Assembly: GCA_011390645.1 (NCBI GenBank)
Contig: JAABRY010000023.1
Location: 1-35,191 of the forward strand
Direction of reading: 5' to 3'
Length of the DNA stretch: 35,191 bases
Source: Gemmatimonadota bacterium
Lineage (GTDB): Bacteria > Gemmatimonadota > Gemmatimonadetes > Gemmatimonadales > GWC2-71-9
The notes under the pieces were generated by a model. That model searched no databases. It was not told the origin of the DNA and was given only the letters and a program-made list of their open reading frames with translations. Of this stretch, positions 1-35,191 are shown one piece after another. Every line of letters begins with the position of its first letter. Within the stretch, counting starts at the first letter, position 1. The translations under genes were made by a program, and so were the position numbers.

Positions 1-535
1 AATGAATGCGGAGGCGCTGGTGCAACACCCGGATCGTGCCGAGCTTCTTCCAGGCCTCGAGCTCGGCCTCGGAGTGCCGTCGCACGCGACCGATCGCGGC
101 CCACGTCACGACCGCATGCACGGCCGGGGTCTCGTGGGCAAGCAACAACGCCATCCCCCCCCCACGCGAGTGCCCCACCACGCCGACACTGCTGGGCACC
201 GCGGTCCCGAGTTCGCCAGCCATCAGTACGCGCAGCACCACGCCGAGGTCATCCAGCTCCCGGGAGTAGGTATTCACCGCGAAGCGATCAAGGCGCGTGA
301 AGTTGCCGTCCGCATCCACCCCGGCACCGCTCACCGTCGCAGTGACGGCCGCAAACCCCGACTTCGCCAGTCGCTCCGCGAACACCGGCAGAAAGGCGTA
401 ATCCTTGAAACCCTTGAAGCCGTGCATCAGCAGTACTGCAGGCTGTGGGTGATCACGCGACGCCGCGCGGACGTCCACGAGAATCTCGCCGAGGGCGCCG
501 GGGAGGGTGTGGTGGGTGAGGGTGGGGGTGGCCAT
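1..535 (-). CDS. alpha/beta hydrolase (dienelactone-hydrolase-like), C-terminus cut by window edge
   Basis: Reading the minus strand from the ATG at 535 gives about 178 residues without a stop up to the window edge. An early LLMHGFKG segment looks like the oxyanion-hole strand of the alpha/beta hydrolase fold, and GHSRGGG is the nucleophile elbow with the catalytic Ser. The acid and His residues lie beyond the window. The start follows the stop of the LD-carboxypeptidase gene directly (TAG at 538-536, ATG at 535-533), so the two are probably co-transcribed. The Gly-Gly-Gly after the nucleophile is coded by a run of nine G (C at 155-163 on the plus strand). The fold is clear; the substrate is unknown. 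No signal peptide is seen, so it is likely cytoplasmic. Confidence 0.8.
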   Translation of the reverse strand, partial: MATPTLTHHTLPGALGEILVDVRAASRDHPQPAVLLMHGFKGFKDYAFLPVFAERLAKSGFAAVTATVSGAGVDADGNFTRLDRFAVNTYSRELDDLGVVLRVLMAGELGTAVPSSVGVVGHSRGGGMALLLAHETPAVHAVVTWAAIGRVRRHSEAELEAWKKLGTIRVLHQRLRIH

Positions 536-1495
536 CTATCGAACCGCCCCCTCCAACAGCGCCACCTCCCCCTTCGTCGCATCCAGCTCGGCCATCACAC
601 CCACCGGCAACGTCCACTGCTCATCAATGTGGCCGAACGGGAAGCCTGCCGCGACGGGAACGCCGAGCGACCCGAAATAGGTGTAGAACATCTCGTCGAG
701 ACCCAGGCCACCATCGCCGGTGGAACGCGAGAAATCGGTGAAGCGGCCAATCGCCACGCCGGCGAGGCCTTCGAGCTTTCCGGCGAGGCGCAAGTGGGCG
801 AGCATCCGGTCCACGCTGTACACGTCCTCTCCGACATCCTCGAGGAACAGGATCGCCCCGGCAAGCTCGGGGAAGTACTTCGTGCCGAGGAGGGCCTGCA
901 GGAGCGTGAGATTGCCGCCCACCAATCGTCCACGCGCCGTACCCGGCGTGATCGTGATGATGCGGCCGTCGACCGGCGCGATGACGTCGGGTTTCGGGGC
1001 GGGACGACCGAGCGCTCCCGCCGCGCTGATCGAGGTCAGCACGCGGTCGAAGTGGTAGCGCTGGAAATTTCCCATTGGTGTGCGCGCGATTGGTCCATGA
1101 AACGTCACGATGCCGGTCTGCTGCCAGAGCGCGAGCAGCAGGACCGTGATGTCGGAATAGCCGATGACCGGCTTCGGATGCCGTGCGAATCCCGCGAAGT
1201 CCACCCGATGGATGATACGATTCATCCCGTTGCCACCGCGCAGACACCAGACGGCGTCGAAGTCGGGGGCACGCAAGGCCGTGTTCAGATCAGCGAGTCG
1301 ATCGTCATCGCGGCCAGCAAGGTAGCCGAAGGCGTTTCCCGCATTCGGCAGGACAACGCCCTCGTAGCCGAGGCCGGCACAGAGTTCGAGGGCGCGGGTA
1401 CGATCATCGCGTTCAAGCAGCGGACCGGAGGGGGCGACGAGCGCCACGCGGGCACCGGGACGAAGGCGGGGCGGGAGGATCGGGTTGGGCGACAT
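536..1495 (-). CDS. LD-carboxypeptidase, peptidase family S66
   Basis: The 319-residue protein has the usual length for S66 peptidases (LdcA/MccF group), which cleave the L-D bond in murein tetrapeptides or related conjugates using a Ser-Glu-His triad. An RGGNG motif lies near residue 87, the nucleophile motif GYSD near residue 112-115 (Ser about 114), a FLEDVGED segment can supply the catalytic Glu, and GHIDEQW near the C-terminus carries the His. There is no signal peptide, which fits a cytoplasmic murein-recycling role. The start is ATG at 1495; it is transcribed divergently from the gene at 1539, leaving about 43 bases for both promoters. Whether it acts on murein (LdcA) or on peptide conjugates (MccF) cannot be decided from the sequence. 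Confidence 0.88.
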   Translation of the reverse strand: MSPNPILPPRLRPGARVALVAPSGPLLERDDRTRALELCAGLGYEGVVLPNAGNAFGYLAGRDDDRLADLNTALRAPDFDAVWCLRGGNGMNRIIHRVDFAGFARHPKPVIGYSDITVLLLALWQQTGIVTFHGPIARTPMGNFQRYHFDRVLTSISAAGALGRPAPKPDVIAPVDGRIITITPGTARGRLVGGNLTLLQALLGTKYFPELAGAILFLEDVGEDVYSVDRMLAHLRLAGKLEGLAGVAIGRFTDFSRSTGDGGLGLDEMFYTYFGSLGVPVAAGFPFGHIDEQWTLPVGVMAELDATKGEVALLEGAVR

Positions 1496-1538
1496 CGCGG
1501 CTCCGGTTACGATTGAGGGACTTCAGCAGGGGAACAGC

Positions 1539-2096
1539 ATGGTGCGATCATCCCATTCGACCCAACTCGCCGCCGCACGGGCCATTCTCGATGCCCGTGA
1601 GCAGATGGTGGCCGAATGGGCCGACTGGTTGGAAGCGCACGCGAGTTCCGGCGTCTTCCCCCGCCCCGTGCTTGAGCGTCAACTGCGGCTCGTGGTCGAC
1701 GCACTGGTTGAAATGCTAGGCCCGTTCAGCCGTGAAGCCAAGTCGGTCTGGTCGGGCGTCATGGAGCACTACGGGCGCACCGCTGCCACGCGTGGTCGCG
1801 CGGCCGGTGAAGTGGTCGAGGAAATCCAGCAGCTCCGCCTCCTCCTGATCAAGTACATCGGAGCCTTCGTTGCCGCGATGCGGCAGCGGCGCGCGGTGGT
1901 GGTCTTCGTCCGCCTGAACGACATCATCGACCGCGGGATCGCGCAGGCGGTCGTCGGCTATACCGACGCCCTTGTCGCCTCGTTGATGCTGACCGATCGG
2001 CTGACGACACCGCTCACCGAAGCCTCACCGGAGGATGTGGTGCGGCACCTGGAGGTGCTCGAAACCGACCTCACGGCCATCACCGCACGACGCTGA
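1539..2096 (+). CDS. small helical protein resembling the RsbRD / histidine-kinase N-terminal domain
   Basis: The predicted protein has 185 residues. I chose ATG 1539 because AGGGGA at 1528-1533 is well spaced before it; an upstream in-frame start would overlap the divergent gene. The chain looks almost wholly alpha-helical, with conserved-looking stretches such as EEIQQLRLL and RLNDIIDRG. This pattern recalls the RsbRD-type N-terminal sensing domain that usually precedes a STAS domain or a kinase core. Neither is present here, so it is a stand-alone module. It ends four bases before the glycosyltransferase ATG and is probably translationally coupled to it. The family assignment is by pattern only; a general stress or signalling role is an inference. 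Confidence 0.55.
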   Translation: MVRSSHSTQLAAARAILDAREQMVAEWADWLEAHASSGVFPRPVLERQLRLVVDALVEMLGPFSREAKSVWSGVMEHYGRTAATRGRAAGEVVEEIQQLRLLLIKYIGAFVAAMRQRRAVVVFVRLNDIIDRGIAQAVVGYTDALVASLMLTDRLTTPLTEASPEDVVRHLEVLETDLTAITARR

Positions 2097-2100
2097 CACC

Positions 2101-3228
2101 ATGAGCGTCCTGACCATCCTCCCCGGCCTCCTCTGGGGGTTCCCGCTCGTGGGCATCGCCAAGCTCGCGCGCCGCGACCCGGATGTCGCGAAGGCACCAC
2201 CCGCGCGCGGCATCCCCATTTCCGTCATCATCCCGGCACGCAACGAATCCGGGACGATTGCCACGGTGATCCGCTCGATCCTCGCCTCCACCTACGATGC
2301 TTTCGAGTTGATCGTCGTGGATGATCGCTCCACGGATGACACCGCCGCACAGATTGCCGCGATTGCCGCGACCGATCCACGACTCCGGCTCATACGCGGT
2401 GACGAGCTACCGGCCGGATGGTTCGGAAAGCCCTGGGCGTGCGCACAGGGGGCAGCGGCCGCCACAGGGCGCTACCTCCTCTTCACCGATGCCGACACCA
2501 CGCACGAGCCCGCGCTCCTCGAGCATGCCGTCGGAGCGATGGAAAGCGACGGCGCCGCGCTGCTCACCCTCACCACGCAGCAGACCTGTGTCACCTTCTG
2601 GGAACGGATCGTGATGCCGCAGATCTGGGTGGTGCTCGGACTGCGCTACCCTCCGCAGCGCGTGAACACCGCGACACGCCCCGATCAGCTCGTCGCCAAC
2701 GGGCAGTTCATCATGGTACAGCGCGAAGCCTACGATGCGGTGGGCGGGCACGCGGCGGTGTCGGGCGAGGTGGTCGAGGATCTCGCGCTCGCACAGGCCT
2801 TCCTCCGATCCGGACGTCGCGTGCGGCTGATGTTCGGCGAAACCCTCATCAGTACCCGCATGTACCGTTCACTCGGCGAGATGGTCGAGGGCTGGTCCAA
2901 GAACCTGTATCTGGGCGCCCGGCAGTCCGCGCCTGCCAATCCCGTGGCGCGAGCCCTCGCTCCCCTCGCCCTGATGCTCGGCTTCGTCTGGTGGCTGGTA
3001 CCGGTGGCACTCCTGGTCGCGGGCATTGCAACGGGGGCAGCGAAGCTGGCGATCGGCATCTCGCTCTTCTTCTGGATGCTGATCTCCTTCGGGATGCGCA
3101 TCCCGGCCTGGTACGGCGTGTTCTATCCCCTCGGTGCGCTGATGGCGCTGGCGATCGTGATTCGCTCGACATTGCGCGGCGGGCGGCGGGTCGAGTGGCG
3201 GGGCCGCACCTACCGCGTGCCAGCCTGA
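2101..3228 (+). CDS. membrane-anchored family 2 glycosyltransferase (HpnB/CrtQ-like)
   Basis: The 375-residue protein begins with a hydrophobic anchor, followed by a GT-A domain: SVIIPARNES near residue 42, VVDDRSTDD, then FTDADT as the metal-binding DxD motif, and VVEDLAL as the acidic catalytic segment. The last 100 residues hold about three membrane helices and end in a basic tail with WRGRTY, as in hopanoid-associated HpnB and carotenoid CrtQ/CruC-type transferases. It probably transfers a sugar from a nucleotide donor to a lipid acceptor at the inner membrane face. ATG 2101 is only four bases after the preceding stop. The exact acceptor (hopanoid, carotenoid glycoside or other lipid) cannot be read from the sequence. 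Confidence 0.85.
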   Translation: MSVLTILPGLLWGFPLVGIAKLARRDPDVAKAPPARGIPISVIIPARNESGTIATVIRSILASTYDAFELIVVDDRSTDDTAAQIAAIAATDPRLRLIRGDELPAGWFGKPWACAQGAAAATGRYLLFTDADTTHEPALLEHAVGAMESDGAALLTLTTQQTCVTFWERIVMPQIWVVLGLRYPPQRVNTATRPDQLVANGQFIMVQREAYDAVGGHAAVSGEVVEDLALAQAFLRSGRRVRLMFGETLISTRMYRSLGEMVEGWSKNLYLGARQSAPANPVARALAPLALMLGFVWWLVPVALLVAGIATGAAKLAIGISLFFWMLISFGMRIPAWYGVFYPLGALMALAIVIRSTLRGGRRVEWRGRTYRVPA

Positions 3229-3280
3229 CCGTTCCGCACCGGCGGGTGCCGTGATGCGCTGATTCGCGCCGCGCCCGGCT

Positions 3281-3288
3281 GGGGGGGG
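3281..3288 (+). other. G8 tract just upstream of the methyltransferase start
   Basis: Eight consecutive G lie 16 bases before the ATG at 3305, in the 76-base gap between the glycosyltransferase and the methyltransferase. The gap has no clear Shine-Dalgarno, hairpin or sigma-70 promoter that I can defend. A tract here could change spacing in the leader if its length varies, but variation has not been observed. Confidence 0.4.
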
Positions 3289-3304
3289 CATCCACGTTCG
3301 GTGC

Positions 3305-6217
3305 ATGCCTGCACCAATCCCCACACCCGAGCACGTCGCGCACGCCCACGCGCGCCTCATTCACGACCTCGGCGGCGCCGCCTGCGTGGTTCCGGTCCCC
3401 GCCGCCCTCCCGATGATCGCTGCCGAAGTGGGCGCGCTCGGCTCGCTCCCGTGTTGGAGCGTCATGGCCTCACCACGCGAGGTGTCCCAACTCGCCCGCA
3501 CCTTGGCCCGACATGGAGATGTCGGAATGCTGATCGGCACGGACAACCGGACCGACGCCACGTCGTTCGCGATCACCCTCGCCCCGGTTGCAGTCACCGT
3601 GTGCCCTGTGCTCTCGCCGACACCGCTCGCCTTGCAGCGGCTTGCCGCACGACGCCTCGACGGCCTCGTCCCGCTCGAAGCGGCGGTGTTCGCTGCCCAG
3701 GCACTCGACATCGATGCTGCCGGTCGCCGCGCCTTCCGCATGCTGCACGGCGTGCTGCAGGAGATGGTGCTCGCGCTCCCCACCGCGATTCCCGTGGCCG
3801 ATCGTCACGCGTGGGCCCTCCTGCAGGCGACGCGTCTGCTCTTCCTCCGGTTCGTGGAAGTCGAGGGATGGCTCGATGGTCGACCCGACTTCCTGAGTAC
3901 CCTCATGGACGAGGCCTGTCGGAAAGGGCGTGATCCAGCGCGCCATCTACTGCATCCCCTCTTCTTCGGGACCCTCAACACCCCACCATCGGGGCGATCG
4001 CGACTCGCACGTGCCTTCGGGACGATCCCGTTCCTCAATGGTGGGCTCTTCGAGGCACATCCCATCGAACGAGCGCGGCGGTGGCCGCTGCCGACGGAGG
4101 CATGGTTTCGACTCGTCGCCTTGCTGGTTGACCAGATCGAGGTCACGCTCGATGCTGACGGGGTGGACGAACGGGTCACCCCGGAGTTGCTCGGGCGCGT
4201 CTTCGAAGGGGTGATGGACCCCGAGGCACGCCGCGACGCTGGGGCCTTCTACACCCCACCGACACTTGTGCGCGCGATCGTCCGCGAAGCACTCGCCTGC
4301 CACCTCGCACCGCGTCTCCAGCGCAGTGAATCCGTGCTTGCCGACGCCCTCGAGGATCCGGACCCTCCGCTCCAGCGCGCCCTGCTCGACCTGCGCATCC
4401 TTGACCCGGCTGTTGGGTCGGGAGCGTTTCTCGTCGGCGCGCTTGATCTGCTCCACGGGCCAGCTCCCCGCGACGCCAGGCGTGTGCGCCACCTGGTCAC
4501 CCGGCGGCTCTTCGGCGTCGATCGGCATCCGGGAGCCGTGCGGCTGACCGAGCTCCGCCTCTGGCTCGAAACTCTGCGAGCCATGCGTGGACGCACTCCA
4601 GCAGCGGTGACACCGTTGCCGAACCTTGATGTGAGCATCCGAGCAGGTGATTCGCTGCTCGACCCGCTGCACGGACATCCGCTCGCGCCACGCGCCGCCC
4701 TGGGACTCACGGCAGAGCGTCGCGCCGTCGTCAGCAGTCACGGGGCCGAGAAACGGGTGGCGCTGCGCGCGTTGCGTCGCGCCGAGCGGACCGCACTCGC
4801 CGCAGCGCTTGAGGAACGCGAAGCGTCCCTGCAACACGCCCTTCGGGATCTTGATGATGGAGCCACGACCCCGTCCTTCTGGGGGGAGACGCTTCCCACT
4901 TCCGCCACGGTGCAGCGCCGCCGTGCACATCTCCGTGAAGTGCTCCGAGCGGTGCGTGCGGAATCACGCAGTCTGGCGCGCGATACGTCGTCAGCCCCCT
5001 TCGCGATCGAATCGGCCTTCGCACCTGTCATGGCGCAGCGCGGCGGCTTCGACCTGATCCTCGCCAACCCGCCATGGGTCCGGGCGGAACGACTGCCGCA
5101 GGCCACGCGCCGTGCGTTGGGCGCCCGGTACCGGTGGTGGCGCGGGAGTGGGCAGGGATTCCGCCACCTCCCGGATCTCGCCATTGCCTTCCTCGAGCGC
5201 GGCGTGGAAGCGCTCGCCCCCGGCGGCACCCTTGCCTACCTCCTCCCAGCCAAGGTGCTGACCGCCGACTACGCCCTGGTGGCACGCCGCGCGCTGGCCG
5301 ATCGCCTGACCTTGCATCGCGTGGCCGACCTGGGCGACGATCCGCGCGCAGGCTTCGACGCGACCACCTATCCTCTGGCCCTGGTGGCATCACGCCGTCC
5401 CCCCCCCAGCGGGCATGGGGTTCACCGTCGCCTCACCGCAGACGCCCCACCAATCCCGCAGGCGGAATGGGCCGCACGCAACCACTGGTCGCTCGCCGAT
5501 CCGGCACTCCAGCGCGTGATGCGGCGTCTGTCCACCCGGTGGCCCCCAGTGCAAGCCACCCATCCACCCCGCCTCGGCGTCAAGACCGGAGCCAACGATG
5601 CCTTCCTCGACCCGCCTGAGGCCCTCGCACCGTGGACGCGCCCGGCAGTTCGCGGTCGTGACCTCGGCGCCGAGGGCGTCACCATTCGGCATCGTTTGCT
5701 GTGGCCTGCCGATGCCCGAGGACAACCCTGGGATCGCCTGCCTGCCGCCGTTGCGGCACACCTGAGTGCACATCGTACCCGCCTCGAGGCAAGGTCGGAC
5801 AATATCGACCATCTCTGGTGGCGACTTTTCCGGACCGATGCGGCAACCGCGGTTCATCGCGTGGTCTGGTCGGACCTCGCACGCACCCTGCGCCCTACAG
5901 CGGCACTGCCACCAGATGCCGTACCACTGAACAGTTGCTACGTGATTGCGGAGCGAAGTGCCGCCGGTGCGGAGGCGCTTGCACGCTGGCTGGGTACGCC
6001 ATGGTTACGTGCCATGGCCCGGATGGCAGCGGAACCCGCCGCGAGCGGGCATCATCGCTTCGGGGCACGGGCAGTCGGGGGGTTGCCCCTCCCGCCCACA
6101 TTCGCCGACGCCGTCCAGGGTACGCCTGCCGGGGTGGACACGCGTGCGGCCGAATTGCTCGAGCTCACCCGTGCCGAACAGGAGCTGCTGCGCGATGTGG
6201 CCTCGGATTGTCGCTGA
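3305..6217 (+). CDS. Eco57I/PglX-like N6-adenine DNA methyltransferase
   Basis: The protein has 970 residues. After a small N-terminal region (about 1-110) comes a helical domain (about 130-260) with LLFLRFVEVEGWL and IPFLNGGLFE, typical of type IIG and BREX PglX-type enzymes. EARRDAGAFYTP leads into SAM motif I, DPAVGSGAF near residue 367, and the catalytic NPPW is near residue 588. A charged helical insert lies between. The C-terminal third has GVKTGANDAFL, the usual opening of the target-recognition domain. It should methylate adenine N6 in a specific site. I see no convincing PD-(D/E)xK nuclease motif, so it may be modification-only. A C9 run at 5399-5407 codes Pro-Pro-Pro after the catalytic core. 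The gene overlaps the downstream helicase by 23 bases, which argues for a joint function. Confidence 0.85.
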   Translation: MPAPIPTPEHVAHAHARLIHDLGGAACVVPVPAALPMIAAEVGALGSLPCWSVMASPREVSQLARTLARHGDVGMLIGTDNRTDATSFAITLAPVAVTVCPVLSPTPLALQRLAARRLDGLVPLEAAVFAAQALDIDAAGRRAFRMLHGVLQEMVLALPTAIPVADRHAWALLQATRLLFLRFVEVEGWLDGRPDFLSTLMDEACRKGRDPARHLLHPLFFGTLNTPPSGRSRLARAFGTIPFLNGGLFEAHPIERARRWPLPTEAWFRLVALLVDQIEVTLDADGVDERVTPELLGRVFEGVMDPEARRDAGAFYTPPTLVRAIVREALACHLAPRLQRSESVLADALEDPDPPLQRALLDLRILDPAVGSGAFLVGALDLLHGPAPRDARRVRHLVTRRLFGVDRHPGAVRLTELRLWLETLRAMRGRTPAAVTPLPNLDVSIRAGDSLLDPLHGHPLAPRAALGLTAERRAVVSSHGAEKRVALRALRRAERTALAAALEEREASLQHALRDLDDGATTPSFWGETLPTSATVQRRRAHLREVLRAVRAESRSLARDTSSAPFAIESAFAPVMAQRGGFDLILANPPWVRAERLPQATRRALGARYRWWRGSGQGFRHLPDLAIAFLERGVEALAPGGTLAYLLPAKVLTADYALVARRALADRLTLHRVADLGDDPRAGFDATTYPLALVASRRPPPSGHGVHRRLTADAPPIPQAEWAARNHWSLADPALQRVMRRLSTRWPPVQATHPPRLGVKTGANDAFLDPPEALAPWTRPAVRGRDLGAEGVTIRHRLLWPADARGQPWDRLPAAVAAHLSAHRTRLEARSDNIDHLWWRLFRTDAATAVHRVVWSDLARTLRPTAALPPDAVPLNSCYVIAERSAAGAEALARWLGTPWLRAMARMAAEPAASGHHRFGARAVGGLPLPPTFADAVQGTPAGVDTRAAELLELTRAEQELLRDVASDCR

Positions 6218-8357
6218 TGCGCTCGACATCGCGCCGCACCCACCTCCATTGCGGGGCGTGGACATCGCCTGCGACGCGAGCCTGTGGCAGATTGCCTCCC
6301 GGCAGGCATGGCGTCCCTCCGAGCATGAGGGCGCGCCGCCGGCGTGGCTGCGGGCGCATCAGGTCCCATCGTGGCGGCGCAGTGTCGCCGCGCTCCAGGT
6401 GTACGGCGGGGCGATCCTCGCCGAGCCGGTGGGTGCTGGCAAGACCTGGATTGCGCTCGCCGTCGCCAGCGCACTCGGTGGACGGGCGACGGTGGTGGCC
6501 CCCGCCGTGCTCCTCCCACAATGGCAGGCCGCTGCCGCCGGACTTTGCCTCAGGGTGGAATGGCATTCGCTCGAGCGGTGCAGCCGCGGTGTCCCCCCCC
6601 CTGACAGCGGTGGCATCGCCATCGTGGACGAAGCGCACAGACTGAGGCACCTCGGCACACGGCGAGCCGTCGTCGTGGCGGACTGGCTCGCTCGACGACC
6701 CGCGTTGCTGCTGACCGCCACCCCCATCGTGAACCGACGCGCCGACCTCCTCGCCCTGCTGCAATTGGTGGTGGGCGACGGCACCTTGCGACATGACGGC
6801 GTGCCCTCACTGGAGACGCTCGCCAGCGCGGACATGCCTCCCCCTGCACTTCGGCGACTCGTGGTGCGCACGATGTCGGAGACCAGCGGCACGCCGCTCG
6901 TCACTCGGCGCTTCCCCATCTCGCCGGAAGAGCACCAGCGTGCGGGCAGAGCCGCCGAGGGCATCGCTTCCCTGCGCCTCGCCACCACCGCAGGAACCAG
7001 GCGCCTCCTGCACGGTGTCCTCGCCGACGCGGCCGCGTCGAGTGATGCAGCATGGCAGGCCGCACTGCAGCGGAGCGACGCGCTCGTGCAGCAGGCCAGC
7101 GAGGCTGGGGGACTCTCGCGCGAGATGCTCCGACGCTTCGCCGGTTCAGCGTGTGACCAAGGCGTGTTGTGGGCGCTTGTCGCACCTGAAGCGCAGGATC
7201 GCCCGGTCCTGCTGCCGACAGAGGACCTTCCGACGTTGCGGGCCCTGCGCGCAGTACCGACCGCGGATGAGCACTGGCTGGCGGAGGTCAACCTGCTGCT
7301 GGCCGATCACGCGGTGACCGTCCTCTTCTGCCGCCATCGTGCCACGGCACATCTGCTCCGCCGTCACCTTGGGGACGCCGTGGCCTGGGTGACCGGGCAT
7401 GAGGCCGGCCTCGGTCCGCACCGTGCCCCCCGCCACCAGGTGCTCGCGGCATTCGGTCCGAGGCGCACAGAGTGGCGAGTACGCCATGCGCTACCGACGG
7501 TCCTGATTGCGACCGACGTCGCTGCGGAAGGGCTTGACCTCCAGGCCGCCTCGCGGCTGGTGCATCTCGATCTCCCGTGGACCGCCATGCGCCGTGACCA
7601 GCGGAACGGTCGCGTGCGACGTCCGGGGCAAGCTGCCGAGGTCGTGGATATCATCGAACGGCATCCCCCCCCCGCATTGGAGCGTCTCCTCCGACTCGGC
7701 TGGCGAATCCGCACCAAGGCAACGATCGCCGACCGATGGCTCGACGCGATGCAGCACGGCACGGATCAGCTCATGGTCGCCGCGACGCACGAGACTGCCA
7801 CGCGCGACGTGGAACGTCTCTGGCTGGTGCGGATCGGGCATGGGGCCACGCCTCGGGGGACGATATTGGTGGCATCGGGTCGTGGTACCACATGGGTCCC
7901 GACGGCGGGAGAGGTGACACCGATGCTCGCACGGTCGGTAGCGACCCCGAGAGTTGCACGTCCTGTCGATCACGAGACGACCGGACGCGACGTGCTCGCC
8001 GCCGCACATCGCGCGCTCGCCGTGCCCAGCCTGTTTCCAGCCCTCTCTGCCCGCATCCAACGTCTGGCACGAAGGGTCGGGCATCGGCGCGACATGGCAG
8101 GGCTGGTCGCGCTCGACGGACTGCTCGCGCACCTCCACGTCCCGGGGCCCCTCGGTCTCCGTCGCGAGCTGGAGCGGCTCCGGCATGCACCGGACGCGGA
8201 GCTGCTCGCACATCGGCTGCCGAAAAGAGTGCAGCTCGGGCCACCGGTCGCGCGGATCATCGCCTCGGTGATGGTGGATGGGGGCCGGTCCCCGCTACGT
8301 TCCCGGCATGACCAGCTACTCGACCGTGCTCTTCGACCTCGACGGGACGCTGATTGA
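6195..8357 (+). CDS. SNF2-like superfamily 2 helicase/translocase paired with the methyltransferase
   Basis: I place the start at ATG 6195, preceded by AGGAG at 6180-6184; the protein then has 720 residues. All core SF2 motifs are present: Walker A GAGKT near residue 80, DEAH near 145, TATP near 174, ATDVAAEGLDL near 439, and motif VI RNGRVRRPGQ near 470, the SNF2/RapA style arginine finger. The C-terminal 200 residues are helical and unrecognised. There is no nuclease or PLD motif. ATP-driven translocation on duplex DNA is expected from the family. The 23-base overlap with the methyltransferase suggests a complex or joint pathway, as in DISARM (DrmD with DrmMI), but the other DISARM genes are missing. 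C9 runs at 6593-6601 and 7665-7673 code Pro-Pro-Pro. The 3' end overlaps the HAD gene by 50 bases. Confidence 0.85.
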   Translation: MWPRIVADALDIAPHPPPLRGVDIACDASLWQIASRQAWRPSEHEGAPPAWLRAHQVPSWRRSVAALQVYGGAILAEPVGAGKTWIALAVASALGGRATVVAPAVLLPQWQAAAAGLCLRVEWHSLERCSRGVPPPDSGGIAIVDEAHRLRHLGTRRAVVVADWLARRPALLLTATPIVNRRADLLALLQLVVGDGTLRHDGVPSLETLASADMPPPALRRLVVRTMSETSGTPLVTRRFPISPEEHQRAGRAAEGIASLRLATTAGTRRLLHGVLADAAASSDAAWQAALQRSDALVQQASEAGGLSREMLRRFAGSACDQGVLWALVAPEAQDRPVLLPTEDLPTLRALRAVPTADEHWLAEVNLLLADHAVTVLFCRHRATAHLLRRHLGDAVAWVTGHEAGLGPHRAPRHQVLAAFGPRRTEWRVRHALPTVLIATDVAAEGLDLQAASRLVHLDLPWTAMRRDQRNGRVRRPGQAAEVVDIIERHPPPALERLLRLGWRIRTKATIADRWLDAMQHGTDQLMVAATHETATRDVERLWLVRIGHGATPRGTILVASGRGTTWVPTAGEVTPMLARSVATPRVARPVDHETTGRDVLAAAHRALAVPSLFPALSARIQRLARRVGHRRDMAGLVALDGLLAHLHVPGPLGLRRELERLRHAPDAELLAHRLPKRVQLGPPVARIIASVMVDGGRSPLRSRHDQLLDRALRPRRDAD

Positions 8358-8955
8358 CTCAGTGGACCTGATCGTGGACAGCTATCAGCACACCTTCAAG
8401 ACGCATGGACTGCGCGAACACTCGCGGGACGAGATCGTCGCCGGGATCGGCACGCCACTGCGCACTGTCTTCGGGGCCCTCGGCGCGAGTCCGGATGAGA
8501 TGACGACCTGGATCGCAACGTACCGCGAGTTCAACCTCGCCCATCACGATGCGCGCGTGCGGGCGTTTCCCGGCGCGGTGGACATGGTACGCGCCCTGCA
8601 CGCCGACGGCCGGCGACTCGGCTTGGTCACCAGCAAGAACCGCGCGGGTGCGCATCGTGGGCTGGCGCTGGTGGGGCTGGGAGATGTGATGGAAGTGGTG
8701 GTCGGTGCGGACGATGTGGAGCACCCCAAGCCCCATCCGGAGCCGGTGCTGCGCGCGCTTGCCGAGCTGGGAGTCTCCACCGACGGCGCCATTTTCATCG
8801 GCGACTCCGTACACGACCTCCACAGCGGTCGGGCCGCTGGAGTCGCCACGATGGGAATCACGTGGGGCCCCTTTGCCCACGCCGATCTGATTTGCGCGGG
8901 CCCGGATCATTGCTGTGCCTCACCGGCTGAGGTCATTCGGATCCTCGGCCTCTAG
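8308..8955 (+). CDS. HAD-family hydrolase (phosphoglycolate phosphatase / PpaX-like)
   Basis: The 215-residue protein has the four HAD motifs in order: DLDGT with nucleophile Asp near the N-terminus, VTSKN (motif II), KPHPEP (motif III Lys) and GDSVHDL (motif IV acidic pair). The helical cap between motifs I and II is the type found in Gph and PpaX phosphatases. It probably hydrolyses a small phosphate ester, such as 2-phosphoglycolate, or pyrophosphate. ATG 8308 lies 50 bases inside the end of the helicase gene; no good ribosome site is visible, so its translation may depend on the helicase. It ends six bases from the convergent argR stop, with no hairpin between. I see no functional link to DNA modification. 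Confidence 0.85.
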   Translation: MTSYSTVLFDLDGTLIDSVDLIVDSYQHTFKTHGLREHSRDEIVAGIGTPLRTVFGALGASPDEMTTWIATYREFNLAHHDARVRAFPGAVDMVRALHADGRRLGLVTSKNRAGAHRGLALVGLGDVMEVVVGADDVEHPKPHPEPVLRALAELGVSTDGAIFIGDSVHDLHSGRAAGVATMGITWGPFAHADLICAGPDHCCASPAEVIRILGL

Positions 8956-8961
8956 CGGGCA

Positions 8962-9417
8962 TTACTCCGTCCCGAGCAGGCTCCGAAGCCGTCGTCCGAT
9001 CATCACCTGCGCGGCGGCATTCGACACCGCGATGAAGATCGTGTCGTCACCGGCAATCGTCCCGACGATCTCGGGCCAGGCCAGAAGATCCAGCGCGTTG
9101 CCAACCCGTTGCGCCTCACCCGGGGGAGTGTGCAGCACCAGGAGGGCGTCACCGGCAGGGTCCACTGTCAGCAACGATTCAGCGAGCCGACGCTCGTTCG
9201 GGTCAGTGACCTCAACGAGGCGCGCCGCAACCGGACGCGCATAGATTCCGTCGACCTTGACGAGACCGAGTTGCGAGATGTCGCGACTCACGGAGCTCTG
9301 GGTGACTTCCCACCCCTCCTGCCCCAGCGCATCGGCGAGTTCATCCTGCGTCCGGATCGGACGCGTGGCCACGAGTTCGAGAATCTTGAGTTGGCGCTTC
9401 TTGCGATCCAGGCTCAT
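8962..9417 (-). CDS. argR: arginine repressor ArgR
   Basis: The 151-residue protein matches the usual ArgR length. The N-terminal winged helix (about 1-70) contains QSSVSRDI, the recognition-helix segment, and the C-terminal half has GTIAGDDTIFI, the signature of the arginine-binding hexamerisation domain. ATG 9417 overlaps the argH stop as ATGA, so argR is the last gene of the arginine operon. A longer in-frame start exists upstream but would extend deep into argH. The protein should sense arginine and repress the operon, including itself; a candidate operator lies upstream of argG (18387-18400). Confidence 0.93.
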   Translation of the reverse strand: MSLDRKKRQLKILELVATRPIRTQDELADALGQEGWEVTQSSVSRDISQLGLVKVDGIYARPVAARLVEVTDPNERRLAESLLTVDPAGDALLVLHTPPGEAQRVGNALDLLAWPEIVGTIAGDDTIFIAVSNAAAQVMIGRRLRSLLGTE

Positions 9418-10796
9418 GACGAACCCCGTCCGCCGCGCGCCAACCGCATCACCGCGCCGTCGTGTCGCTTCCACTCGCGAATGTTCCACCGTGTCAGTTC
9501 CCGGACGCGTGCCCGCAACGCCGGCAACCCGAGGTTGCCCATCCCGCCGGTGCTCGATCGCATGGCCTGCACCTCGGTGGCCGAGAGGGTCGGCATCGTC
9601 ACGCCCCGCTTCACCTCCGCCGCGACCTCGCGGTACGCGCGCCGGAACGGCACGCCATCGCGGACCCGCCGCATCGCCTCGTCGGTGGCATAGACTTCAT
9701 GCGTGAGGGCCGCCCGCGCACGCTCGCCATCCACCCCGAGTTGCGGCACGGCGGTGGTCAGCATGCCGAGCATCTCACGCGTGCGATCGAGTCCGCGGAA
9801 GAGCGGCGCCTTGAGCAGCTGGAAGTCACGATGGTACCCGCCAGGGAGGCGACCCTTGAGCGCCATGATCGTGGCGAGGTCGCCTTCGAGGGCGGCCGCC
9901 CTGCCACGCGTCAACTCGAAGAGGTCGGGGTTCCGCTTCTGGGGCATGATGCTCGATCCCGTCGAGAGCTCCACGGGCAGCGTCAGCCATCCGAATTCGT
10001 CGCTGGTGTAGAGGATCACGTCGGCCGAGAGCTTTGCGCAGGCGTGCGCTGCCTCGGTACACCAGAAGAGCGTGGCGGCCTCCACCTGACCGCGCGCGGC
10101 CTGAACAGAGGTGACGACCTGGTCGATTCCGCTGAAGCCGAGCGCTTTCGCGGCGCGCTCGCGATCGAGGGGTAGCGGCACTCCGTACCCGGCCGCGCTT
10201 CCGAGCGGGCAGCGGTCAAGACGCGGCCAGACCCCGTGTACCGACTCCGCCGCGTCGAGCAACAGTTCCGCGTACCCTGCCGCCCACAGTCCCGCGGAGG
10301 ACGGCATCGCCACGCGCTGGTGGGTGTAGCCCGGCCAGAGGACGCGACGGTGTGCGGAGGCGAAGGCGAGCAGTTCCTGCGCCAGTCCGAGCATCCCCGC
10401 ATGCAACTGGAGCACCGCGTCCTTGAGATAGAGGCGGACATCGGTGGTCACCTGGTCGTTGCGGGATCGGCCCGCGTGCAATCGTTCACCGGCGTCGCCG
10501 AACTCCCGGGTCAGCCACGCCTCCACCGCGCTATGGCCGTCTTCATGGCCGGCCTCGATGTGCAGCTCGTTGCTGATCACCGCTCGCAATGCCGCACGCA
10601 ACGCAAGCCGAAGGGCCGCGTGTTCTTCGGCGGAGACGATCCCTCCCCCACGCAGCGCCTCGATGTGCCCGAGTGAGCCGATCACATCCCAGCGCAACAA
10701 CCGGGCATCCACCTCGCGATCGTCACCAACCGTGTACGCCATCATCTGCGCGTCGGGAGAAGCACCGGGGGACCACAGCGTCTCGGGCGTCGTCAT
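9414..10796 (-). CDS. argH: argininosuccinate lyase
   Basis: The 460-residue protein is the size of ArgH and catalyses the last step: argininosuccinate to arginine and fumarate. The fumarase/aspartase superfamily signature GSSIMPQKRNPD is intact and carries the catalytic Ser loop; HAGRSRNDQV and PGYTHQRVAMPSS are further ArgH motifs. The ATG at 10796 overlaps the argE' stop as ATGA, and its own stop overlaps the argR start in the same way. Cytoplasmic homotetramer by family knowledge. No missing residue is evident. Confidence 0.95.
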   Translation of the reverse strand: MTTPETLWSPGASPDAQMMAYTVGDDREVDARLLRWDVIGSLGHIEALRGGGIVSAEEHAALRLALRAALRAVISNELHIEAGHEDGHSAVEAWLTREFGDAGERLHAGRSRNDQVTTDVRLYLKDAVLQLHAGMLGLAQELLAFASAHRRVLWPGYTHQRVAMPSSAGLWAAGYAELLLDAAESVHGVWPRLDRCPLGSAAGYGVPLPLDRERAAKALGFSGIDQVVTSVQAARGQVEAATLFWCTEAAHACAKLSADVILYTSDEFGWLTLPVELSTGSSIMPQKRNPDLFELTRGRAAALEGDLATIMALKGRLPGGYHRDFQLLKAPLFRGLDRTREMLGMLTTAVPQLGVDGERARAALTHEVYATDEAMRRVRDGVPFRRAYREVAAEVKRGVTMPTLSATEVQAMRSSTGGMGNLGLPALRARVRELTRWNIREWKRHDGAVMRLARGGRGSS

Positions 10797-11869
10797 GCGA
10801 GGTATCCCTCGGCCACGCGGGCGTAGAAGCCCCGGGCCGCCGTGACTTCGGAGAGGTTGACCGCTTCATCGGGCGTGTGGGAGCGCCGGGAGGTGCCGGG
10901 CCCCACCTTGATCGCGTCGAGGTGGCGGAGGAAACACCAGTCACTGCAGGTGGGTGAACCATACGTCGTCGCCTCGGGGGCGACCGCCTGTGCCACGGCG
11001 AGGAGCCGCGAGTCTGCCGGGGTTTCGCACGGCACCAGGCGCGTGGAGGTCACCACGACCTCACAGTCGAGCCGATCAGTGAGGGCAGCGGCGAGTTCCT
11101 CGTGCGTCCAGGCCGGCGTGGACCGGATATCGAGGACAGCGCGGGCACTCGGTGGCGTCACATTGCGGGAGACCCCGGCCTCGAGCATCGTGGGCGTGAC
11201 CGTGGTGATCCCCAGCACAGGGTGCACTCGCTCCGCGACCAGATCATCCAGTTTCACCAGTTCGCGCGCGAGTGCGGTGATCGCGTTGGTGAAGTCGCCC
11301 CCCGCCGCGGCGTACCCGGCGTGGCGCTGGTCCCCATGCGCCACCAGATCCACCATCATCAGGCCACGCTGCGCGATGCTGAACTGGAGGTTGGTGGGTT
11401 CCCCGATCAACGCCGCATCGAGGCGGCCCGCACGCGGCACGGCGAGCGGCATCGTGGCATCGCGCGTCTCCTCGCCGTAGGCGAAGATGCCCAGCACTCG
11501 TCCACGGAGCGGGGTCCCGCGGGCGGCGAGGTCGGCGATGGCCCAGAACATCGCGCTCACGGAGGCCTTCGCGTCACCCGAACCGCGACCGTACAGCAGG
11601 TCGCCCTCGATGACCGGCATGAATGGATCACGGGTCCATCCTTCACCGGGTGGCACCACGTCGAGGTGCGAGGCGAGTGCGAGGGTCGGGCCCGTCGCCT
11701 CATCGCCCACACTGATGCGGACCGACGTCTCGTCGCGCACCACGTCGAGTCCGAGGCGACGCGCCTCGGACTCGAGGTATTCCGCTGCCGGTTGCTCGTT
11801 GCCGCTGATGGACGGAATCGCCACCAGGTCGCGGAGCAGCGCGATCTCAGCTGGCCAGGTCGACGCCAA
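10793..11869 (-). CDS. M20 metallopeptidase-type N-acylornithine/N-acylcitrulline deacylase (ArgE/DapE group)
   Basis: The 358-residue protein has the M20 di-zinc motifs: HLDVVPP (ligand His), GRGSGDAKAS (bridging Asp), YGEETRD (general-base Glu and ligand Glu), IGEPT, and SHTPDE near the C-terminus (last His). Next to an N-acylornithine carbamoyltransferase, the expected reaction is removal of the acyl group from N-acylcitrulline rather than from acetylornithine. Whether the acyl group is acetyl or succinyl is open; M20 enzymes include both deacetylases and the desuccinylase DapE. The start is TTG at 11869, overlapping argB by 23 bases; a slightly later start cannot be excluded. The stop overlaps argH. 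Confidence 0.85.
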   Translation of the reverse strand: MASTWPAEIALLRDLVAIPSISGNEQPAAEYLESEARRLGLDVVRDETSVRISVGDEATGPTLALASHLDVVPPGEGWTRDPFMPVIEGDLLYGRGSGDAKASVSAMFWAIADLAARGTPLRGRVLGIFAYGEETRDATMPLAVPRAGRLDAALIGEPTNLQFSIAQRGLMMVDLVAHGDQRHAGYAAAGGDFTNAITALARELVKLDDLVAERVHPVLGITTVTPTMLEAGVSRNVTPPSARAVLDIRSTPAWTHEELAAALTDRLDCEVVVTSTRLVPCETPADSRLLAVAQAVAPEATTYGSPTCSDWCFLRHLDAIKVGPGTSRRSHTPDEAVNLSEVTAARGFYARVAEGYLA

Positions 11870-12782
11870 GGTAGGTCGCCTTTTCCTTTCGTCCCACGAT
11901 CATCGTGCCGCACCCCGCCCCTGTGAACACTTCCAGCAGCAGGGCATCCGGCGCCCGCCCGTCGATGATGTGGGTCCGCTCCACCCCACCAGTCGCCGCC
12001 CGGATGCAGGCCTGCACCTTCGGCTTCATCCCGCCCGCGAGGGCGCCGCTGTTCATCAGCTCGGCGAGGTCGTCCGGGTCCGCGAACGTCACCAGCGTAC
12101 TTGGATCGTTCCGGTCACGGAGCACGCCGGGTGCGCCGGTCATGAAGATCAGCTTCTGCGCGCCAACCGCCACCGCGATCGACTCCGCCACCGTGTCCGC
12201 GTTGACGTTGTACACGTTGCCGTCGGCATCGCCCGCAAGCGAGGAGATCACCGGGACGAAGCGCGCGTCGAGCAGCGTGGTCAGGATGCGCGGGTCCACC
12301 TTGTCGATGTCGCCGACATGGCCGTAGTCGACCGTGCGCTCCTGGCCCTCGTCGTCCACCACCCGCAGCGGGAGGCGACGATGCGCCGTCACGAGGTCGC
12401 CATCCACGCCGGAGAGGCCGGTCGCCTGCAGACCATGGCTGCGCAGGGCGGACACCAACTCGGTGTTGAGGAGCCCACGGTACACCATCTTGGTGACCTC
12501 GAGGGCGTGGTCGTCAGTCACCCGGCGGCCAGCAATCATCTCTGGTTCCACGCCCAACCGGCGCGACAGTGCGCTCGCCTGCGGCCCCCCGCCATGCACG
12601 ACGACCAGTCGAATCGACAGCGATGACAGCAGCGCGAGTTGCTCCGCAGCCTGGTCAAGGAAATGCTGGTCGCTGAGCACGTCGCCACCGAGCTTCACGA
12701 CGAAGACGTGGTCGCGATATGCGCGGACGTAGCGGAGGGCGCCCTTGAGGCCGGGGATTCCCTTGGAGGTGTCGATGGTCAT
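11847..12782 (-). CDS. argB: N-acylglutamate kinase
   Basis: The 311-residue amino-acid kinase phosphorylates N-acetylglutamate (or N-succinylglutamate in SOTCase-type pathways). KLGGDVL near the N-terminus is the phosphate-binding Lys loop, VVHGGGPQ the second glycine loop, and YNVNADTVAESIA the conserved Asn/Asp nucleotide segment, followed by MTGAPGVL. ATG 12782 lies just downstream of the heptamer hairpin that separates it from argF'. No clear promoter is visible in that gap, although the hairpin could attenuate read-through. Its stop lies 23 bases inside argE'. Confidence 0.93.
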   Translation of the reverse strand: MTIDTSKGIPGLKGALRYVRAYRDHVFVVKLGGDVLSDQHFLDQAAEQLALLSSLSIRLVVVHGGGPQASALSRRLGVEPEMIAGRRVTDDHALEVTKMVYRGLLNTELVSALRSHGLQATGLSGVDGDLVTAHRRLPLRVVDDEGQERTVDYGHVGDIDKVDPRILTTLLDARFVPVISSLAGDADGNVYNVNADTVAESIAVAVGAQKLIFMTGAPGVLRDRNDPSTLVTFADPDDLAELMNSGALAGGMKPKVQACIRAATGGVERTHIIDGRAPDALLLEVFTGAGCGTMIVGRKEKATYLGVDLAS

Positions 12783-12790
12783 TGTGATCC

Positions 12791-12932
12791 AGTCGTAGGT
12801 CGTAAGGTCGTAGGTCGTAGGTCATAGGTCGCAGGACGTAGGTCGGGAGGTTGCAGGTTCGCATCAGGTCGCCAAGTGCACTGGCGCGTGGGAAACACGA
12901 CCTACGACCTACGACGTACGACCTGCGACCTC
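12791..12932 (-). repeat. heptamer hairpin R1 (GTAGGTC words) between argF' and argB
   Basis: The plus strand shows imperfect tandem copies of GTAGGTC at about 12792-12849, a spacer, then inverted copies (GACCTAC) at about 12897-12932. The arms can form a long stem in DNA or mRNA. The right arm extends into the argF' coding end: the last residues of that protein (VAGRTS) and its TAG stop are written in the repeat. There is no T-run after the stem, so it is not a standard terminator. Confidence 0.8.
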
Positions 12933-13925
12933 CAGCAACAACGCCCGCTGCACATGCAGCCGGTTTTCCGCCTGATCGATCACGGCGCTCTGCGGGCCAT
13001 CCAGCACCTCGCCGTCGATCTCCACATTGCGGCGGACCGGCAGGCAGTGCATCGCGATTCCCTTGCCACCAGCGGTGGTGCGCATCCGGGCCGCGGTGAG
13101 GCGCCAGTCGCGCTTCCCCTCGCGGAATGCCCGCTCGTCGTCCGGTCGGCCGAAGCACGACAGCGCCCCCCAGCTCTTCGGGTAGACGGCGTGCGCGCCG
13201 TCGATCGCACCATCGACCTCATCAGTGATCGTCAGCGAGCCGCCGCGGGAGGTGGCGAGTGTCTCGATGGCGGTGTAGTCGTCTGGGTCCAGATCGTATC
13301 CAGCGGGACGCGCAATCACCACCTCCATGCCGAGGTGGGCTGCGGCGATCGCGGCGCTGGCGGGGACCGCCGTCGGCAGTGCCTTCGGGTGCCACGCCCA
13401 CTGCAGGACGAATCGCTTGCCGGTCGTCTCGCCCAGGTGTTCGCGCAACGTCAGCGCATCGGCGAGCCCTTGGCACGGATGGCGACGCGACGACTCGAGG
13501 TTGATGACCGGCTTGTCGCTGTACTTCGCGAAGTTGCGAATCGTCCGGTCCTCACGCTCGACGGCCCAGTCGGTCCCCTTCGGGAAGGAGCGCACCGCCA
13601 ACGCGTCCGCGTAGCGGGCCAGCACCCGGGCCATTTCGATGATGTGTTCGACGGTGGTCCCGTCCATCACGACGTCGAGTTCCGTCTCGAGTGCCCAACT
13701 GCCCTTGCCCGGTTCGAGGCAGAGGGCGTGGCCACCATGCAGGAACATTGCCGTCTCCATGGAGGAACGCGTGCGGAGCGACGGGTCCATGAAGACCATC
13801 GCGAGCACCTTGCGCTCGAGGCCACCGAGCAGTTCGCCACGCTTGACGCGCGCCGCGAGGGCGAGGAGGCCGTCCACCATCTCAGGGCTCCACTCCTCCA
13901 TCGCGAGGAAGTCACGCCCGCTCAC
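12909..13925 (-). CDS. N-acylornithine carbamoyltransferase (AOTCase/SOTCase type)
   Basis: This 338-residue protein is the Xanthomonas/Bacteroides ArgF' type, not ornithine carbamoyltransferase. SLRTR at 49-53 binds carbamoyl phosphate, Trp77 matches the tryptophan that reaches into the neighbouring active site, HPCQ lies near 149, WHPKALPTAV follows, and HCLPVRRN lies near the C-terminus. It carbamoylates N-acylornithine to N-acylcitrulline. At the residue aligned with Glu92 of the X. campestris enzyme this protein has Val (MDGTTVEHI), a change reported to convert acetylornithine specificity to succinylornithine. The GTG start at 13925 overlaps the argD stop (GTGA). Its C-terminus is written in repeat R1. 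Confidence 0.92.
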   Translation of the reverse strand: MSGRDFLAMEEWSPEMVDGLLALAARVKRGELLGGLERKVLAMVFMDPSLRTRSSMETAMFLHGGHALCLEPGKGSWALETELDVVMDGTTVEHIIEMARVLARYADALAVRSFPKGTDWAVEREDRTIRNFAKYSDKPVINLESSRRHPCQGLADALTLREHLGETTGKRFVLQWAWHPKALPTAVPASAAIAAAHLGMEVVIARPAGYDLDPDDYTAIETLATSRGGSLTITDEVDGAIDGAHAVYPKSWGALSCFGRPDDERAFREGKRDWRLTAARMRTTAGGKGIAMHCLPVRRNVEIDGEVLDGPQSAVIDQAENRLHVQRALLLEVAGRTS

Positions 13926-15073
13926 GCGAGCACCACGCGAATCGCCTCGAAGAGCATCGCTGCCTCATCCGCGCTGAAGGAAAGTGGCGGCAGCAGCCGG
14001 AGCGTATTCGCGTCGGTACTCGTGCCGGTGAGGATCCGACGCTCCCAGAGCGCCCGCTGCACCCCGGCCGCCGGCCGATCGAGTTCGAGCCCAAGCAGGA
14101 AGCCGCGACCGTGCACGGCCTTCACCGCCGGAAGTCCGGCACACTTGCACGCCAGCGTGCCGCCCACGGTGCGCGTGTTCTCCAGGAGCCCCTCGCGGTC
14201 CATCACCTCGAGGTTCGCGAGCGCGGCGGCACACGGTACGGGGCCACCACCAAACGTCGACCCGAGATCGCCGAGCTGAATGTCGTCTACCAGGGAATCC
14301 GCGGCGAGCACTGCGCCGATCGGGAGACCAGCCGCGAGTCCCTTGGCGAGCGAAAGCGCATCGGGTGTCACCCCGAAGTATTCCGCCGCCGTGAACCGAC
14401 CCGTCCGACCCGTGCCGCACTGCACTTCGTCGAAGAGCAGCTTGGCGCCGCGCGCCGTGCAGAGGTGCCGCGCCGCCTGCAGGAACTCCGGCGTGCAGGT
14501 GCGTGCACCGTTGAATCCCTGCACCGGCTCGATCAGCACCGCAGCGATCGTGTCGTCGATCGCTGCATCGAGTGCGGCAATGTCATTGAGCGGCACCTTC
14601 CGCGAGAGCGGCATCCCCGCGCGCGACGCGCCCGCTTCGTACTTCGCACCATCGGTGCAGGCCAGGGTCGCGACGGTGCGGCCATGCCAGCCGCCGCGCA
14701 ACGTCACCACACCCTGCCGCCCGGTCTTCCGGCGTGCGAGTCCGAGCAGGTTTTCGTTCGCTTCCGCGCCGGAGTTGCAGAAGAAGACCTTGGCCAGCGG
14801 CGCTGGCGCCCGGGCGATCAGTGCCTCCGCGAGGCGCTCGCGGCCGGCGTGGGGGACGGCGGTCGAATAGAAGAGGAGGCGCGCGGCCTGATCGGCGATC
14901 GCACGCACGACATCGGGATGCGAGTGACCGCAGGTCGCCACCGCGTGCCCGCCGTACGCGTCAAGCCATTCCTGACCGTCCTCGTCCACCAGCCACGACC
15001 CGTGACCGCTTGCGGCCCGCAGTGGAAAGGTGGCATACACCGGGAGCAACGCCGACGGCGTGTCATTCAGCAC
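13922..15073 (-). CDS. argD: N-acylornithine aminotransferase, PLP class III
   Basis: From GTG 15073 the protein has 383 residues, normal for ArgD. It transaminates N-acylglutamate semialdehyde with glutamate. NSGAEANE binds the PLP phosphate, LLFDEVQCG holds the Asp that contacts the pyridine nitrogen, and SLAKGLAAGLP carries the Schiff-base Lys. The start overlaps the end of argC by seven bases; the nearby ATG at 15066 is in another frame, and more upstream starts would run far into argC. The stop overlaps the argF' start. Confidence 0.92.
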   Translation of the reverse strand: MLNDTPSALLPVYATFPLRAASGHGSWLVDEDGQEWLDAYGGHAVATCGHSHPDVVRAIADQAARLLFYSTAVPHAGRERLAEALIARAPAPLAKVFFCNSGAEANENLLGLARRKTGRQGVVTLRGGWHGRTVATLACTDGAKYEAGASRAGMPLSRKVPLNDIAALDAAIDDTIAAVLIEPVQGFNGARTCTPEFLQAARHLCTARGAKLLFDEVQCGTGRTGRFTAAEYFGVTPDALSLAKGLAAGLPIGAVLAADSLVDDIQLGDLGSTFGGGPVPCAAALANLEVMDREGLLENTRTVGGTLACKCAGLPAVKAVHGRGFLLGLELDRPAAGVQRALWERRILTGTSTDANTLRLLPPLSFSADEAAMLFEAIRVVLA

Positions 15074-16092
15074 GGGAAGGGCCCTGGGGCGAGAAGTCCG
15101 GTGCGCTCGTCGAGGCCGAGCGCGAGGTTGAGTGCCTGGATGGCCTGGCCACCAGCGCCCTTGATCAGGTTGTCGATGACGCACATCACCTGCACCTCAC
15201 GCCCATCGGGCGACGGGACCGCATGCAGGAGTGCGAGGTTCGATCCCACCGCGTGCGTCAGTTCGGGGGGGGCATCGAGCACGCGCACGAACGGGCGTCC
15301 GGCAAACCGCGCCCGCACGATCGCATTCGGATCGGCCACCGGCTCTGCCAGATGCGCATGCAGGGTGGCGTGAATGCCCCGCACGAACGGTCCGGAATGG
15401 GTGATCAGTCGCGCGTGGGCGGCCGCATCTCCGCGCCAGGTGCGCCACTGCTCGAGCACTTCGCCTTCGTGCCGGTGCCCCATCGCCTGATACGCGAACA
15501 TGTTGTGTGCCCGCGCCGGATGGTGTGCACTCGGCTTGGGGGCCTGTCCCCCACCACTCGACCCGGTCACCGCAAAGATCGCCGGTGCCGACGCCAGCGG
15601 CAGCTCGGCAATGCCGTAGAGCGCCAACTGTGCCGCGGTCGCGAAGCAGCCCGGGGCGGCGATTGCGCGCGCGCCATGCAGCGCGGTGCCCATCACATCC
15701 GCCAAGCCATACTGAAAACGGTGCACCAGCGCGGGGGCTGGGTGCGGCCCATAACTGCGCTCGTGCAACCGGCCGTCGTGAATCCGGAAGTCCGCGGCAA
15801 GATCCACGATGATTCCCGGTCCCGCGTCCACGATGTCGCCCATCACCTTGCTGGACTCACCGTGCTCGAGCGCCAGCAGCACCACATCCTGCCCCACCGC
15901 GGCCTCGGCCGGAGTGTGCGAGGCAAAACGCGCCTCGGTGAGCAACGCGAGCGACGGATGCAGTTCCGAGATAGGTCGCCCGGCTTGCGAGCGCGAGGTC
16001 GCCACCACCTCGCGGACGTCGGGATGCTGCAACACCAGGCGGAGCAGCTCCCCGCCGACGTAGCCTGCCCCCCCCAACACGGCGACCTTCAC
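15067..16092 (-). CDS. argC: N-acyl-gamma-glutamyl-phosphate reductase
   Basis: The 341-residue protein reduces the ArgB product to the semialdehyde with NADPH. GGAGYVGGELL near the N-terminus is the Rossmann dinucleotide loop, and APGCFATAAQLAL holds the catalytic Cys; a SSGGGQAP segment and a His-rich HHPARAHNM stretch follow, as in type 1 ArgC. I chose GTG 16092 (VKVAVLGGAG) because it forms a GTGA overlap with the preceding stop, a junction type used repeatedly in this operon; an upstream start would add nine residues. Two eight-base G/C tracts (15265-15272, 16068-16075) lie inside the gene. Confidence 0.93.
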   Translation of the reverse strand: MKVAVLGGAGYVGGELLRLVLQHPDVREVVATSRSQAGRPISELHPSLALLTEARFASHTPAEAAVGQDVVLLALEHGESSKVMGDIVDAGPGIIVDLAADFRIHDGRLHERSYGPHPAPALVHRFQYGLADVMGTALHGARAIAAPGCFATAAQLALYGIAELPLASAPAIFAVTGSSGGGQAPKPSAHHPARAHNMFAYQAMGHRHEGEVLEQWRTWRGDAAAHARLITHSGPFVRGIHATLHAHLAEPVADPNAIVRARFAGRPFVRVLDAPPELTHAVGSNLALLHAVPSPDGREVQVMCVIDNLIKGAGGQAIQALNLALGLDERTGLLAPGPFPC

Positions 16093-17177
16093 GCCGCGCC
16101 GCCGTTCGCTGCATGCCACACTTCGAGCGCCTCGCGCACACGCTCGATCATCCCCTCGGCATCGCGCCGGGCGTTGTGCGCCGGCAACCCGAGGGACGCG
16201 GTGATGTAGTCGCGGCCGACCGCGTTGTCGGTGGCGGGACCGGTGATCACGGTGATCGGGAGGTTGAAGTCATCGCGCATGATCTCGCGCGCCCCCCAAC
16301 AGGCCACAGGGTCCGGCGCAGCCATGACATAGGCCGCGCCATACTTCGTGAGGTCCGGAGCGCGGAGGATGTCCTGGACCCCGTACTCACCGAGGATGCC
16401 GTCACCCAGCTCCGCCACAATCACGTCAGGGCGCGCCCCGAGCGGCTCGACCAGCTTGTTCATCAGGCCGCGTGCCACCGGCACCGTCATTCCGGCGTGG
16501 GTGCTCGCCGCACCGGCGTCATTGAAGGTGAGCGCAGCGACCGCGCCAGCATCCCGCATGGACAGGGCGTCACGCATCAAGGAGACGCCCGTCAGCTTGA
16601 GCGCGGCAACGCGCAGCCCGCCGCGCGACAGCCCGCGCACCAGCTCGGTCGCAGCCACGGTCTTGCCGGCGTTCATGCAGGTACCCGCCACGTACACCAC
16701 CGGCACGGTGCAATGCAGCACTTCGGCCGGAGCGATCGCCCGATCCCGGATGTGGGCCGGGCGACCCACACGATCGCCGAGCGCCGGGAACGACAACACC
16801 GCCCCGAGCACCTCGGCCTGAAACGGCGGACCGATGTCAGGGTTCTGCGAGGTGCACCGTCCGAGGATCCCACCGAGATTGAGCACGTCAATCGTGTCGC
16901 CAACCGAGATCACGCTTGGCACCTCCCCAGCGTACCCGCGCAGCGCACGGCGCGACCCGAGGGTGCCCGCCATCACATCGCCAGAGCGCAACTCGACCAT
17001 CCGACCGGAGGTGTCCTCCATGACGTTGTAGTTGCTCTTGTCCGTGAGGATGCGCACGGCGAGCACGTAGCCCTCGCTGGCGACGATCTCATCGCCGAGG
17101 AAGACTTCCTCCGTCAAGCCGGCATTCCTCGTGGAGGAGGAGAGCCGATTCAGGCGCACGCGCGTCGTCACCACCAT
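16089..17177 (-). CDS. P-loop protein of unknown function (DUF1611/DgcN-like?) inside the arginine operon
   Basis: The 362-residue protein has an N-terminal beta-rich region (about 1-150, containing LNLGGILGR) and a C-terminal P-loop domain with AGTCMNAGKT as Walker A near residues 164-173, LKLTGVSLM, MRDAGA, and AELGDGILGEYG. The P-loop half resembles proteins labelled DUF1611 or MobB/BioD-like; the N-terminal half does not look like the Rossmann domain of classical DUF1611 members, so the family call is tentative. DgcN, of the DUF1611 group, is a glutamate N-acetyltransferase, which makes a first-step acylglutamate synthase role conceivable here. It begins one base after the argG stop and overlaps argC by GTGA, so it is truly part of the operon. 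Function unproven. Confidence 0.75.
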   Translation of the reverse strand: MVVTTRVRLNRLSSSTRNAGLTEEVFLGDEIVASEGYVLAVRILTDKSNYNVMEDTSGRMVELRSGDVMAGTLGSRRALRGYAGEVPSVISVGDTIDVLNLGGILGRCTSQNPDIGPPFQAEVLGAVLSFPALGDRVGRPAHIRDRAIAPAEVLHCTVPVVYVAGTCMNAGKTVAATELVRGLSRGGLRVAALKLTGVSLMRDALSMRDAGAVAALTFNDAGAASTHAGMTVPVARGLMNKLVEPLGARPDVIVAELGDGILGEYGVQDILRAPDLTKYGAAYVMAAPDPVACWGAREIMRDDFNLPITVITGPATDNAVGRDYITASLGLPAHNARRDAEGMIERVREALEVWHAANGGAA

Positions 17178-17178
17178 G

Positions 17179-18384
17179 TCAGCTTTCTCCCTCTCCGCGC
17201 GCGGCCGCCCGCATCGCCAACAGTTCCGGAATCGCGCCGACCCGCGCGAATGCGCGTGCCTCGTCGCCGGTCCACAACAGGTTTTCCTCGCCGTACGTCG
17301 CCACCGCGCGATCGAGCATCGAGAATGGTGACGTCGCCCCCGTCACGAGGAAGCGGCCGGGTGCAATCCGCACACGAGTCTCGCCAGTGACGCGGCGCTG
17401 ACTGGAGGCGACCATGGCCTCGATGTCACGCAACGTCGGGTCGAAGTAATGCCCCTCGTGCAGGCGATCGCCATAGAACCGCCCCAACTGGTCCTTCCAG
17501 AAGGACTGCCACTTGGTGAGCACCATCTTCTCCAATTCGCGGTGCGCCCCGATGAGGACCAGCGCCGCACCCGCCTCGAAACCGATCCGCCCCTTGATGC
17601 CCAACGCCGTTTCGCCGACATGGATCCCGTGGCCGATCCCGCTCGCCGCGCAGATATCCGAAAGGCGGTCAACAATCTCATGGCCCGGGAGCTCGGCGTG
17701 GTCGAGGGCGACCGGGACGCCCTCCACCCACCGAATCACCCGGTCATGCGCCGCCGGCGCGTCCGCGGGCGGGTCGAGCAACTCTGCCGGCGGTGCAGCC
17801 CAGGTGTCGTGGGTCCACCCCCCGCCCCAGGTGGTGCCCCAGAGGCCGCGGTTGATCGAGAAGTCGCCCGACTTCGCGGGCACGGGGAGGTTCCGCGCGG
17901 TCAGGTAGGCGATGGCCTGCTCGCGTGCGAGCGACTCTTCCCGGATGGGCGTGATGATCTCCAGCTCCGGCGCGAGCACTCGAAGCGCGATGTCGAAGCG
18001 GATCTGGTCGTTGCCCGCGCCGGTCGAGCCGTGCGCCACGGCCGTTGCGCCGATCTGCCGCGCCACCTCGATCACCGAAATCGCCTGCTGGGTGCGCTCT
18101 GCCGCGACCGACAGCGGGTAGACCTCTCCCCGAAGCACATTGGCCTGGATCAGGACCCTGACAAAGCGATCGAAGACGAGGGCTCGGGCGTCGACTTCGT
18201 GATGCTCGACGGCACCGACCGCCATCGCCTGCGCGCGAATGGCCGCGCACTGGTCAGGCGTCGTCCCGCCCGTATTGACGAAGACGGTATGGACTGAAAG
18301 CCCCCGCTCAGCCAGCCGGGGGACGCAGTAGGAGGTATCAAGCCCGCCAGAAAAGGCCAGGGCGACAACTGATGTTTTCTGCAT
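17179..18384 (-). CDS. argG: argininosuccinate synthase
   Basis: The 401-residue protein joins citrulline and aspartate with ATP. AFSGGLDTSY at the N-terminus is the N-type ATP pyrophosphatase P-loop, and GSTGAGNDQIRFD the conserved substrate loop; GDFSINRGLWG matches the ArgG central segment. It is the first gene of the operon. No Shine-Dalgarno precedes ATG 18384. Instead an AT-rich palindrome and promoter-like elements end almost at the start codon, so the mRNA may be leaderless. It is followed after one base by the P-loop gene. Confidence 0.95.
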   Translation of the reverse strand: MQKTSVVALAFSGGLDTSYCVPRLAERGLSVHTVFVNTGGTTPDQCAAIRAQAMAVGAVEHHEVDARALVFDRFVRVLIQANVLRGEVYPLSVAAERTQQAISVIEVARQIGATAVAHGSTGAGNDQIRFDIALRVLAPELEIITPIREESLAREQAIAYLTARNLPVPAKSGDFSINRGLWGTTWGGGWTHDTWAAPPAELLDPPADAPAAHDRVIRWVEGVPVALDHAELPGHEIVDRLSDICAASGIGHGIHVGETALGIKGRIGFEAGAALVLIGAHRELEKMVLTKWQSFWKDQLGRFYGDRLHEGHYFDPTLRDIEAMVASSQRRVTGETRVRIAPGRFLVTGATSPFSMLDRAVATYGEENLLWTGDEARAFARVGAIPELLAMRAAARGEGES

Positions 18385-18386
18385 AG

Positions 18387-18400
18387 TGCATAAATATCCA
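18387..18400 (-). promoter_or_regulatory. candidate ArgR operator (ARG box)
   Basis: On the minus strand the sequence TGGATATTTATGCA is an imperfect inverted repeat (half sites TGnATA / TATnCA), close in form to ArgR boxes (TGAAT...ATTCA type). It is the only AT-rich island near the operon head and lies 2 bases upstream of the argG start codon, overlapping the candidate -10. Binding by the operon's own ArgR is an inference. Confidence 0.6.
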
Positions 18401-18421
18401 CAAAAGATTCGCCGTCCGCAA
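18393..18421 (-). promoter_or_regulatory. candidate argG operon promoter
   Basis: Minus-strand TTGCGG (18421-18416) and GATATT (18398-18393) are separated by 17 bases and could serve as -35 and -10. The predicted transcription start would lie within about two bases of the argG ATG. Both elements are only partial consensus matches. The promoter sits in the 40-base gap after the upstream gene. Confidence 0.45.
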
Positions 18422-18424
18422 GGG

Positions 18425-19489
18425 TTACCCCTCGCCCACGATCTCCACGACCCGGCCGCCGACCTCCACCCACCCTCCGAACGTGGCCCCGCGCGGGGCG
18501 CCGATCACCCGGCGCAGCTCCTGAATCGGGGCCCGCAGTCGCCAGTTCCGGGTGACCCACAGCCCATCGGGCAATCGCTCGAACGTCACCTCGCCACCCG
18601 CCCCGCGTGAGGGCACCCACCGTGGCAGCCCCACGTATTCGAAGGTGAGTCGTCGCAAGGTCAGGCTTTCGCGATCGAGTACCAGCGTCCCCGCGATGTC
18701 CACGTGGGCGGTCCGGGTGCGTGGCGTGAAGCGCACGGTCAGGGAGTCGCCGGCTGCGCCCGCCAGGTCGAAACAGTGCGATCCCACGAACCACGGGGCT
18801 GCGAGCACCTGAAGGTCCGGACCATAGTAGATCGGTCCGCTGTCCTCGGTGTAGCCGGTCGCCGGACTGAGGTTCCCGGCATCGTGGACGAAGCCCCCCT
18901 CGCGCAGCAGGTCTTCATCGGCGGAGGCAATCGGCCATGACGCACGCGCCTGCGACACCGTCGCCTGCCGCGCCGAGTCACCAATCGTCGTGCCGAGGCG
19001 CACGCGCCAGCTCTCGGTGACGAACTCGAGGCGACGCGAGGCGATGGTTGCTTCCACCAGCCCGAGGGCGGTGGTTGCCTCCGCAAGCAGGCGCTCGACC
19101 ACGGGACCACTCGCGGGATCCACGCGGCATTGATCGCCCGAGGTGACCGCCAGAATCTCCGGGAGTTCGAAGGGCCGTTCCATCAAGGCGATATCGCGGA
19201 CGGTCGCCACTGCGCCGACCTCGATTCCGCTCTGCCGCTCAGGGGTGAAGCCGATCGCTGCCACGCGCAACTCCCACGTGCCGGCACGCGGCGCGAAGAC
19301 CGCATACTGACCCGACGCGGAGGAGAGGGTGCGCGCCACCACGGTACCACCGGAATCCGCGAGCGCGACCAGTGCCCCCCCCAGTGGCGCGCCCGTGGCG
19401 GCGACCGTCACCTGCCCGCGCACCAGCTGCGCGGGGAGGGTGGTCACCCCCCCGAGCAGGAGTCCCAGCAGGAGCACACCTCGCCTCAC
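18425..19489 (-). CDS. secreted protein with N-terminal carboxypeptidase-regulatory-like domain
   Basis: From GTG 19489 the 354-residue protein starts with a signal peptide (RRGVLLLGLLLGG, cut near LPAQ). Residues about 25-105 form a CarboxypepD_reg-like beta sandwich (VRGQVTVAATGAPLGGALV, then SGQYAVFAPRAGTWELRV), as often seen before TonB-dependent or other surface proteins. The rest is an unassigned region rich in beta strands with two Cys. The GTG at 19513 lies within repeat R2, so I prefer the internal start. It likely acts in the periplasm or at the cell surface. It precedes argG by 40 bases on the same strand but has no evident metabolic link. Confidence 0.75.
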   Translation of the reverse strand: MRRGVLLLGLLLGGVTTLPAQLVRGQVTVAATGAPLGGALVALADSGGTVVARTLSSASGQYAVFAPRAGTWELRVAAIGFTPERQSGIEVGAVATVRDIALMERPFELPEILAVTSGDQCRVDPASGPVVERLLAEATTALGLVEATIASRRLEFVTESWRVRLGTTIGDSARQATVSQARASWPIASADEDLLREGGFVHDAGNLSPATGYTEDSGPIYYGPDLQVLAAPWFVGSHCFDLAGAAGDSLTVRFTPRTRTAHVDIAGTLVLDRESLTLRRLTFEYVGLPRWVPSRGAGGEVTFERLPDGLWVTRNWRLRAPIQELRRVIGAPRGATFGGWVEVGGRVVEIVGEG

Positions 19490-19500
19490 CGCGGCCCCCC

Positions 19501-19553
19501 GTTCACCGTTCACCGTTCACCCCGTTCCCCCTCACCCCTCACCCGATTCCCCT
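19501..19553. repeat. heptamer repeat R2 (GTTCACC x3, then CCCTCAC words)
   Basis: Three tandem GTTCACC copies begin at 19501, followed by CCCTCACCCCTCACCC to about 19543. It fills the gap between two exported-protein genes. A similar copy in the same orientation (R3, 22051-22080) lies on the other side of the gene at 19554-21980. Confidence 0.85.
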
Positions 19554-21980
19554 TCATTTGGACACCGTCAACCACGCCGTCTCCGTCACCGTGCTCCCCC
19601 CCCCAGTGATCGTCACCCGCAACCGGTACCGACCGGGGTCGAGATTCTTGAGCCCGATGGTGCGCAACACCTCGAGGCGCTCCCCGCCGGCCTCCTCCGT
19701 GAATTGCAGCGACAGCGCCGGCTGCGCATCGGGCTTGGCGGCGTCGAGAAACTCCAGTCGTGTCTGGTACTGCGCACCCGCCTGCAGCCCGTGCAACTGG
19801 AAGTACAGCGTCGCCTCGCTGCCACGGGCGAACGCGTTGACCGGATTGAGCGGCACCGTGGTGGTGCTCGACCGCCACGCCACCCCGCTCCCCTCGCGTC
19901 CGAGCACCAGTGACGAGATGCCGAGGCGCGCGCCCCCCCGAGGGACGGGGATGGCACCGAGGGACGCCACCGCGCCGCGGCCGTCATCCTGGGTGACCAC
20001 CAGCGACATCACCTGCCTCCCACCAGGCAGGATCATCTCCAGCACCCCCTGCAGCGCCTGCCCCTTCGCCAGCGGCGTGGGGACGGCAAAGTGCCGCAGG
20101 GTGTCGAGGTCACGCCGTTCGCCCGCCTCATCCACGGCACTCAGGCGGAAGCGGATCGAATAGACCGAGCGCCCACCCGCGGCGGGCGGCTGGGTATAGA
20201 CCAGCTGGTCACCCGGAATCGCAAAGGCTGCGACCGCGCGCGGACCATCCCCCCCCCCGCGATCGAGTCCGTACAACTGCACGGCCGGCGTCACCTTCTC
20301 CGTGAAGTTCCGCGGATGCGCGTCGGTGGTTGTCGCGCGCAGGATGTTCTCGACACCGACCTCCACCGACTGGTTGACCGAGCCCGGGCCGATGCGACCG
20401 CCATCGGTCAGCGTGGCCATGTTGCGTGCGCCACGATCGCGGAGCGTGGTCCCCACGGCACCCATCGCCAGCCGACCGTCGGCCTCGCTCACCGGGTTGT
20501 TCATCGCGCACAGCGACGGCTCGAGATGGCAGAACTGGTCACGGAAGCGGGCGGGGACATCCAGCAGGGAGGGCACCAACGTGCTTGCCCCGACCTGCCC
20601 GTCGAAGTTCTCCTCGCGGAAGAGGAGGACCAGTCGGCCCTCATCGCGATCGTAGACCCAGACAGCCAGTGCCTCCCCGCCCACCGACGTGGCCATGCGG
20701 CTCGGCCCGCCATGGCGAATGTGCACGATGCCGCGGTCATCGAGCACCGATTGGGTGCTGCGAAACGGTCGGAAGGGGCCGTCGAGGCCTGCGATCCGCA
20801 TCGCCTCCATCGCGACGCGCGTGCGGGCCGTGGCGAACGCCAACGCTTCATCTGCACGAATTTCTTCAGCCGTCTCCCCCCGTGCCGGGGCGAACTCCGC
20901 GTCGATCATCTCGGCGCTTCGGGCCTCTCGCACCAACAACTCATCCACGAAGGTGTCGATCCCGCCGGTGCGTGTGCGGATCTTGTGGCGCCCCGACGGT
21001 GGCAACACCAGGGTGAAGTTCGCCCACGCGTGTTCGATGCGACGGTAATGCTCCTCGAGTCGCTCACCCTCCGTCCAACCACCGGCGACGTCGCGCGCCG
21101 CCCAGAATCGCTGGAGCCAGCCCGGTCGCTCCGCCGCCACGGTCGAATCCCACGCCGTGATCTCCTGTGGCTCCGCGACCCACTCCAACTCGCGGCGATA
21201 CGCGGCCTTGGCGGCGGGCGTGTCCCACCCGGCGCCGGCAAAGAGCACCATGCGCCCGTCACGCGATCGGCCGACGGCGTGCAATTCGCGCGCGAGCTCC
21301 AGCCGCACCACGCCGTCGTCCACACCACGGGTGAGCAGCGCGTCCTCCAGCAACGTCACGGCGGTGTCCCGACTCCCCGCGAGACGCTCGACCTGCGCCA
21401 TCCCCATCAGCTCCAAGGGGCCCAACATCGGTCGGGCGCGACGGAGCGCATCCACTCGGGTGCGAATCTGGGAAGCACCCTCGCGCGGAATCGGGGCCAG
21501 CGCCAGCGCCTCCGCCGCCATGGCAAGGGTCGGTTCAACCTCCAGCGCGCGCACCAGTGCATGCCCGGCCCCTGCCTCGAGCGACACGCCGAGCGTTTGC
21601 AGCGGGCCCTCCTTCGCGCGAACCCCTGCGCGCGCCTGCTGCAGGCGCGCGATGCCGAGGCCGTACCACCCCAGCGCCCACTGCGGCCGGGACACGACGA
21701 CCTGACGGACCAGCAGTTCGGCTCGATTGGCATCGTCGGCGGTCCCGGAGGCCTCTGCGCGCAGCGTGGCGAGCAGCCCCTGGCACAGGAGCCGGTGCGG
21801 CCCGCTGTAGTTGGCGCACCGCGCATCCGTCGGGATCGCCCCGGAACTCTCCACCCGCCCGATCTCCGCGAGGAGAGAATCGAGCGCCGCACGCTCCACC
21901 CCGTCCTGCGCTGTGAGCGAGGAGGTACTGACCAAGGCCGAGACGGCGGCCGTGCACAGCATGGAGAATCGTCTGGACAT
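19554..21980 (-). CDS. secreted GWxTD-domain protein
   Basis: The chosen ATG 21980 gives 808 residues with a signal peptide (MSRRFSMLCTAAVSALVS...LTAQ); the longer frame starts in repeat R3 and is unlikely. Residues about 30-260 are helical and TPR-like. A segment with WLQRFWAARD and EHYRRIEHAWANF matches the GWxTD domain pattern (FW..RD...hyrRv..A), common in Acidobacteria- and Gemmatimonadota-type genomes. The C-terminal 250 residues look beta-rich. Function of GWxTD proteins is not established. G/C tracts of nine (19596-19604) and ten (20249-20258) bases code Gly-Gly-Gly. Confidence 0.78.
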   Translation of the reverse strand: MSRRFSMLCTAAVSALVSTSSLTAQDGVERAALDSLLAEIGRVESSGAIPTDARCANYSGPHRLLCQGLLATLRAEASGTADDANRAELLVRQVVVSRPQWALGWYGLGIARLQQARAGVRAKEGPLQTLGVSLEAGAGHALVRALEVEPTLAMAAEALALAPIPREGASQIRTRVDALRRARPMLGPLELMGMAQVERLAGSRDTAVTLLEDALLTRGVDDGVVRLELARELHAVGRSRDGRMVLFAGAGWDTPAAKAAYRRELEWVAEPQEITAWDSTVAAERPGWLQRFWAARDVAGGWTEGERLEEHYRRIEHAWANFTLVLPPSGRHKIRTRTGGIDTFVDELLVREARSAEMIDAEFAPARGETAEEIRADEALAFATARTRVAMEAMRIAGLDGPFRPFRSTQSVLDDRGIVHIRHGGPSRMATSVGGEALAVWVYDRDEGRLVLLFREENFDGQVGASTLVPSLLDVPARFRDQFCHLEPSLCAMNNPVSEADGRLAMGAVGTTLRDRGARNMATLTDGGRIGPGSVNQSVEVGVENILRATTTDAHPRNFTEKVTPAVQLYGLDRGGGDGPRAVAAFAIPGDQLVYTQPPAAGGRSVYSIRFRLSAVDEAGERRDLDTLRHFAVPTPLAKGQALQGVLEMILPGGRQVMSLVVTQDDGRGAVASLGAIPVPRGGARLGISSLVLGREGSGVAWRSSTTTVPLNPVNAFARGSEATLYFQLHGLQAGAQYQTRLEFLDAAKPDAQPALSLQFTEEAGGERLEVLRTIGLKNLDPGRYRLRVTITGGGSTVTETAWLTVSK

Positions 21981-22050
21981 GATGAGCCTCGCCTGAGAAT
22001 GTCCTCGGGATCCAGCGGGTGACGCGCCAGAACAGTCCACCCACACCGCC

Positions 22051-22080
22051 CGTTCACCGTTCACCCCTCACCCCTCACCA
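22051..22080. repeat. heptamer repeat R3 (GTTCACC x2, CCCTCAC words)
   Basis: The sequence is two GTTCACC units followed by CCCTCACCCCTCACC, essentially a shorter R2 in the same orientation. It lies in the 111-base gap between the GWxTD gene and the outer-membrane protein gene. Confidence 0.85.
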
Positions 22081-22091
22081 GCTTCTCGTCG

Positions 22092-22778
22092 TCACGGCTT
22101 CGTCTGCAACGACAGCCCATAGTTCACATGAAGCGCCAGGTTCGTTGTCTCGGCGCGGCCTCGGGCGATCGGCAGATCCAGGGTGGAGACGGTCCCCTTC
22201 ACACCGAGGACCCCATATACGTGCGGACCAAGCCGCATGCGGCGAGTGATCCCGATCTGGCCCGTCCAGCCGGCGAAGTCATAGCGCCCACCCTCCTTCC
22301 CCAAGGTGAACGAATAGGTCTCGTCGCGCACCGTGCTTCGCGGCACACCCCAGGTCGGCCCGACCCCGACCGACAGTTCCTGTTTGCCAAGCGGCAGAAT
22401 CCGCTGCGCCAGGATGATGTTGACGCCGTTGGTGACCCAGAAGCGCTTCACCAACGGCTCGGGCGGGTTGTCGAGGTAGAGCTTGTGGTGGACGAATTCC
22501 ATCCCCCAGCCGGTGGCGCCTGACATCCGGGCGATGCGTGCGCCGTAATACCAGGTTGGCGTGAAGGGGCGGGTGGACCAGTCAGGGGTGACGCGGATGT
22601 CCGCCTCGCCCTCCTGACGGAAGGTGAGAGGGGTCCGGGCGCTCCAGGCATCCCCAAACCAGCCGTCCAGGCGCCATTGCGCACCCACCTGCACCGGACC
22701 CAGGACCAGGACGAGCAGGGCGGCGACCAGAATGCGGCCAAGTGTGCAATGCGTTCGAGGCGAGAACGTCAGGGGCAT
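22092..22778 (-). CDS. probable outer-membrane beta-barrel protein
   Basis: The 228-residue protein has a signal peptide (basic start, then LVAALLVLVLGPVQVGAQ). The mature part alternates polar and aromatic residues in short strands (WYYGARIARM, GWGMEFVHHKLYL, QELSVGVGPTWG, LHVNYGLSLQ), consistent with an eight-stranded outer-membrane barrel. I do not recognise a specific family, though the layout recalls small OmpA-barrel or PagL-like proteins. The start is ATG 22778. It is divergent from the OmpA gene across a 302-base gap. Confidence 0.65.
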   Translation of the reverse strand: MPLTFSPRTHCTLGRILVAALLVLVLGPVQVGAQWRLDGWFGDAWSARTPLTFRQEGEADIRVTPDWSTRPFTPTWYYGARIARMSGATGWGMEFVHHKLYLDNPPEPLVKRFWVTNGVNIILAQRILPLGKQELSVGVGPTWGVPRSTVRDETYSFTLGKEGGRYDFAGWTGQIGITRRMRLGPHVYGVLGVKGTVSTLDLPIARGRAETTNLALHVNYGLSLQTKP

Positions 22779-23080
22779 CCAGAATCTCCAACTCCGGCGG
22801 AGTGCCGGAGGATGTTGGGAATCTACACGGCTTTACACCGACGTCGCTCTTGGGGTCTAGGCCTTCGGAGGCCTCGCAATTGCGCTGTAAGTGGATATAT
22901 TTGAAGAAGTTGGGGTAGTCTCCGAGCTTCACGCTCGCCCCCCCCCACGGCGTGGCTTCGCTCTTGCGCCGTTCTTGACTGGATTTTTGCATTCGTAGGA
23001 TGTTGTGGCAGGACGACTTGCGGAGGCTCGCGATCAGGCAACGGCCTGCACCGGACCTACCGATTCACCATGGAGGATTG
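22779..23080. other. 302-base divergent intergenic region
   Basis: The region separates the outer-membrane barrel gene (minus) from ompA (plus). It holds an AT-rich stretch near 22885-22905, a C9 run at 22938-22946, a candidate ompA promoter at 22975-23001 and GGAGG at 23072-23076. I see no RNA gene or conserved small reading frame. Confidence 0.6.
22975..23001 (+). promoter_or_regulatory. candidate ompA promoter
   Basis: TTGACT (22975-22980) and TAGGAT (22996-23001) resemble -35 and -10 boxes with a short 15-base spacer. This would give a leader of about 70 bases before ATG 23081, which has GGAGG four bases upstream. Confidence 0.5.
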
Positions 23081-24307
23081 ATGCGTTTCACCAAGTTCGT
23101 AGTGGCGGCCTCGCTTCTGATCGCTGCCCCGGCAGCAGCGCAGGAAAAGGGGACGTTCGAAATCGGGGGTTTCGGCCGGTACACTGGCTATCCGTCGAAG
23201 GCCTATCAGGTGCGCGGCCCGGATGACAATCGTGTCGGATTCGGTGGCCGCCTCGGCTACTTCATCTCCGACAAGATTGCCCTTGAGCTCGACGGCTCGT
23301 ACAACCCGACCGACCTGAAGGCCGATCAGCCGAACGTCCCCTCGACGATCGGCGCGCGGTCACGCCCGCTCGTCCACAGCCTCTACCACATTCAGGCTGT
23401 CTACAACCAGCCGCTCGGCAGCGCGATCGGCTGGATGCTTGGCGTCGGCCCGGGCTACCACAAGCTCACCAAGGGCATCGACGAGAGCTACGTCGGCATC
23501 GGCGCGATGACCGGCCTCCGCATCAAGCCCACCGATTGGCTCAATCTCCGCCTTGAGGGCACCTACGACGTCATCCCCAATGGCTTCGGCGATGAGAGCA
23601 ACCGGTACCTGGGCGCCCAGGCCGGCCTGTCGTTCCTGCTCGGCGGTGGCTGCGACCACTCGACCGACATGATCGGCATCCGCCCGACGAGCGCCACGCT
23701 CGAGCCGGGTCAGTCCCAGACCTTCATGGCCGAAGCGTCCTACTGCGGCAAGCCTGACGCCGTGGTGTACCGCCTCAGCGGCCCGGGCACGCTCGACTCG
23801 CTGACCGGCCGCTACGTCGCGACCGAGACTGGCACCGCCCAGGTGATGGCGTACAGCCAGAAGGGCAAGCTGATGTCCACGGCCAACGTGACCGTCCGCG
23901 CCCCGGCTCCGCCGCCGCCGCCGCCGGCTCCCGCTCCGGCCCCGGCCCCGGCGCCTGTCATGCCGGCGTACACCTTCGAAATGCAGATGGTGCATTTCCG
24001 CTTCGATCGCTCGGACCTGACTCAGGGCGCCAAGGACACGCTGAACACCGTGGCCAACACCCTGAAGAGCAACGCTGGCGTGAACGTCGACGTCATCGGT
24101 CACACCGACTGGGTCGGCACCAACGCCTACAACATGAAGCTCTCACAGGCGCGTGCTGAGACCGTCAAGAAGTACCTCATCGAGCAGGGCGTCGCTGCCG
24201 ACCGGATCGCGGTCAAGTGGCGCGGTGAGGAAGAGCCGGCTGCCGACAATGGCACGGCGGCAGGTCGTGCGACGAACCGTCGCGCTGAGATCAAGCAGAA
24301 CAACTAA
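23081..24307 (+). CDS. OmpA-family outer-membrane protein with Ig-like domain
   Basis: The 408-residue protein begins with a signal peptide (MRFTKFVVAASLLIAAPAAAQ). Residues about 22-215 form an OmpA-type beta barrel. Then comes an Ig-like (BIG2-type) module (about 220-300: IRPTSATLEPGQSQTF ... TGRYVATETGTAQV), a Pro/Ala-rich linker (about 302-320), and the OmpA peptidoglycan-binding domain (VHFRFDRSDL, GHTDWVGTNAYNMKLSQARA). It should tether the outer membrane to murein. A strong GGAGG precedes ATG 23081, and a clear terminator follows. The even use of C/G-ending codons and Lys AAG suggests high expression. Confidence 0.92.
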   Translation: MRFTKFVVAASLLIAAPAAAQEKGTFEIGGFGRYTGYPSKAYQVRGPDDNRVGFGGRLGYFISDKIALELDGSYNPTDLKADQPNVPSTIGARSRPLVHSLYHIQAVYNQPLGSAIGWMLGVGPGYHKLTKGIDESYVGIGAMTGLRIKPTDWLNLRLEGTYDVIPNGFGDESNRYLGAQAGLSFLLGGGCDHSTDMIGIRPTSATLEPGQSQTFMAEASYCGKPDAVVYRLSGPGTLDSLTGRYVATETGTAQVMAYSQKGKLMSTANVTVRAPAPPPPPPAPAPAPAPAPVMPAYTFEMQMVHFRFDRSDLTQGAKDTLNTVANTLKSNAGVNVDVIGHTDWVGTNAYNMKLSQARAETVKKYLIEQGVAADRIAVKWRGEEEPAADNGTAAGRATNRRAEIKQNN

Positions 24308-24329
24308 GCTTGACGCTCAGGATGTGAAG

Positions 24330-24366
24330 ATCCCCCTCGGATGCCTCGGCGTCCGGGGGGGATTTT
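24330..24366 (+). terminator. rho-independent terminator after ompA
   Basis: The arms 24330-24345 and 24348-24363 pair over about 16 positions with few mismatches, leaving a two-base TC gap between them (the loop must open a little more), and are followed by TTTT. It begins 22 bases after the ompA stop. Confidence 0.85.
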
Positions 24367-24368
24367 CG

Positions 24369-24401
24369 TTGGATGTTGGATGTTGGATGTTGGGTGTTGG
24401 A
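24369..24401. repeat. TTGGATG heptamer tandem repeat
   Basis: About four and a half copies of TTGGATG, one with a G substitution, directly follow the ompA terminator. It is another of the seven-base words of this window and has no inverted partner nearby. Confidence 0.8.
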
Positions 24402-24423
24402 CTGAACGGGACATGGCCTCTGC

Positions 24424-24516
24424 CGCTCAGGGGTGAGGGGTGAGGGGGAACGTTGGGCCAGTGGTTGAGTTGAGCTCGCCATGATGGCCCAGTTTTCCCG
24501 CTCACCCATCACCCCC
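24424..24516. repeat. palindromic intergenic repeat R4
   Basis: The left arm (GCTCAGGGGTGAGGGG..., ending TTGGGCCA at 24460) pairs imperfectly with the right arm from TGGCCCAG (24485) to CACCCCC (24516). It lies between ompA and the AI-2E permease gene. R5, on the other side of that gene, shares both arms. Confidence 0.8.
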
Positions 24517-24536
24517 GCGCCGCGGAGCGGCGCGCC

Positions 24537-25580
24537 CTACTCCGGCACCGTCCCGCCGGCTGGTATCGTCGCCCCGCCTGCCGTCACATCCGGCAGATAC
24601 TCCACCTGATACATCTTCAGCAACTCGAAGAGATAGCTCAGGGCCAATGGGCCGATCAGGAGGCCGAGGATACCGAGGTAACTCACACCCGCGATGGCGC
24701 CGACGATAGTGATCAGCGGGTGGATCTGCGCGTACTTGTTCGAGATATACGGGCGGATGATGTTGTCGACGTTGCCGACCACCACGATGCCCCAGATGAA
24801 CATCGCCAGTGCCGCCCCGGCTCGGCCATCCGAGAAGAGCACCAGCGAGCCGGGTCCCCAGATCAGCCCGCTCCCCACCACGGGCATCACCGACAAGACG
24901 AAGGTGGCCGCGCCCCAGAAAATCGGATCACCGAGGTTCGCCATCCAGAAGGCGATGCCGATCAGCAGGCCCTGCGCGAGCGCACACAGCCCGGTCCCGA
25001 GCACCGTGGACTTCGTGACCGCTTCGAAGCGCTCCTTCAGGCGATTGGCATTCTTGTCGGAAAACGGGATGTAGGGTCGCAACCCGGTCCATGCCCCGCC
25101 GGGATTCTTGAGGATGTAATAGAGTCCGAAGAAGGAGAACAACAGGTTCAAGGTGAGGCGCGTCACCTTGCCAAGCACCGTGATCGCACTGCCACTCATG
25201 AACGACACCAACTCCGAGCCAACCTCACGAAGCTGCTGCCCGATCTCGAACGGGCCAACGGTGAGAGAGTCGAGGCGATCGAGCAGCGGAGACGCGAGCA
25301 CGCCGCGCGCCGCGTCCTGGGCCTGCCCCACGAGCAACGAGACCAACCAGGTCAGCGGCAACACCAGTCCGACCAGCGCCACGAGAATCACGATGAGACT
25401 CGCGATCGACCGACTCCGCACGCGCGGCACCAACCAGTTGTGCATCGGTGCGAGGATGGTGTAAAGCACCGGAGCGCCCAGCAACCCGGACGCATATGGC
25501 GCAAGCGCGACGATACAGATCACCGCCAGAATGATGACGAGCCACGCGGCGCGTTGGTGCTTGGAATCGAGGAAGGCCAT
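24537..25580 (-). CDS. AI-2E family transporter (PerM-like permease)
   Basis: The 347-residue integral membrane protein has the AI-2E layout: two or three N-terminal helices, a hydrophilic segment (about 95-155), then five or so helices including LFSFFGLYYILKNPG and FVLSVMPVVGSGLIWGPG, a conserved family motif, and ILGLLIGPLALS near the end. Members export small molecules or ions; only some handle autoinducer-2, so the substrate is unknown. ATG 25580 starts the MAFLDSKHQR form. It is a single-gene unit bracketed by repeats R4 and R5. Confidence 0.9.
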   Translation of the reverse strand: MAFLDSKHQRAAWLVIILAVICIVALAPYASGLLGAPVLYTILAPMHNWLVPRVRSRSIASLIVILVALVGLVLPLTWLVSLLVGQAQDAARGVLASPLLDRLDSLTVGPFEIGQQLREVGSELVSFMSGSAITVLGKVTRLTLNLLFSFFGLYYILKNPGGAWTGLRPYIPFSDKNANRLKERFEAVTKSTVLGTGLCALAQGLLIGIAFWMANLGDPIFWGAATFVLSVMPVVGSGLIWGPGSLVLFSDGRAGAALAMFIWGIVVVGNVDNIIRPYISNKYAQIHPLITIVGAIAGVSYLGILGLLIGPLALSYLFELLKMYQVEYLPDVTAGGATIPAGGTVPE

Positions 25581-25641
25581 GCGGAAGGGTAACGGAAAGC
25601 GGAGGGAGGGGTGAGGGGCAAAGGGGTCGCGGCCTGCGGCC

Positions 25642-25723
25642 GCTCAGGGGTCAGGGGGAAAACCGGGCCGATCTGGCAAGTCCACCTCGCTTGCTGGCCC
25701 AGTATTCCCCCTCACCCCCACCC
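25642..25723. repeat. palindromic intergenic repeat R5, related to R4
   Basis: The left arm GCTCAGGGGTCAGGGGGAA...CCGGGCC (25642-25669) pairs with TGGCCCAGTATTCCCCCTCACCCCC (from 25694). Arms and flanking GGCCT...CCGCTCAGGGG match R4, showing both are copies of one element. Confidence 0.8.
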
Positions 25724-25771
25724 GTATGTTCCCAAATGAAACTTCCCGCAATCCCATATCGTCAGCAACCT

Positions 25772-26983
25772 ATGCTCACGCGCTCGATGACTATCGGGAT
25801 TCGCTCCCTGACCGCTTCCCCGCTTCGCTCGCTCCTTGCGACCCTCGGCGTCACGATCGGGACCGGGGCGTTGGTCGCGGTCCTCGCGGTCGGCGACGGG
25901 GTCGAAGCCTTCGCCCGGGACCAGATCGCCGCCACCACCGACCTGCTCCAGATCGCGGTCGTCCCCAGCACCACGACGATGATGGACCAACTGATGCTCC
26001 CGCGGCGGGACACCGTCCAGTTGTCCACGGTCGACCGGGAGGCGCTGGGCGCCTTGCTGCCCACTGGGATTCAGTTGTCGCTCTCCCGCAACGGGAGCAC
26101 ATGGATCTCGGGGCTTGCAGGCGACTCACTCCGAGGCGCGACGGTCCAGACCGCGGACACCCCGCACCGTGGGGTCGCCGACTCCCTCGTGACGGGGCGA
26201 TGGTTCACCCCGGAGGAGATCGCCAGCGGCGCTCGTGTCGCGGTCATCAGCCCCGGGCTCGCCCGACTGGCAGACGGTCCCGGCGCAACCGTCCCCGACA
26301 CGGTGGTCTTCAATGGGACCACCTTCCGCGTGATCGGCGTGGCGACCCATCCGGATTCCCTGCGACTCAGTGCGCGCGTACCGCTGACTGCGTACCCCGA
26401 GGCGGTCCCCCCCCCAATGCGTCGGCCGGCGGTGCTGATCATCGAGGTGCCCGCGATCGAGGCAGTGCCTTCCACTCTTGCGGCGGTCAAGGGGTGGACA
26501 GCGACACGCGCGACGGACGGCGCGCTGATGGTGCAGAACCGCACCGACCGTGCCGATCAGGCCCGTCAGGCGATGCTGGTGTTCAAGCTGCTGATGGGGG
26601 CGATCACGGGGATCTCGCTCGTCGTCGGCGGGATCGGGATCATGAACACGCTGCTGGCGAGCGTGTTCGAGCGGACGCGCGAAATCGGGATCCGCCGCGC
26701 CACCGGAGCACGTCGACGTGATATCCTCGCCCAGTTCCTCGCCGAATCGGTGGCGATCACCGGAATGGGGAGCGGTGTCGGCGTGCTGATCGGGCTGGGA
26801 TCGGCCTTCGGAATCTCCGCGCTGATCCGGGCCCGCAGCGAGGCACCCGTCTATGCGGCGGTGACACCAACCACGCTGATGGTCGCGGCCACCTCCGCGA
26901 TCACGGTCGGACTGCTCTTCGGCGCGTATCCAGCGCTGCGAGCTGCGCGGCTTTCACCGATCGATGCGATCCGGACGGAGTGA
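25772..26983 (+). CDS. MacB/FtsX-family ABC transporter permease
   Basis: From ATG 25772 the protein has 403 residues. The first membrane helix (LLATLGVTIGTGALVAVLAVG) is followed by a large periplasmic MacB_PCD domain (about 50-260) and three C-terminal helices of the FtsX domain, with the typical cytoplasmic loop FERTREIGIRRATGARRRD. MacB-type permeases move lipoproteins, peptides or toxins by mechanotransmission with an ATPase partner; none is adjacent on this strand upstream. It ends inside the convergent tesA-like gene, overlapping it by 30 bases. The in-frame ATG 25736 is a possible alternative start. Confidence 0.87.
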   Translation: MLTRSMTIGIRSLTASPLRSLLATLGVTIGTGALVAVLAVGDGVEAFARDQIAATTDLLQIAVVPSTTTMMDQLMLPRRDTVQLSTVDREALGALLPTGIQLSLSRNGSTWISGLAGDSLRGATVQTADTPHRGVADSLVTGRWFTPEEIASGARVAVISPGLARLADGPGATVPDTVVFNGTTFRVIGVATHPDSLRLSARVPLTAYPEAVPPPMRRPAVLIIEVPAIEAVPSTLAAVKGWTATRATDGALMVQNRTDRADQARQAMLVFKLLMGAITGISLVVGGIGIMNTLLASVFERTREIGIRRATGARRRDILAQFLAESVAITGMGSGVGVLIGLGSAFGISALIRARSEAPVYAAVTPTTLMVAATSAITVGLLFGAYPALRAARLSPIDAIRTE

Positions 26984-27679
26984 CGGGGCCAACGCCCGCC
27001 ACACATTCTCGGCAACCCGCCGTGCCCCAGCGGGATTCGGATGAATGCCATCCGGTTGATTGAGCGAGTCCACGCCGGCCACACCATCAAGGAGAAACGG
27101 CAGCAGGAGGGCATTGCGTCGCTCCGCGACATCAGGATAGACCGCACGAAACCCCCGGCCATACTCCGCACCCAGGTTCGGCAAGGCCTCCATGGCCGCC
27201 ACGAAGACGACCGGTCGTGGCTCGAGGGTATCGATCGTATCGAGGATCGCCTCGAGGTTCGCGCGCAGCGAGTCAATCGATTGCCCCCGCAGCCCATCGT
27301 TGGCTCCGGTTTCCACCACCACGACCGCCGGCGCACCCTGGCCGAGAAGCCAGCCGATACGACGTAGCGCACCGGCAGAGGTCTCGCCGCTGACCCCTGC
27401 ATTCACGACGCGGTAGCCGAGGCCCGCCGAATCGACCCGTTCCTGAATCAGCGCAGGATAGGCCTGCTCCGGATCGAGTCCGAGCCCAGCAGTCAGGGAG
27501 GTCCCAACGAAGAGCACCACCGGCCGCGTATCTCCCCCAACAGCGATCGGCGCTGTCGCCGGAGGCGGGGTATCATTGACGGTTGCCTCCGGGGCGGGTG
27601 CTGGCGCACTGCACGCCACCAACGGACCCAGAAGCCATGCGCGACGGTATCCTGTTCGGATGCGTCCAGACAATGTCAT
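26954..27679 (-). CDS. GDSL/SGNH esterase, TesA-like lipoprotein
   Basis: The 241-residue protein starts at ATG 27679, preceded by AGGGGA. The N-terminus (RRAWLLGPLVACSA) ends in a lipobox LVAC, so it is probably a lipoprotein. SGNH blocks are present: FVGTSLTAG (Ser nucleophile; Asp of GDSL replaced by Thr), NAGVSGETSAG (Gly), GANDGL (Asn), and DGIHPNPAG (Asp/His). It hydrolyses acyl or aryl esters, like E. coli TesA. It is divergent from the ybbA-ybbP pair with 26 bases between starts, as in E. coli. The close packing fits a joint lipid-handling role at the membrane. Confidence 0.87.
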   Translation of the reverse strand: MTLSGRIRTGYRRAWLLGPLVACSAPAPAPEATVNDTPPPATAPIAVGGDTRPVVLFVGTSLTAGLGLDPEQAYPALIQERVDSAGLGYRVVNAGVSGETSAGALRRIGWLLGQGAPAVVVVETGANDGLRGQSIDSLRANLEAILDTIDTLEPRPVVFVAAMEALPNLGAEYGRGFRAVYPDVAERRNALLLPFLLDGVAGVDSLNQPDGIHPNPAGARRVAENVWRALAPSLRPDRIDR

Positions 27680-27705
27680 TCCATTCCCCTGCTGTGGACC
27701 ACGCG

Positions 27706-28377
27706 ATGCTGTCATCTGATGCCCTCGGGCACGAATACCTCTCCGGCGGCCGACGCCTGACCGTCCTCAAGGATATCACCTTTCACCTTGAGCCCGGTGG
27801 CTTTCTCGCCATCGTCGGCCCGAGCGGCAGTGGCAAGACCACGCTGCTCGGGCTGCTGGCGGGGCTTGATCGTCCGACCCATGGCCGCGTCGTGCTTGAT
27901 GGCACCGACCTCGGCGACCTCGACGAGGACGCGCGTGCCAAGCTCCGTCGCGAGAAGGTCGGCTTCATCTTTCAATCGTTCCAGCTGATTCCCACGCTGA
28001 CCGCCCAGGAAAATGTGCAGGTGCCACTCGAGCTCGCGGGAGATCCGAAGGCCGCGGCCGTGGCAGAAGACCTGTTGCGTCGTGTCGGCCTCGGGGAACG
28101 CGGACATCACTACCCCACCCAACTCTCGGGTGGCGAACAACAGCGCGTGGCCGTCGCACGGGCCTTCAGCACGCGCCCCAAGATTCTCTTCGCCGACGAG
28201 CCGACCGGCAACCTCGACGGCAAGAATGGCGATACCGTCGTGCAGTTGATGACCGCGCTCAACGAGGAATTCGGCACGACGCTCGTCCTGGTGACACACG
28301 ACCTTGAGCTTGCAGGCCTGGCCCGGCGCACGATCCGCCTCGCCGACGGCGCGATCGTTTCGGACACCACCCGGTGA
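27706..28377 (+). CDS. ybbA: ABC transporter ATP-binding protein, YbbA/LolD-like
   Basis: The 223-residue ATPase has Walker A GPSGSGKTT, Q-loop FIFQSFQLIP, signature LSGGEQQRVAVARA, Walker B ILFADEPTGNLD, and the H-loop VTHD. It is the short MacB/LolD/YbbA type that drives an FtsX-family permease. I start it at ATG 27706 (MLSSDALGHEY); the in-frame ATG 27673 would overlap the divergent esterase start. The stop overlaps the permease start as GTGA, so both are one unit. The gene symbol rests on the E. coli-like arrangement tesA / ybbA-ybbP. Confidence 0.88.
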   Translation: MLSSDALGHEYLSGGRRLTVLKDITFHLEPGGFLAIVGPSGSGKTTLLGLLAGLDRPTHGRVVLDGTDLGDLDEDARAKLRREKVGFIFQSFQLIPTLTAQENVQVPLELAGDPKAAAVAEDLLRRVGLGERGHHYPTQLSGGEQQRVAVARAFSTRPKILFADEPTGNLDGKNGDTVVQLMTALNEEFGTTLVLVTHDLELAGLARRTIRLADGAIVSDTTR

Positions 28378-30995
28378 GCAGCATCGGCTTCGTCGTCCGT
28401 CTGGCCTGGCGTGAGGCGCGCGCCGCGCGCCGTCGCCTCGCCCTGCTCACCGCCTCGATCACCGCCGGTGTCGCCGCACTCGTGGCGGTGAACTCCTTTA
28501 CCGACAACCTCCGGATTTCCGTAGCGGAGCAGGCACAGGCCCTGCTCGGCGCCGACATCTCGTTCAGTTCATCGCAGGTGTCGGTGGACAGCGTCGTCAC
28601 CGTGCAGGCACTGCTCGACTCCCTGACATCGGTTGGGGGGGGGGACGTGCGCATCGCGCGATCGTCCTCCTTTGCGGCGATGGCATATGTCGCCTCGAGC
28701 GGCACGGCGCGTCTGGTGCAGGCGCGCAGCGTCGATCCGGAATGGCCGTTCTATGGCACCATCGAAACCAGTCCGGCCGGCATCTGGGACGGCATCCAAT
28801 CGGGCGGCGTCGTGGTGGATCCGTCCCTGCTTCCGGCGATCGGTGCAGCGGTCGGCGACACGCTGCTGGTGGGAGAAGCCCGGTATCCGATTCTCGGGAC
28901 GGTGGTCAATGTTCCGGGCGATGTCGGCCTGCAAATGGCCTTCGGCGCACGGATTTTCATCGCGACCTCGACCCTCGAGGCAACCGGCCTGCTCGGCTTC
29001 GGTGCACGGGTGCAGCGCGAAACCTTTGTGCGAGTGCCCGCCACCATCGACGCACAAGCAGTGGCAGAGCAGGTCCGTCCCTCGCTGCGACGCGAGCGCG
29101 TGCGTGTCTCCACGGTGGCCGACGATCGCGATGATCTCACCGACGGCCTGACACGTCTCGGCAACTATCTCGGTCTGGTGGCCCTGATCGCCCTGCTTCT
29201 CGGTGGACTCGGCACCGCGAGTGCCGTCAACGTCTTCATTCGTCAGCAACTCGACACGATCGCCGTGCTCCGATGCCTCGGGGCGACCAGCGGGCAAGTC
29301 TTCGCGATTCACCTGCTGCAGGCGATCGGGATGGGCTTCCTCGGCGCGCTGATTGGTGCCGCCCTCGGCGTCGGCTTGCAGCAGTTGATGCCGCTGGTAT
29401 TGGCGGATTTCCTGCCGGTGGACGTGCGCGTCTTGCCGTCGCCACGCGCGATCCTGCTCGGCATCGGCCTGGGCGTGTGGACTGCCGCCGTGTTCGCGCT
29501 GCTCCCGCTGCTCGGCATCCGCGAGGTATCCCCGCTCGCCACGCTTCGACGCAACACCGAGCCGCCTCGCGCCCGGTGGGATCTCCCGCGCATCGTGGCG
29601 GTGCTCCTGCTGATCACGAGCGTGGTCGGCCTGGCCGCGGTCCAGGTCGGGTCGCTGATCCAGGGCGCATGGTTCGCGGCCGGGATCGGTGCGGCATTGC
29701 TGGTGCTCTGGCTCGCGTCACTCGCACTGATTCGCGGCGCGCGGCGTTTCATGCCCGCGAGCTGGCCATATCTCTGGCGTCAGGGTCTCGCCAACCTGCA
29801 CCGCCCCGGCAATCAGACTGTCACCGTTGTGCTGGCGCTCGGTTTCGGCGCCTTCCTGCTCACCACGCTGTTCACCGCGCAGCACAACCTGTTGCGCGAG
29901 TTCCAGCTCGATGCGGATCCTGATCGTGCCAACCTCGTGCTCATTGACATCCAACCCGATCAGCGGGAGATCGTCACCGAGATCATGCGGTCGGAAGGCG
30001 TCACCGTTGGCGAGTTCGTCCCGATTGTCCCGATGCGTCTCGCGGAAGTGGACGGGATGCGGGTCAGCGAGCTGCTCGCACGGAGCAGGAATCGCATGGA
30101 GTCCACCGATACCACCCCAGCCGACACCGCAGGCGGTGGTGAGGGTCGCGGTTCGATGTGGGCGTTCCGACGCGAATACCGCTCCACCTATCGTGCCGCG
30201 ATGGGCAGCGCGGAAAGCGTCACCTTCGGTTCGTGGTACGGCGACACCGCCACCGGCACGGGGCGTACTCGCGAAGATCCGGTTCCGATCTCGGTCGAAG
30301 AGGGGCTCGCCGGCGAACTGGTCGTGGGGGTGGGCGATCGGCTGAGCTGGGATATCCAGGGGGTGGAGGTGCACTCGATCATCACCTCCCTGCGCGAGGT
30401 GAACTGGGCGCGATTCGAGCCGAATTTCTTCGTGGTCTTCGCCCCCGGCGCGCTGGAAAGCGCTCCCCACACCCTGGTGACCCTCGCCCGGGTGACCGAC
30501 CCAGAAGCGCGTGGCCGCGTTCAACGGGCGCTCGCCGAGCAGGCGGCCAATGTCAGTTCGGTGGACCTGGGGGAAGTGCAGCGTGCGCTGGAGTCGGTGG
30601 TCAGCCGGATCGTTCTGGCCATCCGCTTCATGGCGCTCTTCTCCCTGGCCACCGGCGCGGTCGTCCTGATCGGGGCGATCGCCACGTCACGCTGGCAGCG
30701 GATCCGCGAAGGGACCCTCCTGCGGACGCTCGGCGCAACGCGTGGGCAGGTGCTGCGTATCCTATGTGTGGAGTATGCCACGCTCGGGCTGGCTGCCGCG
30801 CTCGTGGCGGCCTCGCTCGCGGGCGTGGCCGGGTGGGCCCTGGCCCACTTCGTCTTCAAGTCATCGTTCGTCTTGCCCGTGCTGCCGCTGGCGGTGCTGA
30901 CCATTGCACTCGTCTCGCTGACCACGATCGTCGGGCTCTGGAGTTCCCTTGATGTGCTCGAGCGACCACCGCTCGAGGTGTTGCGCGCCGACTGA
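28374..30995 (+). CDS. ybbP: YbbP-like FtsX permease with two MacB-type halves
   Basis: The 873-residue protein starts at GTG 28374, overlapping the ATPase. It has an N-terminal helix, a first periplasmic domain (about 45-240), three helices with the loop VLRCLGATSGQ, a central pair of helices with a conserved RRFMPASWPYLWRQGL entry, a second large periplasmic domain, and three C-terminal helices with LLRTLGATRGQVL. This matches YbbP. It probably extracts hydrophobic molecules from the membrane together with YbbA and the esterase. A G10 run at 28635-28644 codes Gly-Gly-Gly in the first periplasmic domain. Confidence 0.88.
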   Translation: MSSIGFVVRLAWREARAARRRLALLTASITAGVAALVAVNSFTDNLRISVAEQAQALLGADISFSSSQVSVDSVVTVQALLDSLTSVGGGDVRIARSSSFAAMAYVASSGTARLVQARSVDPEWPFYGTIETSPAGIWDGIQSGGVVVDPSLLPAIGAAVGDTLLVGEARYPILGTVVNVPGDVGLQMAFGARIFIATSTLEATGLLGFGARVQRETFVRVPATIDAQAVAEQVRPSLRRERVRVSTVADDRDDLTDGLTRLGNYLGLVALIALLLGGLGTASAVNVFIRQQLDTIAVLRCLGATSGQVFAIHLLQAIGMGFLGALIGAALGVGLQQLMPLVLADFLPVDVRVLPSPRAILLGIGLGVWTAAVFALLPLLGIREVSPLATLRRNTEPPRARWDLPRIVAVLLLITSVVGLAAVQVGSLIQGAWFAAGIGAALLVLWLASLALIRGARRFMPASWPYLWRQGLANLHRPGNQTVTVVLALGFGAFLLTTLFTAQHNLLREFQLDADPDRANLVLIDIQPDQREIVTEIMRSEGVTVGEFVPIVPMRLAEVDGMRVSELLARSRNRMESTDTTPADTAGGGEGRGSMWAFRREYRSTYRAAMGSAESVTFGSWYGDTATGTGRTREDPVPISVEEGLAGELVVGVGDRLSWDIQGVEVHSIITSLREVNWARFEPNFFVVFAPGALESAPHTLVTLARVTDPEARGRVQRALAEQAANVSSVDLGEVQRALESVVSRIVLAIRFMALFSLATGAVVLIGAIATSRWQRIREGTLLRTLGATRGQVLRILCVEYATLGLAAALVAASLAGVAGWALAHFVFKSSFVLPVLPLAVLTIALVSLTTIVGLWSSLDVLERPPLEVLRAD

Positions 30996-31017
30996 CCTGG
31001 CGCGCGCTTACCCCAGC

Positions 31018-31025
31018 AGGAGAGG
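31018..31025 (+). promoter_or_regulatory. ribosome binding site deciding the metalloprotease start
   Basis: AGGAGAGG at 31018-31025 fits GTG 31033 (7-10 bases) better than the in-frame ATG 31039. This supports a start of V/M-K-M-P-R. Confidence 0.7.
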
Positions 31026-31032
31026 ACCGCTC

Positions 31033-33516
31033 GTGAAGATGCCTCGTCCCGTCACGATGTCGCTGGTCACCCTCGTCGCCATTGGCGTCGCAGGGTGTGC
31101 CCGTGGCAGCGCCACCACGACCCCGGCAGCGCGTCCCGCCGCTGCCACAGGCGACAGCACGGCTCGCGCTGGAGCCGCCGCCCGCACCGGCCCCAAGCCC
31201 TACAAGGATGTCATCACCGCCAAGGCCACCTCCGATACCGGTGCGTTCACGGTGCACCAGGTCGCCGAGAAGTGGTTCTACGAGATTCCTCGTGAGATGC
31301 TCGGGCGGGAGTTCATCCTCATCACCCGCATCGCCCGCACTGCCGGTGGGCTCGGGTATGGCGGCGAGGTGAACGGGACCAACGTTGTCCGCTTCGTACG
31401 CGAGGGCAACAAGGTCTACATGCGCCAGGTCTCGTACAGCACCGTCGCCGACACGACGTTGCCGATTGCCCAGGCGGTGCGCAACTCGAACTTCGAGCCG
31501 ATCGTCTTCGGCTTCGACGTGCAGGCCTACGGGGCGGATTCAAGCGTGGTGCTGGATGTCGGCCCCCTCTACACCGGCGACGTCCCGATGCTCGGCCTGC
31601 CAAGCGGACGCCGCACGCAGTACCAGGTCCGCCGGCTCGATCCGTCGCGGACCTTCCTCAACACGATTCGTTCGTATCCTCGCAACATCGAGACGCGGGC
31701 CACGCTCACCTACGAGGCCGGCTCGCCGCCCTCCGGGCAGGCCACGGGAGCGATCTCACTCGAGATGAATCACTCGATGCTGCTCCTCCCCGAAACGCCG
31801 ATGATGCCGCGCCTGTACGATGAGCGCGTGGGCTACTTCGGTCTCACGCAGACGGACTACGGCGCCGACGTGCAGCGCACCGTGCAGAAGCGCTACATCT
31901 CGCGCTGGCGCCTCGAGCCCAAGGATACCGCCGCCTTCTTGCGCGGCGAGCTGGTCGAGCCCGTCAAGCCGATCATCTACTACATCGATCCGGCAACGCC
32001 TGAGAAGTGGCGCAAGTACCTGATTCAGGGCGTCAACGACTGGCAAGTCGCCTTCGAGGCCGCCGGATTCAAGAACGCCATCATGGGCAAGCTCCCGCCC
32101 ACGCCGGAGGAGGATCCGGAGTTCTCGACCGAAGACGCGCGCTACAGCGTCATCCGCTATTTCGCCTCGGACGTGCAGAACGCCTATGGCCCGCACGTGC
32201 CCGACCCGCGCTCCGGTGAAATTCTCGAGTCGCACATCGGTTGGTACCACAACGTCATGAATCTCCTGCGCAACTGGTATCTGATCCAGACCGCAGCGAT
32301 CAACCCGAAGGCGCGGTCGGTCGAGTTCGATGACGAAGTGATGGGTGAGCTGATCCGCTTCGTCAGCGCGCACGAAGTCGGGCACACCCTCGGCCTGCCG
32401 CACAACATGAAGGCCAGCTCGTCATACCACGTGGATTCCCTCCGCTCGCCGAGCTTCACCAAGGCGATGGGGACCGCACCGTCGATCATGGACTACGCGC
32501 GCTTCAACTACGTCGCGCAGCCGGGCGATGGCGATGTTGGCCTGATGCCTGCCGTGGGTCCGTACGACAAGTATTCGATCATGTGGGGCTACCGTCCGAT
32601 TCTCGACGCCCGGACGCCGGAGGCGGAGAAGGCCACGCTTGACCAGTGGATCCGCGAGCGGGAGAACGACCCTGTCTATCGCTTCGGCGATCCGTCGGGC
32701 ACCGACCCCTCGTCGCAGACGGAAGATCTCGGACACGACGGCGTGGCGGCGAGCGAGTACGGCATCGCCAACCTCAAGCGGATCATGCCGCAGATCATGC
32801 AGTACAGCTACGAGCCGCGCGCCGACTTCTCACAGCTGCGCGAGATGTACACGCAGGTCGGCACGCAGTGGAACCGCTACATGGGCCATGTCCTGACGAT
32901 TGTCGGCGGCATCGAGTACACGCGCAAGAACACCGACCAGACGGGTGCGGCCTACACTGCCGTCTCGCGGGAACGCCAGAAGGCGGCCGTGAACTTCCTC
33001 AGCGAGCAGGCCCTCACCACGCCGACCTGGATGTTCGAGGCGCCCGTGCTGGAGCGCATCGGCATTCAGGGCTCCAGCGAGCGGATTCGTGGCTACATGG
33101 TGAGCGTGCTCAACCGGATGCTCGACCCGTCGCGCATGGGCCGCATGGCGGAACTGCAGGCGGTCGCCGGTGGCGGGTATCCGCTCGCCGAGTATCTGGC
33201 TGATGTGCGCACCTCGGTGTGGACGGAGCTTGGTGCCGGGCGGAATGCCGACATCTACCGGCGCGCCCTGCAGCGTGCCTGGATCGAACGGATGGCGTTC
33301 CTGATGACCAACGACATCACGCCACCGACGGGGGCCTTCGCGGCCAACCTCCCACCGGTGCCCAGTGTCACGTTGTCCGATATCCGGCCGCTGGTGCGGC
33401 AGGAGCTCACGCAGATGCGGAGCCGCCTGCTTGCAGCCCGCAGCGGTGATGCAGTGACCCGCGCGCACTATGCCGATGCGGCGGCACGGATTCGGGACAT
33501 TCTCGAGCCGAAGTAG
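31033..33516 (+). CDS. zinc-dependent metzincin lipoprotein (DUF5117/DUF4953 type)
   Basis: The 827-residue protein has a signal peptide ending in VAGC, a lipobox, and an Ala/Thr-rich linker. Residues about 60-260 form the DUF5117-like region (KWFYEIPREMLGREFILI). The zinc site HEVGHTLGLPH near residue 447 is the HExxHxxGxxH form, and PSIMDYARF just after it looks like the metzincin Met-turn. The C-terminal 200 residues match the helical domain of this family. It is expected to be an outer-membrane-linked protease of unknown substrate. The start is GTG 31033, chosen by its RBS. It follows ybbP by 37 bases and may share its transcript. Confidence 0.88.
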   Translation: MKMPRPVTMSLVTLVAIGVAGCARGSATTTPAARPAAATGDSTARAGAAARTGPKPYKDVITAKATSDTGAFTVHQVAEKWFYEIPREMLGREFILITRIARTAGGLGYGGEVNGTNVVRFVREGNKVYMRQVSYSTVADTTLPIAQAVRNSNFEPIVFGFDVQAYGADSSVVLDVGPLYTGDVPMLGLPSGRRTQYQVRRLDPSRTFLNTIRSYPRNIETRATLTYEAGSPPSGQATGAISLEMNHSMLLLPETPMMPRLYDERVGYFGLTQTDYGADVQRTVQKRYISRWRLEPKDTAAFLRGELVEPVKPIIYYIDPATPEKWRKYLIQGVNDWQVAFEAAGFKNAIMGKLPPTPEEDPEFSTEDARYSVIRYFASDVQNAYGPHVPDPRSGEILESHIGWYHNVMNLLRNWYLIQTAAINPKARSVEFDDEVMGELIRFVSAHEVGHTLGLPHNMKASSSYHVDSLRSPSFTKAMGTAPSIMDYARFNYVAQPGDGDVGLMPAVGPYDKYSIMWGYRPILDARTPEAEKATLDQWIRERENDPVYRFGDPSGTDPSSQTEDLGHDGVAASEYGIANLKRIMPQIMQYSYEPRADFSQLREMYTQVGTQWNRYMGHVLTIVGGIEYTRKNTDQTGAAYTAVSRERQKAAVNFLSEQALTTPTWMFEAPVLERIGIQGSSERIRGYMVSVLNRMLDPSRMGRMAELQAVAGGGYPLAEYLADVRTSVWTELGAGRNADIYRRALQRAWIERMAFLMTNDITPPTGAFAANLPPVPSVTLSDIRPLVRQELTQMRSRLLAARSGDAVTRAHYADAAARIRDILEPK

Positions 33517-33558
33517 GGGCTGATCCAATCCGGAGGCGAGATTTGTCGCCGGTCTGGT

Positions 33559-33632
33559 AAAAGGTGAAAGGTGAAAGGGGTTCGGGGTCCCGACTGGGGC
33601 TCCCCTTTCACCTTTCACGTTTCACCCCTTTT
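33559..33632. repeat. palindromic heptamer repeat R6 (GGTGAAA words)
   Basis: The left arm (AAGGTGAAAGGTGAAAGGGG, from 33561) pairs with the right arm (CCCCTTTCACCTTTCACG, from 33602, on to CCCCTTTT at 33632). The gap of 178 bases between the protease and fabI is mostly this element. R7 on the far side of fabI-DUF423 shares the words. Confidence 0.85.
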
Positions 33633-33694
33633 CTCGTTCCCCCCCCGGCCCCTCGCCCATTATCTTTCCCCCCGTCCTTTACCCGGAGTTCCGC

Positions 33695-34600
33695 TTGCTG
33701 CCAATCGACCTGCGTGGAAAGCGCGCCTTCATCGCCGGAGTGGCCGACGACGGCGGCTTCGGCTTCGCCATCGCCAAGGCCTTCGCGGAGGCCGGTGCCT
33801 CCATCTGCGTCGGGACCTGGCCGCCTGCGATGGGGATCTTCGAAGGGTTGCTGGAGCGCGGGAAGATCGCCGACTCGTTGAAGCTGTCGGACGGCAGCTC
33901 GATGTCGTTCGAGCGGATCTACCCGCTCGACGCCGCCTATGACACGATGGACGATGTCCCGCAGGAGATCCGCGAGCACAAGCGCTACAAGGAGCGCGGC
34001 GACTTCACGATTGCGGGGGTCAAGGCTCGGTTCATCGAGGAGTTCGGCCCACAGCCGCTCGACATCGTGGTGCACTCGCTCGCCAACGGCCCGGAGGTCA
34101 AGCACGCGCTGATCGACACCTCGCGGAAGGGCTACCTCGCCGCGGTATCGGTGTCCGCCTACTCGAACCTTGCCATGGTGCGCGAGTTCGGGCCGCTGAT
34201 GCGTCCGGGTGGCAACTTCATGTCGCTCAGTTTCCTGGCCGGCGAGCGTGCGGTGCCTGGGTACGGTGGCGGGATGTCGGCGGCCAAGGCCGCGCTCGAG
34301 TCCGATACTCGCACGCTCTCGTGGGAAGCGTCACGCCGCTGGAACGTGCGCGTCAACACGATTTCCGCTGGGCCCTACGCCTCACGCGCGGCCAGCGCCA
34401 TCGGCTTCATCGACACGATGCTGCGCTACTACAAGGAGAACACCCCGTTGGTGCGCGAGATGGAGGCATCCGACGTCGGCTACGCCGCGGCCTTCCTCGC
34501 CTCGCCGCTGGCCGCGGGGATCACCGGCACAACACTGTACGTGGACAACGGCTACCACGCGATGGCGATGGCGACCTCTCCCGCCGCCCTCCACCAGTGA
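33695..34600 (+). CDS. fabI: enoyl-ACP reductase, plant/Chlamydia-type FabI
   Basis: The start is TTG 33695, with GGAG at 33684-33687, giving 301 residues. It reduces enoyl-ACP with NADH in the last step of fatty-acid elongation. GVADDGGFGFAIAKAF is the NAD-binding loop; HSLANGPEVKHAL, SRKGYLAA, and YGGGMSAAKAALESDTR hold the catalytic Tyr and Lys; VNTISAGPYASRAA and TLYVDNGYHAMAMA follow. The spacing Y-x7-K and the insertion near residues 85-110 (KRYKERGDF) are those of plastid and Chlamydia ENRs, not of E. coli FabI. It is coupled to DUF423 by GTGA. Confidence 0.93.
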   Translation: MLPIDLRGKRAFIAGVADDGGFGFAIAKAFAEAGASICVGTWPPAMGIFEGLLERGKIADSLKLSDGSSMSFERIYPLDAAYDTMDDVPQEIREHKRYKERGDFTIAGVKARFIEEFGPQPLDIVVHSLANGPEVKHALIDTSRKGYLAAVSVSAYSNLAMVREFGPLMRPGGNFMSLSFLAGERAVPGYGGGMSAAKAALESDTRTLSWEASRRWNVRVNTISAGPYASRAASAIGFIDTMLRYYKENTPLVREMEASDVGYAAAFLASPLAAGITGTTLYVDNGYHAMAMATSPAALHQ

Positions 34601-34965
34601 CCGCACGCCTCGCCGCCACCCTCGGCGCGCTCTACGGTGGCGTGGCCGTGGCGCTCGGTGCGTTTGGCGCGCACGCACTCCGGAGCCGGCTTGAGCCGCG
34701 CGACCTCGAGATCTTCGAGACGGGTGTGCGCTACCAGATGTATCACGCGATGGCGCTCCTTGCAGCCGCCTGGTTGCTCGACAAGGGGATCACGCAGGCC
34801 GGCGGGGCTGCGTGGGGCTTCACAGTCGGGACCCTGATCTTCTCCGGCTCGCTGTATGTGATGGTCTTCACCGGGCAACGTTGGCTCGGTGCGGTCACCC
34901 CGATCGGTGGCGTGGCATTCATCGTGGGGTGGGTGTTCCTGATGCTGGCGGCGAGGCGGCTCTAG
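34597..34965 (+). CDS. DUF423 membrane protein
   Basis: The GTG start at 34597 overlaps the fabI stop (GTGA) and gives 122 residues, the normal DUF423 (YwdK/YgdD) size. Four hydrophobic helices are visible, with the motif GAFGAHAL near the N-terminus, RYQMYHAMALL in the second helix, and GSLYVMVFTG ... LGAVTPIGG later. The function of the family is unknown. It should lie in the inner membrane. Confidence 0.9.
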   Translation: MTARLAATLGALYGGVAVALGAFGAHALRSRLEPRDLEIFETGVRYQMYHAMALLAAAWLLDKGITQAGGAAWGFTVGTLIFSGSLYVMVFTGQRWLGAVTPIGGVAFIVGWVFLMLAARRL

Positions 34966-35091
34966 CCTCTAGCAGCGAGCAGCGAACGGCGAACAGCGGT
35001 ATAAGGTGAAAGGTGAAACGGGCTTCAGACGCCACCCCTTTCGCCTTTCACGTTTCACCTGGTTTCGCAGTTCCCCCTCACCCCTCACCCC
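34966..35091. repeat. composite heptamer repeat R7
   Basis: The 126-base gap begins with GCAGCGA/GCGAACA-like seven-base words (34971-34999). A palindrome of AAGGTGAAAGGTGAAAC (from 35003) and CCTTTCGCCTTTCACG (35038-35053) follows, then CCCTCACCCCTCACCCC (35075-35091). It combines words of R2/R3 and R6. No terminator T-run is seen. Confidence 0.8.
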
Positions 35092-35191
35092 ATGACCTAC
35101 GACTCTCTCCTGACAACCCTCGACCGTTGGTTCGCTCAGGGCCTCGCCGAGGCGGGCCCGGGGGTCGTGCCATGTCGAGAGGGATGCACGG
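35092..35191 (+). CDS. start of YkgJ-like cysteine-cluster protein, cut by window end
   Basis: ATG 35092 opens a frame of 33 residues to the window end (MTYDSLLTTLDRWFAQ... VPCREGCT). The helical N-terminus and CREGC spacing match the first cysteines of YkgJ-type zinc/iron-chelating clusters (CxxGC.xCC). The rest lies outside the window. The call is therefore tentative. No promoter is visible; the gap upstream is filled by R7. Confidence 0.55.
   Translation, partial: MTYDSLLTTLDRWFAQGLAEAGPGVVPCREGCT

What the first reader, a model, noticed from the sequence alone, without database searches (positions are those of the whole stretch)
3305..8357. Two-gene methyltransferase plus SNF2 helicase unit, possible undescribed defence system
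Seen: a 970-residue Eco57I/PglX-like N6-adenine methyltransferase overlaps a 720-residue SNF2-like helicase by 23 bases, flanked by ordinary genes. Known: DISARM couples DrmMI with DrmD and needs DrmA/B/C; BREX and type IIG enzymes use related methylases. None of the other DISARM or BREX genes, and no nuclease motif, is visible here. Inference: a compact self-contained modification/translocation pair that blocks phage without a nuclease, or a stray fragment of a larger system.
Basis: partly seen in the sequence, partly recalled or inferred. Interest (0 to 1): 0.7.

Follow-up and report, generated by a model that had tools for sequence, protein, structure and literature searches.

The report
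Core methylase–SNF2 pair of Gemmatimonadales
Two neighbouring genes, one that probably adds a chemical mark to DNA and one that probably moves along DNA using ATP, are kept together in most sampled genomes of one bacterial order, without the partner genes that related anti-virus systems need, so this looks like an inherited core system whose role is unknown but testable.

Summary
A 970-aa Eco57I/PglX-like methyltransferase (3305-6217) overlaps a 720-aa SNF2 helicase (6195-8357) by 23 nt. Catalytic motifs are invariant among 40 and 39 aligned rows; no conserved nuclease residues were found.

It is not a sporadic defence gene or a stray DISARM/BREX fragment. In an even phylum sample I count 173 genomes of the order (Gemmatimonadales): 152 have both genes, 16 neither, 5 only the methylase, none only the helicase. 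Among 61 genomes the methylase occurs in 57 and RecA in 53, but type I specificity subunits in 13. The genes are adjacent in 39 of 41 loci read; no third gene family occurs in more than 26. Partner markers are rare: DUF499 1, MZB 1, BrxC 2, DrmA 3 of 61. Distances track neighbouring genes, indicating vertical inheritance, yet the helicase is the most divergent family compared within the genus.

Best reading: a core two-protein "mark and translocate" module, related to the methylase/SNF2 part of DISARM class 1, ARMADA and type-3 BREX but standing alone. I favour nuclease-free exclusion of unmarked DNA (0.5) over CamA-like epigenetic regulation (0.3). Function is untested.

The parts
3305..6217 (+). 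Eco57I/PglX-like N6-adenine DNA methyltransferase gene, 970 aa
   Evidence: AlphaFold model mean pLDDT 88.5; structural matches CamA, BrxX/PglX, M.BseCI, MmeI
3305..3649 (+). N-terminal domain (about residues 1-115); model topology helix, three strands, helix, two strands, reminiscent of a PD-(D/E)XK core but without conserved catalytic residues
   Evidence: secondary structure; column scan: among columns filled in the window's protein, residues 1-115, no D, E or K reaches 50% of 40 rows and one D/E column (111) just does. That it is a degenerate nuclease fold is inference
4403..4432 (+). AdoMet-binding motif I (residues 367-376)
5066..5077 (+). Catalytic motif IV NPPW (residues 588-591)
   Evidence: invariant in 40 rows
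5552..6094 (+). Target-recognition domain (about residues 750-930; the name follows from position and the LGVKTG motif, recalled from PglX/type IIG enzymes)
   Evidence: pairwise identity tracks the catalytic parts, r=0.87 over 780 pairs, no outlier that would suggest a swap; encoded as a separate ORF in four relatives
6195..6217 (+). 23-nt overlap of the two genes (translational coupling is inferred)
6195..8357 (+). RapA-like Swi2/Snf2 helicase (translocase) gene, 720 aa
   Evidence: model pLDDT 77.6; Foldseek matches ISW1, Chd1, RapA and other SNF2 motors; best solved relatives by profile are RapA
6432..6446 (+). Walker A (residues 80-84, GAGKT)
   Evidence: G80, G82, K83 invariant in 39 rows
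6627..6638 (+). DEAH box (residues 145-148)
   Evidence: D145, E146, H148 invariant
7599..7613 (+). Helicase motif VI, QRNGR (residues 469-473)
   Evidence: Q469, R470, G472, R473 invariant

Best explanation
The two genes form a core, vertically inherited two-protein 'mark and translocate' module. The methylase recognises a DNA site through its own target domain and methylates adenine N6, marking the host chromosome; the RapA-like SNF2 protein is a double-stranded-DNA translocase that works with it. I think the most likely job is exclusion of unmarked incoming DNA: the methylase, bound to an unmethylated site, recruits or licenses the translocase, which drives along the DNA and blocks its replication or transcription without cutting it. 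Shown here: intact invariant catalytic motifs in both, near-universal presence, joint presence and absence, correlated divergence, one mostly conserved chromosomal neighbourhood. Inferred: physical interaction, methylation of a specific site, and the anti-invader outcome.
For: Co-occurrence in 173 order genomes: 152 both, 5 methylase only, 0 helicase only, 16 neither (Fisher p about 1e-18, rows are related and not independent). Adjacent in 39 of 41 loci read. Methylase and helicase identities correlate, r=0.89 over 820 pairs. The nearest profile families of both proteins are defence proteins: DrmMI, type IIG, PglX; DrmD, DpdE, HmaA, BrxH. In ARMADA, which contains the same two enzyme types, Walker mutations in the SNF2 protein and an NPPW mutation in the methylase abolish protection, while a methylase GxG mutation gave only partial loss (PMC12458937, passages). 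More distant relatives of both genes lie on plasmids with variable genes such as DUF262 or SLATT between them. Both genes diverge fast: helicase 47% mean identity within the genus, lowest of 14 families; methylase 57%. Genomes lacking the pair include many small ones: 6 of 16 are 2.4 Mb or less against 5 of 157 with the methylase (four of the six belong to one genus), as expected of a dispensable system.
Against: A pair as common as RecA in the same genomes, mostly at one housekeeping neighbourhood, inherited vertically and without target-domain swaps does not look like a typical defence system. No nuclease found and no defence island around it. ARMADA type II needed all four of its genes, and BREX PglZ is reported as a nuclease (title in a listing), so no relative is known to work as a bare pair. 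The best structural match by E-value is CamA, an orphan methylase that promotes C. difficile sporulation. No phage data exist here.
Confidence: 0.5

Rival explanations
1. Core epigenetic regulator: the methylase is a CamA-like housekeeping enzyme that sets a genome-wide N6-adenine pattern controlling gene expression or replication, and the RapA-like translocase clears proteins or RNA polymerase from DNA so that sites can be methylated or read.
For: RecA-like ubiquity and vertical inheritance; mostly conserved locus; target domain diverges in step with the catalytic parts, no swap seen in 780 pairs; best structural match by E-value CamA; best solved relatives of the helicase RapA.
Against: Nearest profile families of both genes are defence proteins; both genes diverge faster than most neighbours; both are absent together, often in small genomes; known core orphan methylases have no dedicated helicase (recalled).
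Confidence: 0.3
2. Restriction-modification with a nuclease encoded elsewhere, or with a divergent active nuclease in the methylase N-terminal domain or the helicase tail; cleavage after translocation, like type I or type ISP enzymes.
For: Type IIG-like layout; among listed Foldseek matches MmeI has the highest TM-score by query length (0.48-0.49), with DrdV and BpuSI also listed; N-domain topology resembles a PD-(D/E)XK core; two sister-clade N-domains (L156, L160) carry E-x-K at what looks like the equivalent strand.
Against: No conserved D/E or K column in residues 1-110 of 40 rows; the D/E columns at 132 and 137 (93%) lie in the following helices; in helicase 511-720 the best acidic columns are 570 (D/E 69%) and 656 (D/E 67%). 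No third gene family in more than 26 of 41 loci.
Confidence: 0.12
3. A decayed or stray fragment of DISARM, ARMADA or BREX that is non-functional or works with partners in trans.
For: Homology to DrmMI/DrmD and PglX.
Against: Catalytic motifs invariant; kept for the depth of an order; partner markers DUF499, MZB, BrxC and DrmA in 1, 1, 2 and 3 of 61 genomes. PglZ-domain proteins in 51 of 61 have open frames mostly of 520-600 aa and, by the coordinates listed, lie on other contigs or at least about 160 kb from the pair; I take them for PorX (recalled).
Confidence: 0.03

Closest known systems
DISARM class 1 (DrmMI methylase + DrmD SNF2 helicase with DrmA/B/C)
   Same: Same two enzyme types; best PADLOC hits are DrmMI (97 bits) and DrmD (70 bits)
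   Different: Matches are partial and far below NCBIfam's DrmD cut-offs (69.8 of 610 bits, 67.3 of 950); DrmA profile in 3 of 61 genomes and MZB in 1. In G055 the strong DrmA match (480.7 bits) lies at C1:711-713 kb, where weak methylase and helicase matches also fall, while its core pair is on C5: a DISARM-like locus beside, not instead of, the core pair
ARMADA (ArmA BrxHII/RapA-like, ArmB PglX-like, ArmC YprA-like; type II also ArmD)
   Same: Contains a PglX-like methylase and a RapA-like SNF2 helicase (PMC12458937, passages)
   Different: No YprA-like third gene; in the tested type II system all four genes were needed
Type-3 BREX (BrxHII) and DUF499 BREX-related systems
   Same: Swi2/Snf2 helicase plus N6 methylase (PMC12839542, outline and passages)
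   Different: DUF499 in 1 and BrxC in 2 of 61 genomes; no BREX-type PglZ seen at the locus
CamA of Clostridioides difficile (orphan N6-adenine methylase)
   Same: Best Foldseek match by E-value (5.2e-18; TM 0.69 by target, 0.43 by query); a core gene of its species (recalled)
   Different: 12% identity over the alignment; the methylase here is longer, with an N-domain and helical linker, and has a dedicated SNF2 partner
Type IIG/IIL enzymes such as MmeI, DrdV, BpuSI
   Same: Overall domain layout; MmeI TM 0.48-0.49 by query
   Different: No conserved nuclease catalytic residues found; separate SNF2 gene

Membership tests
DISARM | drmA, drmB and drmC with the methylase | tested here: not met
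   No third gene family in more than 26 of 41 loci (not all families annotated). DrmA profile (E<=1e-20) in 3 of 61 genomes; MZB, formerly DUF1998 and a mark of DrmB and YprA (recalled), in 1 of 61. DrmC was not searched genome-wide
DISARM | Helicase passes the DrmD family cut-offs | tested here: not met
   69.8 bits against 610 and 67.3 against 950; DrmMI match only partial
BREX / BREX-related | BrxC or DUF499 ATPase | tested here: not met
   DUF499 in 1 of 61 (G059), BrxC in 2 of 61 (G041, G059; in G041 about 190 kb from the pair)
BREX | PglZ effector in the operon | tested here: not met
   PglZ-domain ORFs in 51 of 61 genomes are not at the pair's locus by listed coordinates
BREX | PglX passes a curated cut-off | tested here: not met
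   36 bits against 900 for the best model
ARMADA | YprA-like helicase next to the pair | tested here: not met
   No constant third gene; MZB, used as a proxy for YprA-like proteins, in 1 of 61 genomes
Type IIG restriction enzyme | Active PD-(D/E)XK nuclease in the same chain | tested here: not met
   No conserved catalytic residues in the N-domain; only the predicted topology is suggestive
Gamma-class N6-adenine methylase (CamA/BseCI/PglX group) | Motif I, NPPW and a C-terminal target domain | tested here: met
   enzymatic activity not tested
Core orphan epigenetic methylase | Near-universal, vertically inherited, without a cognate nuclease | tested here: met
   157 of 173 order genomes; distances track those of most neighbours; no nuclease found. 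A regulatory role was not tested
Any anti-phage system | Protects against phage | not testable with these tools
   Needs an experiment

The most novel reading that the evidence does not exclude
A whole bacterial order carries, as a core gene pair, a minimal two-protein self/non-self DNA discrimination system in which the SNF2 translocase itself is the effector: the irreducible methylase-translocase unit of which type-3 BREX, ARMADA and DISARM class 1 are elaborations, here domesticated for an immune or epigenetic duty shared by nearly all its species.
Probability: 0.3. Interest if true: 0.85.

Novelty: new variant of a known kind. Interest (0 to 1): 0.6.

Why it matters
Type-3 BREX, DISARM class 1 and ARMADA all contain a methylase plus an SNF2 helicase, but what that pair does without the other subunits is unclear. 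Here the pair alone has been kept across an order and, where absent, both genes are absent. That gives a natural minimal system, present by inference in cultured Gemmatimonas, in which the pair's own function can be tested by gene removal, methylome sequencing and phage or plasmid challenge.

Tried and rejected
Rejected: DISARM/BREX/ARMADA membership (partner markers rare; scores far under curated cut-offs). Rejected: recent horizontal acquisition (order-wide presence, syntenic in part, distances track most neighbouring genes). Rejected as BREX evidence: PglZ-profile hits in 51 of 61 genomes, for their size and place. Not decisive: target-domain conservation; it diverges somewhat faster than the catalytic parts (mean identity ratio 0.85, minimum 0.65) and I had no matched control from a known defence system. 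Phages: 6 records, none over 31% of the query. Plasmids: 203 and 93 records, none covering 80% of the query.

Caveats on counts. In some searches only 2-3 candidates per genome were scored at E<=1e-30. The order total of 173 is 157 methylase matches (177 minus 20 rows labelled same class) plus 16 no-match rows; the no-match list is sorted by kinship and reaches 'same class', so I take the 16 as complete. In one search the list of 20 no-match rows ends inside the order; G308 is counted helicase-negative because it is missing from the match list. Of the five methylase-only genomes, G285's methylase lies at a contig end, so its helicase may only be unassembled. Helicase matches in 58 of 61 relatives include two weak ones (G003, G021). 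Gene calls at relatives' loci are from my own codon-usage caller; 40 relatives' loci were read, chosen by hand for contig length, of the 56 relatives (own genome left out) with a methylase match. The tree is a quick one with SH-aLRT support and midpoint root; Gemmatimonadota as one group has support of only 18, and phylum names follow submitters' titles of mostly metagenome bins. My notebook says 40 of 41 adjacent and 59 of 61 without partner markers; both are superseded by the counts given here.
Full report
Observation. The window encodes a 970-aa methylase (3305-6217) and a 720-aa SNF2 protein (6195-8357) that overlap by 23 nt. Pfam gives Eco57I/N6_Mtase and SNF2-rel_dom/Helicase_C above the curated cut-offs. 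PADLOC's best matches are DrmMI (97 bits) and type IIG (78.5 bits) for the first and DrmD (70 bits) for the second, all partial; NCBIfam scores lie far below its cut-offs (PglX 36 of 900; DrmD 69.8 of 610 and 67.3 of 950). They are relatives, not members, of those families.

Distribution. Among 61 genomes (own plus 60 relatives) the methylase matches in 57 and the helicase in 58, two of the latter weak (G003, G021). RecA, sought in the same genomes, matches in 53; in the 43 good-quality genomes RecA is in 43 and each gene of the pair in 42. Type I specificity subunits are in 13 of 61. In an even sample of 298 phylum genomes at E<=1e-30 I count 173 of the order: both genes 152, methylase only 5 (G109, G137, G238, G285, G308), helicase only 0, neither 16. 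Six of the 16 are 2.4 Mb or smaller (four of them one genus) against 5 of 157 with the methylase (Fisher p 8e-5, not corrected for relatedness). Elsewhere in the class nine genomes have strong methylase orthologues (families f4 and f9, E<=1e-212); the four f9 genomes and G297 of f4 have the helicase next to it by listed coordinates; for the other four the places were not all listed. Eleven further class matches are weaker. Named records show that the order is Gemmatimonadales.

Locus. I read 40 relatives' loci and the window. Methylase is followed directly by helicase in 39 of 41; L083 has nine genes and L088 one predicted ORF in between. No other gene family occurs in more than 26 of the 41. 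The HAD/PpaX-like gene is in 26, directly downstream of the helicase in 21. Upstream families include NUDIX, LD-carboxypeptidase, alpha/beta hydrolase and glycosyltransferase genes; some lineages have other neighbours. Methylase identities correlate with those of the helicase (r=0.89, 820 pairs) and of neighbour families with 45 or more pairs (r 0.60-0.94); ArgH gave r=0.21 on 21 within-genus pairs. This is what vertical descent predicts. Within the genus the helicase (0.474) is the most divergent of 14 families and the methylase (0.566) next, about equal to the NUDIX family (0.568); the others are 0.645-0.837, on 3 to 21 pairs.

Partners. DUF499 occurs in 1 of 61 genomes, MZB in 1, BrxC in 2 and DrmA in 3 (the controls of these searches rang in 1, 8, 2 and 4 of 14 named genomes). 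Where real BREX or DISARM genes exist they sit elsewhere: BrxC in G041 is about 190 kb from the pair, and in G055 a strong DrmA match lies on another contig than the pair, beside weak methylase and helicase matches. PglZ-domain proteins occur in 51 of 61 but away from the pair; by size I take them for PorX (recalled). Trans-acting partners are therefore unlikely, though profiles can miss distant forms and drmC was not searched.

Anatomy. Motif I and NPPW are invariant in 40 methylases, and Walker A, DEAH and motif VI residues in 39 helicases. The methylase model (pLDDT 88.5) matches CamA best by E-value, then BrxX/PglX, M.BseCI, MmeI, DrdV and BpuSI; by TM-score over the query MmeI is highest of those listed. 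By profile its nearest solved relatives are M.BseCI and CamA. Its first 100 residues are predicted as helix, three strands, helix, two strands. That order resembles a PD-(D/E)XK core, and L156 and L160 of the sister clade have E-x-K there, but in the order's proteins no acidic or lysine column is conserved in residues 1-110. I read it as a lost nuclease or a binding domain; no search of the domain alone was possible. The helicase model (pLDDT 77.6) is a Swi2/Snf2 motor, nearest by profile to RapA; its tail (511-720) is variable with no acidic column above 69%. The target domain diverges in step with the catalytic parts (r=0.87, 780 pairs, lowest identity 0.286; no outlier).

Relatives outside. 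A quick tree of 73 methylases puts 36 Gemmatimonadota, the window, one unnamed row, 3 Myxococcota and 3 Pseudomonadota in one clade of 44 (SH-aLRT 100). Of the six outsiders five (L120, L126, L137, L140, L141) have methylase directly followed by helicase; L123 has none in the stretch held. In the other 29-row clade the SNF2 helicase, where seen, is larger (about 1000-1150 aa; split in L169): before the methylase in all nine Bacteroidota loci, after it with one or more genes between in L149, L175 and L177. Plasmid records of Nostoc, Microcystis and Deinococcus, not placed in the tree, have a methylase relative and a helicase-related gene with others between, among them DUF262, SLATT and nucleotidyltransferase genes.

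Interpretation. Two enzymes that are kept and missing together, diverge together and overlap in the window are best read as one functional unit. Their closest named relatives are the methylase and SNF2 subunits of DISARM class 1, ARMADA and type-3 BREX (PMC12458937 and PMC12839542 seen as passages, the latter also as outline). I favour exclusion of unmarked DNA by translocation without cleavage (0.5). Fast divergence and joint absence, often in small genomes, fit this. RecA-like ubiquity, the stable locus and the absence of target-domain swaps fit a CamA-like epigenetic role (0.3), and nothing here excludes a system that does both.

Novelty. I found no description of this pair. Searches for Gemmatimonadota with SNF2 and DNA methyltransferase, with methylome, and with BREX and DISARM, and for DISARM components, Eco57I/SNF2 defence and methyltransferase-helicase pairs, showed nothing on it in their listings, and 'gemmatimonad' does not occur in the main text of the BREX survey. 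Subscription papers are not in that library. The parts are known kinds; the stand-alone, order-wide core arrangement is what appears new.

Noticed in passing
L089, L184, L185 (genus g38) and L187 (genus g60): The methylase is split between its catalytic part and its target domain into two ORFs, both kept and followed by the helicase: a natural M-S fission like type I enzymes, in at least two genera.
   Followed up: partly
L083:4109-15493: In one genome nine predicted genes lie between methylase and helicase, including a Hypoth_ymh/HEPN-like protein and a 495-aa Cas1-family protein; no direct repeats of 22 nt or more were found there.
   Followed up: partly
L181, L182, L183 (Nostoc, Microcystis, Deinococcus plasmids): A methylase relative and a large helicase-related gene bracket variable genes (DUF262, SLATT, nucleotidyltransferase, hypothetical), like a cargo slot; a viperin gene lies beyond the Nostoc pair.
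   Followed up: no
L145:5066-5623: A 185-aa ORF without Pfam or PADLOC match lies between, and overlaps, methylase and helicase in a deeper Gemmatimonadota lineage.
   Followed up: no
L189 (G109): A 7.5-Mb genome has the methylase in a 1402-codon open frame with about 330 extra codons before the match, and no helicase match.
   Followed up: no
G055:C1 around 697-713 kb: DrmA, MZB and weak methylase/helicase matches cluster, probably a separate DISARM-like locus in a genome that also has the core pair.
   Followed up: no
8278-8955: The PpaX-like HAD gene, as the mechanical ORF, overlaps the helicase end by 80 nt; an in-frame ATG at 8308 would still overlap by 50 nt.
   Followed up: no
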